Below, piece after piece: positions 1-38,721 of a stretch of DNA of 38,721 bases; within the stretch, counting starts at the first letter, position 1, and the number at the start of each line of letters is the position of its first letter. Source of the stretch: Candidatus Saccharimonadota bacterium (GTDB lineage Bacteria; Patescibacteriota; Saccharimonadia; Saccharimonadales; JAGQMS01); the NCBI GenBank assembly GCA_020428535.1, contig JAGQMS010000008.1, positions 1 to 38,721 on the forward strand, written 5' to 3'. Both the position numbers and the translations under genes were made by a program. The notes beneath the pieces are model-generated. The model was not told the origin of the DNA. It worked only from the letters and a program-made list of their open reading frames with translations, and made no database searches.

Positions 1-1
1 A

Positions 2-292
2 CCTAATTTAGAAGCCGAATTTGAGGTAGTTTTGATGTATGCGAAATATATTTTAGAACACCTGTCTGAAATGCTTCTTGACCTCAGTAATCCTATCAAA
101 AAAGCAACCTATTTTGGAGCACTATTCAACAAGATGCCAACTTACCCCCAAATAGATTTGAGAACCACTAAAAACAGCCCGCCACCAGAGGTAAACGAGC
201 TGTTCAAGTTGAAGACTGCTTTCCAATCCACGTATGGTGATCCCGGCGGGGTTCGAACCCGCGATCTTCAGGATGAGAACCTGATGTCCTAG
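2..292 (+). CDS. C-terminal end of a probable serine site-specific recombinase (cut by window edge)
   Basis: The frame is open from the left edge, so only the last 96 residues are visible. A helical segment (EHLSEMLLDLSN, KKATYFGALF) is followed by MPTYPQIDLRTT and EVNELFKLK. This resembles the tail of large serine recombinases of CPR bacteria, where a PTY..I segment precedes a short conserved end, but the catalytic domain is outside the window, so the assignment is tentative. The frame has no stop before it enters the 3' half of the antisense tRNA-Glu gene, so its last roughly 18 residues are encoded by tRNA DNA. That would fit an element inserted at the tRNA 3' end. The alternative is a frame that is open by chance. 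Confidence 0.42.
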   Translation, partial: PNLEAEFEVVLMYAKYILEHLSEMLLDLSNPIKKATYFGALFNKMPTYPQIDLRTTKNSPPPEVNELFKLKTAFQSTYGDPGGVRTRDLQDENLMS

Positions 293-311
293 GCCACTAG
301 ACGACGGGACC
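235..311 (-). tRNA. tRNA-Glu (anticodon CTC)
   Basis: On the minus strand the 7-bp acceptor GGTCCCG/CGGGATC pairs fully (one G-T). The anticodon arm TCAGG-TTCTCAT-CCTGA gives anticodon CTC, and the T arm contains GGTTCGAACCC. Discriminator A and the CCA end (235-237) are encoded. CTC reads GAG glutamate codons. The gene for glutamyl-tRNA synthetase lies 3.5 kb away on the same strand. A probable recombinase frame ends inside the gene on the opposite strand. Confidence 0.95.
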
Positions 312-328
312 ATGATTAACGAAGGCTA

Positions 329-352
329 TTCTAACAGATTAGAAGTGTTTTT
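329..352 (+). terminator. Weak stem-loop with T-tract between tRNA-Glu and response regulator
   Basis: TTCTAA (329-334) pairs with TTAGAA (339-344) around a 4-nt loop and is followed on the plus strand by GTGTTTTTTC. The stem is AT-rich and short, so it is only a possible terminator for plus-strand transcription arriving from the left end of the window. Confidence 0.25.
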
Positions 353-353
353 T

Positions 354-755
354 CTAGCCACCTAGGTTGGAAATTTGCTCTTCCATCTGCTTCACTATCC
401 CAACCAGTTGTTTCGGTGTGATCTCTGCTTTGATTAGATACCCATCAGCTTTTCGCTCTAGCTCTTCACGCATCGAATCTTCCTGATCCAGGTTGGTAGT
501 GATAATGACCTTACTGTGAAAATTCGGGGTTTTTGAGGGGTCTCGCAAAATATCTAGAATCTCCATGCCTGTGATACCAGGCGTCATGAGGTCTAGCAAA
601 ATCAAATCATATTTGTCCGTTTGCGCGGCCACTAGGCCATCATCACCACTAAGCATAATGGTGACTTCGTAGCCTTCTTTTCTCAAAGCGCGAGCATAGA
701 GCTCGCTTATAAAATGTTCATCTTCGATACAAAGTATGGTTTTTAATCCAGCCAT
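354..755 (-). CDS. Single-domain response regulator (receiver only)
   Basis: A CheY-like receiver of about 133 residues with no output domain. The acidic pair is in CIEDE near the N-terminus, the phospho-acceptor Asp is in LILLDLMTP (about residue 55), the switch Thr is in VIITTN and the conserved Lys is in GYLIKAE. I chose the ATG at 753-755 (MAGLKTIL); a GTG two codons earlier is also possible. The start lies inside the 3' end of the histidine kinase gene (overlap about 38 bp), so the two are very likely translationally coupled and form a cognate pair. With no DNA-binding domain it probably signals by protein contact or is part of a phosphorelay. What it controls cannot be told from this window. 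Confidence 0.9.
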   Translation of the reverse strand: MAGLKTILCIEDEHFISELYARALRKEGYEVTIMLSGDDGLVAAQTDKYDLILLDLMTPGITGMEILDILRDPSKTPNFHSKVIITTNLDQEDSMREELERKADGYLIKAEITPKQLVGIVKQMEEQISNLGG

Positions 756-2265
756 GTGCACTTCTTTCTATACTATTATCTGATGAACGGCCTTCTGACG
801 CAAGGCTATCGAAGGTTGGAATTGTGAATCCAAATGTACTCCCCTCGCCTTCTTTAGATTTTACCCAAATCTGGCCACCATGAGCGTCAACTATAGTTTT
901 ACTGATAAATAGTCCGAGCCCCGTTCCGCCGACGGATTTTGAGGTCCTGTGAGATCTGTAAAACTTGTCAAAGATATGACCTATAAGGCTATCGGGTATT
1001 CCAATGCCCTGATCAACTATGGTTGTCTCAACCCAACCTGGTTCTTTTAGGTAGGCGCTGACAGTGATTGGTGCGTCGGTGTGAGTATATTTGATGGCAT
1101 TTTCAAGAAGGTTAACAATTACTTCATATATCGTACCTCGGTCAATACCAACGGCGGGTAGGTCTTCGGCTATCTTTCGCTTCACCACCTTATGCCGAAC
1201 TTTTGCCCGAATGTCCATATCGTCTAATGTCGAGTTCAAGACTTTTGCCCAGTCATTACTTTTTAGTTCGAGTTCAAGGTCGTTTGACTCAATCCTTGCC
1301 AAATTTTGGATATTGCTGACGAATGAGCCGAGTTGTTGCGCTTGGGCACTCAAGTTCCTCAGGAATTCTGCTTGCTCAGTATCTAGTTTGTCGGTCAATT
1401 CTTCTTCGAAGACTTCAATATAACCGCGCATTACTGTCAAAGGAGTTCGAAGTTCATGCACTGCCATAGCCACAAAACTTGCGCCGTCATCATCTCGCCC
1501 GTATTTGGCAGAATGATCAAAGATCACAGCAACAATTTCTTGGTCGTCGGGATCGTTTTTGCTGAAATGCACCGCAAGATCAATCTGTCTGGTCGATTCG
1601 TCTGGCATTGTTAGCTTGACTCTTTCCCAACTTCGATCAGCAATAACCGAACGCTCCCCCACAAAACCCAACCAATTGTCGAGTGTGTCGTCGCTACTGA
1701 AAGACAACTTCAAAATATCGAAAAACTTCTGACCTTCGATCTTCTCCTTTGGCAGATTGAAATAGTTAGTCGCCGATTGGCTTGCGCAAATGATGGTGTA
1801 TTTAGAATCTATAACCAGGTATGGTAAGGGCGATTTTAAAGAAGATTTTGATTTAGGCGCATTTACCATTTCGGATGCGGGTGTGTCGGTAGCTTTCTTG
1901 ACTGGGTACAACGCCATCACATTTTTTGATGACATATCGTAGACATAGTTAGCGAGGCGCTCCATGAACTCTTTTCTGGGCTTTAAGCCTGCTGCCGACG
2001 GTGCAGCGGTCCCAGAAATCTCACTTGAAACATACAGGATAACGTTTGATAAAAATTCGGTAGTTGCCAGAGCTGATTTTGCTAGAAATATGTCGGAGAA
2101 CGTTATTGAAACTACTAGAAATATCGAACCCGCTAAAATCGAGGCCGGGATATCAAAAAGATATGAAGCTCCGTAACCAACACCAGCGCTCAAGAAGATA
2201 CAAAACAGATGCCATACAATATTTAGGCTGGCGATATAGTTTTTATATGGCTTTAAGTATTCCAC
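718..2265 (-). CDS. Membrane sensor histidine kinase with PAS domain
   Basis: 515 residues starting at GTG (2263-2265) after an AAGGA-like ribosome site. Two hydrophobic segments at about 10-65 form a membrane hairpin with almost no extracellular loop. A PAS-like region at about 145-240 follows (YLVIDSKYTIICAS, FNLPKEKIEG). The H box VHELRTPL carries the phospho-His at about 270. The ATPase domain has the N box (LLENAIKYT), DQGIGIP, FDKFYRS and GGTGLGLFIS. This is a complete class I kinase. With so little outside the membrane it probably senses a membrane or cytoplasmic signal through the PAS domain. It follows the DUF3048 gene by 20 nt and overlaps the response regulator gene. Confidence 0.93.
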   Translation of the reverse strand: MEYLKPYKNYIASLNIVWHLFCIFLSAGVGYGASYLFDIPASILAGSIFLVVSITFSDIFLAKSALATTEFLSNVILYVSSEISGTAAPSAAGLKPRKEFMERLANYVYDMSSKNVMALYPVKKATDTPASEMVNAPKSKSSLKSPLPYLVIDSKYTIICASQSATNYFNLPKEKIEGQKFFDILKLSFSSDDTLDNWLGFVGERSVIADRSWERVKLTMPDESTRQIDLAVHFSKNDPDDQEIVAVIFDHSAKYGRDDDGASFVAMAVHELRTPLTVMRGYIEVFEEELTDKLDTEQAEFLRNLSAQAQQLGSFVSNIQNLARIESNDLELELKSNDWAKVLNSTLDDMDIRAKVRHKVVKRKIAEDLPAVGIDRGTIYEVIVNLLENAIKYTHTDAPITVSAYLKEPGWVETTIVDQGIGIPDSLIGHIFDKFYRSHRTSKSVGGTGLGLFISKTIVDAHGGQIWVKSKEGEGSTFGFTIPTFDSLASEGRSSDNSIERSAHGWIKNHTLYRR

Positions 2266-2285
2266 CCCTTTTCCTTGGTTAATTT

Positions 2286-3668
2286 CTACGGTTGATATGC
2301 GATGTCACCCCTACTGCCGAGAAGTGTCATCCATATCTGACCCTTGTTAAAGGAAAAATCGAGTCCATTCTTATCTTTGAAAATAAATTGAGAACTTGCA
2401 GAATCTTTTGTCCAAGTGCCTTCACTCACAATTCCGTCCTGAAACACTACCATTGTTCCTGATCCGGTAAGTTGATAGGTGCTGTATTGCCCGGATTGGC
2501 CTTTGCTGGTCACTAAGCTGATAAGAACCTTTGGCATAATTTGCGGGTCGACACCTTCTCCAGGGCTAGCATCAGTCTGCGGTTCTCCATTAATGCTTCT
2601 GCGGTAGCTGTTGGTGGCGATGTCGTATGTGTAATCAGGGTTGTAATAGACACCACTCATATTGAAGTGAATAGTATTCGCGGTCGGTGTCTGTGGAGTA
2701 TCACTCTTGTGCGTCCATGTAGTGAAACTACTACTCGTATAGCCAAGCTGAGCTCGTTTGATATCTAGATTGGCCATTGAACTATAAAGATTATGTGGTG
2801 CTGCGCGACTACTTATTCGAATATACGTTCCATCATTATCGAACGCACTCATGTCCTTGACTCCTAAATCGGCAACTCGCTGGAGTCCGTCTGGACTACC
2901 GCCGGCGTGGACATAAGCTGCATCAAAAGTTTTTGCAAGTTCTACATAGTATGGTCGAGCGCTTCTAATGGGGCCGATCGATTCTGGGTTCCCCTGTTGG
3001 AACAGAGCTACAAATCGAGTAATGCCTCCTTCGGCGACAGCTTCCATAACTAGATCGGCGCTTTTTAGGCCTGATTGCGGTCTAGCATCGGTGCTATTTT
3101 CTATCATCACTGCCGTAACTGGTTTTGCCGCTGCTTCTTCACTGACGTCTACGCCTGTAATTGGTGCTGGAACTAATTTTGGCTTTTCGGCCACTGGAGT
3201 CTGGCTATTTTCTGAGCTGTTTGTCGCGTTATTATCTTGGGTTTCGGCTGTTTTTTTGAAGAATTTTAGGTAGCCATAGTAACCACCGGCCCCCAACAAG
3301 GCCAGAACCAAAACCAAAATTAAAATAAGTTTTTTCTTGGATATCTTTTTCTTAGATTTCAATTGCATTTCATTTTTTTCCTCGTTTGTAGTTGAAGATT
3401 CTTTTTCCCTATCAAGCGTTAGGTCTGTCGGGTCTAGCGGGATCTCTTCGTTATCATCGTCAAATGCACTCTCAACTTCGTTTGACTGAGCTAGATTGGC
3501 AGTTTCGTTAATTTTTTCACTGACAGACTCTAAATCTTTTTCAGCTATCTCATCTTCACCCAGTTCTGGGAGCTCGGAACTACCTCTAAAACCTGGCAGT
3601 TCTTTGGGTTCTTTTGATAAGGGCTCAACAACCTTAGGCTTCTTTGCCTTCCTAAAATCCATATCCAT
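2286..3668 (-). CDS. DUF3048 (YerB-like) membrane-anchored protein
   Basis: 460 residues. Residues 1-110 are acidic, low-complexity and cytoplasmic. A lysine-rich stretch then precedes one membrane segment (about 113-135, LILILVLVLALLGAGGYYGY). Residues 165-460 are extracellular and match the DUF3048 family (YerB of Bacillus): VTAVMIENSTDARPQSGL, DLVMEAVAEGGITRF and IGPIRSARPYYVELA are characteristic. The biochemical role of this family is not established; members are envelope proteins. Being first in an operon with a sensor kinase suggests that it could feed an envelope signal to the kinase, which is inference. The ATG has no Shine-Dalgarno sequence but has a -10 box 7 nt upstream. Confidence 0.85.
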   Translation of the reverse strand: MDMDFRKAKKPKVVEPLSKEPKELPGFRGSSELPELGEDEIAEKDLESVSEKINETANLAQSNEVESAFDDDNEEIPLDPTDLTLDREKESSTTNEEKNEMQLKSKKKISKKKLILILVLVLALLGAGGYYGYLKFFKKTAETQDNNATNSSENSQTPVAEKPKLVPAPITGVDVSEEAAAKPVTAVMIENSTDARPQSGLKSADLVMEAVAEGGITRFVALFQQGNPESIGPIRSARPYYVELAKTFDAAYVHAGGSPDGLQRVADLGVKDMSAFDNDGTYIRISSRAAPHNLYSSMANLDIKRAQLGYTSSSFTTWTHKSDTPQTPTANTIHFNMSGVYYNPDYTYDIATNSYRRSINGEPQTDASPGEGVDPQIMPKVLISLVTSKGQSGQYSTYQLTGSGTMVVFQDGIVSEGTWTKDSASSQFIFKDKNGLDFSFNKGQIWMTLLGSRGDIAYQP

Positions 3669-3675
3669 AAGCGGT

Positions 3676-3681
3676 ATTATA
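3676..3681 (-). promoter_or_regulatory. -10 box of the DUF3048-kinase-regulator operon (leaderless type)
   Basis: TATAAT on the minus strand ends 7 nt before the ATG at 3666-3668, so transcription would start at or next to the start codon. Upstream (3687-3716) the motif ACTTAG occurs three times in short direct repeats, which could be an operator. No consensus -35 box is clear. Confidence 0.55.
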
Positions 3682-3759
3682 CAGGACTTAGGACTTAGTA
3701 CATAGTACTTAGACCAGAGCTATCGATGCTTAAATAAGTATGTTCGATATTCTCCCACT

Positions 3760-3777
3760 TACGCTATGGGTAGCGTA
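3760..3777. repeat. Stem-loop TACGCTA-TGGG-TAGCGTA between DUF3048 and gltX
   Basis: A perfect 7-bp inverted repeat (3760-3766 with 3771-3777). The same TAGCGTA word recurs near 3792, and its complement TACGCT overlaps the 3' end of gltX near 3811. No T-run follows on either strand, so this is not a standard terminator. It may mark the 3' end of the gltX transcript. Confidence 0.4.
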
Positions 3778-3806
3778 TATACACCACCTGTAGCGTAGTA
3801 GCAGTT

Positions 3807-5267
3807 TTATACGCTCGGCGTTGCTTCTAGAAGCTTGACCGCTGAGTGGAGCCTTCGTAGAGTAGTTTCTTTGCCAAGGGCGTGCATCGTCTCGAAAAGT
3901 CCTGGTGCGTTTTTTCCTCCTACCAAGCTGATGCGTATAAGTTTGAATAATACTGCTGGCTTAGTTTGGAGTGGCTCGCAAAGATTATAAATCTGGTCGT
4001 GCAAATTTTCTTCGCTGAAATCACTTTCATCACAAACATTAATGACCTTTTCAAAAAACTCGTTTGCTTTTTGAGCTTCAAGGCCGGTCTCTTCAAGCAA
4101 CATGTTTCTTAGTTCTGTGGTTGGGCTAGGGTCCTTAAAGAAGAACCAAGTGAGCTCAGATAATTCAGAGAAGCGTTTTAACCTCTCACGATTTAAACGC
4201 AATACTTCTTTCTTGTATTCTGGAGGGAAATTTTCTGCAGCGGGGTGCCACCACTCACCTGCCCTTGAATAAAGTTCATCCACCGACATTGCACGAATAT
4301 GAACACCGTTCATCCACTCAAGTTTTACTGGGTCAAATTGAGCGCCTGATTTCTGGATCCGCGAAAGCTCAAATGCCGAAATAAGTTCATCGCGACTGTA
4401 AAACTCTTTGTCGGTGCCATCGTTCCAACCCAGCATCGCTAGATAGTTCATGAGTGCTTCGGGGGTGTAGCCGTCGGTGATATACTCAGACACATCCTTG
4501 GCGCCATCCCTTTTAGAAAGCTTCTTCTTACCCCCAGGAGCAAGTACAGGCGGGACATGAGCATAAACAGGTGCTTGCCAGCCAAACGCTTCCCAAAGCC
4601 ATAGGTGTTTAGGAGTGCTTGCCAGCCACTCATCAGCGCGTATAACGTGGCTGACGCCCATGGCATGGTCATCACATACGTTGGCAAAGTGATATGTTGG
4701 GAATCCATCTGCTTTAATAGCCACGAAATCATCGACATCTTTTGAATTCCAGGTTTGTAGCCCTTTCACGGCATCTTCCCAGATGAATTGTTTGTCACTT
4801 GGTATCTCAATACGGATAACATGCGGGTCGGTGATGGTGCCGTCGAGTTTAGCCATTGACTTACGGTAGACAAAAGCTCGTTTTTCGGACGTGGCTTGAG
4901 AGCGCATAGCGTCTAGTTCCTCAGAGGTTCGGTAATCTCGGTAAGCTTTTCCGTTGGCTAGTAGCTCTTCAATTCTTTCTTGGTACGTCATAAGTCTGTG
5001 GCTTTGAACGCATGATCCAAAGGCGCCAGGTTTGTCTGGGCCGTACGCCCAATCCATACCAAGTGCAGTGATGCTAGCTAGAATTTGCTCTGATGCCCCT
5101 TCAACCAGCCTATCTCTATCTGTGTCTTCTAGGCGAACTATGAAATCACCACCAAATTTTTTAGCCCAGAGCCAACTAAAAAGGGCTGTTCTTAAGCCAC
5201 CAATATGGAGCATGCCTGTCGGGCTGGGTGCAAAACGTGTGACAATTTTTTGATTTTCTTGATTCAT
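3807..5267 (-). CDS. gltX: Glutamyl-tRNA synthetase
   Basis: 486 residues, normal length for a bacterial class Ic enzyme that charges tRNA-Glu with glutamate using ATP. The N-terminal motif RFAPSPTGMLHIGG contains the HIGH-type signature (H21-G24). The zinc or zinc-loop region is degenerate. The KMSKS-type loop is KKLSKRDGA near residue 252. The C-terminal half is the helical anticodon-binding domain. The ATG (5265-5267) has a TAGAAT -10 box 7 nt upstream and no Shine-Dalgarno sequence, so it is probably leaderless and monocistronic. Whether it also charges tRNA-Gln (needing GatCAB) cannot be judged here. Confidence 0.97.
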   Translation of the reverse strand: MNQENQKIVTRFAPSPTGMLHIGGLRTALFSWLWAKKFGGDFIVRLEDTDRDRLVEGASEQILASITALGMDWAYGPDKPGAFGSCVQSHRLMTYQERIEELLANGKAYRDYRTSEELDAMRSQATSEKRAFVYRKSMAKLDGTITDPHVIRIEIPSDKQFIWEDAVKGLQTWNSKDVDDFVAIKADGFPTYHFANVCDDHAMGVSHVIRADEWLASTPKHLWLWEAFGWQAPVYAHVPPVLAPGGKKKLSKRDGAKDVSEYITDGYTPEALMNYLAMLGWNDGTDKEFYSRDELISAFELSRIQKSGAQFDPVKLEWMNGVHIRAMSVDELYSRAGEWWHPAAENFPPEYKKEVLRLNRERLKRFSELSELTWFFFKDPSPTTELRNMLLEETGLEAQKANEFFEKVINVCDESDFSEENLHDQIYNLCEPLQTKPAVLFKLIRISLVGGKNAPGLFETMHALGKETTLRRLHSAVKLLEATPSV

Positions 5268-5274
5268 GAACTAT

Positions 5275-5280
5275 ATTCTA
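5275..5280 (-). promoter_or_regulatory. -10 box of gltX (leaderless type)
   Basis: TAGAAT on the minus strand lies 7 nt before the gltX ATG, and no ribosome-binding purine run lies between. The predicted transcript starts at the start codon. Confidence 0.5.
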
Positions 5281-5325
5281 TCAGATCGCTACTGAAGAGC
5301 ACGATGTAGTTATTAGGCACAATAA

Positions 5326-6438
5326 TTAAAGAGACTTTGCTATTGTTGCTAGTTGTTCTGTTGTCAAACCTGAATCCCCGGAAATATTTATGCGCATGTT
5401 TCCATCTATCCAGTCTGCGTTGCCAGCACTTGTAATGAATAATTTAATACCATTTGAATCAAAAGATTGTAATGCCGGATGATCAGAACTTGCCAAGACT
5501 TCCCCAAGTTCTGCTGCACTCATATCAGTTTGTTGCTGGGTTATAGTAAACTTGCGATCGTCAGTTCTTGATTTAAAGCTAAGGCTCACCTGTCCTTTAG
5601 AAGCATTGATAGTGTTTAGAATTGCAAAATTCGATGGTACGCCTTTTGGGATATGTGCACTGATGCCGGACTTGTTATTTGCCATCAGAAGTGAAATTGA
5701 TGCCATATTCTGGTAAGCCAAGAACCCTGCTATCAGCAAAACGGAAAGAGTTGCGGCTGATGCTGATAATATTTTCTGGCCTCTTTTCTTTGATTTAAAG
5801 CGTCCTTTGAGCCCTTTTTTCTTAGGCATGATTGGCTCTTCTTCACTCTGTCTTGCAAGCTGAGCGGCTATAAAACTCTCAGCTCCTGCAGGCTTTGGCT
5901 GATTGCGCTGGATATCTAATGGTGGTGCACTCTGTGATGGCGTTGCAGGGCTTGAGGCCATAGGTACATTGGCAATCTTTGGTTCTAGTCTAGCTTGTGG
6001 AGCAAGATTGAACTTCTTTACTGTTGTAGTCCGAGGTGTTTGCAATGCCATTTTTAGCCGATGCTCAGACATCATCGTTTGCTTGTAGCTTTGAGACGGA
6101 GTTATAGGTGTTTTTGGCATTACGGGATGTAGGTTTTGCTTTGGTTGACCTGGCTTTTTAACAACTGATCTCATGAGAGTTTTAGATTTTGTCACCCGGT
6201 GATGCCCTACAACCTTAATATCGCTAATATGTCTAACTGGTTTTGTGCTAGGCGTAGAGGAATGAGGGGTATTGTTCGTGGCATGTGCAACATTATCTGG
6301 CTTTGGTGATGATGCTTGGCGGTTTATAAAACCATCAATATTCGAAGGTCTTGTAGCTGTTTGTTGGGGAGCCGAAACTACTTCGCCCGTTGCAGCATCG
6401 TATTTTACGCCGTTTATCTCTATTATTGTCTGAGCCAT
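5326..6438 (-). CDS. Single-pass membrane protein with long disordered N-terminus, unknown function
   Basis: 370 residues. The first nine residues (MAQTIIEIN) precede a 'GVKYDAATGEV' segment. Residues 20-215 are rich in Pro, Thr, Ser, Gln and Lys and look disordered. A very basic stretch (MPKKKGLKGRFKSKKRGQK, about 203-221) stops before a membrane segment at about 225-245. The remaining roughly 125 residues should be extracellular and resemble a small folded domain (PSNFAILNTI, GQVSLSFKSR, FDSNGIKLFITSAG). I do not recognise a family. A TATAGA -10-like box lies 17 nt upstream of the ATG. The gene is divergent from the PEGA-protein gene, with 170 bp between them. Confidence 0.75.
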   Translation of the reverse strand: MAQTIIEINGVKYDAATGEVVSAPQQTATRPSNIDGFINRQASSPKPDNVAHATNNTPHSSTPSTKPVRHISDIKVVGHHRVTKSKTLMRSVVKKPGQPKQNLHPVMPKTPITPSQSYKQTMMSEHRLKMALQTPRTTTVKKFNLAPQARLEPKIANVPMASSPATPSQSAPPLDIQRNQPKPAGAESFIAAQLARQSEEEPIMPKKKGLKGRFKSKKRGQKILSASAATLSVLLIAGFLAYQNMASISLLMANNKSGISAHIPKGVPSNFAILNTINASKGQVSLSFKSRTDDRKFTITQQQTDMSAAELGEVLASSDHPALQSFDSNGIKLFITSAGNADWIDGNMRINISGDSGLTTEQLATIAKSL

Positions 6439-6555
6439 TTAGTCGATTTTCACCCTCTATATTTATCGAGAATTTTAGTTTTTGTTTGCTTCTAATTGAT
6501 CATTGTAAACACTTTTTGCAACACTGACAAGTACTACTTTAGGCTAGTATTGTGA

Positions 6556-6561
6556 TACAAT
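6556..6561 (+). promoter_or_regulatory. -10 box upstream of the PEGA-protein gene
   Basis: TACAAT lies 47 nt before the ATG at 6609. The leader that follows is A-rich (several runs of A) and has no clear Shine-Dalgarno sequence apart from GAGGG far upstream, so this gene has a short untranslated leader unlike many neighbours. No convincing -35 box is seen. Confidence 0.35.
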
Positions 6562-6608
6562 CGTAAATCAGAGGGCAAAAACAAAAAAATCAAAAACAGT
6601 TTAATATT

Positions 6609-8075
6609 ATGGAATTTTTGTCACCACAGCAGAAAAAGCAAAAAACTCGCCGCCTCTTTTTAGGGTATGGCTTGCTTTCTGTTTTAGTTGTTCTTGCTTC
6701 TTACATTTTGATTTCAACGGCTCTGGGATATGAGCTTTTTTCATCTAATGGCCAAGTCGTCCAAAATGGCCTTCTTTTTGTGAATAGTCGTCCAAACGGA
6801 GCCGATATTTACGTTAATGGCTCCAAGGAAGCCTCCGGAACTAATGCTAAATTAGCTTTGCCTGAAGGTGTCTACGAAATTTCATTAAGAAAAGATGGCT
6901 ATAAAGAATGGCGAAGTAGTGTTGATCTGATGGGAGGTACAGTTGAGTTTCTGAGTTTCCCAAGACTTCTGCCGAGTGATCCTAAACAGCTGGCAGATAT
7001 TCCCTACCAAAATGGAACAGTAACTGCACTTCAGAGTCGCGATAAACGATGGCTGGCTTTGTCACTCCTTGATGGGTCTAACAATATAGACCTATATGAC
7101 CTAGATAATCCAAATACACCGGCGATAAAATTTAGTCTCCCAGTGTCACTTACTGGCGACAAAACCTATAGGCTTAGTAAATATTTAGAGTGGGCTGGTG
7201 ATAATAAGCATTTTCTGGCAAGGTTTGAGTCAGATGGTAGCCCCTTAATTGTATTGTTTAACCGCGAAGATCCTGTGGATTTAGATAATCTGACCTCAAC
7301 CTTAGGGTTGCAACCAACAGATGAAATTGGTTTCTGGGATGCGAAGTGGGACCAAATTTATATCCATCATCAAGCTGGGATTGTTCAGCTGGCAAATGCC
7401 AAAGATCATTCTCTGGAGGCGGCACCGATAACTTCTGATTCGGTTTTAGAATTCTTGCCTATAGGGGGAAAGCGAGCTGTCTATAGTGTTGCCGGTCCAT
7501 CAGATAAAGAGGTTAATCTGAAAATATTAGCTGAAGAAAAAAGCTACATTTTTATGACTATCGACAAGAGTGATAAGCCGCTCATTATGCATGCCGCTGG
7601 CTTCAATAGAAATGATTATATTGCCCTTGGTGGCGGTAGTCTTGAAAAGACAATGTTGTTCAAAAACTTGCGTGTCCAAGTGAAAACTGCCGAGAATAAT
7701 CATGTTGCACCCTATGTTCTTCTCCCTATTCAAGCCTCAGATCTAGACTTTTCAAGAACGAATAGATTTATATTCGCGACAGATGGTTTACAAAACAGCG
7801 TCTACGATATTGAGCAAAAAGAATACTTCAAATACGATGTCCCCGCAAAAAACCCAGCACTAAGTGGATGGTTTGATGATGCGAGATTATACTCTGTTGG
7901 GTTTGACAAAACTTTGTCTATTTATGACTTTAATGGTGACAATGTTTATAAGATCTCAGAGAGTGTAAACGGTGTTCCTTATGTCAACGGCGGAGTTACG
8001 CATGCAACTTTTGATTTTCAATCAACTAGTAGCCAGTCACTACGAACCATTGATATCGAAACGGCTACCAATTAA
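6609..8075 (+). CDS. Membrane-anchored PEGA-domain protein with propeller-like repeats
   Basis: 488 residues. A basic N-terminus (QQKKQKTRRLF) leads into one membrane segment at about 17-41. A PEGA domain follows at about 55-115 (LLFVNSRPNGADIYVNG, LPEGVYEISLRKDGYKEW); this beta-domain is common in surface proteins. The remainder to 488 has repeated short beta motifs of the type W-x-x-D and YDLDNP, YDIEQKEY and IYDFNG, as expected for a beta-propeller-like fold (inference). It is probably exported and surface-bound. The stop overlaps the end of the convergent sortase gene by 11 bp. No enzyme motif is seen. Confidence 0.82.
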   Translation: MEFLSPQQKKQKTRRLFLGYGLLSVLVVLASYILISTALGYELFSSNGQVVQNGLLFVNSRPNGADIYVNGSKEASGTNAKLALPEGVYEISLRKDGYKEWRSSVDLMGGTVEFLSFPRLLPSDPKQLADIPYQNGTVTALQSRDKRWLALSLLDGSNNIDLYDLDNPNTPAIKFSLPVSLTGDKTYRLSKYLEWAGDNKHFLARFESDGSPLIVLFNREDPVDLDNLTSTLGLQPTDEIGFWDAKWDQIYIHHQAGIVQLANAKDHSLEAAPITSDSVLEFLPIGGKRAVYSVAGPSDKEVNLKILAEEKSYIFMTIDKSDKPLIMHAAGFNRNDYIALGGGSLEKTMLFKNLRVQVKTAENNHVAPYVLLPIQASDLDFSRTNRFIFATDGLQNSVYDIEQKEYFKYDVPAKNPALSGWFDDARLYSVGFDKTLSIYDFNGDNVYKISESVNGVPYVNGGVTHATFDFQSTSSQSLRTIDIETATN

Positions 8076-9237
8076 ACAATCTTTCAAGCAGTGATGGCGC
8101 ATTTGACGGGACTTCGGCGGGCGTCGATGTGTTTTGGGTCAGTGCTTTTGGGGCTGCATTCTCGCTTGGGTTTGGAGATATTTGTTCTCCCTGAAGTATC
8201 AAGCGCTTGTAACCAGTGCCAGGCGGATCACATGTAATTAAGGTCGACATTGCAACTTTGCCGTATTCAGCTGGCAATTTGTCTAGATACTCAACAGCGG
8301 TTTTGTCGACGACGTATCTTCCGAAAACTTTGTAGACGTACTGTGTTCCTTTATAGTTGATGGCATACGTATCACCAATCTCGAGTTCGTGCAGCCGAAC
8401 AAAGACAAACTTTGCAACACCATGGTTGAAAATGTTGTTGCTTGAGTGGCCGAAGAAAACAGGGTTTCTGTCTTTTTCTCCAGGTACACCGGTGTTTGGG
8501 TACATAACAACGCCCTTTTCAAGGATGTCCCAAGTAGCGTTATAGTCTGCCGGGTCAAAGTCTTCGATTACAATATTTGCTTCAAGATTTAGTTTCGGGA
8601 TGATTATCTTTGTTTCAGGTCCAACACTGGAACCGTCGGTGATGAAAGGAGCGGCAGCGACTTTTTGGCTTGGCTGAATGAATGGGGTTATAAAACGCTG
8701 ATTGTTGGTGATAAAGAATAATACTAGAGTGATAAAGCTCGCAAAAGATAGAGCAAATACAATTGATTTGACGTGATGTTTGGCTTTTAGCTTACCGCCA
8801 GCATTTACCTTGTTGAGGACTTTATGCTTAAGATCGGCCATTGATTCGGCAGATTCGTCGTGTTTGTGGCTTGCAGATTTCGGGTTTTCACTAAGCGAGA
8901 TTGCTTCTATTTCTTTTTGTTTTGCTAATTTCTTAGCACGACTATGTTGTTCGTAATATTCTTGCCATACTTGATGTTTTTCGTTTTCGGGCAAACTTTG
9001 ATAGTATTCATGCCATTTTTGCTGGATACTTGCTAAGCTTTCGTCGCTGGCGCTGAGTTCAGCGATAAATTTTTGGTGTTTGCTGTGGGTGCCAGAGGAC
9101 TCAATTTCTTTTTGTTCTTCAATTGCGCTCGGCTCAGAATCGTAGAGTTGGTCGATTTTTTGACGTATCAAATCAGCTGCCGGATTTTTGCCTGCATTGC
9201 TATCTGAATTATCGTCCCGACCCTTTTTTAATTTCAT
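8065..9237 (-). CDS. Sortase with large cytoplasmic N-terminal extension
   Basis: 390 residues. A charged region of about 150 residues precedes one membrane segment (about 157-178, FALSFASFITLVLFFIT). The sortase barrel runs from about 205 to 350. The catalytic triad is visible: His264 in FFGHSSN, Cys336 in LITCDPPG and Arg345 in GYKRLIL. Sortases join LPXTG-like substrates to the envelope or to each other by transpeptidation. The sequence fits a class D/E-like single sortase better than a pilin sortase, which is my judgement. The N-terminal part is unusually long and has a W-x-E-Y-Y motif twice (WHEYYQSL, WQEYYEQ). A TATAAT box lies 9 nt before the ATG. Confidence 0.92.
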   Translation of the reverse strand: MKLKKGRDDNSDSNAGKNPAADLIRQKIDQLYDSEPSAIEEQKEIESSGTHSKHQKFIAELSASDESLASIQQKWHEYYQSLPENEKHQVWQEYYEQHSRAKKLAKQKEIEAISLSENPKSASHKHDESAESMADLKHKVLNKVNAGGKLKAKHHVKSIVFALSFASFITLVLFFITNNQRFITPFIQPSQKVAAAPFITDGSSVGPETKIIIPKLNLEANIVIEDFDPADYNATWDILEKGVVMYPNTGVPGEKDRNPVFFGHSSNNIFNHGVAKFVFVRLHELEIGDTYAINYKGTQYVYKVFGRYVVDKTAVEYLDKLPAEYGKVAMSTLITCDPPGTGYKRLILQGEQISPNPSENAAPKALTQNTSTPAEVPSNAPSLLERLFNW

Positions 9238-9246
9238 TCTCTTTAA

Positions 9247-9252
9247 ATTATA
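9247..9252 (-). promoter_or_regulatory. -10 box of the sortase gene
   Basis: TATAAT on the minus strand lies 9 nt before the ATG at 9235-9237. The intervening TTAAAGAGA could hold only a very weak ribosome site, so the mRNA would be leaderless or carry two or three leading bases. Confidence 0.5.
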
Positions 9253-9277
9253 ACAACGTTATTGAATTAAAAGTAAG

Positions 9278-9331
9278 TGGTGCCGCGGAGGCAGACTTGA
9301 ACCGTCACGAGGTTGGTCACGTTCCGCGACC
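9278..9331 (-). pseudogene. tRNA 3' half (anticodon-arm-like stem, T arm, acceptor strand, CCA) without a 5' half
   Basis: Read on the minus strand: a 5-bp stem with a 7-nt loop (GGTCG-CGGAACG-TGACC, 9331-9315), an 8-nt spacer, a T arm GACGG-TTCAAGT-CTGCC with one A-C mismatch, then T, CCGCGGC, A and CCA. The last 11 nt are identical to the end of the neighbouring tRNA-Leu. No matching GCCGCGG 5' strand or D arm lies upstream, and the loop lacks U33. It looks like a degenerate tRNA or a leftover tRNA 3' end such as an integration scar. Confidence in the tRNA origin is moderate, and in loss of function fair. Confidence 0.45.
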
Positions 9332-9395
9332 CCGAATCTTCACTCTAGGCAACTAGTTGCCCAGGGGAAGGTTCCCTTGCGATATGCCACCGGCG

Positions 9396-9512
9396 TATAA
9401 ACATCTGAATGGTGCCGCGGGTGGGACTTGAACCCACAATCCTTGCGGAACGCGATTTTGAGTCGCGCGCGTATACCAATTCCGCCACCGCGGCACGATT
9501 CAGATGTTTATA
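9396..9512. repeat. 25-bp inverted repeat enclosing tRNA-Leu
   Basis: The arms at 9396-9420 and 9488-9512 are complementary at 24 of 25 positions (single mismatch at 9411/9497). The inner seven pairs are the acceptor stem itself; the outer 18 positions are leader and trailer. The arm includes TATAAACATCTGAAT on the left. The precursor would be a tRNA on top of a long double-stranded stalk. No other tRNA in the window shows this. Confidence 0.9.
9410..9494 (-). tRNA. tRNA-Leu (anticodon CAA)
   Basis: 85 nt with encoded CCA. The acceptor GCCGCGG/CCGCGGC pairs perfectly, and the D region has GGCGGAATTGGTATAC, as in leucine tRNAs. The anticodon arm CGCGA-CTCAAAA-TCGCG gives CAA (TTG codons). A long variable arm and a T arm GTGGG-TTCAAGT-CCCAC follow. 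This is a normal class II tRNA in itself. What is unusual is that its flanks are complementary and extend the acceptor stem outward (see the inverted repeat entry). Confidence 0.95.
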
Positions 9513-9597
9513 TGTTAAGACAAGTCTACCATCCGCCGGTTGGCGGACCACCAGGGCGGCTTCACTCACTCTTAAAAAAGAAAAATGTTAAGACAAG
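9512..9597. repeat. 13-bp direct repeat flanking a 60-bp GC-rich hairpin segment
   Basis: ATGTTAAGACAAG occurs at 9512-9524 and again at 9585-9597. Between them lies a segment with the perfect stem TCCGCC-GGTT-GGCGGA (9532-9547) and further GC-rich sequence. The form resembles a short insertion with target duplication or a slipped duplication. No protein is encoded. Confidence 0.6.
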
Positions 9598-9622
9598 ACC
9601 AATAATAACAGATCTGAAATGA

Positions 9623-10402
9623 TTAGTTAAGTAGGCAGTGACAGACTGCTTCAAATTGTTTAGATGGGTGGTGAATGACCGCGACTATTGCCTTTGTAGC
9701 TACTTCTAGCCGCCAAATGTCAGGGCTACCCGGAATGGTCGTCAATACTGAATTGTTTTTGTCTACAGTGATAATGTGGTTGTCCATTTTAGTGATTAGC
9801 GTAGAGGCTTCGTTTTTCATAAATCTTTCTAGTGTGCCGACTAAACTGGCGATGGGCATATTGAAATTTAAGGCCTCGCTGAATTTAGAAGTCTGTAGAA
9901 TCTTTTGAGCTTGCGAAAAACTCGCAACCACAAATGTATTTTGCCGTTTTAGGACAGTGCTGGGGTGTTGTAGATAGTAGTCCAGGGCATCTTTTGTTAT
10001 CGCGATTGGCAGGCTGAGGCTGAATAGTATTTCTTCAATCAACATTGCCGTCTCGCTATTTCTTCCAAAATCTCCAGCAAGCAGAATTCCATCTGCCCAT
10101 TGGGCATTCTGAAAAATTTGATCACGCGCTTCTTTTGAAAAACTTCCGCTACTAGTCGAGGGGCAAAATACAGCGTCGGTCCAAAGCGGGGCGAGCGTTC
10201 TTCTAAGTGAATCGGGTAACAGGATTCTGGTGTAGCCAATCCCCTGCTCTTTTGCCGTTTCGTCTGCTTTGGCCACAGCCGAAAAGCCATGTAAGTTTCC
10301 GCCAATAATTAGAAGTTTACCAGCTTGATCTTTTCTTTCTGGTTTCTCCCACGCTAAATCTTCAAAAAGCGGTGATTCTTTTGATTGCTTGAGTGCACTC
10401 AT
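9623..10402 (-). CDS. NAD(P)H-hydrate dehydratase-like ribokinase-fold protein
   Basis: About 259 residues from the ATG at 10400-10402. KLLIIGGNLHGFSAVAKA, DGILLAGDFGRNSET and LPIAITKDAL follow the order of motifs in the ADP/ATP-dependent (S)-NAD(P)H-hydrate dehydratases (NnrD/CARKD), which repair damaged NADHX. The usual GTGD signature near the C-terminus is replaced by GSPD (TTIPGSPDIWRLE) and the glycine-rich GPGLG is altered to AGDFG. It may therefore be inactive, or act on another substrate. The start is set by a TATAAT box 6 nt upstream; a TTG nine codons earlier is less likely because it overlaps that promoter. Confidence 0.6.
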   Translation of the reverse strand: MSALKQSKESPLFEDLAWEKPERKDQAGKLLIIGGNLHGFSAVAKADETAKEQGIGYTRILLPDSLRRTLAPLWTDAVFCPSTSSGSFSKEARDQIFQNAQWADGILLAGDFGRNSETAMLIEEILFSLSLPIAITKDALDYYLQHPSTVLKRQNTFVVASFSQAQKILQTSKFSEALNFNMPIASLVGTLERFMKNEASTLITKMDNHIITVDKNNSVLTTIPGSPDIWRLEVATKAIVAVIHHPSKQFEAVCHCLLN

Positions 10403-10408
10403 AAAACT

Positions 10409-10414
10409 ATTATA
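10409..10414 (-). promoter_or_regulatory. -10 box of the dehydratase-like gene (leaderless type)
   Basis: TATAAT on the minus strand is followed by AGTTTT and then the ATG. TTCGAG sits 17 nt upstream as a poor -35 candidate. No ribosome-binding sequence is seen. Confidence 0.55.
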
Positions 10415-10454
10415 TTCTGACCTCAACAAAACTCGAATATTTCAAATTTTCTTG

Positions 10455-10815
10455 TAGTCCCCGGGGTTTAGCCTCCCCCGGGACGAGGAGTATGGGTCAG
10501 TAGCTGAGACACGCGCAGTCCGTTTTGACGATGACCCCATATCTGGTCAACATCACGCGAACCGCAGTATACGCACGTTTGAAAGCGCGTACAGATGTGT
10601 GTCGGGAGAAGTTGATAACAAGGCACCCCTCGGACACTTCCGTCGAGAATACTTCCCTTACGAACCGTAGATTGGCTCGTAGTTGTGTCACTTTCTCGAA
10701 GCCATCCGGCAACATAACCCTTAGACTGCGTGGGCGACTCCAAGTCAGCTTCGACAAGTCTAGCTACCCTTTCGATTTGCGATGTTTCCATCGACTAACC
10801 AGGGTGGTCAGTAGA
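10455..10815 (-). ncRNA. Structured non-coding RNA of about 360 nt, class not identified
   Basis: A GC-rich stretch between AT-rich flanks with many short stems and no credible protein. A promoter-like TATAGT/TATACT run (minus strand, about 10818-10828) precedes it. Strand evidence: CGATG-GAAA-CATCG (10793-10780) has a GNRA loop only on the minus strand, and the 8-bp stem TACGAGCC/GGTTCGTA (10681-10659) needs a G-U pair that would be a C-A mismatch on the plus strand. Near the 3' end a strong hairpin (10484-10457) pairs GTCCC and GGGG with CCCC and GGGAC. The length suits RNase P RNA or tmRNA, but I find neither the GAGGAAAGTCC and ACAGAA cores of the first nor the tRNA-like ends and tag of the second. 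It may also be a long leader of the next gene. Confidence 0.6.
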
Positions 10816-10845
10816 GTATACTATAACATTAATAGTGAATAATTG

Positions 10846-11640
10846 CTATACAAGTTCTATGCTCACCGGGCAGTGGTCGGAACCCATCACGTCGGCATGT
10901 ATTTCTGCCTTCTTGATCTTTGAGTCAAGTTTCGGAGACGCCAACCAATAATCGATCCGCCAGCCGATGTTTCTCTGCCTTGCGCCACCCCAAGCCGTCC
11001 ACCATGTGTAAGCCCCTTCTTCGCCAGGGTGTCTGGAGCGGAATGTATCTACATAACCAGCTTGCAAAATATCATCAAAACCTTTGCGCTCTTCTGCTGT
11101 AAAACCAGCGTTCTTAAGATTATCTTTTGGCCTAGCTAGGTCGATTTCTTGATGGGCAGCGTTGAAATCTCCACAGAAAAGCACCGGAGCGGTTTTCTCC
11201 AGTTCTTTAATGTGACCTAAAAAAGCAGCATCCCAGACATCGTGACGTAGGTGTAATCGTTCTAATGTGCGCTTGCTATTGGGCGTGTAGACCGTCACAA
11301 CCCAGAAATCTTCGAATCTAGCACTTAAAATCCTTCCCTCCTTTGTCGGGTCACCAAACTTATCGACAAAATCAAAAGATTTCTGAACTTCGTCCACAAA
11401 GCCGTTAATGATTTCTTTAGGCTTGGCCTTGGTGAATATCGCCGTTCCGGCATAGCCCGGTTTTTCGGCACTGTTCCAATATTCTTCATACTGTGGCAGA
11501 TCTACTGGCGATTGGTGAGGCATAGCCTTGGTTTCTTGCAGGCACAAAATATCGGGGTCATGATCTTCAATAAATTTTTGAAAAAGACCTTTGTTCCAAA
11601 CCGCCCTAATCCCATTCACATTCCACGAATATAGTTTCAT
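10846..11640 (-). CDS. xth: Exonuclease III family AP endonuclease
   Basis: 264 residues, the usual length. It cleaves DNA at abasic sites and has 3'-5' exonuclease and 3' repair activity with Mg2+. The visible signature motifs are SWNVNGIRAVW, CLQETKA (metal-binding Glu), VVTVYTPN, CGDFNAAH (catalytic Asp and Asn) and GSDHCPV (catalytic Asp-His). Every key residue is present. The ATG at 11638-11640 has TATACT 8 nt upstream and no Shine-Dalgarno sequence. The gene starts a minus-strand run ahead of the structured RNA. Confidence 0.95.
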   Translation of the reverse strand: MKLYSWNVNGIRAVWNKGLFQKFIEDHDPDILCLQETKAMPHQSPVDLPQYEEYWNSAEKPGYAGTAIFTKAKPKEIINGFVDEVQKSFDFVDKFGDPTKEGRILSARFEDFWVVTVYTPNSKRTLERLHLRHDVWDAAFLGHIKELEKTAPVLFCGDFNAAHQEIDLARPKDNLKNAGFTAEERKGFDDILQAGYVDTFRSRHPGEEGAYTWWTAWGGARQRNIGWRIDYWLASPKLDSKIKKAEIHADVMGSDHCPVSIELV

Positions 11641-11648
11641 TGAATTTA

Positions 11649-11654
11649 AGTATA
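11649..11654 (-). promoter_or_regulatory. -10 box of xth
   Basis: TATACT on the minus strand is 8 nt from the ATG, consistent with a leaderless transcript. Confidence 0.45.
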
Positions 11655-11689
11655 GCAGTCGAGGTTATAAATATAATTCAGTTTATCTT

Positions 11690-12391
11690 TCAATCAGTGG
11701 CAGCAATCTCGTAACCGAAAATTCTCCTATCAAGATAAATTCTATTTGGGTCGTCTCCTATGTGCTCGCCCTGAACGATCGGAATTACCCCGGAACTTAT
11801 TTTTAATGCTTCAAGCGCAAAAATAGATCTTCTGTCTATCGGGAGAGATAAGGGTGGCGAGATGTAGCCGTAACTACGTAAAAATAAGTACGAAAGAACA
11901 CCAGCGGGTGTTGAGATACTGTTAATGAACGCTTCAAACATTTTTAGTTCAAACGGGTCTGTCGGAACTTCTGAGCAAAGTTTCACAAATTCCTCAAGTC
12001 TAAAAATATGCTGTTTCAGGCATTCCTCCAACTGTCTTGCAACTTTGCTGTCGCTGAGCTCATCCCGAACGTCATAGATTTCAGCACCTTGCATAGAAAG
12101 TGCTGCGCTTCCAAAGTAACTACCTCTAATATCTTCTAGAATTACAACAGGGGTTTGTGCGTCGCTACTTAATCCGAATTTAAGTAAGTTTGCATAAATT
12201 TGTCTACTTGGAGAATTTTGATTCGAAGGATGAAGTAGAGCCTGGCTATCAGGGCTGTAATCTAAAAGCACAGTCCTACCTATTAGCCCTGCTTCTTCAA
12301 GCATACTATTCGCATTGGCGCACTCTCTGGCAGTTCTTGCTTTAGAAAGTTCAAATGACTTCCTCAAAACTTCAGTGTATTGGTACGACAT
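11690..12391 (-). CDS. Hypothetical protein, 233 residues
   Basis: I do not recognise a family. The protein is soluble, with no signal or membrane segment. N-terminal helices (YQYTEVLRKSFELSKARTA) are followed by a stretch with QTPVVILEDIRGSYFG and by a helical middle (ARQLEECLKQHIFRLEEFVKL). The tail (SSGVIPIVQGEHIGDDPNR) looks like mixed alpha/beta. There are few cysteines and no metal or nucleotide motif. The start is well supported by TAGAAT 7 nt before the ATG. It stands alone as a leaderless gene between xth and an alpha/beta hydrolase. Confidence 0.65.
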   Translation of the reverse strand: MSYQYTEVLRKSFELSKARTARECANANSMLEEAGLIGRTVLLDYSPDSQALLHPSNQNSPSRQIYANLLKFGLSSDAQTPVVILEDIRGSYFGSAALSMQGAEIYDVRDELSDSKVARQLEECLKQHIFRLEEFVKLCSEVPTDPFELKMFEAFINSISTPAGVLSYLFLRSYGYISPPLSLPIDRRSIFALEALKISSGVIPIVQGEHIGDDPNRIYLDRRIFGYEIAATD

Positions 12392-12398
12392 GCATCAA

Positions 12399-12404
12399 AT
12401 TCTA
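12399..12404 (-). promoter_or_regulatory. -10 box of the 233-residue orphan (leaderless type)
   Basis: TAGAAT on the minus strand, then 7 nt, then the ATG at 12389-12391. No ribosome site is seen. Confidence 0.5.
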
Positions 12405-12435
12405 TCAGATGTCTTCAGGAGTAAACAAAAGCAAT

Positions 12436-13158
12436 TTAAGAATATGGGCTCAGTACTCTTTTTATCTCTCCAGTTAGATCGACTCTATGTGGTGGATCGA
12501 AGTTGTGGTTAGCGTTAATTGAATATATTTTTGCGCCAGATTGCTCCAAAATTTTGTAACGACGTCGGTCTTTGATGCTTTCGTCTTTCAGTGCTTCGAT
12601 AATCCTCAAATTACCATCCGAGGCCATTTTTCTCATATGATCATAGCTCTGGTTTCCTACTAATTCCTCAAACCATTCCGAAGCAATTGTCATCTTCTTC
12701 TGGTCAGATAGTCTTGTCATATGAACATCTCCATGATCATCTATTACGGCTCTCCCTGCGCGTTTTTTCACGAACCCCTGTTTCCAGCTTTTGTATATTG
12801 ATCTTGTCGGTGGTGCTAAGAACACTCCTTGCCATGTCCCATCGTAAGCTAGAGCGGCTATTGTGCATCCTTGTGAGTGCGCTAGGACGTATGTCTCCCG
12901 ACCGTCAACGTGCATCATATCTATTATTCTTGATAGATGGCTTGTCATGCTATTAATTCCTGGCACTGACCAGTGGTCACCAGTAATACTGTAGTAGTCA
13001 AATAGGACGTAGCCAAAACTATTCGGTAAAATCTCGATAATATCCTGAAAGAGCCCGGCACTTGTCCTCTCGACCCCAAATCCGTGACTGAAGATAATGA
13101 CAGGATTGCCTGGTTTGAATATTGCGCGAAGCTCAGGGATTCTGCGTACTTCCGCCAT
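12436..13158 (-). CDS. Alpha/beta-hydrolase fold protein
   Basis: 240 residues. VIIFSHGFG is the oxyanion-hole region after strand 3, and AHSQG carries the nucleophile Ser95 in the G/A-x-S-x-G elbow. A late His (NANHNF or PPHRV) can complete the triad. The acid is not certain. There is no signal peptide, so it is cytoplasmic. The substrate is unknown; esters or lipids are usual for this superfamily. The ATG overlaps the smpB stop codon by one base (TAATG), so it is co-translated with smpB, a pairing that has no obvious functional reason. Confidence 0.78.
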   Translation of the reverse strand: MAEVRRIPELRAIFKPGNPVIIFSHGFGVERTSAGLFQDIIEILPNSFGYVLFDYYSITGDHWSVPGINSMTSHLSRIIDMMHVDGRETYVLAHSQGCTIAALAYDGTWQGVFLAPPTRSIYKSWKQGFVKKRAGRAVIDDHGDVHMTRLSDQKKMTIASEWFEELVGNQSYDHMRKMASDGNLRIIEALKDESIKDRRRYKILEQSGAKIYSINANHNFDPPHRVDLTGEIKRVLSPYS

Positions 13159-13616
13159 TATTTATATTTTCTTGCGTCCAGACGCTCTTGGTCGCGTTTT
13201 TTCAAAACTTGCCGTTTGTCGTAACGCTTTTTGCCTTTACCTACACCGATTTCAACTTTGATGAACTTCGAACGTGTCATCAGCCTCAGAGGAACTACTT
13301 GCCTGCCGGCATTCTTTGCTTCTCTAAGTTCATCTAATTCACTGGCTTTCAAAAGAAGTCGCCGAGTCCGAGTTCTTTCTTGTTCGGGCAAATGAGCAAT
13401 ATTCGTTCGAAGCGGGTTAACTTGCATATTAATCAAATAGGCTCCATCATCTTTGATCTGAATATATGAACCACGGAGCACCCCATGGTTGAAGCGCAGA
13501 GACTTTGCTTCTGGGCCACTTAGAGCAATACCAGCCAAATAGGTCTTCTCAATTTCGTAATCAAACCTTGCCCGGGAATTGTCGATCACACCAGTGCTGT
13601 GTTTCTTCTTTTTCAC
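13158..13616 (-). CDS. smpB: SsrA-binding protein SmpB
   Basis: 152 residues, typical length. It binds the tRNA-like part of tmRNA and allows rescue of stalled ribosomes. Recognisable features are NSRARFDYEIEKTYLAGI, LSGPEAKSLR, GSYIQIKD, INMQVNPL and the basic C-terminal tail GKGKKRYDKRQVLKKRD, which enters the mRNA channel. The start is GTG (13614-13616) with TATACT 7 nt upstream. An inverted repeat ACAGG/CCTGT (about 13630-13646) lies just above the promoter. No tmRNA gene could be confirmed in the window. Confidence 0.96.
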   Translation of the reverse strand: MKKKKHSTGVIDNSRARFDYEIEKTYLAGIALSGPEAKSLRFNHGVLRGSYIQIKDDGAYLINMQVNPLRTNIAHLPEQERTRTRRLLLKASELDELREAKNAGRQVVPLRLMTRSKFIKVEIGVGKGKKRYDKRQVLKKRDQERLDARKYK

Positions 13617-13623
13617 GTATATA

Positions 13624-13629
13624 AGTATA
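13624..13629 (-). promoter_or_regulatory. -10 box of smpB (leaderless type)
   Basis: TATACT on the minus strand lies 7 nt before the GTG start. The neighbouring inverted repeat ACAGG-N6-CCTGT sits where a regulator could act. This site is back to back with the plus-strand promoter at 13653-13671. Confidence 0.5.
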
Positions 13630-13652
13630 ACAGGTTTACCCCTGTAAAGCTA

Positions 13653-13671
13653 TTGACGAATATGATATAAT
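13653..13671 (+). promoter_or_regulatory. TTGACG-N7-TATAAT promoter of the 101-residue gene
   Basis: TATAAT (13666-13671) is a perfect -10 box. TTGACG (13653-13658) is only 7 nt away, too close for a normal -35 box. The same layout occurs at 21014-21032. The transcript would have a leader of about 45 nt with AAGGAG at 13714-13719, 5 nt before the ATG. Confidence 0.5.
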
Positions 13672-13724
13672 ATGTCTCAACATGTGGAGGCACCCCGCCC
13701 CACCTGTCGCACCAAGGAGAAAAC

Positions 13725-14030
13725 ATGAGCACCGATGCGGCCTCCGACACCCAGTTGAATTTCAAGTTTCTGGGCCTGGCCCGTGATGTCCTCCCTCAGT
13801 TTTTGGCAATTGTTGGGTGTGAACGCCCAACCAGGTATTGGTTGGAAGGGGTTGAAGTAGAGAACCTCGGAGCTGTCACACTTCACTGGCCTGATGAAGT
13901 GATGATCAAGTTTGACCCACTTTCTGGGTCACATCGACTCACGGGCAGCGGCAAGACGACCCGTCGCGGGTACGAGTACAGGATCGTCAACATTGATGGT
14001 CTCGTGATGATCAATGTGATCAAGAACTGA
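13725..14030 (+). CDS. Small GC-rich hypothetical protein, 101 residues
   Basis: No family is recognised. There is a good Shine-Dalgarno sequence (AAGGAG, spacing 5) and a clear ATG. The product is soluble and probably a small alpha/beta protein: QLNFKFLGLARDVLPQFL, YWLEGVEVENLGAVTLHW, YEYRIVNIDGLVMINVIKN. GSGKTT occurs by chance in a context (RLTGSGKTTRRG) that is too short to be a P-loop NTPase. The base composition is clearly more GC-rich than the flanking genes (35 of 60 bases in the part I counted), and its expression signals differ from the leaderless neighbours, so recent acquisition is possible. It is followed by a strong hairpin. Confidence 0.7.
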   Translation: MSTDAASDTQLNFKFLGLARDVLPQFLAIVGCERPTRYWLEGVEVENLGAVTLHWPDEVMIKFDPLSGSHRLTGSGKTTRRGYEYRIVNIDGLVMINVIKN

Positions 14031-14049
14031 TGTTTGTCGACATACATGT

Positions 14050-14075
14050 GCTTCCACGGAACGTGCCGTGGAAGC
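14050..14075 (+). terminator. Strong hairpin after the 101-residue gene
   Basis: GCTTCCACGG (14050-14059) pairs perfectly with CCGTGGAAGC (14066-14075) around AACGTG. TGTAACTT follows, so the T-tract is poor; it is more likely a 3' stabilising or weak terminator hairpin. Confidence 0.5.
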
Positions 14076-14152
14076 TGTAACTTCAAAAACTCCTTGGTGC
14101 ATTAATCTAAGTAATCAGAATATAGAATCAAGAAGTAGGAATTTAGAATTAC

Positions 14153-14176
14153 ACGCCTTCCAGGGCGTATTTTTAT
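14153..14176 (+). terminator. Rho-independent terminator, plus strand
   Basis: ACGCC (14153-14157) pairs with GGCGT (14164-14168), followed by ATTTTTAT. This is the likely true end of plus-strand transcription from the 101-residue gene. Confidence 0.6.
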
Positions 14177-14487
14177 ATAAAATTGCAAATTATGTATTTG
14201 CGCCGAGTTATGGAGATGGGTGTGATTATATAAATAAAACAGCGAGCATAGGCGAGCACATATATGGGGGGTTCGGGGGCACAAAAGAAAATCTTTCCCG
14301 ATCTAGATGTTGATCAAAGTCACAATATAAGGAGACCAGTTGTCTGAGCCATTTTTATTCAATAACTAATTAAACAGAAAAATGGTGAGTTCTGGTTCTC
14401 CATTGTGAGCTTTGACAACAGATAGATAGAGTAAGTTTTCTCTTGCCCCCGGTTTTGCGACACTTTTTAAAAAGTGTCAAAGGATAA
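14177..14487. other. Gene-poor stretch with palindrome and a possible 9-codon ORF
   Basis: No normal gene is seen. At 14329-14334 AAGGAG stands 5 nt before a TTG that opens a 9-codon frame (MSEPFLFNN, 14340-14369). It may be a leader peptide or the relic of a lost gene. A perfect 20-bp palindrome (14459-14478, GACACTTTTT and its complement) lies just after the stop of the minus-strand glycosidase and may end its transcript. The rest is AT-rich without recognisable signals. Confidence 0.4.
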
Positions 14488-15447
14488 CTATGCTTTACTT
14501 CTCGAATCACTTACTAAACTCTTCACCGTCGCCCACAGTTCATGATCGCCACGAGTCGTTTTGCGCCAATACCACCATTCTCCACCCCATAAATCCATAT
14601 ATTTCATACCAGAATCTTTGGCAAATTGAACACATCTCTTCAGTTGATCACTATTCATAGAGAGTGCCTGTTCTTGGTCATCCATCTCCCAGTTTGCTTT
14701 TGGCCCCCAAGGCTCAGCTTGAAGTTCATGAATCAAAAGGTCTCGCCACCCAAATATACGAACCAAAATTCTTCGCAGTGCAAAATACCAAGGTTTGAAT
14801 TTCGTGTGGCTGTATCTTCCATTTTCATACTGCACCAAATACATCGTTGTACCGAATAAATCTGGTTTTGGTGCAAAAATAGGTAACCCAACGGTGTTGC
14901 CAAGGCTCATGATTATCGGCCTGTTTGGGTCGAGAGCTCTCAAGACACTAAACTCTTCTTTCAGCCTGCTCCGCGAGAAGTCATTGTTTTGGCCAAAACC
15001 TTTATTCCAAAATTCATTTTCAAGTTGCCAACTCTGAATACAATGATAATTTTTGTAGCGTTCGATAATTAAACGATGATAAGCCAAGTAAGCCGAACGA
15101 CGATCTTCGATTTCTAGTTCTAGCGCCCAAGCCGGAATATGCGTTTCGGGCCATCGCGGTTGTCGCATACCTATACATAATGTTGCCTCAGCGCCAGCTT
15201 TAGTAATAATTTCTAATTGGGAATCGAGCAGAGAAAAGTCGTAAACCCCCTGTTCTGGTTCGTGAAGATCCCAATATGACATAATCCGAAACCTCTGAAA
15301 CCCTGCATCGAGTAGACCATCTAGGCATGCTTGCCAGTCTAGGCTGTAGTCTTTACAAGTTTTAACCGAAAAACTAACACCTAATCTAATTTCGTTTCTG
15401 ATTTTAGAAACTTCTTGTTTGATTTCCTCATTTTTGGAGCTCGGCAC
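14488..15447 (-). CDS. Clan GH-A type glycoside hydrolase paralogue, cytoplasmic form
   Basis: About 319 residues from GTG (15445-15447), which has GGGAG 7 nt upstream. The frame extends further upstream but there it overlaps the preceding gene and has no homology to it. This is a TIM-barrel hydrolase: the acid/base Glu is in QSWQLENEFW and the nucleophile Glu in LIHELQAEPW, with RFRIMSYWDLHEPEQG and WGGEWWYWR as in the upstream gene. There is no signal peptide or membrane segment, unlike that paralogue. Start and upstream stop overlap by 20 bp, so the genes are coupled. The substrate is unknown; beta-linked glycans are likely for this clan. Confidence 0.8.
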   Translation of the reverse strand: MPSSKNEEIKQEVSKIRNEIRLGVSFSVKTCKDYSLDWQACLDGLLDAGFQRFRIMSYWDLHEPEQGVYDFSLLDSQLEIITKAGAEATLCIGMRQPRWPETHIPAWALELEIEDRRSAYLAYHRLIIERYKNYHCIQSWQLENEFWNKGFGQNNDFSRSRLKEEFSVLRALDPNRPIIMSLGNTVGLPIFAPKPDLFGTTMYLVQYENGRYSHTKFKPWYFALRRILVRIFGWRDLLIHELQAEPWGPKANWEMDDQEQALSMNSDQLKRCVQFAKDSGMKYMDLWGGEWWYWRKTTRGDHELWATVKSLVSDSRSKA

Positions 15448-16573
15448 GTACTGTCTCCCATGGCTTCGGGTCGTTGAAATGTGTTCGTCTCCAATACCAC
15501 CATTCTCCACCCCACGTGTAGATTGGGTCTGCACCAATTTTTCGGGCAAAATCAAAGTTCTTTTGGATCTGCTTAGTGTCCATCGAGCGGTCTTGTTCCT
15601 GAAGACTACAGTCAACTGTCCGCTTGGGGCACCAAGGTTCAACCTGAAGTTCATGAATATATACTGGCCGATTATGGATTAGCTCGATTAAGAATTTTCG
15701 GATTCTGTGATACCAAATTGGTGTAGGGTAAGTCAGGTAAAAATGTATTGGTGTCTTGTCGTTCCAAACAGTTCGATAAACTGAGAATCCAAAAGCGTCA
15801 GGTGTTGGAACTTTAACCGGGAAGCCATGTTGGTCACTCAAGTTCATCCAAAGTTCATGATTGGTGTCTAGTGATTTGACCAAGTCATATTCTTCGTGCA
15901 AACGATCGCGTGGTGCGGCACCTTTGCATGTCCCGAACCAGTTGTTGACAGCCTCATTCTCTAATTGCCATGAGCGCAGAGCTGGGTGATTCTTATATCT
16001 TTTTACGACGACAGTGATGTAATCGTATAGTGCTTTTCGCCATTGCGGAGTTTCTTCTGTCAAATTTTCCGCCCAAGTTGGCTCGTGACATTCTGGCCAC
16101 CTTGGTTGCCGAAGACCAATACTCAAAGTCACTCTAGCGCCACGCTTGGCAGCTTCGTCCATTTGCCAATCAAGAATAGAAAAATCATACTTCCCTTGCT
16201 CGGGCTCATGAAGATCCCAATAGCTCATCAAACGGAAGTTTCTGAATTTCAGATCATCAAGAAGAGCTGTGTAATTAGCTTGCCAGTCAACGCCAAGTTC
16301 TTGAGCGTATTTGTACGAAAAACTAACTCCATACTCAGGGTGTTGAAGTGGCCTCCAGGAACTTTCGACAATTGTATGCGTGGTGACTACCAAAACAATA
16401 ATTAACGCCCCAATTGAAACTCTCCGAACACCTTTCGGCCAAGAACGGAATTTTGCTTTCCAACCATCTAAAATTGCTAAGAATCTTTCAAAAGATCGCA
16501 ACAAAATATGTAGCGACTTTACCCTGTGAAGTTGAGGCGTTGACTCTTTTCGCCTGGAAGGCGTTTTTTTCAT
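15428..16573 (-). CDS. Membrane-anchored clan GH-A type glycoside hydrolase
   Basis: 381 residues. A basic N-terminus (KKTPSRRKES) and one membrane segment at about 52-70 place the TIM barrel outside the cell. Motifs: NFRLMSYWDLHEPEQGKYDF, SWQLENE with probable acid/base Glu207, and IHELQVEPW with probable nucleophile Glu308. WGGEWWYWRR near the end is shared with the downstream paralogue. It likely trims or digests a surface or host glycan. The exact CAZy family cannot be given from sequence alone. A TAACAT box lies 7 nt before the ATG. The gene is divergent from an alpha/beta hydrolase gene with 56 bp between starts. Confidence 0.82.
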   Translation of the reverse strand: MKKTPSRRKESTPQLHRVKSLHILLRSFERFLAILDGWKAKFRSWPKGVRRVSIGALIIVLVVTTHTIVESSWRPLQHPEYGVSFSYKYAQELGVDWQANYTALLDDLKFRNFRLMSYWDLHEPEQGKYDFSILDWQMDEAAKRGARVTLSIGLRQPRWPECHEPTWAENLTEETPQWRKALYDYITVVVKRYKNHPALRSWQLENEAVNNWFGTCKGAAPRDRLHEEYDLVKSLDTNHELWMNLSDQHGFPVKVPTPDAFGFSVYRTVWNDKTPIHFYLTYPTPIWYHRIRKFLIELIHNRPVYIHELQVEPWCPKRTVDCSLQEQDRSMDTKQIQKNFDFARKIGADPIYTWGGEWWYWRRTHFNDPKPWETVRAELQK

Positions 16574-16629
16574 TATTCTTATGTTATCACTGCTTGCGTA
16601 AAACGTGATAAAGTTGTATAATAAAGAGT
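16574..16629. promoter_or_regulatory. Divergent leaderless promoters between glycosidase and alpha/beta hydrolase genes
   Basis: Plus strand: TTGCGT (16594-16599), a 17-nt spacer, TATAAT (16617-16622), 7 nt, then ATG at 16630, a near-textbook promoter. Minus strand: TAACAT (16581-16586) lies 7 nt before the ATG at 16571-16573. The two promoters overlap in 56 bp, so use of one should affect the other. Confidence 0.6.
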
Positions 16630-17664
16630 ATGCGAACTGTTTACTCTAAGCATGAAATAGCAGAAATGGGGCCACTACCTAACGCAGATTGCGGAGAGTG
16701 GCTAAGTTTAGAGCGAGATAATCAAATATTAGGCGCCAGAATCCATCGACCTGAAGTCAATCGAAGCCCAGGGGAAATAATCATCGATGATAGTGCGTGG
16801 GGTGTAAATTCTTCGACTGCGTTTGATGTTGTTAGGACGAGTCAGCTTGCCAAAGAATCTGGTCTCCTAACAATTGCCATAGAGACTCCGGGGATGAGCC
16901 CTTATTCAGGTCCTTTAACACCTAGCCAGATAGAAGGACTGAAAAAAGGAGATTGGTCGTTACTTGGTCGCGCACAGTGGGAAATTATCACAAAAGCACT
17001 TCAACACGAAGGCCTTACTTTCTCAGATGATCAGCCGTTAACAGTACACTACGCAGGATATTCTATGGCAGCGAGTACTTTAATTGGTGTGCTTGCAAAC
17101 GCCCCTGATTGGACAAGGACGGGTCACTTCATTGCTTGGGAAAATGTTGCATTGTCGGGTAGCGAGTCGGGTTTTATGAAGTTTAAGCGTGCTCGTCGTG
17201 TTGCAGCGATGATGCTTGGTTTTGCATATTCAGGTTTAGGCATGCGATATTACAGAAACCGAGCACCAAAAGTTCCTCCTGAAATTGTCAGTACCCTACA
17301 AAATGAAATTTCCGACGGTCGAAGATCAAAAGTTAAGCAGAGCCGGATGCAGGCACTACGGGCTCAATTTATGCCTATACTTGCAATGGCCTCTGGTGGC
17401 GATTCCGAAAGGTTGTGCCAAGCTATTGTCAGACGTGGAGAGCAGTCAACAGCTTGCGTACATCTTTGGCATGGCGATAAAAGCCGTTTGCTTTCAAAAC
17501 GCAACGCGAATAATTATGGCAAATATGTATTGGGCAGTGCAGGCATAAATAATGTTGATCTTCAGCATGATGCAGACGGCGGACACAATGTTGAAGACTT
17601 AACCCCATTTTCAGTTCGAAGATATGCGGAAACTATAGCGCTTCCGCTACCTGTTGCGTCATAA
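16630..17664 (+). CDS. Alpha/beta-hydrolase-like protein, 344 residues
   Basis: A divergent member. HYAGYSMAAS carries the likely nucleophile Ser145 in a G-x-S-x-A elbow, VHLWHGDKSRLLS carries the probable acid and DADGGHNVED the His, in the right order and spacing for the fold. A central helical insert (FMKFKRARRVAAMMLGFAYSG, about residues 182-205) may be a lid or membrane contact. No signal peptide is seen. The substrate is unknown. It precedes the GT4 gene by 23 nt, so a role in the same glycan or lipid pathway is possible. The start is set by a strong promoter 7 nt upstream. Confidence 0.68.
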   Translation: MRTVYSKHEIAEMGPLPNADCGEWLSLERDNQILGARIHRPEVNRSPGEIIIDDSAWGVNSSTAFDVVRTSQLAKESGLLTIAIETPGMSPYSGPLTPSQIEGLKKGDWSLLGRAQWEIITKALQHEGLTFSDDQPLTVHYAGYSMAASTLIGVLANAPDWTRTGHFIAWENVALSGSESGFMKFKRARRVAAMMLGFAYSGLGMRYYRNRAPKVPPEIVSTLQNEISDGRRSKVKQSRMQALRAQFMPILAMASGGDSERLCQAIVRRGEQSTACVHLWHGDKSRLLSKRNANNYGKYVLGSAGINNVDLQHDADGGHNVEDLTPFSVRRYAETIALPLPVAS

Positions 17665-17674
17665 GCTGATAAGT

Positions 17675-17680
17675 TACAAT
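17675..17680 (+). promoter_or_regulatory. -10 box of the GT4 gene (leaderless type)
   Basis: TACAAT lies 7 nt before the GTG start (17688-17690), inside the short gap after the upstream stop. TTGCGT occurs 15 nt further up. The gene can therefore be transcribed apart from its upstream neighbour. Confidence 0.45.
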
Positions 17681-17687
17681 TATCATT

Positions 17688-18965
17688 GTGAGAATCGGAT
17701 TATTTACTGACACTTATCACCCCTCGACAAACGGCATTGTAGTTGTGGTGGATATAATGCGAAAACAGCTAGAAGCTCTTGGACACGAAGTTTTCATCGT
17801 CGCGCCAGCTGCATCTTTGAAATGGTGGCATCTGCCTGAACATAATGTCATAAGGTTTGCCGCTCTTCGAGGAGTATTTTTTCAAGAATCATCATTGAAT
17901 TTCTTCTTCCCGCCAAAACAGTACCGTCGAATACAGAAACTAAATCTTGATGCCATTGTATTGTTCACGCCGGCTCAAATAGGTTTGATGGGAGCATATT
18001 CGGCGATTAAAAGTGAAATCCCATTGATTTCACAATATAGTACAGATCTACCAGAATATGTTCAGATGTACCCAGGGGTTATGCCTGGTGTACTAGCTCT
18101 TTATAGCACCGTACCATTCACTACAAAACCGACAGCAAAAGAATTAGCAAAAATCACCAAACAACTTCTGATCAAAAATAATCGGGATAAACCATGGTCA
18201 ACTCATTCTGCAGAGGTGATGTTGACACATCTGCATAATCGCTGTGACGCTGTTATCTCCGTCTCGCCAAAAGTAACCAAAATGCTCAAAAACTGGGGTA
18301 CAAAGTCTGAAATCGCAACTATCCCAACAGGTGTTGATAAGGGTATGATCAGCCAGACTGCTATCCAAAAACTGCGTAAGAAATACGGCCTCAGAGAAGA
18401 GGATCAACTCATTCTGTATCTTGGTAGAGTAGCTGAAGAAAAAAATATCGACCTCTTGGTCGAGGCATTCCCTTTAGTGAGAGCAACAAACAAGAATGCT
18501 AAATTGATGATAGTTGGAGATTTTGATTACAGGCAGATTCTCGAAGAAAAAGTGAAAAAGATGGGCATTTCACATAGCGTCATCTTCACGGGCAAGGTTC
18601 CTTTTGCAGAACGCTGGAACTATTTTGCTTTGGCTGATGTTTTCGCATTCCCCTCTCTTTCTGATACCCAAGCGTTGGTGGTAAATGAAGCCTCCCTCAT
18701 GGGTGTTCCCACTGTCTGGTGCGACAAGGGGGTCAATGAAGTCCTCAAACACAATGTCTCTGGCTTACTAGCCATGAATAACCCCGTAGCCTTTGCAGGC
18801 GCGTTGCTAAAGTTATTAAATGACAAAAAGTTGCGCACAAGATTGGGCAAATCTGCCTCGGCCCGGGCAAACAATTTTAGTGAACTTTCTCAAACAAAGA
18901 AATTTATAAGAGTACTTGAAAAAGCTATTGGCAGGCGCTCCAAAGCCCAAGGTTCTCGTTCTTAG
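17688..18965 (+). CDS. Glycosyltransferase family 4 (GT-B), lipid or cell-wall glycan type
   Basis: 425 residues. The N-terminal Rossmann domain starts MRIGLFTDTYHPSTNGIVV, typical of retaining GT4 enzymes that glycosylate diacylglycerol or inositol lipids. The second domain has LYLGRVAEEKNIDLLVEA for the nucleotide sugar and PSLSDTQALVVNEASLMGVP, where the first Glu of the E-x7-E motif is replaced (SDTQALVVNEA). It should act at the inner membrane face with a UDP- or GDP-sugar. Its 3' end overlaps the convergent nuclease gene by 41 bp. The neighbouring glycosidases suggest a common glycan. Confidence 0.87.
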   Translation: MRIGLFTDTYHPSTNGIVVVVDIMRKQLEALGHEVFIVAPAASLKWWHLPEHNVIRFAALRGVFFQESSLNFFFPPKQYRRIQKLNLDAIVLFTPAQIGLMGAYSAIKSEIPLISQYSTDLPEYVQMYPGVMPGVLALYSTVPFTTKPTAKELAKITKQLLIKNNRDKPWSTHSAEVMLTHLHNRCDAVISVSPKVTKMLKNWGTKSEIATIPTGVDKGMISQTAIQKLRKKYGLREEDQLILYLGRVAEEKNIDLLVEAFPLVRATNKNAKLMIVGDFDYRQILEEKVKKMGISHSVIFTGKVPFAERWNYFALADVFAFPSLSDTQALVVNEASLMGVPTVWCDKGVNEVLKHNVSGLLAMNNPVAFAGALLKLLNDKKLRTRLGKSASARANNFSELSQTKKFIRVLEKAIGRRSKAQGSRS

Positions 18966-19443
18966 CGAGATTTTCGTACTCAACAAACTCACCGCTTTTT
19001 GTGAATGGAAATGCTGTCAGGGCATGGCCATAGCCTTCGCGGACTAATTTTGCATTCCAAAGAGTGCCATCATCAAGGTATACATATCTCAGAAGCCGCT
19101 GGTATCGGTCTCGGTTCTGATTGATCGGGTCAGATTCAAGTCGGACATTTTTGTGCTCGAGATTTGTTTTGGTGAAGTCTGAAGCAATCACGCCGTAGCA
19201 TTGAACAGGTGTATTTGGTTTATGTGTCTCGGGCGTATCTACGCCAATCAACCTAACTCGTTCGTGCACACCGTTCATCAAGACGTCGATCGTGTCACCA
19301 TCAACCGTGTAGTCGACATAATAATAGCCTGAAACTGTGGTGATATTAGCCCCGCCATGCCGGGTAAAGAAAAAATAAACCACAGCTAACAGTGCAATTA
19401 AAAACAAAAATGTAATAATCTTTTTTTGTTTGACGGTCATCAT
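18925..19443 (-). CDS. Staphylococcal-nuclease-like (thermonuclease) exported protein
   Basis: 172 residues. An N-terminal membrane segment or signal (about 7-26, IITFLFLIALLAVVYFFF) precedes an OB-fold nuclease domain. VDGDTIDV, RVRLIGVDTPETHKP (catalytic Arg, Asp and Glu) and RDRYQRLLRYVYL (second Arg) match the SNase active site, which needs Ca2+. It should degrade external DNA or RNA, either as nutrient scavenging of nucleotides or in competition; Saccharibacteria generally lack nucleotide synthesis, so scavenging fits. It is convergent with the GT4 gene, overlapping it by 41 bp. Confidence 0.9.
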   Translation of the reverse strand: MMTVKQKKIITFLFLIALLAVVYFFFTRHGGANITTVSGYYYVDYTVDGDTIDVLMNGVHERVRLIGVDTPETHKPNTPVQCYGVIASDFTKTNLEHKNVRLESDPINQNRDRYQRLLRYVYLDDGTLWNAKLVREGYGHALTAFPFTKSGEFVEYENLAKNENLGLWSACQ

Positions 19444-19479
19444 AAATATAATCTTAGCCGATCGCTAAAATTAGCAAAA

Positions 19480-20058
19480 CTATTTTAGATAACCCGTAAG
19501 CTCATAGTGCCTAAACACCGACCGTACATCCTCAAGACGTATCTCGGGGTTTCTGAAATAGCAGGATAATATGATCTGATTTGCGGCTACCTGTGTTGGC
19601 CTATATCTATTACCAGAGCCATGTCTTACGCCCGGCCTAATGTCCTCATGGTCAGCAAGAGTATTGATAGTCGGGTCTCGTGGGTCAATTAGGATTGTCC
19701 GTAGCCCACTTTTGATAACAATCAAACCAGAATTTTCATCTAGTTCGAATTCATAATCTCCCCAGTGACCCTCGATTTTTGTGTGAACGCCATTAGCTCC
19801 ATCAAAATATCCTATATCTCTAAAAATTGGAGCAACATAATGTTCAAGTGCGTTTTCGTCTGGCACTTCTGCTTGCCTCTGTTCTAATCTTTCAATCACT
19901 GCAAGGGGTAATGCAACACTGCCAATGTAGCCTAGCAGGTGTTCTGCAGTTACAGGAGTTATCTTACAATAAGAATCAAAATCAACAGTTGCTTTAAATA
20001 TGAACCGACTAAATGGTTCAATCTCGGGACGAGCTGGGTTAAACACCACACTACTCAC
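19480..20058 (-). CDS. Hypothetical protein, 192 residues
   Basis: Not recognised. A soluble protein starting at GTG (20056-20058) with TATAAT 9 nt upstream. The middle has short beta-strand-like pieces (WGDYEFELDENSGLIVIKSGLRTILIDP) and the C-terminal part is more helical (LEDVRSVFRHYELTGYL). There is no membrane segment, cysteine motif or catalytic signature. It is divergent from another orphan gene at 20194. Confidence 0.6.
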   Translation of the reverse strand: MSSVVFNPARPEIEPFSRFIFKATVDFDSYCKITPVTAEHLLGYIGSVALPLAVIERLEQRQAEVPDENALEHYVAPIFRDIGYFDGANGVHTKIEGHWGDYEFELDENSGLIVIKSGLRTILIDPRDPTINTLADHEDIRPGVRHGSGNRYRPTQVAANQIILSCYFRNPEIRLEDVRSVFRHYELTGYLK

Positions 20059-20193
20059 GATGTGTTAATTATAACACTTTATTGCAAACACGGCATTAAT
20101 CTACAGTATCTAAGCTTTTTGGCACAGTGTTGAAATTATTACACCTATTATTTTTTGGCTTATGCGTTTTTGAAAGCTTACAATCTGTTGATT
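20059..20193. promoter_or_regulatory. Divergent promoters between two orphan genes
   Basis: Minus: TATAAT (20068-20073) lies 9 nt before the GTG. Plus: TTGGCT (about 20155-20160), an 18-nt spacer and TACAAT (20179-20184), 9 nt before the ATG at 20194. That promoter decides the start of the plus gene over an in-frame upstream codon at 20155. Confidence 0.5.
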
Positions 20194-21000
20194 ATGGGTA
20201 AAAATGGAAATTCTCATGGAGCCGTTAGATTATTCGAAGTAGGCCCCATTGAAGTCCCTAAAAAAAGTCCAGTTTATTACCCAAAGATCCTGTCCAAAGC
20301 AGCAAGTAATGCCCTAAATGACCCCGAAAACGAATGGTCAATTGCGATGGGCGCGCTAGAAGAAGTTCGCCTGACTGTATTTGAAGGTACTGATATTAAG
20401 GACTGGGAAAGAGCACTAAGTGCTTACGATTTAACCGATCTATTAAGCTACCTAACTCTCGGCTCGATTGCCTACCCCGGGTTTGTAGACTCCCAGAAGG
20501 TTGAAGCTGTAGTTGAACTTTTAGAAAAGGAAATGAGCTACATTAATGAGCGCATTGAAATTGACCTAAATGGGCTATCAAAGCTCAGGAATTCAACAAT
20601 TCTATTCTTCCAGGCAATGCCGGAACTTCTAGTAGCTAGTGAGAGGTTCGTAAGTGCTATGGTCGGTTTACAACGGATATATTCAAGCCAATGCTTAGGA
20701 CCAAACGAGCTAAGAAACGAATTTGCCGATGCGCTCAATTTTGGTTTGATTGTTAAGTTTGGCAACTCTGGAAGCTCAGTGACGAAAAAGAATCTTAGAG
20801 TGTTGCTCGAAGAATATAAGACCCAAGCCCATCAAGCGGAAATTGTCGATTGGCACGTCTCTGTGTCAGAATATGGATCAGATATGAAATCTATAGTTGA
20901 CGAAATATTTCGTCAACTTCACTCTGGGCATGTATCACTCGGCAGACTGATGTTGGATCTAAGTGTACGACCTCAGCAACAAGTATTTGAATTTAGCTAG
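20194..21000 (+). CDS. Hypothetical protein, 268 residues
   Basis: Not recognised. The start MGKNGNSH is chosen from the promoter 9 nt upstream. A mostly helical soluble protein: LSKAASNALNDPENEWSIA, VVELLEKEMSYINERIEI and VDEIFRQLHSGHVSLGRLM. The C-terminal part (DWHVSVSEYGSDMKSIVDE) is amphipathic. The helical, acidic pattern recalls adaptor-like proteins but no domain can be named. It lies next to the cysteine-cluster gene pair. Confidence 0.6.
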   Translation: MGKNGNSHGAVRLFEVGPIEVPKKSPVYYPKILSKAASNALNDPENEWSIAMGALEEVRLTVFEGTDIKDWERALSAYDLTDLLSYLTLGSIAYPGFVDSQKVEAVVELLEKEMSYINERIEIDLNGLSKLRNSTILFFQAMPELLVASERFVSAMVGLQRIYSSQCLGPNELRNEFADALNFGLIVKFGNSGSSVTKKNLRVLLEEYKTQAHQAEIVDWHVSVSEYGSDMKSIVDEIFRQLHSGHVSLGRLMLDLSVRPQQQVFEFS

Positions 21001-21013
21001 ACAAGCCATATAT

Positions 21014-21032
21014 TTGACATAAGTGGTATAAT
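21014..21032 (+). promoter_or_regulatory. TTGACA-N7-TATAAT promoter of the cysteine-cluster gene pair
   Basis: A perfect -10 TATAAT (21027-21032) with TTGACA (21014-21019) only 7 nt upstream, the same layout as at 13653-13671. A leader of about 18 nt follows, with AAAGG before the TTG start. Confidence 0.5.
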
Positions 21033-21056
21033 GATAGTGTAAAAAAGGTAATTATC

Positions 21057-21455
21057 TTGGCTGTATCACGTGGAGAAAATTCTGGTGAACACCCCGATCA
21101 AGCTGGTATCGGTAGCGGTTATTACCCTCATCATGATATAGATTTTGGTGAAAGTGAACCAGATTGTACCAATTGTCGCTGGTTTTATCTAATTCTTAGC
21201 GAACTTGATTCTGAGACAAATGCTGAGATAGCTGGCAGGTACCCCGCCATTACTGTAGATTTAATTGAGCACTTGAGGACCGTTCTGGCGCGCTCTCCAG
21301 ATATGGCAGCTGCTAGTGTTGAATTCAAGAATATTGGTCTTTGCCCTTTGGGGATGCTCGAACATATGAACTCAAAAGAAGTAAGGCTCAGAATTCAACC
21401 TGGCGACTGCAGACCTTTAGACCAAATTCTAGGAAATGAAAGACAACTAGACTAG
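21057..21455 (+). CDS. Cysteine-cluster hypothetical protein A, 132 residues
   Basis: Starts at TTG (21057) after AAAGG. Four cysteines may form one metal site: DCTNC (C37, C40), LCPLGML (C96) and PGDC (C118). A helical middle (LILSELDSETNAEIA) separates the pairs. Function unknown. The order C-x2-C ... C-x-L-G-x-L ... C is shared with the next gene, so the two are probably related and act together. Zinc or an iron-sulfur cluster are both possible ligand uses. Confidence 0.62.
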   Translation: MAVSRGENSGEHPDQAGIGSGYYPHHDIDFGESEPDCTNCRWFYLILSELDSETNAEIAGRYPAITVDLIEHLRTVLARSPDMAAASVEFKNIGLCPLGMLEHMNSKEVRLRIQPGDCRPLDQILGNERQLD

Positions 21456-21498
21456 ATAAAACGCTTAACTTTGACAGGATATAGCCAGGGGGTATAAG

Positions 21499-21870
21499 AT
21501 GTCCGACATGCTATTTTATGTTTCTAGGGGAGGCCATGTGGTATCTGTCGGCCCAAGTAACTTCGAAAGATGTCGGGGAAGATGTCGTGAGTGCCCATCA
21601 GGATCAGTAATGCCCAGCCCAGAAGATCTTGCCAAAAATGGGTGTGTTCTTGGTAGGTTAATGCTCGGGCAGCCTGTTACTGAACAGGAACGAGCAGGAT
21701 GCACTTTTGGCATAGACTTTGAAAGACCCTCCCCGCCAATCCCACGGGATGCAAAAGAGCACAGCAAATGGATGATTACTGACCCTGACTATGCAGAGCA
21801 AGTATTAAGTGATACTCCCGAGCCCTATAGGACGCAAATGGCACAACTTTACGGTATAAATTCGCAGTAA
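21499..21870 (+). CDS. Cysteine-cluster hypothetical protein B, 123 residues
   Basis: ATG with GGGGG 8 nt upstream, 43 nt after gene A and likely in its operon. Cysteines: ERCRGRCRECP (C25, C29, C32), GCVLGRL (C49) and AGCTFG (C68). The last two match the C-x-L-G-x-L ... G-x-C part of protein A. The C-terminal half (DAKEHSKWMITDPDYAEQVL) is charged and helical. Function unknown; a metal-binding small protein is the best description. Confidence 0.62.
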   Translation: MSDMLFYVSRGGHVVSVGPSNFERCRGRCRECPSGSVMPSPEDLAKNGCVLGRLMLGQPVTEQERAGCTFGIDFERPSPPIPRDAKEHSKWMITDPDYAEQVLSDTPEPYRTQMAQLYGINSQ

Positions 21871-21891
21871 ACTTTGTCATAAAAACACTAA

Positions 21892-22917
21892 TTATTTCTG
21901 ATCCAGCGCTCTAATAGCTTCGTGCATTTTCTTGGCGTGTGCCGTGTTGTGCCCTACTTTTACCTGTTCAAGGTGCAATGGGTTGCAACATCTTTTGTAG
22001 CCACATAGATGATTCAAGACATAATCATCAAGAAGTCGACGACCAGATGAACCCCATACAACTCTGTGCGCTAACATATGACCAACGCGATTTTTGTAAA
22101 ATATCTCACCAGTTTCGGGGTTGATATGTTTTACCTTAAAGCGGGTATTTAGCCTGCCATAGCCATCATATTGCCAATTTAAGCCATTGTCCGGCTTAGT
22201 GTAATATTGCCAAGATTCCCAGCAGCCAGTTTGTTGGATAAATCTAATTTGTGATACTGAGGTGGGCGAAAGCACGGATTTTTCATAGCTGACGTACGGG
22301 TAACATTTTTTTACAAAGCCCCAAAATTCTGCAAGGGAGATATCTGGCCTCGGCAAAACATCGCCCCAAATTGTTTCAATTTCACCGCTCGGTAGCTTTG
22401 TGTAGAATCTAATGTCAAATTCTGTTCTTCTCTCCCTGAGCGTTGGTCTGCTAAATTCAAAATCGTAATGCCTAGTATTTAGGCATTCTTCGCAATCGCA
22501 CAACCGAATTTCATCTATTTCATTTGGTCCATCGAATGCTGGTGAGCCCCAATCTTTTTCAGCCAGTGATGTCAGGTAAAGTCCAAGATTATCTGGTTTG
22601 ATTCTTCTGTTTACTAGGCACCCGTTATCTGTAATTTTGGAGCCAGTTAATACACTAGACAGTCTACCAATCTCAGAAGCAATCCTAGGGATCTGGGAGC
22701 GATCGGCCATTGATCTGAGCCTTTCGGAACCAAGTTGTTGATATCGCGTAACTACTCCACTCGGCGGTAGTAATATCCCCGAATTAGTCTGAAGAAAGTC
22801 ACCTAGATTATGAGCAAATCCTTCAATTCTCAGTCTCTGGAAAGAATCTAACCCACCCCTTGTTAGTGCTGGGTGCATCGTTTCTGGCTGGATCTCTACT
22901 CTCTGATGTGAAGACAT
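21892..22917 (-). CDS. HNH-nuclease-like protein, 341 residues
   Basis: The C-terminal 60 residues carry an HNH motif: HMLAHRVVWG, then NHLCGYKRCCNPLHLEQV and GHNTAHAKK, with His and Asn in place and a C-x4-CC pair as in HNH_3-type endonucleases. Phage and intron HNH proteins have this form. The N-terminal 250 residues are unlike known DNA-binding modules; a cluster LCDCEECLNTRHY near residue 140 may bind zinc. It may be a restriction or homing nuclease, but no intron or partner is visible. A weak TACTAA box lies 7 nt before the ATG. Confidence 0.72.
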   Translation of the reverse strand: MSSHQRVEIQPETMHPALTRGGLDSFQRLRIEGFAHNLGDFLQTNSGILLPPSGVVTRYQQLGSERLRSMADRSQIPRIASEIGRLSSVLTGSKITDNGCLVNRRIKPDNLGLYLTSLAEKDWGSPAFDGPNEIDEIRLCDCEECLNTRHYDFEFSRPTLRERRTEFDIRFYTKLPSGEIETIWGDVLPRPDISLAEFWGFVKKCYPYVSYEKSVLSPTSVSQIRFIQQTGCWESWQYYTKPDNGLNWQYDGYGRLNTRFKVKHINPETGEIFYKNRVGHMLAHRVVWGSSGRRLLDDYVLNHLCGYKRCCNPLHLEQVKVGHNTAHAKKMHEAIRALDQK

Positions 22918-22965
22918 TAGAATATTAGTATTTCATACTAAAAAATTCTAAACAAAAGCACTGTT

Positions 22966-23541
22966 TTAGTAGTCGATTCCTTTGTTGGCTAAGAATTTAT
23001 CATCGAAGTGATGTCTGATTTTTGTCATGTTCGTAGCGATATCAGTATTATTGATCAGGTTTTCTGGAAAATTTCTCCCAGTCAGGCATAGAGATGTTTT
23101 TTTGTGTTTTTGCTTGATGAGTTTTTCTAATTGCTCGACAGTCAGTAGGCCATCGTGAACCGAATTGTTGATTTCATCGCAAATTACTAAATCATATTCA
23201 CCGCTCTTCACAGCCTTCAGGGCTTCCTTAAAAGTATCTTCTGCAGCTTTTTTGTGCTCATCGTCTGAGACGTCTTTAGCGCTGAGGTCGCCAGCGTTGT
23301 AGAAACCCTTTCCACCCCTGAAGTAGTGCAACTTATCTTGATAAGCTTCTGAGTCTAGCAGTGTTTTGATGAATAATGACTCTCCCGTTTCCCAAGTTTT
23401 GATGAATTGGATAAAGGCTACTTTCATTCCCCTACCCAAAGCTCTTGCCATAAGACCGATCCCAGCTGAGGTTTTTCCCTTACCCTCACCGGTGTAGACA
23501 ACTACCACTGATTCTTTAGTTGAAAAATCTTCGAAACTCAT
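22966..23541 (-). CDS. CobO/BtuR-type ATP:corrinoid adenosyltransferase
   Basis: 191 residues, the normal length. Motifs: VYTGEGKGKTSAGIGLMARALGRG with the P-loop at the N-terminus, AFIQFIKTWETGE, YDLVICDEIN and LTGRNFP. The family transfers the adenosyl group of ATP to cob(I)alamin. No B12-dependent enzyme or transporter is in the window, so the substrate in this organism is open. A TATTAG box lies 6 nt before the ATG. It is divergent from the aquaporin gene. Confidence 0.88.
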   Translation of the reverse strand: MSFEDFSTKESVVVVYTGEGKGKTSAGIGLMARALGRGMKVAFIQFIKTWETGESLFIKTLLDSEAYQDKLHYFRGGKGFYNAGDLSAKDVSDDEHKKAAEDTFKEALKAVKSGEYDLVICDEINNSVHDGLLTVEQLEKLIKQKHKKTSLCLTGRNFPENLINNTDIATNMTKIRHHFDDKFLANKGIDY

Positions 23542-23603
23542 AACTAACTAATAGCGTACGTTTTTGAATTGCACTCAGTCAAGTAGCTATATTGAAGATG
23601 CAC

Positions 23604-23699
23604 TTGCGCATTTTTCAAATTATCCTTATGATAGTTTCATTAGTAACTTCTACGTAACGGGTGTGGAGTACGTAGTCTAAAAGGAGGGTATCTCTCAAG
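23604..23699 (+). promoter_or_regulatory. Promoter and hairpin leader of the aquaporin gene
   Basis: TTGCGC (23604-23609), a 17-nt spacer and TATGAT (23627-23632) make a good promoter. The leader of about 60 nt holds a stem CTACGT/ACGTAG (23650-23655 with 23670-23675) and then AAGGAGGG, the best ribosome site in the window, about 12 nt before the ATG. The hairpin next to the ribosome site could modulate translation. Confidence 0.55.
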
Positions 23700-24470
23700 A
23701 TGTCTACATCAAAACTCGCGCGATTGTTCTCTGAGTTAGTCGGTACTTTTGCGCTAACGGCGGTTGTAATTGCCGTCACAAAAAACTATGGCAACCCATT
23801 GTTTGCCACAATTTCAGCAGCTGCAGCTTATGCAGTACTAACAAGCCTATTTGGGCACGTCAGCGGTGCACAATTTAACCCAGCTTTGACTTTGGGTATG
23901 TTTAGCATGCGAAAAATCAAACTCGTAGAAACAGTTTTGTTTGTCGCGATGCAAGCAGTTGGTGCAGTTTTGGCTTGGAAGCTTTTTGAGTTCCTTAGTC
24001 CTGACCGCTTGATCACTAGTGTTGCGAATGAATTTGACTGGAAGGTCTTAGTAGCTGAACTAGTCGGTGCAGCAGTATTTGGTATGGGTTACGCTGCAGT
24101 ACTTTACCGCAAATTTACTGGCGGTCATGCTGGTGCAACAGTCGGCCTAGCACTTTTCGTTGGTTCAGTTGCTTCAGCAGTTGTAATCATCAATCGTGAA
24201 TTAGTAACCGGTATCCTAAACCCAGCAGTTGCAATCGGCGTAGGTTATCGACCAGATTCACAAAGCTATCTTGCTTACTTCTTTGGCCCAGTAATTGGTG
24301 CGGTAGTGGGTATGAACTTGTACAGAATGTTCTTCTCCAAGGATGTAGAAGTTAAAGCTGCATCAAGTGTTAGGTCATCAACAGTAGCTTCAGTTTCTGC
24401 AAAGAAACCAGCAGCAAAAAAAGCTACAGCCAAGAAGACCACACGTCGAACTACAGCAAAGAAAAAATAG
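23700..24470 (+). CDS. Aquaporin/MIP family channel with lysine-alanine-rich tail
   Basis: 256 residues with six membrane segments in two related halves. Both signature boxes are present: QFNPALTLG in the first half and ILNPAVAIG in the second. It moves water or small neutral solutes across the membrane. The sequence ahead of the second box (GGHAGATVGLAL) is unusual. After the last helix (about residue 210) a roughly 45-residue cytoplasmic tail ends in repeated AKK/TAKK units (KKPAAKKATAKKTTRRTTAKK), resembling histone H1-like tails. The gene has its own promoter and terminator. Confidence 0.9.
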   Translation: MSTSKLARLFSELVGTFALTAVVIAVTKNYGNPLFATISAAAAYAVLTSLFGHVSGAQFNPALTLGMFSMRKIKLVETVLFVAMQAVGAVLAWKLFEFLSPDRLITSVANEFDWKVLVAELVGAAVFGMGYAAVLYRKFTGGHAGATVGLALFVGSVASAVVIINRELVTGILNPAVAIGVGYRPDSQSYLAYFFGPVIGAVVGMNLYRMFFSKDVEVKAASSVRSSTVASVSAKKPAAKKATAKKTTRRTTAKKK

Positions 24471-24493
24471 TAAGTTTAGCTAACTAATTATTT

Positions 24494-24528
24494 AATACCA
24501 CCCTCGATTAAGCGGGTGGTATTTATTT
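24494..24528 (+). terminator. Rho-independent terminator of the aquaporin gene
   Basis: A perfect 10-bp stem AATACCACCC (24494-24503) with GGGTGGTATT (24514-24523), a 10-nt loop and a following TATTTT. Confidence 0.88.
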
Positions 24529-24578
24529 TGAAGTCAGAGTATCCTAGTGCTTAAGGTAATTAACGTTGGAGTAAGGGT

Positions 24579-25040
24579 GTGGCTAAAGTTATAGATCATA
24601 ATCATTCTAGATTGAAATCTACTCTGCAAACATTTGGGATTTTGATAACTGTAGTAATTGTCGGTGGCGGTTTTTGGCTTGGATCTAAAGTTTATCTTTC
24701 TAGAAAAACTGATGCAAAGATAACTGAAGCCACTAAAGAATGCCCCGCCAACACACCTACCACCAATCACTTGTGGCTGATAAGTGGTAATGAATTCCAG
24801 CCTACATCAATGTCTATACCAAGATGTGACACAGTTACGGTGCTAAACAAAGACGACAGGACTCGCTATATCGCATTTGGTGAACATGATAGTCATATCG
24901 AATATGATGGCCTAGACGAGCAAATCCTGCATGCTGGCCAATCTTTTAATTTTGTTGCTATTGAGCTTGGTTCATATAAGATTCACGATCATCTTGATGA
25001 TCGTGTGGAATCACTACTAGTTGTTTATGAGAAAAATTAG
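24579..25040 (+). CDS. Membrane-anchored cupredoxin-like protein without the copper cysteine
   Basis: 153 residues from GTG with GGAG 8 nt upstream. One membrane segment (about 18-38) leads to an outside domain with cupredoxin pattern: GNEFQPTSMSIPRCDTVTVLN, then GEHDSH, HAGQSFNF and GSYKIHDHLDD. In blue-copper proteins the last region is Y-x-x-C-x-x-H-x-x-M; here the Cys is absent and His and Asp occur instead. It may bind copper differently or not at all. It is 49 nt before cyoA, so it probably serves the oxidase, for example in copper supply (inference). Confidence 0.72.
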   Translation: MAKVIDHNHSRLKSTLQTFGILITVVIVGGGFWLGSKVYLSRKTDAKITEATKECPANTPTTNHLWLISGNEFQPTSMSIPRCDTVTVLNKDDRTRYIAFGEHDSHIEYDGLDEQILHAGQSFNFVAIELGSYKIHDHLDDRVESLLVVYEKN

Positions 25041-25089
25041 TTTCTATGCTTAAGCTAAAAGTGCTATATTATCAACAAGTCAAGACGGG

Positions 25090-26088
25090 GTGTTTAAAGT
25101 GAAGAAATTGTTTCAGAAACTAGCGAAAGATTACTACTGGAGAGCAAACAACTTCGGTAAAAAACTAGTTCGAGCTGAAGAATCAACACCAAAATCGGTT
25201 AAATTAATTGGCTTGGTCACAATTTTTGTCGCTACGGCAATTGGGTTAGCTTGGTATCTAAAAGGAAAGAATGTCGCAGTTTTTCAGCCAACCGGGACTA
25301 TAGGTGAACAACAACTGAGAATTATTTATATAGCTTTAATTTTGAGTGCCATTGTTGTGATACCCGTATTCATAATGGCTATAAGTTTTTATGTCAACTT
25401 TAGAGAAGACAATAAAAAATCTACTTACAAGCCGAATTGGGATCACTCCAAATCAATCGAAACGGTCTGGTGGGCCTTACCTATCGTTCTGATAGGTGTG
25501 CTCTCGGTAATCACCTGGAATAGTTCGCATCAACTTGATCCATTTAAATCGATAGCTAGCGCAGAAAGTACTTTGAAAATTCAAGTAGTTTCGCTGGATT
25601 GGAAATGGTTGTTTATATATCCAGAACAAAAAGTTGCTACCGTTAACTATGCCTATATTCCGGTCAATACACCCGTTGATTTTCAGATTACTTCTGACGC
25701 ACCTATGAATTCATTCTGGATTCCTCAATTAGGAAGCCAGGTTTACGCCATGAGTGGAATGGTAACCCACCTTAACTCCGAAGCAACGAGCGAAGGGGTA
25801 TTTACTGGTTCAGCCGCCAATATAACTGGCGAAGGATTTGCGGGGATGAATTTTAAAATTAATGTTGTCGGTTCTAGCGCATTTTCCGACTGGGTAGAGA
25901 GTGCAAAATCTTCACCATTTGCTCTTGATTGGGATTCGTATCAAAAATTAGCCATGCCTTCAAAAAATGTGCCCGATACTACTATGACTTTAGCTGATGG
26001 TTCAGTCTTTGATCTTGCGGTGATGAAGTACATGAACCCGGGTCTGCAATTAGAAAGCTTTAATTCTACATCGGGTGGAACATATTGA
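25090..26088 (+). CDS. cyoA: Cytochrome bo3 quinol oxidase subunit II
   Basis: 332 residues from GTG; a second GTG three codons on is better spaced from GGGG and may be the real start. An extra N-terminal membrane segment (about 40-58) is followed by the usual two (about 75-105 and 132-155) and the periplasmic cupredoxin-fold domain. MNSFWIPQLGSQVYAMSGM and FAGMNFKINVVG match CyoA. The CuA cysteines of cytochrome c oxidases are absent, so quinol is the donor. The E. coli lipobox cysteine is also missing, and the extra helix probably replaces the lipid anchor. First gene of cyoABCDE. Confidence 0.94.
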   Translation: MFKVKKLFQKLAKDYYWRANNFGKKLVRAEESTPKSVKLIGLVTIFVATAIGLAWYLKGKNVAVFQPTGTIGEQQLRIIYIALILSAIVVIPVFIMAISFYVNFREDNKKSTYKPNWDHSKSIETVWWALPIVLIGVLSVITWNSSHQLDPFKSIASAESTLKIQVVSLDWKWLFIYPEQKVATVNYAYIPVNTPVDFQITSDAPMNSFWIPQLGSQVYAMSGMVTHLNSEATSEGVFTGSAANITGEGFAGMNFKINVVGSSAFSDWVESAKSSPFALDWDSYQKLAMPSKNVPDTTMTLADGSVFDLAVMKYMNPGLQLESFNSTSGGTY

Positions 26089-28049
26089 TGTTTGGCCGTC
26101 TGACCGTCGAGGCTTTTAAACATGACTTCGTAGCAATGGGCGGAGCATTGACTATGGTGCTAGTCGCATTTGGGATTGTTGCCGCCCTCACTTATTACAA
26201 AAAATGGGGTTGGCTTTGGCGAGAATGGCTGACTACTACCGATCATAAAAAAATCGGCAAAATGTATTTGTATGCTTCCATTGTGATGCTTCTAAAAGGT
26301 GTTGCCGATGCTGGTATGCTACGAGCTCAACAAGCCTTGGCGTCTGGTGCAGGCAACGGCTATCTCAGCTCTGAGCATTTTCAACAGATCTTTTCTGCTC
26401 ACGGAACTACAATGATTTTCTTTGTGGCAATGGGGCTGATGTTTGCACTTATAAACTTTGTTTTACCTCTCCAAATTGGCGCGAGAGACGTTGCTTTTCC
26501 TTTCATGAACGCCGTAAGTTTTTGGCTATTTGTAGCTGGAGCGTTGCTGGTTAATACGTCTCTTGTAATTGGCGAATTTGGTGCAGCTGGTTGGCTAGCG
26601 TACCCGCCACTTTCAGAACTAGCCTATTCCCCCGGCCCGGGGATAGATTATTGGCTTTGGAGTATTCAGATTGCTGGAATAGGAAGCTTACTTTCAGGGA
26701 TAAATTTCACTACTACAATTTTGAAATTGCGCGCTAAGGGTATGACCATGATGAAAATGCCGGTATTTGTCTGGAGTGTGTTGGGTTCAATGCTTCTTGT
26801 GATCGCTACATTCCCCATTTTAACTGCCACGCTTCTAATGCTATCGCTTGATCGACTTGCCGGGATGCACTTCTTTACTTCGGCATTCGGCGGCGACCCA
26901 ATGATGTATATAAATCTGATTTGGGCGTGGGGTCACCCCGAAGTCTATATTCTGATTTTGCCAGCTTTCGGAATCTTTTCAGAAGTGGTAGCAACATTTT
27001 CTAGAAAACGACTTTTTGGGTACACTTCAATGGTTTGGGCAATTGGCGTTATCACAGTTCTTTCTTTCACAGTCTGGCTTCACCACTTCTTTACCATGGG
27101 AGCGGGAGGTAATGTTAATGCTGTTTTTGGAATTATGACAATGATTATCTCGGTGCCAACAGGCGTTAAAGTATTCAACTGGCTTTTTACTATGTATAAG
27201 GGCCGGATCTCGCGTATGACACCAATGCTGTGGTTCATGGGTTTTCTGCTGTCTTTCACAATCGGTGGAGTTACTGGTGTCTTGATGGCAGTACCGGCAA
27301 TCGATTTTCAGGTTCACAATAGCCTATTCTTAGTCGCCCACTTCCACAATATGGTTATCGGCGGTGTGGTATTTGGTTATTTCTGCGGGCTTATTTATTG
27401 GTTCCCAAAAGTCTTTGGCTACAAACTCAACGAAAAACTTGGTAGATATGCCTATTGGTTTTGGATCTTAGGCTTCTTCTTCGCATTTGCGCCTCTCTAT
27501 GTTCTCGGAATTATGGGTGCTACTCGGCGTCTTGATCACTACGACGCTTCGATGGGCTGGCAGCAGCTATTCATCGTTGCAGCGGGTGGTGTCGGGTTGA
27601 TACTTGTTGGAGTTTTACTACAAGTTTTGCAAGTAGTCGTTAGCATCGTAAACCGCAGGAAAAACCTCGACAAAACTGGTGATGCTTGGGGCGGACGAAC
27701 ACTTGAATGGTCTATCCCTTCCCCTGCCCCAATTTATAATTTTGCTGTGTTACCAGTTGTCAAAAGTAGAGATGATTTTTGGCGAATGAAAGAAGAAGGT
27801 ACTACGGTGAAACCAAAATATGAAGACATTTTGGTTCCTAAAAATTCTGGTAAAAGTTTCGTGATCGGAGCCGCAGCCTTTATGTTCGCTTTTGGTTTGA
27901 TTTGGCATATGTGGTGGCTAGCCTGCCTTACAGCCGTGGTAGCAATTGTTGTTTTGACTGTAAGATTATCAGACGATGAAACAGAGTATGTAATAACCGC
28001 CAAAGAAGTCGAGCGTATAGAAAAATCTCGGAGGCCCCATGCAGCATAA
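26088..28049 (+). CDS. cyoB: Cytochrome bo3 quinol oxidase subunit I
   Basis: 653 residues starting at the ATG overlapping the cyoA stop (TGATG). A heme-copper oxidase core with about 15 helices. WGHPEVYILILP holds the CuB His, the crosslinked Tyr and the Glu of the D channel. WLHHFFTMG carries the CuB His pair and LVAHFHNMVIGG the heme histidines. IGARDVAFPF has the D-channel Asp. It reduces O2 to water and pumps protons. Of the quinone-site residues known from E. coli, Asp75 and His98 are kept (VADAG, EHFQQIFSAH) but Arg71 is Lys70 here (MLLKGVADAG). Length and sequence are otherwise very close to E. coli. Confidence 0.97.
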   Translation: MFGRLTVEAFKHDFVAMGGALTMVLVAFGIVAALTYYKKWGWLWREWLTTTDHKKIGKMYLYASIVMLLKGVADAGMLRAQQALASGAGNGYLSSEHFQQIFSAHGTTMIFFVAMGLMFALINFVLPLQIGARDVAFPFMNAVSFWLFVAGALLVNTSLVIGEFGAAGWLAYPPLSELAYSPGPGIDYWLWSIQIAGIGSLLSGINFTTTILKLRAKGMTMMKMPVFVWSVLGSMLLVIATFPILTATLLMLSLDRLAGMHFFTSAFGGDPMMYINLIWAWGHPEVYILILPAFGIFSEVVATFSRKRLFGYTSMVWAIGVITVLSFTVWLHHFFTMGAGGNVNAVFGIMTMIISVPTGVKVFNWLFTMYKGRISRMTPMLWFMGFLLSFTIGGVTGVLMAVPAIDFQVHNSLFLVAHFHNMVIGGVVFGYFCGLIYWFPKVFGYKLNEKLGRYAYWFWILGFFFAFAPLYVLGIMGATRRLDHYDASMGWQQLFIVAAGGVGLILVGVLLQVLQVVVSIVNRRKNLDKTGDAWGGRTLEWSIPSPAPIYNFAVLPVVKSRDDFWRMKEEGTTVKPKYEDILVPKNSGKSFVIGAAAFMFAFGLIWHMWWLACLTAVVAIVVLTVRLSDDETEYVITAKEVERIEKSRRPHAA

Positions 28050-28611
28050 AATTCATGATGCGCAAAAGAATTCGTTAGGTTTTTGGATTTATCTTATGAG
28101 TGACTGTATGCTATTTGCAACCCTATTTGCTGCGTTCGCCGTGCTTAGAAACAACACCTTTGGTGATGTGAGTTTGGGTTCTCTAGTCAATGGTGGCTAC
28201 GTTTTAACTCAAACAATCTTACTACTTTTTAGTAGCTATACCGCCAGTGTCGCTGTCTCGAATATTGTGACTGGCTCTCTCAAAAAAGTTATATTCTGGC
28301 TGTCTGCTACGATGGCTCTCGGAATTTCATTCTTGGTGATGGAGATTAACGAATTCACACAGCTAGTCCATGAAGGGCACGGATGGCAAGCCAATGCCGC
28401 GATGTCCTCATTCTTCACATTAGTCGGTACTCATGGTTTGCACATCGCTGTTGGTTTGATTTGGGCGGGAACGCTTGTATGGCTTGCTAATCGGCGCGGC
28501 TTAGCAAAAGTAGAAAATAAGCTGAAGTTATTCAGTATGTATTGGCACTTTTTGGATGTAGTTTGGATCTGTATTTTTACCGTCGTATACCTTAGGGGGT
28601 TAATGTCATGA
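28039..28611 (+). CDS. cyoC: Cytochrome bo3 quinol oxidase subunit III
   Basis: 190 residues with five membrane helices. LGFWIYLMSDCMLFATLFAAF at the start and HGLHIAVGLIWAG and YWHFLDVVWICIFTVVYL at the end are typical. It stabilises the core subunit. It starts inside the end of cyoB (11-bp overlap) with GGAGG just upstream, and overlaps cyoD by ATGA. Confidence 0.95.
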   Translation: MQHKIHDAQKNSLGFWIYLMSDCMLFATLFAAFAVLRNNTFGDVSLGSLVNGGYVLTQTILLLFSSYTASVAVSNIVTGSLKKVIFWLSATMALGISFLVMEINEFTQLVHEGHGWQANAAMSSFFTLVGTHGLHIAVGLIWAGTLVWLANRRGLAKVENKLKLFSMYWHFLDVVWICIFTVVYLRGLMS

Positions 28612-28961
28612 TTGCTCCGAAACCAAATTTGCGAAACTCAAATATCGGGTTAGTTACCTCCTTGGTTCTGACTTTGACGGCCTATGTTTTTGTCGTCGAA
28701 AAATATCTTAGCGGTTGGCTGTTGACTGGGTTTATAGCTGTCTTGGCAATATTACAGCTATTTGTCCAATTCAGATTCTTCTTGCATATTGGTGAAAAAA
28801 TTTCTGAAAAAGCGAAAACAAAATTCCTAATGTTTAGTATTTTATGTGTGTCGATAATTGTTTTTGGTTCGATCTGGATCATGAATAACCTCAACTACAA
28901 TATGATGCATAACCCTGAATCAGTGCAAAATATTATAGATGATGAACTCATACATCACTAA
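28608..28961 (+). CDS. cyoD: Cytochrome bo3 quinol oxidase subunit IV
   Basis: 117 residues with three membrane helices (about 14-32, 38-56 and 76-95); LQLFVQFRFFLHIGE and FGSIWIMNNLNYNMM match CyoD. It assists assembly of the CuB centre in E. coli. ATGA overlap with cyoC; its 3' end overlaps cyoE by about 20 bp. Confidence 0.92.
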   Translation: MIAPKPNLRNSNIGLVTSLVLTLTAYVFVVEKYLSGWLLTGFIAVLAILQLFVQFRFFLHIGEKISEKAKTKFLMFSILCVSIIVFGSIWIMNNLNYNMMHNPESVQNIIDDELIHH

Positions 28962-29805
28962 AATTTCTAATTTCTATCGCCTGGCAAAACCAGGGATAAT
29001 ACGGGGCAATGCTATAACCCTTGTTGCTGGCTATATTTTTGCTTCAAGAGGAATATTTTCATTTGCTATCATGCTTTGGTTGGTACTGGGTTCGTCTATG
29101 ATCATCGGCTCTTCTTGCGTGATTAATAACATATTCGACTCTTCAATAGACGGTAAAATGGAGCGCACCAAAATGCGTGAAATGGTTAATAAAATCATTA
29201 GTATTCGTTCTGCTTGGATCTATGCCGTTGTATTGTTGCTGATCGGGGGCGTTCTACTTCTCTACTTTACAAACTTTTATACTTTTTTGCTTGGCATTGC
29301 GGCTTGGGCTCTATATGCTTTTGTCTACACCTATTCAAAACGCAAAACTCCCTACTCAACATTGATCGGCACCGTGCCAGGGGCAATTCCGCCACTTGCA
29401 GGTTATGTTGCAGCTCGTAATGTATTCGATGCTTCGGGATTAATATTGTTTCTCATTTTGGTATGCTGGCAAATGCCCCACTTTTTGGCGATTGCACTTC
29501 GTCGGATTGACGAATACCGTTCGGCAAAGATTCCGGTGCTCCCCATTGCTAAAGGCATAGAGAGAACAGTTTTAGAATCTAGGATCTTCTTAGTTCTTTT
29601 TGGACTTTTTTGTATCGTACTTGGTCTCCAGACGAATTTAGGTTTTTGGTATTTAATATCTGTCTCTGGCATATTCCTTTATTGGTTGGTCATTGGATTT
29701 GGCGATTCCAAAATAAAGCAATGGCCAAAAAAGCTTTTCTTTAGTTCGCTAGTTACGCTTCTGCTTTTTGATATTGTAATAAGTATTTGGCGAGCACCTT
29801 TATGA
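28939..29805 (+). CDS. cyoE: Protoheme IX farnesyltransferase (heme O synthase)
   Basis: 288 residues of the UbiA prenyltransferase superfamily with about nine helices. It converts heme B and farnesyl diphosphate to heme O for the oxidase. INNIFDSSIDGKMERTKMR holds the N-x3-D-x3-D prenyl-diphosphate site, YTYSKRKTPYSTLIGT and IPPLAGYVA follow, and RIDEYRSAKIPVLP is the second Asp region. Two Met codons in a row open the frame (28939 and 28942). No heme B synthesis gene is in the window. Confidence 0.95.
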   Translation: MMNSYITKISNFYRLAKPGIIRGNAITLVAGYIFASRGIFSFAIMLWLVLGSSMIIGSSCVINNIFDSSIDGKMERTKMREMVNKIISIRSAWIYAVVLLLIGGVLLLYFTNFYTFLLGIAAWALYAFVYTYSKRKTPYSTLIGTVPGAIPPLAGYVAARNVFDASGLILFLILVCWQMPHFLAIALRRIDEYRSAKIPVLPIAKGIERTVLESRIFLVLFGLFCIVLGLQTNLGFWYLISVSGIFLYWLVIGFGDSKIKQWPKKLFFSSLVTLLLFDIVISIWRAPL

Positions 29806-30371
29806 GAATTCTTTTAATTGGTGCAAATGGTCGAACGGGCATGCGCTTGAAGGCGATTAATAAAGATCATCAACTAGTCGACTTTATTGGTGATTTTAGA
29901 GATGGTGATACCGTCGAAAAATTTTTGCCAAATATAGATGCGGTGCTTTGTGTCGTTGGTCACGTGAAAGGATCATCCAAGAATGTTCAATCAGAAGGTA
30001 TTAATACGCTAATAAGTAAAATGCAAAAGTTTGGCATCGGTCGAATTGTTATGCTAACTGGTACGGGTGTTAGATTGCCGGGAGACAAAATTACGTTAAT
30101 TGACAGAGTCTTAAATTTTGGTGTGAAGCTCGTTGACCCAAATCGTGTATCGGACGGCATAGAATCAACTAAAATACTTACGAACTCGAAACTTGAATAT
30201 ACCGTTCTGAGAGTTTTGAAGCTTACTAATGGAAAACCAAAATTGAATTGGAAGTTGAGTGAAAATGGGCCGACAATCTCATTTGTGTCTCGTGATTCTG
30301 TCGCACTAGCACTTTTTGAATGCCTCGATAAAAGGTATTCACGTCAGTGCCCCATGATGACTAGAAAATGA
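29802..30371 (+). CDS. NAD(P)-binding Rossmann protein, NmrA/atypical SDR type
   Basis: 189 residues from the ATG that overlaps the cyoE stop (ATGA), so it belongs to the cyo operon. MRILLIGANGRTGMRL is the dinucleotide-binding loop of atypical short-chain reductases. VLCVVGHVKGSS and RIVMLTGTGVRLPG follow in the usual order. The Tyr-x3-Lys catalytic pair of classical SDRs is not seen. It may be a redox sensor or reductase; link to the oxidase is by position only. It ends 1 nt from the convergent zincin gene. Confidence 0.8.
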   Translation: MRILLIGANGRTGMRLKAINKDHQLVDFIGDFRDGDTVEKFLPNIDAVLCVVGHVKGSSKNVQSEGINTLISKMQKFGIGRIVMLTGTGVRLPGDKITLIDRVLNFGVKLVDPNRVSDGIESTKILTNSKLEYTVLRVLKLTNGKPKLNWKLSENGPTISFVSRDSVALALFECLDKRYSRQCPMMTRK

Positions 30372-30372
30372 A

Positions 30373-30741
30373 CTAATCGTTTTGCAGACGATGAATATCG
30401 TCGTGGTCTAGGCCGTAATGATGGGCGATTTCATGCCAGAGTGTTCGTTTAGTATTGGCTTTTAGCTCGCCTAAATCTCGGCTGGCCAATAAGATTGGGT
30501 TTTTGAAGATTGTGATTTTGTCTGGCAAAACCATGTTGTAACCTGCTCCACGCTTTGTCTGCGGGATCCCCTCATAAAGTCCATAGAGTGTTTGATCACA
30601 GCGAAGATTCTGTTTTTGTCTCTGCTCCTGTGTCGGTTCATCGGCAATCACAATAGCTACGTTTTTGAGGTTATCAATATATTCTGAGGGTAGCTCATTC
30701 ATGACTTCAGAAATAATTTGGTCAAATTGTTCGTCGCTCAC
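30373..30741 (-). CDS. Zincin-like metallopeptidase-fold protein
   Basis: 122 residues from GTG, which overlaps the AlkD stop (GTGA). The zinc motif HEIAHHYGLDHDDI near the C-terminus has the HExxH-x5-D form of the short bacterial zincin family PF06262. DKITIFKNPILL and RTLWHEIAHH fit it. Activity of this family is poorly known. Coupled to an AlkD-like repair gene, which may be coincidence. Confidence 0.85.
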   Translation of the reverse strand: MSDEQFDQIISEVMNELPSEYIDNLKNVAIVIADEPTQEQRQKQNLRCDQTLYGLYEGIPQTKRGAGYNMVLPDKITIFKNPILLASRDLGELKANTKRTLWHEIAHHYGLDHDDIHRLQND

Positions 30742-31445
30742 TTGGCTAGGTACTTTCTGCGTAGTTCTGGTTCAAGTTTTTCAATTGCATAGCGGAGAGC
30801 AGTTCGGGGCATAGTTTTTGCATGTTTGTCTAAGAACACGGTTAGAGTTTCTTGACCAAACTTTTTGCCAACTTCTCGCAATACCCAACCAACGGCTTTG
30901 TGCATTAGGTCATGCTTGTCTCGTAGCAATAGCTCAGCCAGCCTCAAAGAATGCGTAGCATCGCCATCTCTCAAAAAAGTGAATGTTGAGATTATTGCCG
31001 TGCGTCTTTCCCAAAGATTTTCTGATTTTGCGAGTTCATAAAGAATATCCACTGGTTTGTCTAAAAGATATTCCCCAATAACGTGAGGGCAAGAAATATC
31101 AACCATATCCCAGTTGTTGATTTGTTTGTTGCGGAGTGCCTGGAGATATAGATTAAAAAGATCATCTTGCCTAGCGGGGCTAGCTTTTTTGAACGTATCG
31201 GCCATGATCACTACCGCTGCGACTCGGTGTTCGTGTATAGGGCTTCGGAAGAGTTGCCCAAGATTTTCAATATCTAGCTTGCGATATTTTTTGCAAATTT
31301 TTCTGATTTCCGGCATCGTAACACCAACAAACTGGTCACCTTCCCCGTATTCGCCCTTGCCAGTTTTGAAAAAGCGCATAGAGCCTTTGGCACGAACAGT
31401 GTCGCCAGTATTGGTTATCTCCGCCATCAGAGTTTTAGCGTTCAT
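30738..31445 (-). CDS. AlkD-like DNA alkylation repair protein
   Basis: 235 residues made of helical HEAT-like repeats. FVGVTMPEIRKICKKY, NNWDMVDISCPHVIG, WERRTAIISTFTFLRDG and HKAVGWVLREVGKK follow the AlkD order, including the Trp and Asp that face the lesion in this 3-methyladenine/7-methylguanine glycosylase family. It removes alkylated bases without flipping them, as known for Bacillus AlkD. TATACT lies 6 nt before the ATG, so leaderless. It heads a two-gene operon with the zincin. Confidence 0.9.
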   Translation of the reverse strand: MNAKTLMAEITNTGDTVRAKGSMRFFKTGKGEYGEGDQFVGVTMPEIRKICKKYRKLDIENLGQLFRSPIHEHRVAAVVIMADTFKKASPARQDDLFNLYLQALRNKQINNWDMVDISCPHVIGEYLLDKPVDILYELAKSENLWERRTAIISTFTFLRDGDATHSLRLAELLLRDKHDLMHKAVGWVLREVGKKFGQETLTVFLDKHAKTMPRTALRYAIEKLEPELRRKYLAK

Positions 31446-31507
31446 ATATAAAGTATACTACCTATCAAAAGTTGTATAATACATGAATATGTTGTATAAT
31501 AATTATC
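31446..31507. promoter_or_regulatory. Divergent leaderless promoters between the AlkD-like gene and the 151-residue orphan
   Basis: Plus: TTGTAT (31472-31477), a 17-nt spacer and TATAAT (31495-31500), 7 nt before the ATG at 31508. The word GTTGTATAATA occurs twice, 20 bp apart, and forms both boxes. Minus: TATACT (31452-31457) is 6 nt before the ATG at 31443-31445. Confidence 0.65.
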
Positions 31508-31963
31508 ATGAATAATACAAATAAAAGATGCTCCAAGTGTCCTATTGCTGAAATAGAACGCTCTGCCATTGCTATGGAGCAAGAAAGATATCGCCAATTA
31601 CTTGATGAGGCATTTAGCTCCGAAATAGATGATGAGATATTAGAAATAGTCTCACAAGATGGTCACCCATTTATGCAGCTCATTAATGAGTTCTTGAGGT
31701 TAGACGGTACTGAGATCGCAGAGGAAATTGCTGTTGCTATAAGAAAATCTTACGCAGAGTTTATTGATTTTGTAGATCATCATAGAGAAATCCATGAAGC
31801 TAGACTTCAGACGTTAGTGACAGGCTGTGAAGGTCCGTTGTGTATGCGTGCAAAAAAAGCGGGTCGGGTTGTAACGGTAACAGTTTGCAATAGCCCAAGC
31901 ATGTATGATGGTCATACTGAGAGTGAAACTGTTCACATACAAAGAGACAGAGAGATGTCCTAA
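31508..31963 (+). CDS. Cysteine-containing hypothetical protein C, 151 residues
   Basis: Not recognised. RCSKCP at the N-terminus and GCEGPLC plus VTVC near residues 108-130 could make a metal site joined by a long helical middle (AMEQERYRQLLDEAF, EEIAVAIRKSYAEFI). Soluble and acidic. The start is fixed by a perfect promoter 7 nt upstream. Its cysteine layout recalls the pair at 21057-21870, but no direct similarity beyond the cysteines is clear. Confidence 0.65.
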   Translation: MNNTNKRCSKCPIAEIERSAIAMEQERYRQLLDEAFSSEIDDEILEIVSQDGHPFMQLINEFLRLDGTEIAEEIAVAIRKSYAEFIDFVDHHREIHEARLQTLVTGCEGPLCMRAKKAGRVVTVTVCNSPSMYDGHTESETVHIQRDREMS

Positions 31964-31971
31964 ATAGCAAA

Positions 31972-32034
31972 AGCCCCGCAACTGTTGAGGAAGCGAGGCG
32001 ATTGCCTTCAGAGCTTCTCCCCCAGTTCGGGGCT
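31972..32034 (-). terminator. Composite terminator after cdsA
   Basis: AGCCCCG (minus 32034-32028) and the next AACT pair with AGTT and CGGGGCT at 31984-31972, with one bulged base. A second stem (GAAGC/GCTTC) and AGGC/GCCT sit inside. TTTTGC follows on the minus strand. The cdsA stop codon lies in the outer arm. Confidence 0.7.
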
Positions 32035-32704
32035 AGATGATGACCGCTATTTGCCAGATGCCCACTGTCGCGAAGACGGTGAACATGGCATCGAAACGAT
32101 CCATGAATCCGCCATGGTCACCCAACAACCGAGAGAAGTCCTTAATACCCAGCTTTCGTTTGATGTAGCTCTCCAGCAGGTCACCCGCTTCGGCGACCAC
32201 GCAGGTCAGCAGAATCATAGCCAAGATGATGCCGGTTTTGCCCCAGGTGTGGTTAACCCAGGACGAAAGAAACAGCACAACCCCTGCGAGCACCGAGCCG
32301 ACGAATATCCCACCGAACAGACCTTCTCGGGTCTTGTTCGGTGATATCACTGGTGCCAACTTGTGCTTACCCCACTTCTTACCGATGAAGTAGGCGAAGG
32401 TGTCTGTTCCCATCACTGCCACGGCATTGACGATTATCAGTGTCGAGCCGTAGCGAGTATGGCGTAGTTGAATTGCGCTATATGCGCCAAACCCTACTGT
32501 GGCACTTAAGATGAGTGGCAGAAACACTCCAGGGAGTAATTTCTGTGCGCTCAGCGCAAGAAACTGTTGCCAGAGTATCTCGCTCAAGCAGATAAGCGAC
32601 AATGCAAAGATGAATATAGGCCATGCCGACCGGAAGCCGAAGCACAAGACCTCGACTACAACGATCAGAATGGCGTAGCCAGTGCGATTCTTGAGATCGG
32701 ACAT
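32033..32704 (-). CDS. cdsA: Phosphatidate cytidylyltransferase CdsA
   Basis: About 223 residues from the ATG at 32702-32704, which has GGGGG 7 nt upstream. A frame 26 codons longer would run through the promoter and is rejected. Seven or so membrane helices. The family signature is present near the C-terminus: AGDLLESYIKRKLGIKD and LLGDHGGFMDRFDAM (usual form LPGHGGxxDRxD). It makes CDP-diacylglycerol from phosphatidate and CTP, the entry to phospholipid synthesis. GC content is higher than in neighbours (33 of 60 bases in a stretch I counted), so it may have been acquired. Confidence 0.92.
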   Translation of the reverse strand: MSDLKNRTGYAILIVVVEVLCFGFRSAWPIFIFALSLICLSEILWQQFLALSAQKLLPGVFLPLILSATVGFGAYSAIQLRHTRYGSTLIIVNAVAVMGTDTFAYFIGKKWGKHKLAPVISPNKTREGLFGGIFVGSVLAGVVLFLSSWVNHTWGKTGIILAMILLTCVVAEAGDLLESYIKRKLGIKDFSRLLGDHGGFMDRFDAMFTVFATVGIWQIAVII

Positions 32705-32711
32705 TGGAATT

Positions 32712-32750
32712 CCCCCAGTTTGAAAGGTACGATGGAATAGGTATATTATA
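32712..32750 (-). promoter_or_regulatory. Promoter and ribosome site of cdsA
   Basis: TATAAT (32745-32750, minus) gives a leader of about 34 nt with GGGGG at 32712-32716. This signal fixes the start codon at 32704. Confidence 0.6.
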
Positions 32751-32817
32751 CAATAATACAAGAAATAGTAAAAACTCTGCACTAACAGTTGTAGTTATGC
32801 TAAATATATTGTAGAGT

Positions 32818-34314
32818 ATGTTGATGATAGGTTACGAGCTTTGCGAAGTATTTAAAGGTGATAGGTGGGTCGCTCCTCAGGCCCGCGAAGTTGTAATTGA
32901 CCCCGACAGAGTACCAATCTTAACCTCGAGCATAGATTTCGGAATTACGCCTTTTAAGCGTACAAGTGTACTCCATGGAAGATGTTTTGAAGATACTGGT
33001 AGTGTTGCTCTCCGCCTAGCGGGTTTATTTGACGAACATAGAAATAATTACCCGTCGTTGAGCATAAAAGGCGCGAGTTGTGCCGAAGCAGAAGCTTCCG
33101 TAGCACCGAATGAACCGGGCGAAGTAAAAGTTGTAGGTATGTTGAATGCAGATGTATTCGATCGGGTTAGGCAGGTTAGCGAACTCTTGAGGGCTCAGGG
33201 CGTGCTAACGGAGTGGCCATTTTATTCAGCAAGGTTAAAAAAATTTCCTAACGATAGCCTTGACGGGCCAGCCCGACTTCCGATTAAACTTCTGAGAGAG
33301 CATCTAAAAGAGGCATATACCTCGAATCTAAGTTCTCAGCTCGGTGTTTACGATAAAGAAGTTTATCCAAGGATGAAATATGCTTTATCAGAATGGCAAA
33401 TTATCGGTCTGTTAGGTTGTGCGCAGAAAGTAGTTGATGGGTTGGACGGATTTGATTTTGGTGTAATGTATCGAGGGATGTTATCAAACGTTCGTATTGG
33501 CGAACTTACAAAATTTGTAACTAAGGCAGAACTAAATGCACATCTTTCTAGCGCCATTCGAGCTCTACAGGCGCGTGACCTTGATGGATTTGGTTTCGAA
33601 CGAGATTTACGCGCGTTAGACCCAGATTCAGAACAAGATCTTGAAAAATATCTTAGGCAAGTATTACCACAAATAATTGGTGAAAATCTAGCACATTTCC
33701 ATGGTACAGGTTGCTTCCACAAATATTTACACCCTGGGAATTTTACTATTGCTGGTGAAATTGTCGATCTTGACTCTGTGAGAAACGGCGAGCTCTTTGA
33801 AGATGATGAAATGGTTGGGCCGTATGAATTTCATTACGATCTTCTTATGGCAATGCAGCAGCTGCGTGAAACTTACAAACAGCATTTTCATGAATCAGAA
33901 GAAGCTGCAGATATAGCCGAAGCCATATTGATAGATGCATACTCAGCAGTAAGAATGTTGTCTCAGAATATAACGGATATCGAAATACTACTGCTTGATT
34001 CCGCTTTGATTTTAAGCAGAGATATTACGAGCGAAACAAGCTTGAATCCAATAGCAGTTGATAAGGATGAATTGATCTATGAAATGATTCGAAGAAGTAT
34101 TTTGCATTTTCATGAAGGTTGCCAAGACGCAGAATGTGTTGGAGGGATTGTCGAAGTCATTGGTATGGTGTTGCCACGTGCCCAAAGAATAGTGAGCGCC
34201 CATCTTGAAGCACAAGGTTTAGGGCAAGTGCCTGACTACCTCGTTCTTAAAAATATAGCGTTGGTAGATTTGAACCGTTTAGTAATTAAAATTCAGCAAG
34301 ATCTTAGGAACTAA
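32818..34314 (+). CDS. Pseudokinase-like protein, 498 residues
   Basis: No family is certain. Residues 290-320 look like the catalytic loop of kinase-fold phosphotransferases: ENLAHFHGTGCFHKYLHPGNF then EIVDLDSV. In active enzymes this is H-x-D-L-H-P-x-N and D-F-D/G; here the catalytic Asp position is Tyr303 (H301-K-Y-L-H-P-G-N308), while the metal-binding Asn308 and Asp317 remain. The N-terminal 290 residues are unlike a usual kinase lobe and the last 170 are helical. It may be a pseudokinase or transfer a nucleotide or phosphate by another base. TATATT lies 7 nt before the ATG. It stands alone. Confidence 0.6.
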   Translation: MLMIGYELCEVFKGDRWVAPQAREVVIDPDRVPILTSSIDFGITPFKRTSVLHGRCFEDTGSVALRLAGLFDEHRNNYPSLSIKGASCAEAEASVAPNEPGEVKVVGMLNADVFDRVRQVSELLRAQGVLTEWPFYSARLKKFPNDSLDGPARLPIKLLREHLKEAYTSNLSSQLGVYDKEVYPRMKYALSEWQIIGLLGCAQKVVDGLDGFDFGVMYRGMLSNVRIGELTKFVTKAELNAHLSSAIRALQARDLDGFGFERDLRALDPDSEQDLEKYLRQVLPQIIGENLAHFHGTGCFHKYLHPGNFTIAGEIVDLDSVRNGELFEDDEMVGPYEFHYDLLMAMQQLRETYKQHFHESEEAADIAEAILIDAYSAVRMLSQNITDIEILLLDSALILSRDITSETSLNPIAVDKDELIYEMIRRSILHFHEGCQDAECVGGIVEVIGMVLPRAQRIVSAHLEAQGLGQVPDYLVLKNIALVDLNRLVIKIQQDLRN

Positions 34315-34331
34315 GTCATCCGTTAAGTTAA

Positions 34332-34958
34332 CTAATTTTGGCGGGCTTCGATGATGGCAAGGAGGTTTGGTATAGCTAGAATCAACAAAGGATATTTGTT
34401 GTAGGTCTCAGACCGCACAGAATAGTCATATTTCACAGTGAAAGGGTTGCGGCGCTGTTTGAGTTCGCCAACATCCTGCCCGGAGAAGTTAACTGAATAT
34501 GTTTGAGGCAAGACATATGCCACAAAATCGACATACCGGCGAATAACCCCAAGTGCTACACTATCTTCTGTAATTGTGCCAACTTCTTGGTCTTGAGCAT
34601 TCAAGATGACCCACTCATCGCGTACAAACGCGGACGCTAAGCCTCTTCGGCGCAGTGAGCCAATCAACGCCCCGTTCAAATCAAACATGTCGTATGTCGC
34701 AGCAATATCTATGATATTCCGAGCCTTAACTTTAAACATTGGTTTTGTTTGTTCTTCATCGTGGAAAAACGTAACTTCTTCTTTGAGCTTAAAAGCTTTT
34801 TGTTTGGCGAAGCAAATCAGATTATTTTGCTCGTCAAAGGTCCGGATATTGGTGCCAACTAACTGACCCCACTGCCTCGCAACATGAAAATTTCGCATTG
34901 CAGTTTGCGTTTGACTGTGTTGAGCGGGTTCTGGCATTGAATTCGAAGATTGATCCAT
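34332..34958 (-). CDS. LURP-one/tubby C-terminal-like protein
   Basis: 208 residues. Alternating short strands (ICFAKQKAFKLKEEVTFF, PMFKVKARNII, YDMFDLNGALIGSLRR, WVILNAQDQEVGTI) give the beta-barrel pattern of LURP-one-related and scramblase-like proteins. A hydrophobic helix at the end (YPLLILAIPNLLAII) is the usual central helix of the fold or a membrane anchor. The role in bacteria is unknown; lipid binding is suspected. The N-terminal roughly 20 residues are disordered. Confidence 0.7.
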   Translation of the reverse strand: MDQSSNSMPEPAQHSQTQTAMRNFHVARQWGQLVGTNIRTFDEQNNLICFAKQKAFKLKEEVTFFHDEEQTKPMFKVKARNIIDIAATYDMFDLNGALIGSLRRRGLASAFVRDEWVILNAQDQEVGTITEDSVALGVIRRYVDFVAYVLPQTYSVNFSGQDVGELKQRRNPFTVKYDYSVRSETYNKYPLLILAIPNLLAIIEARQN

Positions 34959-35013
34959 ATTGATCCTTTATTAATGGTTTTATCTTACACCAAATTCCGC
35001 CACATGAGTATTG

Positions 35014-35466
35014 CTATTCGCTTTTAGGGAGCATGTTGTCAACAATAGACCGAGCTTCTGAAACTACTGTCGAAAACGACTTTGACATAGAATCGACTAC
35101 ACGCTCTCGGCCCCAGATTTCATCTGTTAGTGTTATTAACTCAACTGGGGAAGTGCCAGGAATTGCGAGTCTTTCGCCTTCTGTGCCCTCTCCTACTATT
35201 TCAGACGTCCCTACAAAATTTGGGTCTGACATTATCTCTACGACCACGCATCTCCTTGAGCCGTCACGAAAAGGCACAAAAACAACCTGAAACAGATTCA
35301 GTTGTGGTGATTGCTCAAAATCTTTGATAATCTCGCTCATTTTTTTAGCAACAGAAAATAAGCTTGAAGGGCAATCACAGCCATTACTACAATAACCAAA
35401 ATTGTAACCCAAACACCTTTCTTCAAAATGTACCCTTTCGTGGCTATTATGCCTTAAGGATAACAT
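35014..35466 (-). CDS. Cysteine-containing hypothetical protein D, 150 residues
   Basis: Not recognised. ATG at 35464-35466 with a purine-rich TAGAGGT directly before it. The N-terminal part has RCLGYNFGYCSNGCDCP (five cysteines in 16 residues), as in a small metal-binding knuckle. The rest is alpha/beta (LNLFQVVFVPFRDGSRRCVVVEIM) with a helical tail. It joins three other orphan proteins with N-terminal cysteine clusters in this window. Confidence 0.6.
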   Translation of the reverse strand: MLSLRHNSHERVHFEERCLGYNFGYCSNGCDCPSSLFSVAKKMSEIIKDFEQSPQLNLFQVVFVPFRDGSRRCVVVEIMSDPNFVGTSEIVGEGTEGERLAIPGTSPVELITLTDEIWGRERVVDSMSKSFSTVVSEARSIVDNMLPKSE

Positions 35467-35502
35467 ACCTCTAAATACGCTTTAAGTAATTAATATTTCT
35501 AC

Positions 35503-35559
35503 AATTGAAACGGCCCCCGAAGCGGCGTCTACGAGCGGCAGATGCCACTCCTTTCAATT
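35503..35559. other. GC-rich segment closed by an 8-bp inverted repeat
   Basis: AATTGAAA (35503-35510) pairs with TTTCAATT (35552-35559), extended by two G-C pairs after a bulge. The 40-nt interior is GC-rich while the flanks are AT-rich, and contains GCGGC twice. It lies between the SRAP gene and orphan D on the minus strand. It could be a small structured RNA or a 3' end element. No T-run follows. Confidence 0.35.
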
Positions 35560-35582
35560 TGGTATAAACTATCGACAAAACA

Positions 35583-36002
35583 CTAGTCTTCGAGGGGGTA
35601 GATGAGGTTTTCGCGGTTGTTGCGGGGGTTGTTGACGTCTTTGCTGACACGGACAATTTCGAGAGAATCGTCTGGCAGGGGCCTCAAGATATCATCAGCT
35701 TGGCTTTGGGTGAGTTCTAGTGGAGAAAGCCAAACCTCCATTTGCTCGGTGCTCAAAATTGCCGGCATGCGGTTGTGAATTTCGGCCATTTCTTTATTTG
35801 GCGTGGTGGTGATGATCGTGAAGGAGTTGATCACCTCGCCAGATGGGCTCTGCCATTCGTCCCATAGCCCAGCAAAAGAAAAAACTGTTTCGTATTTTGG
35901 GGTGATGTAAAACGGTTGTTTGGTGCCGTCTGCGAGTTTTTGCCATTCATAATAACCTTTGGCTGGCACAATGCAGCGCTTGCTGTTGACGAGGCGTTTC
36001 AC
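35583..36002 (-). pseudogene. SRAP/HMCES-type protein, C-terminal part in shifted frame
   Basis: 139 residues from a GTG that overlaps the TGA of the N-terminal part (GTGA). KRCIVPAKGYYEWQK has the active-site Glu, and AEIHNRMPAIL the active-site His of SRAP proteins (E. coli YedK, human HMCES), which link covalently to abasic sites in single-stranded DNA. The catalytic Cys lies in the other frame. A -1 shift at 36000 would restore one continuous protein with the usual spacing. Either a natural frameshift or break, a coupled two-part protein, or an assembly error. Confidence 0.8.
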
Positions 36003-36265
36003 ATTGGTTTTTCAAACAAGCCCTCTACCCTAGCGTTTATCAGCTTTAGGCCACTTTCTTCGGTTTTGCTCCAGGCTGGCAAAAGCCCCCAGATCATGAA
36101 TTTCAAATGATGTTGCTGTTCCCCGCGAATGATGACCGGCATCTCAGAGCCAGGCGTCACGTTGTAGTTGTCTTGAAAAATCTCCAACTGAGCTTTTTCC
36201 TTCGGGATGAGGTTATATTGATCAACAATGTCCTTAGTACTAAAAAAAGTATATCGTCCGCACAT
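35999..36265 (-). pseudogene. SRAP/HMCES-type protein, N-terminal part
   Basis: 88 residues. MCGRY at the start gives the catalytic Cys2, YNVTPGSEMPVII the family PG motif and LKLINARVE the conserved Asn and Glu. It ends EKPM-TGA just where homologues continue into the helix before the RC-x-x-P segment. The rest of the domain is in the -1 frame at 35583-36002. No other fault is seen. Together the two parts hold all active-site residues. Confidence 0.8.
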
Positions 36266-36312
36266 ACCCCCATTCTCTCACACACACTATGATTAACGGG
36301 ACGGATTTTTAT

Positions 36313-38721
36313 TTATACATTTTCTATAAAAGTTTCGATGAAGCTGTTCAGCTTTTTGCCAATTCTTTCAACTATTGATTGTCGTTTTAGAACACTGGGC
36401 TGTGCTTCTAGTGTGCCAATCAGATCATCTCCCCTTGGTTTTCGACCACTGTATAGATAATCATCGATCAATCCTTGGAGTTTTTCGGTCATAATTCCCT
36501 CTTCGTTGCACATCTTTTCAAATGCAGCCGCTTTCTCGTCCGACCAAAACTCTTCGAACTTACCCTCAACTTCATCCGCATCAGTTATCTGAGGTATGTG
36601 TGAATTTATAAATTTCTCGATAAGTTCTCTTTTGCTCATCAAGGTAACCTCAGAGCTTATAATGCCAAAAATGTTTTTCTTTAGAGCATCAGCTTGCGCT
36701 TCATCAGCGGTGATAAGTTTCGCGAGTAGTCGAATAATATAATCAACATTGATATTGTCGCGCCTGATTAACTCAAGTTCAAAGTCCACGTCTTCCAGAA
36801 TAGAAACTTTTTCTTTTTGGTGGTCAGACTGAACTTTACGATATATGTCCAGGTACTTACTCTTGAAATCTTCGAAAACCTGCTCACTTAAAGAAGTATC
36901 GGCGAAGTTAAAATCAGCAAAAGAACTCAATATATTTCGCAGGCGTATCACTTCTCGGAACTGTTTCACAAAATCGAGTTGCTGATCTTCGCCATACAGA
37001 TTATCTACATCTGGCGGTGTCGGTGTTAGTTTCTGCATTTCCTCTACTGCCTCATTGAAGTGGTTCAAATACACCTCGTATGGGTGCATGAATATCGTTT
37101 CTTCGGCATCTTTGTTGCTGAATAAAGCAACTGCCTCGTCGGTGTATTTTTTAAGATTTCTAAAACTTACGATATTTCCTTGAGACTTAGTCTCGTTCAA
37201 GATCCTATTAGTACGAGAATAGGCTTGGAGAAGGCCGTGGTAGCGTAAATTTTTATCAACGTACAAAGTGTTCAGCGTTTTACTATCGAATCCAGTCAGG
37301 AACATATTTACTACCAATAGGATGTCTATTTCACGGTCTTTGACTTTCTGGGCTATGTCGCGGTAGTAGTTATAAAAGCTTCTACTGTCTTTGGTCGTGT
37401 AATTGCAGCCGAACATCTTGTTGTAGTCAGCTATATAGCTCTCTAGCCTGTCTCGGCTGTGTTTATCTAAACTGCCTAGCGAAAGCTGCAAATCTGTGTC
37501 ATTGGCAAGCATTTCAGCTGCTTTGTCGTCCTCATTTGCGCTATAGCTAAATATTGTGGCTACTTTAAGTTTGTGTTCACGCCCCTCCTGCTGCTTCTTA
37601 AATATTTCGTAGTATTTGCATAGAACGTCAACACTAGAAACGGCAAATATCGCATTAAAATCTCGTGCGTGTGTCTTTCGGTCGTGGTTCGCCAGTATGT
37701 ATTCAACAATTTTTTCTAGCCTCTTAGGAGATTCCATCAGCTCTTTGGTGTCTATTGCCTCAACCTCGATATCTTTTTCGTTTGCACTGTTTTTGTGTTT
37801 GTATCGGCCGACATATTCAACGCTGAATTTCAGTACATTTTCATCATTGATCGCATCCGTTATTACGTATTTATGTAAACATTCACCAAAAAGATCTGAG
37901 GTGGTTTTCTTGAAGCCTATGTTTCCGGAAGCATTATCTTTAAATATCGGTGTTCCTGTAAAGCCAAACATCTGCTTATTGCCAAAGTAGTCCACAATTC
38001 TTTTGTGTGTTTCGCCGAACTGACTACGGTGACATTCGTCAAAGATAAATACAATTTTTTCATCCCTGTGATCGTCCATCTTCAAAAGGTGTCGGGGGTT
38101 ACTGATGGCGTTGTTTAGCTTCTGGATAGTTGTGACTATCAGCTTGCTGTCGGGGTCGGTGAATTGTTTAACAAGTTGGCTGGTGTTGTCTGTGTTGTCT
38201 ACGCTGCCATCCTTGAAGTTGTTGAACTCTTTAATTGTTTGCGTATCTAGGTCATTACGATCAACACAAAATACAACTTTGTATATTTCTGGTAGTTCTG
38301 TGATAATTTGGCTTGCTTTGAAGCTGGTTAATGTCTTACCCGAGCCTGTAGTATGCCAAATGTAGCCGCCTTTTGTACTGTTTTTGACTCTGTCAACAAT
38401 CGCCTCAACTGCATAATATTGATATGGTCGAAGCGCCATCATTGTTTTGTCTACAGCCAGCACAATATGCTTAGCGATAATCTTGCTGATATGGCAGCGC
38501 TCCAAGAATTCCTGTGTGAATTCTTTTAGTTCAGTGATCTTGTTGTTGTCTTTGTCGGTCCAAAAGCTTGTGAATTTGAATGATGCGTTTTTGTTGTTTG
38601 CGTAGTATTTTGTATTTACACCGTTGCTGATGACAAACAATTGAATGTATTGGAATAATCCATATGATGAATCATAACTATGTTTTTGGTAGCGATGAGT
38701 TTGGTTGAAGGCTTCTTTAAG
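36313..38721 (-). CDS. hsdR: Type I restriction enzyme subunit R (partial, 5' end outside window)
   Basis: 802 residues are visible; the frame is open to the right edge, so the listed TTG at 38640 is not a start. SF2 translocase motifs: YYAVEAIVDRV, WHTTGSGKT (Walker A), FIFDECHRSQFG (Walker B), GFTGTP and, in the second lobe, LLVVNMFLTGFDSK and LQAYSRTNRI. The C-terminal part is helical and contacts HsdM/S. The N-terminal nuclease domain, and hsdM and hsdS, are presumably beyond the edge. It cuts unmodified DNA after ATP-driven translocation. Confidence 0.95.
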   Translation of the reverse strand, partial: LKEAFNQTHRYQKHSYDSSYGLFQYIQLFVISNGVNTKYYANNKNASFKFTSFWTDKDNNKITELKEFTQEFLERCHISKIIAKHIVLAVDKTMMALRPYQYYAVEAIVDRVKNSTKGGYIWHTTGSGKTLTSFKASQIITELPEIYKVVFCVDRNDLDTQTIKEFNNFKDGSVDNTDNTSQLVKQFTDPDSKLIVTTIQKLNNAISNPRHLLKMDDHRDEKIVFIFDECHRSQFGETHKRIVDYFGNKQMFGFTGTPIFKDNASGNIGFKKTTSDLFGECLHKYVITDAINDENVLKFSVEYVGRYKHKNSANEKDIEVEAIDTKELMESPKRLEKIVEYILANHDRKTHARDFNAIFAVSSVDVLCKYYEIFKKQQEGREHKLKVATIFSYSANEDDKAAEMLANDTDLQLSLGSLDKHSRDRLESYIADYNKMFGCNYTTKDSRSFYNYYRDIAQKVKDREIDILLVVNMFLTGFDSKTLNTLYVDKNLRYHGLLQAYSRTNRILNETKSQGNIVSFRNLKKYTDEAVALFSNKDAEETIFMHPYEVYLNHFNEAVEEMQKLTPTPPDVDNLYGEDQQLDFVKQFREVIRLRNILSSFADFNFADTSLSEQVFEDFKSKYLDIYRKVQSDHQKEKVSILEDVDFELELIRRDNINVDYIIRLLAKLITADEAQADALKKNIFGIISSEVTLMSKRELIEKFINSHIPQITDADEVEGKFEEFWSDEKAAAFEKMCNEEGIMTEKLQGLIDDYLYSGRKPRGDDLIGTLEAQPSVLKRQSIVERIGKKLNSFIETFIENV

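Follow-up and report, generated by a model that had tools for sequence, protein, structure and literature searches.

A candidate structured non-coding RNA between xth and a dehydratase-like gene in a Saccharibacteria genome

Introduction

The closest described counterparts of the block analysed here are orphan candidate structured non-coding RNAs (ncRNAs) in bacterial intergenic regions, of the kind surveyed in PMC8632094 and PMC2864571. The block resembles these candidates in its length, G+C richness and strong fold, as well as in having neither a coding signal nor a known family, but they rest on several compared homologues, whereas the block is a single sequence. Two housekeeping RNAs also invite comparison. 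RNase P RNA (RF00010) is of similar size and is likewise multi-branched, but its model does not match the block, while tmRNA (RF00023 and the permuted forms) is alike in size, and smpB is nearby, but tmRNA has a tRNA-like domain, a CCA end and a T-arm, all three of which are missing from the block.

Genomic context

The block lies within a stretch of 38,721 nucleotides from a Candidatus Saccharimonadota bacterium, the whole of which was analysed and is referred to as the window. It occupies most of a 443-nt gap, among the two longest in the window, between xth and a dehydratase-like gene, with both genes and the folding strand of the block on the minus strand. The G+C content is 53% in 10455-10815 versus 43% in the window, in agreement with its description as a G+C-rich block in the sequence-only reading that preceded this analysis. 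The features of the locus are as follows.

10846 to 11640, minus strand: xth, exodeoxyribonuclease III (TIGR00633, E 6e-86), the upstream neighbour of the block
10815 to 10820, minus strand: TATACT, a -10-like box in the sequence, 6-7 nt ahead of the likely 5' end
10455 to 10815, minus strand: candidate structured ncRNA, with its 5' end at about 10808-10810 and its 3' end at about 10457 if it ends after the G+C hairpin
9623 to 10402, minus strand: NAD(P)H-hydrate dehydratase-like gene (weak YjeF-C; TIGR00196, E 4.7e-5, below the cut-off)

A relative of the dehydratase-like gene, for which the ATG at 10402 is probably the real start, is present in 143 of the 149 genomes of the order. At three loci of relatives (L063, L089 and L104) this gene adjoins xth, the gap being no more than about 12 nt, compared with which about 430 nt are extra at the junction in the present genome; elsewhere among the relatives, the two are separated by at least one coding gene. 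No relative examined shows significant similarity to the block, which is a single copy in its own assembly, and the relatives searched include no other member of the family to which its source genome belongs. The terminal inverted repeats of the block are at chance level (equalled in 18% of shuffles), as are its terminal direct repeats, and the presence of CTACTGACC near both ends, remarked upon in the earlier reading, needs no explanation beyond chance (26% of shuffles contain a 9-mer direct repeat). With repeats not above chance and no further copies in the assembly, the block does not bear the marks of a mobile-element remnant.

Folding and predicted structure

On the minus strand the block folds with -136.5 kcal/mol (z -3.65), a value matched by just 1 of 1000 dinucleotide shuffles, versus an ordinary fold for the plus strand (z -1.03; 152 of 1000 shuffles as good). 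Further fold runs on the block agree with these results. The stability thus exceeds that given by composition on one strand only, as is looked for in a structured ncRNA, and the strand-specific folding that had been proposed is confirmed. In a fold scan over both strands of the entire window, 200-nt windows from the block rank 4th and 12th of 772, where they keep company with a tRNA and terminator-like hairpins. A one-in-a-thousand fold for a block that was picked by eye is nevertheless suggestive, and no proof of an RNA gene.

The predicted minus-strand structure consists of the following parts, from 5' to 3'.

10794 to 10812, minus strand: 5' hairpin ACUGACCA-CCC-UGGUUAGU, 8 bp (pair probability 0.58)
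10780 to 10793, minus strand: hairpin CGAUG-GAAA-CAUCG with a GNRA-type loop (0.97)
10500 to 10767, minus strand: long-range helix 10767-10758 / 10510-10500, 10 bp, closing a multi-branched core (0.43)
10694 to 10756, minus strand: branched arm 10756-10747 / 10703-10694 with inner hairpins (about 0.55)
10659 to 10681, minus strand: hairpin UACGAGCC / GGUUCGUA, 8 bp (0.97)
10592 to 10642, minus strand: long irregular hairpin of three stacked helices, 4+5+7 bp (0.65-0.84)
10570 to 10591, minus strand: hairpin UACGCGC / GUGCGUA, 7 bp (0.93)
10514 to 10566, minus strand: interrupted hairpin, 19 bp, the most stable arm (0.95-0.98)
10457 to 10484, minus strand: 3' G+C-rich hairpin GUCCCGGGGG / CCCCGGGGAC, 9 bp, without a U tract (0.73)

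Support is strongest for a set of local hairpins (pair probability at least 0.9), among them the GNRA-loop stem recognised in the sequence-only reading. The strong 3' hairpin that it also described (GUCCC..GGGAC) is found at the minus-strand 3' end. The long-range helix modelled as closing the core is plausible, not certain.

Promoter and transcript ends

Of the promoter-like start described previously, the TATACT -10 box is present, but no clear -35 accompanies it and the box does not appear in the list from the consensus scan. Both xth and smpB carry the same hexamer 7-8 nt ahead of their start codons. No obvious terminator separates xth from the block. The 3' hairpin does not qualify as an intrinsic terminator, since neither strand supplies a U tract. 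Downstream, a perfect TATAAT at 10413-10408 (minus strand) precedes the ATG of the dehydratase-like gene by 6 nt, with no Shine-Dalgarno sequence nearby, from which it follows that the gene is probably leaderless, an arrangement that would exclude the block from its message.

Such an arrangement is not confined to this gene. A TATAAT-like -10 hexamer is situated 4-10 nt before the start codon in 13 of the 42 genes of the window, versus 3 at a control offset (examples among the 42 gene starts are 10402, 11640, 13616 and 16630), which suggests that leaderless transcription is widespread in the source Saccharibacteria genome. Both xth and the dehydratase-like gene belong to the 13, and each is thus probably transcribed from a start of its own. 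With a TATAAT of its own for the dehydratase-like gene and a TATACT of its own for the block, a stand-alone, trans-acting RNA is likelier than a leader.

Homologue searches and comparison with housekeeping RNAs

In strict and permissive searches of Rfam 15, no family matches the block at the gathering score or at E<=10, and the sole match, at 17.7 bits, is unrelated and lies outside the block. The search with all Rfam covariance models that had been proposed on the basis of the sequence has been run and finds no known RNA family; none of the riboswitch or leader families matches. Used as a blastn query, the block has no match in 60 genomes of the same order, none in 392 such genomes at E<=1e-3 and no homologue in phages and plasmids, whereas the RNase P RNA of the same genome, as a control query, finds 51 of the 60 other genomes. 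Covariance models of two subdomains of the block match only themselves among 198 genomes, with no homologue in the 197 others (each model was built from a single sequence and is limited in its reach), and GTDB contigs approached via the neighbouring proteins hold no homologue. An exact-pattern search of viral contigs gave one match (L184), which fails the covariance model and was rejected. The block is an orphan, one sequence in the collections searched.

RNase P RNA was also rejected as an identity for the block, which RF00010 does not match at E<=10, the genome's own copy being located on another contig (G000:C2:6256-6613, 187 bits). Enlarged forms, of about 440-507 nt, are seen for several of the order's RNase P RNAs. 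As for tmRNA, neither a cmscan with RF00023 at E<=10 nor an nhmmer search with an HMM from ten relatives gives a match in the block, no T-arm (TTCRANY) is found in it on either strand, and the end GGAC..CAGCTCCACCA, common to 9 of the 10 relatives, is absent throughout the source assembly, the block included. On the plus strand, GCTTCGAC (10748-10755) resembles the conserved 5' segment of tmRNA, a likeness put down to chance, as it comes without an acceptor strand, a T-arm or an HMM match. No complete tmRNA was detected in the assembly, which yields only tRNA-like matches of at most 30 bits; the assembly is 87% complete, and the tmRNA most simply lies in the missing 13%.

The proximity of smpB, raised in the sequence-only reading, is real (2.3 kb) but carries little information. 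The genes for smpB, xth and the dehydratase-like protein are close neighbours in G039 too, where the standard tmRNA is on a different contig, so that the proximity is a matter of gene order. With RNase P RNA on another contig, no tmRNA ends or T-arm, and no homologue in the genomes of the order searched, the suggestion of a very divergent housekeeping RNA is not sustained, and the block shows that size and smpB proximity are insufficient to identify such an RNA. The G039 tmRNA (L177 1226-1783, G039:C5) is standard but 558 nt long through long insertions, and a strict-filter search missed it at full length. Relatives have a cluster rnpB-rplT-infC-comM-tmRNA-smpB; unlike them, the source genome has, beside comM, a 1-kb A+T-rich stretch without tmRNA or smpB (L074 9316-10381, G000:C2).

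Alternative explanations

A very divergent or permuted tmRNA would account for the failure to detect one in the assembly and for the position of smpB, the tmRNA and smpB being absent here from the cluster that holds them in relatives, but the missing ends and T-arm, the silence of both the ten-relative HMM and the Rfam tmRNA models, the G039 arrangement and the incomplete assembly together make this the least probable of the readings considered, and scarcely credible. A short protein gene, either the 107-aa frame 10791-10468 (minus strand) or the frames that overlap it, is very improbable as well. The longest open stretch, of 112 codons, is equalled in only 4% of base shuffles, but the codon scores of the three overlapping open frames (-0.16 to -0.20, with -0.16 for the 107-aa frame) fall below those of every one of 25 window genes (+0.04 to +0.28), in keeping with the earlier judgement that composition alone keeps these frames open. 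Moreover, no Pfam, NCBIfam, PHROGs or PADLOC match to the frames passes 0.01, the matches to the frame 10468-10791 are confined to 3 of 392 genomes, do not exceed 17.9 bits and include no credible relative, phages and plasmids yield none, and the ATG of this frame sits inside a hairpin without a preceding Shine-Dalgarno sequence. Neither the codon usage of the genome nor a conserved frame thus speaks for translation, and the block is probably not a protein gene.

It is improbable, to a lesser degree, that the block acts in cis on mRNA stability or expression, either as a 3' UTR belonging to xth or as a long regulatory leader for the dehydratase-like gene; the shared strand and the want of an obvious terminator after xth would suit such a role, but the probably leaderless dehydratase-like gene and the lack of any riboswitch or leader family match tell against it. 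The main rival to an ncRNA gene is a non-functional insert, that is, G+C-richer DNA of foreign or rearranged origin, or what is left of a decayed mobile element, which folds well by chance. Its raised G+C content, the absence of homologues from every collection searched and the adjacency of xth and the dehydratase-like gene in relatives are all consistent with this explanation, which is unlikely rather than remote, but strand-specific folding is unexpected for random DNA, the terminal repeats are at chance level, and the -10 box is placed right ahead of the folded part.

A candidate lineage-specific structured RNA

The explanation preferred here, its prospects put at about even because the strand-specific fold tips the balance against an inert insert, is that the block encodes a lineage-specific structured ncRNA of about 330-360 nt on the minus strand. 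The fold statistics, the absent coding signal and the clean insertion between normally adjacent genes speak for a structured, non-coding RNA on that strand, and with it for the earlier claim of a structured RNA of about 360 nt; the earlier interpretation as a whole is partly supported. Against the gene are the single sequence, the missing -35 and U tract, and a pair probability of only 0.43 for the closing helix. In genomes as small and gene-dense as those of Saccharibacteria, it would be costly to keep a non-coding insert of 440 nt that folds strongly on one strand.

Under the ncRNA-gene explanation, the transcript would begin near 10808, about 6-7 nt past the TATACT box, and the RNA would fold into two 5' hairpins followed by a multi-branched core closed by the long-range helix, ending at or near the G+C hairpin (10457). 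A leaderless mRNA for the dehydratase-like gene would then start from that gene's own TATAAT, and the RNA of the block would act in trans as a stand-alone ncRNA rather than as a leader of that gene. Only tentatively, and with more doubt than confidence, might it represent a new class, namely a large structured stand-alone RNA with a specific cellular role that occurs in only one deep Saccharibacteria family, itself barely sampled. Confirmation would make it a large new ncRNA of an undersampled branch; at present it is a one-sequence candidate.

Two further observations concern the rest of the window. A 101-aa frame at 13725-14030 (plus strand), opposite smpB, has no Pfam, PHROGs or PADLOC match. 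At 14488-16573, two tandem GH42-like glycosidase paralogues overlap in different frames (14488-15654 and 15428-16573); either the downstream start is misplaced, as is probable, or the genes truly overlap.
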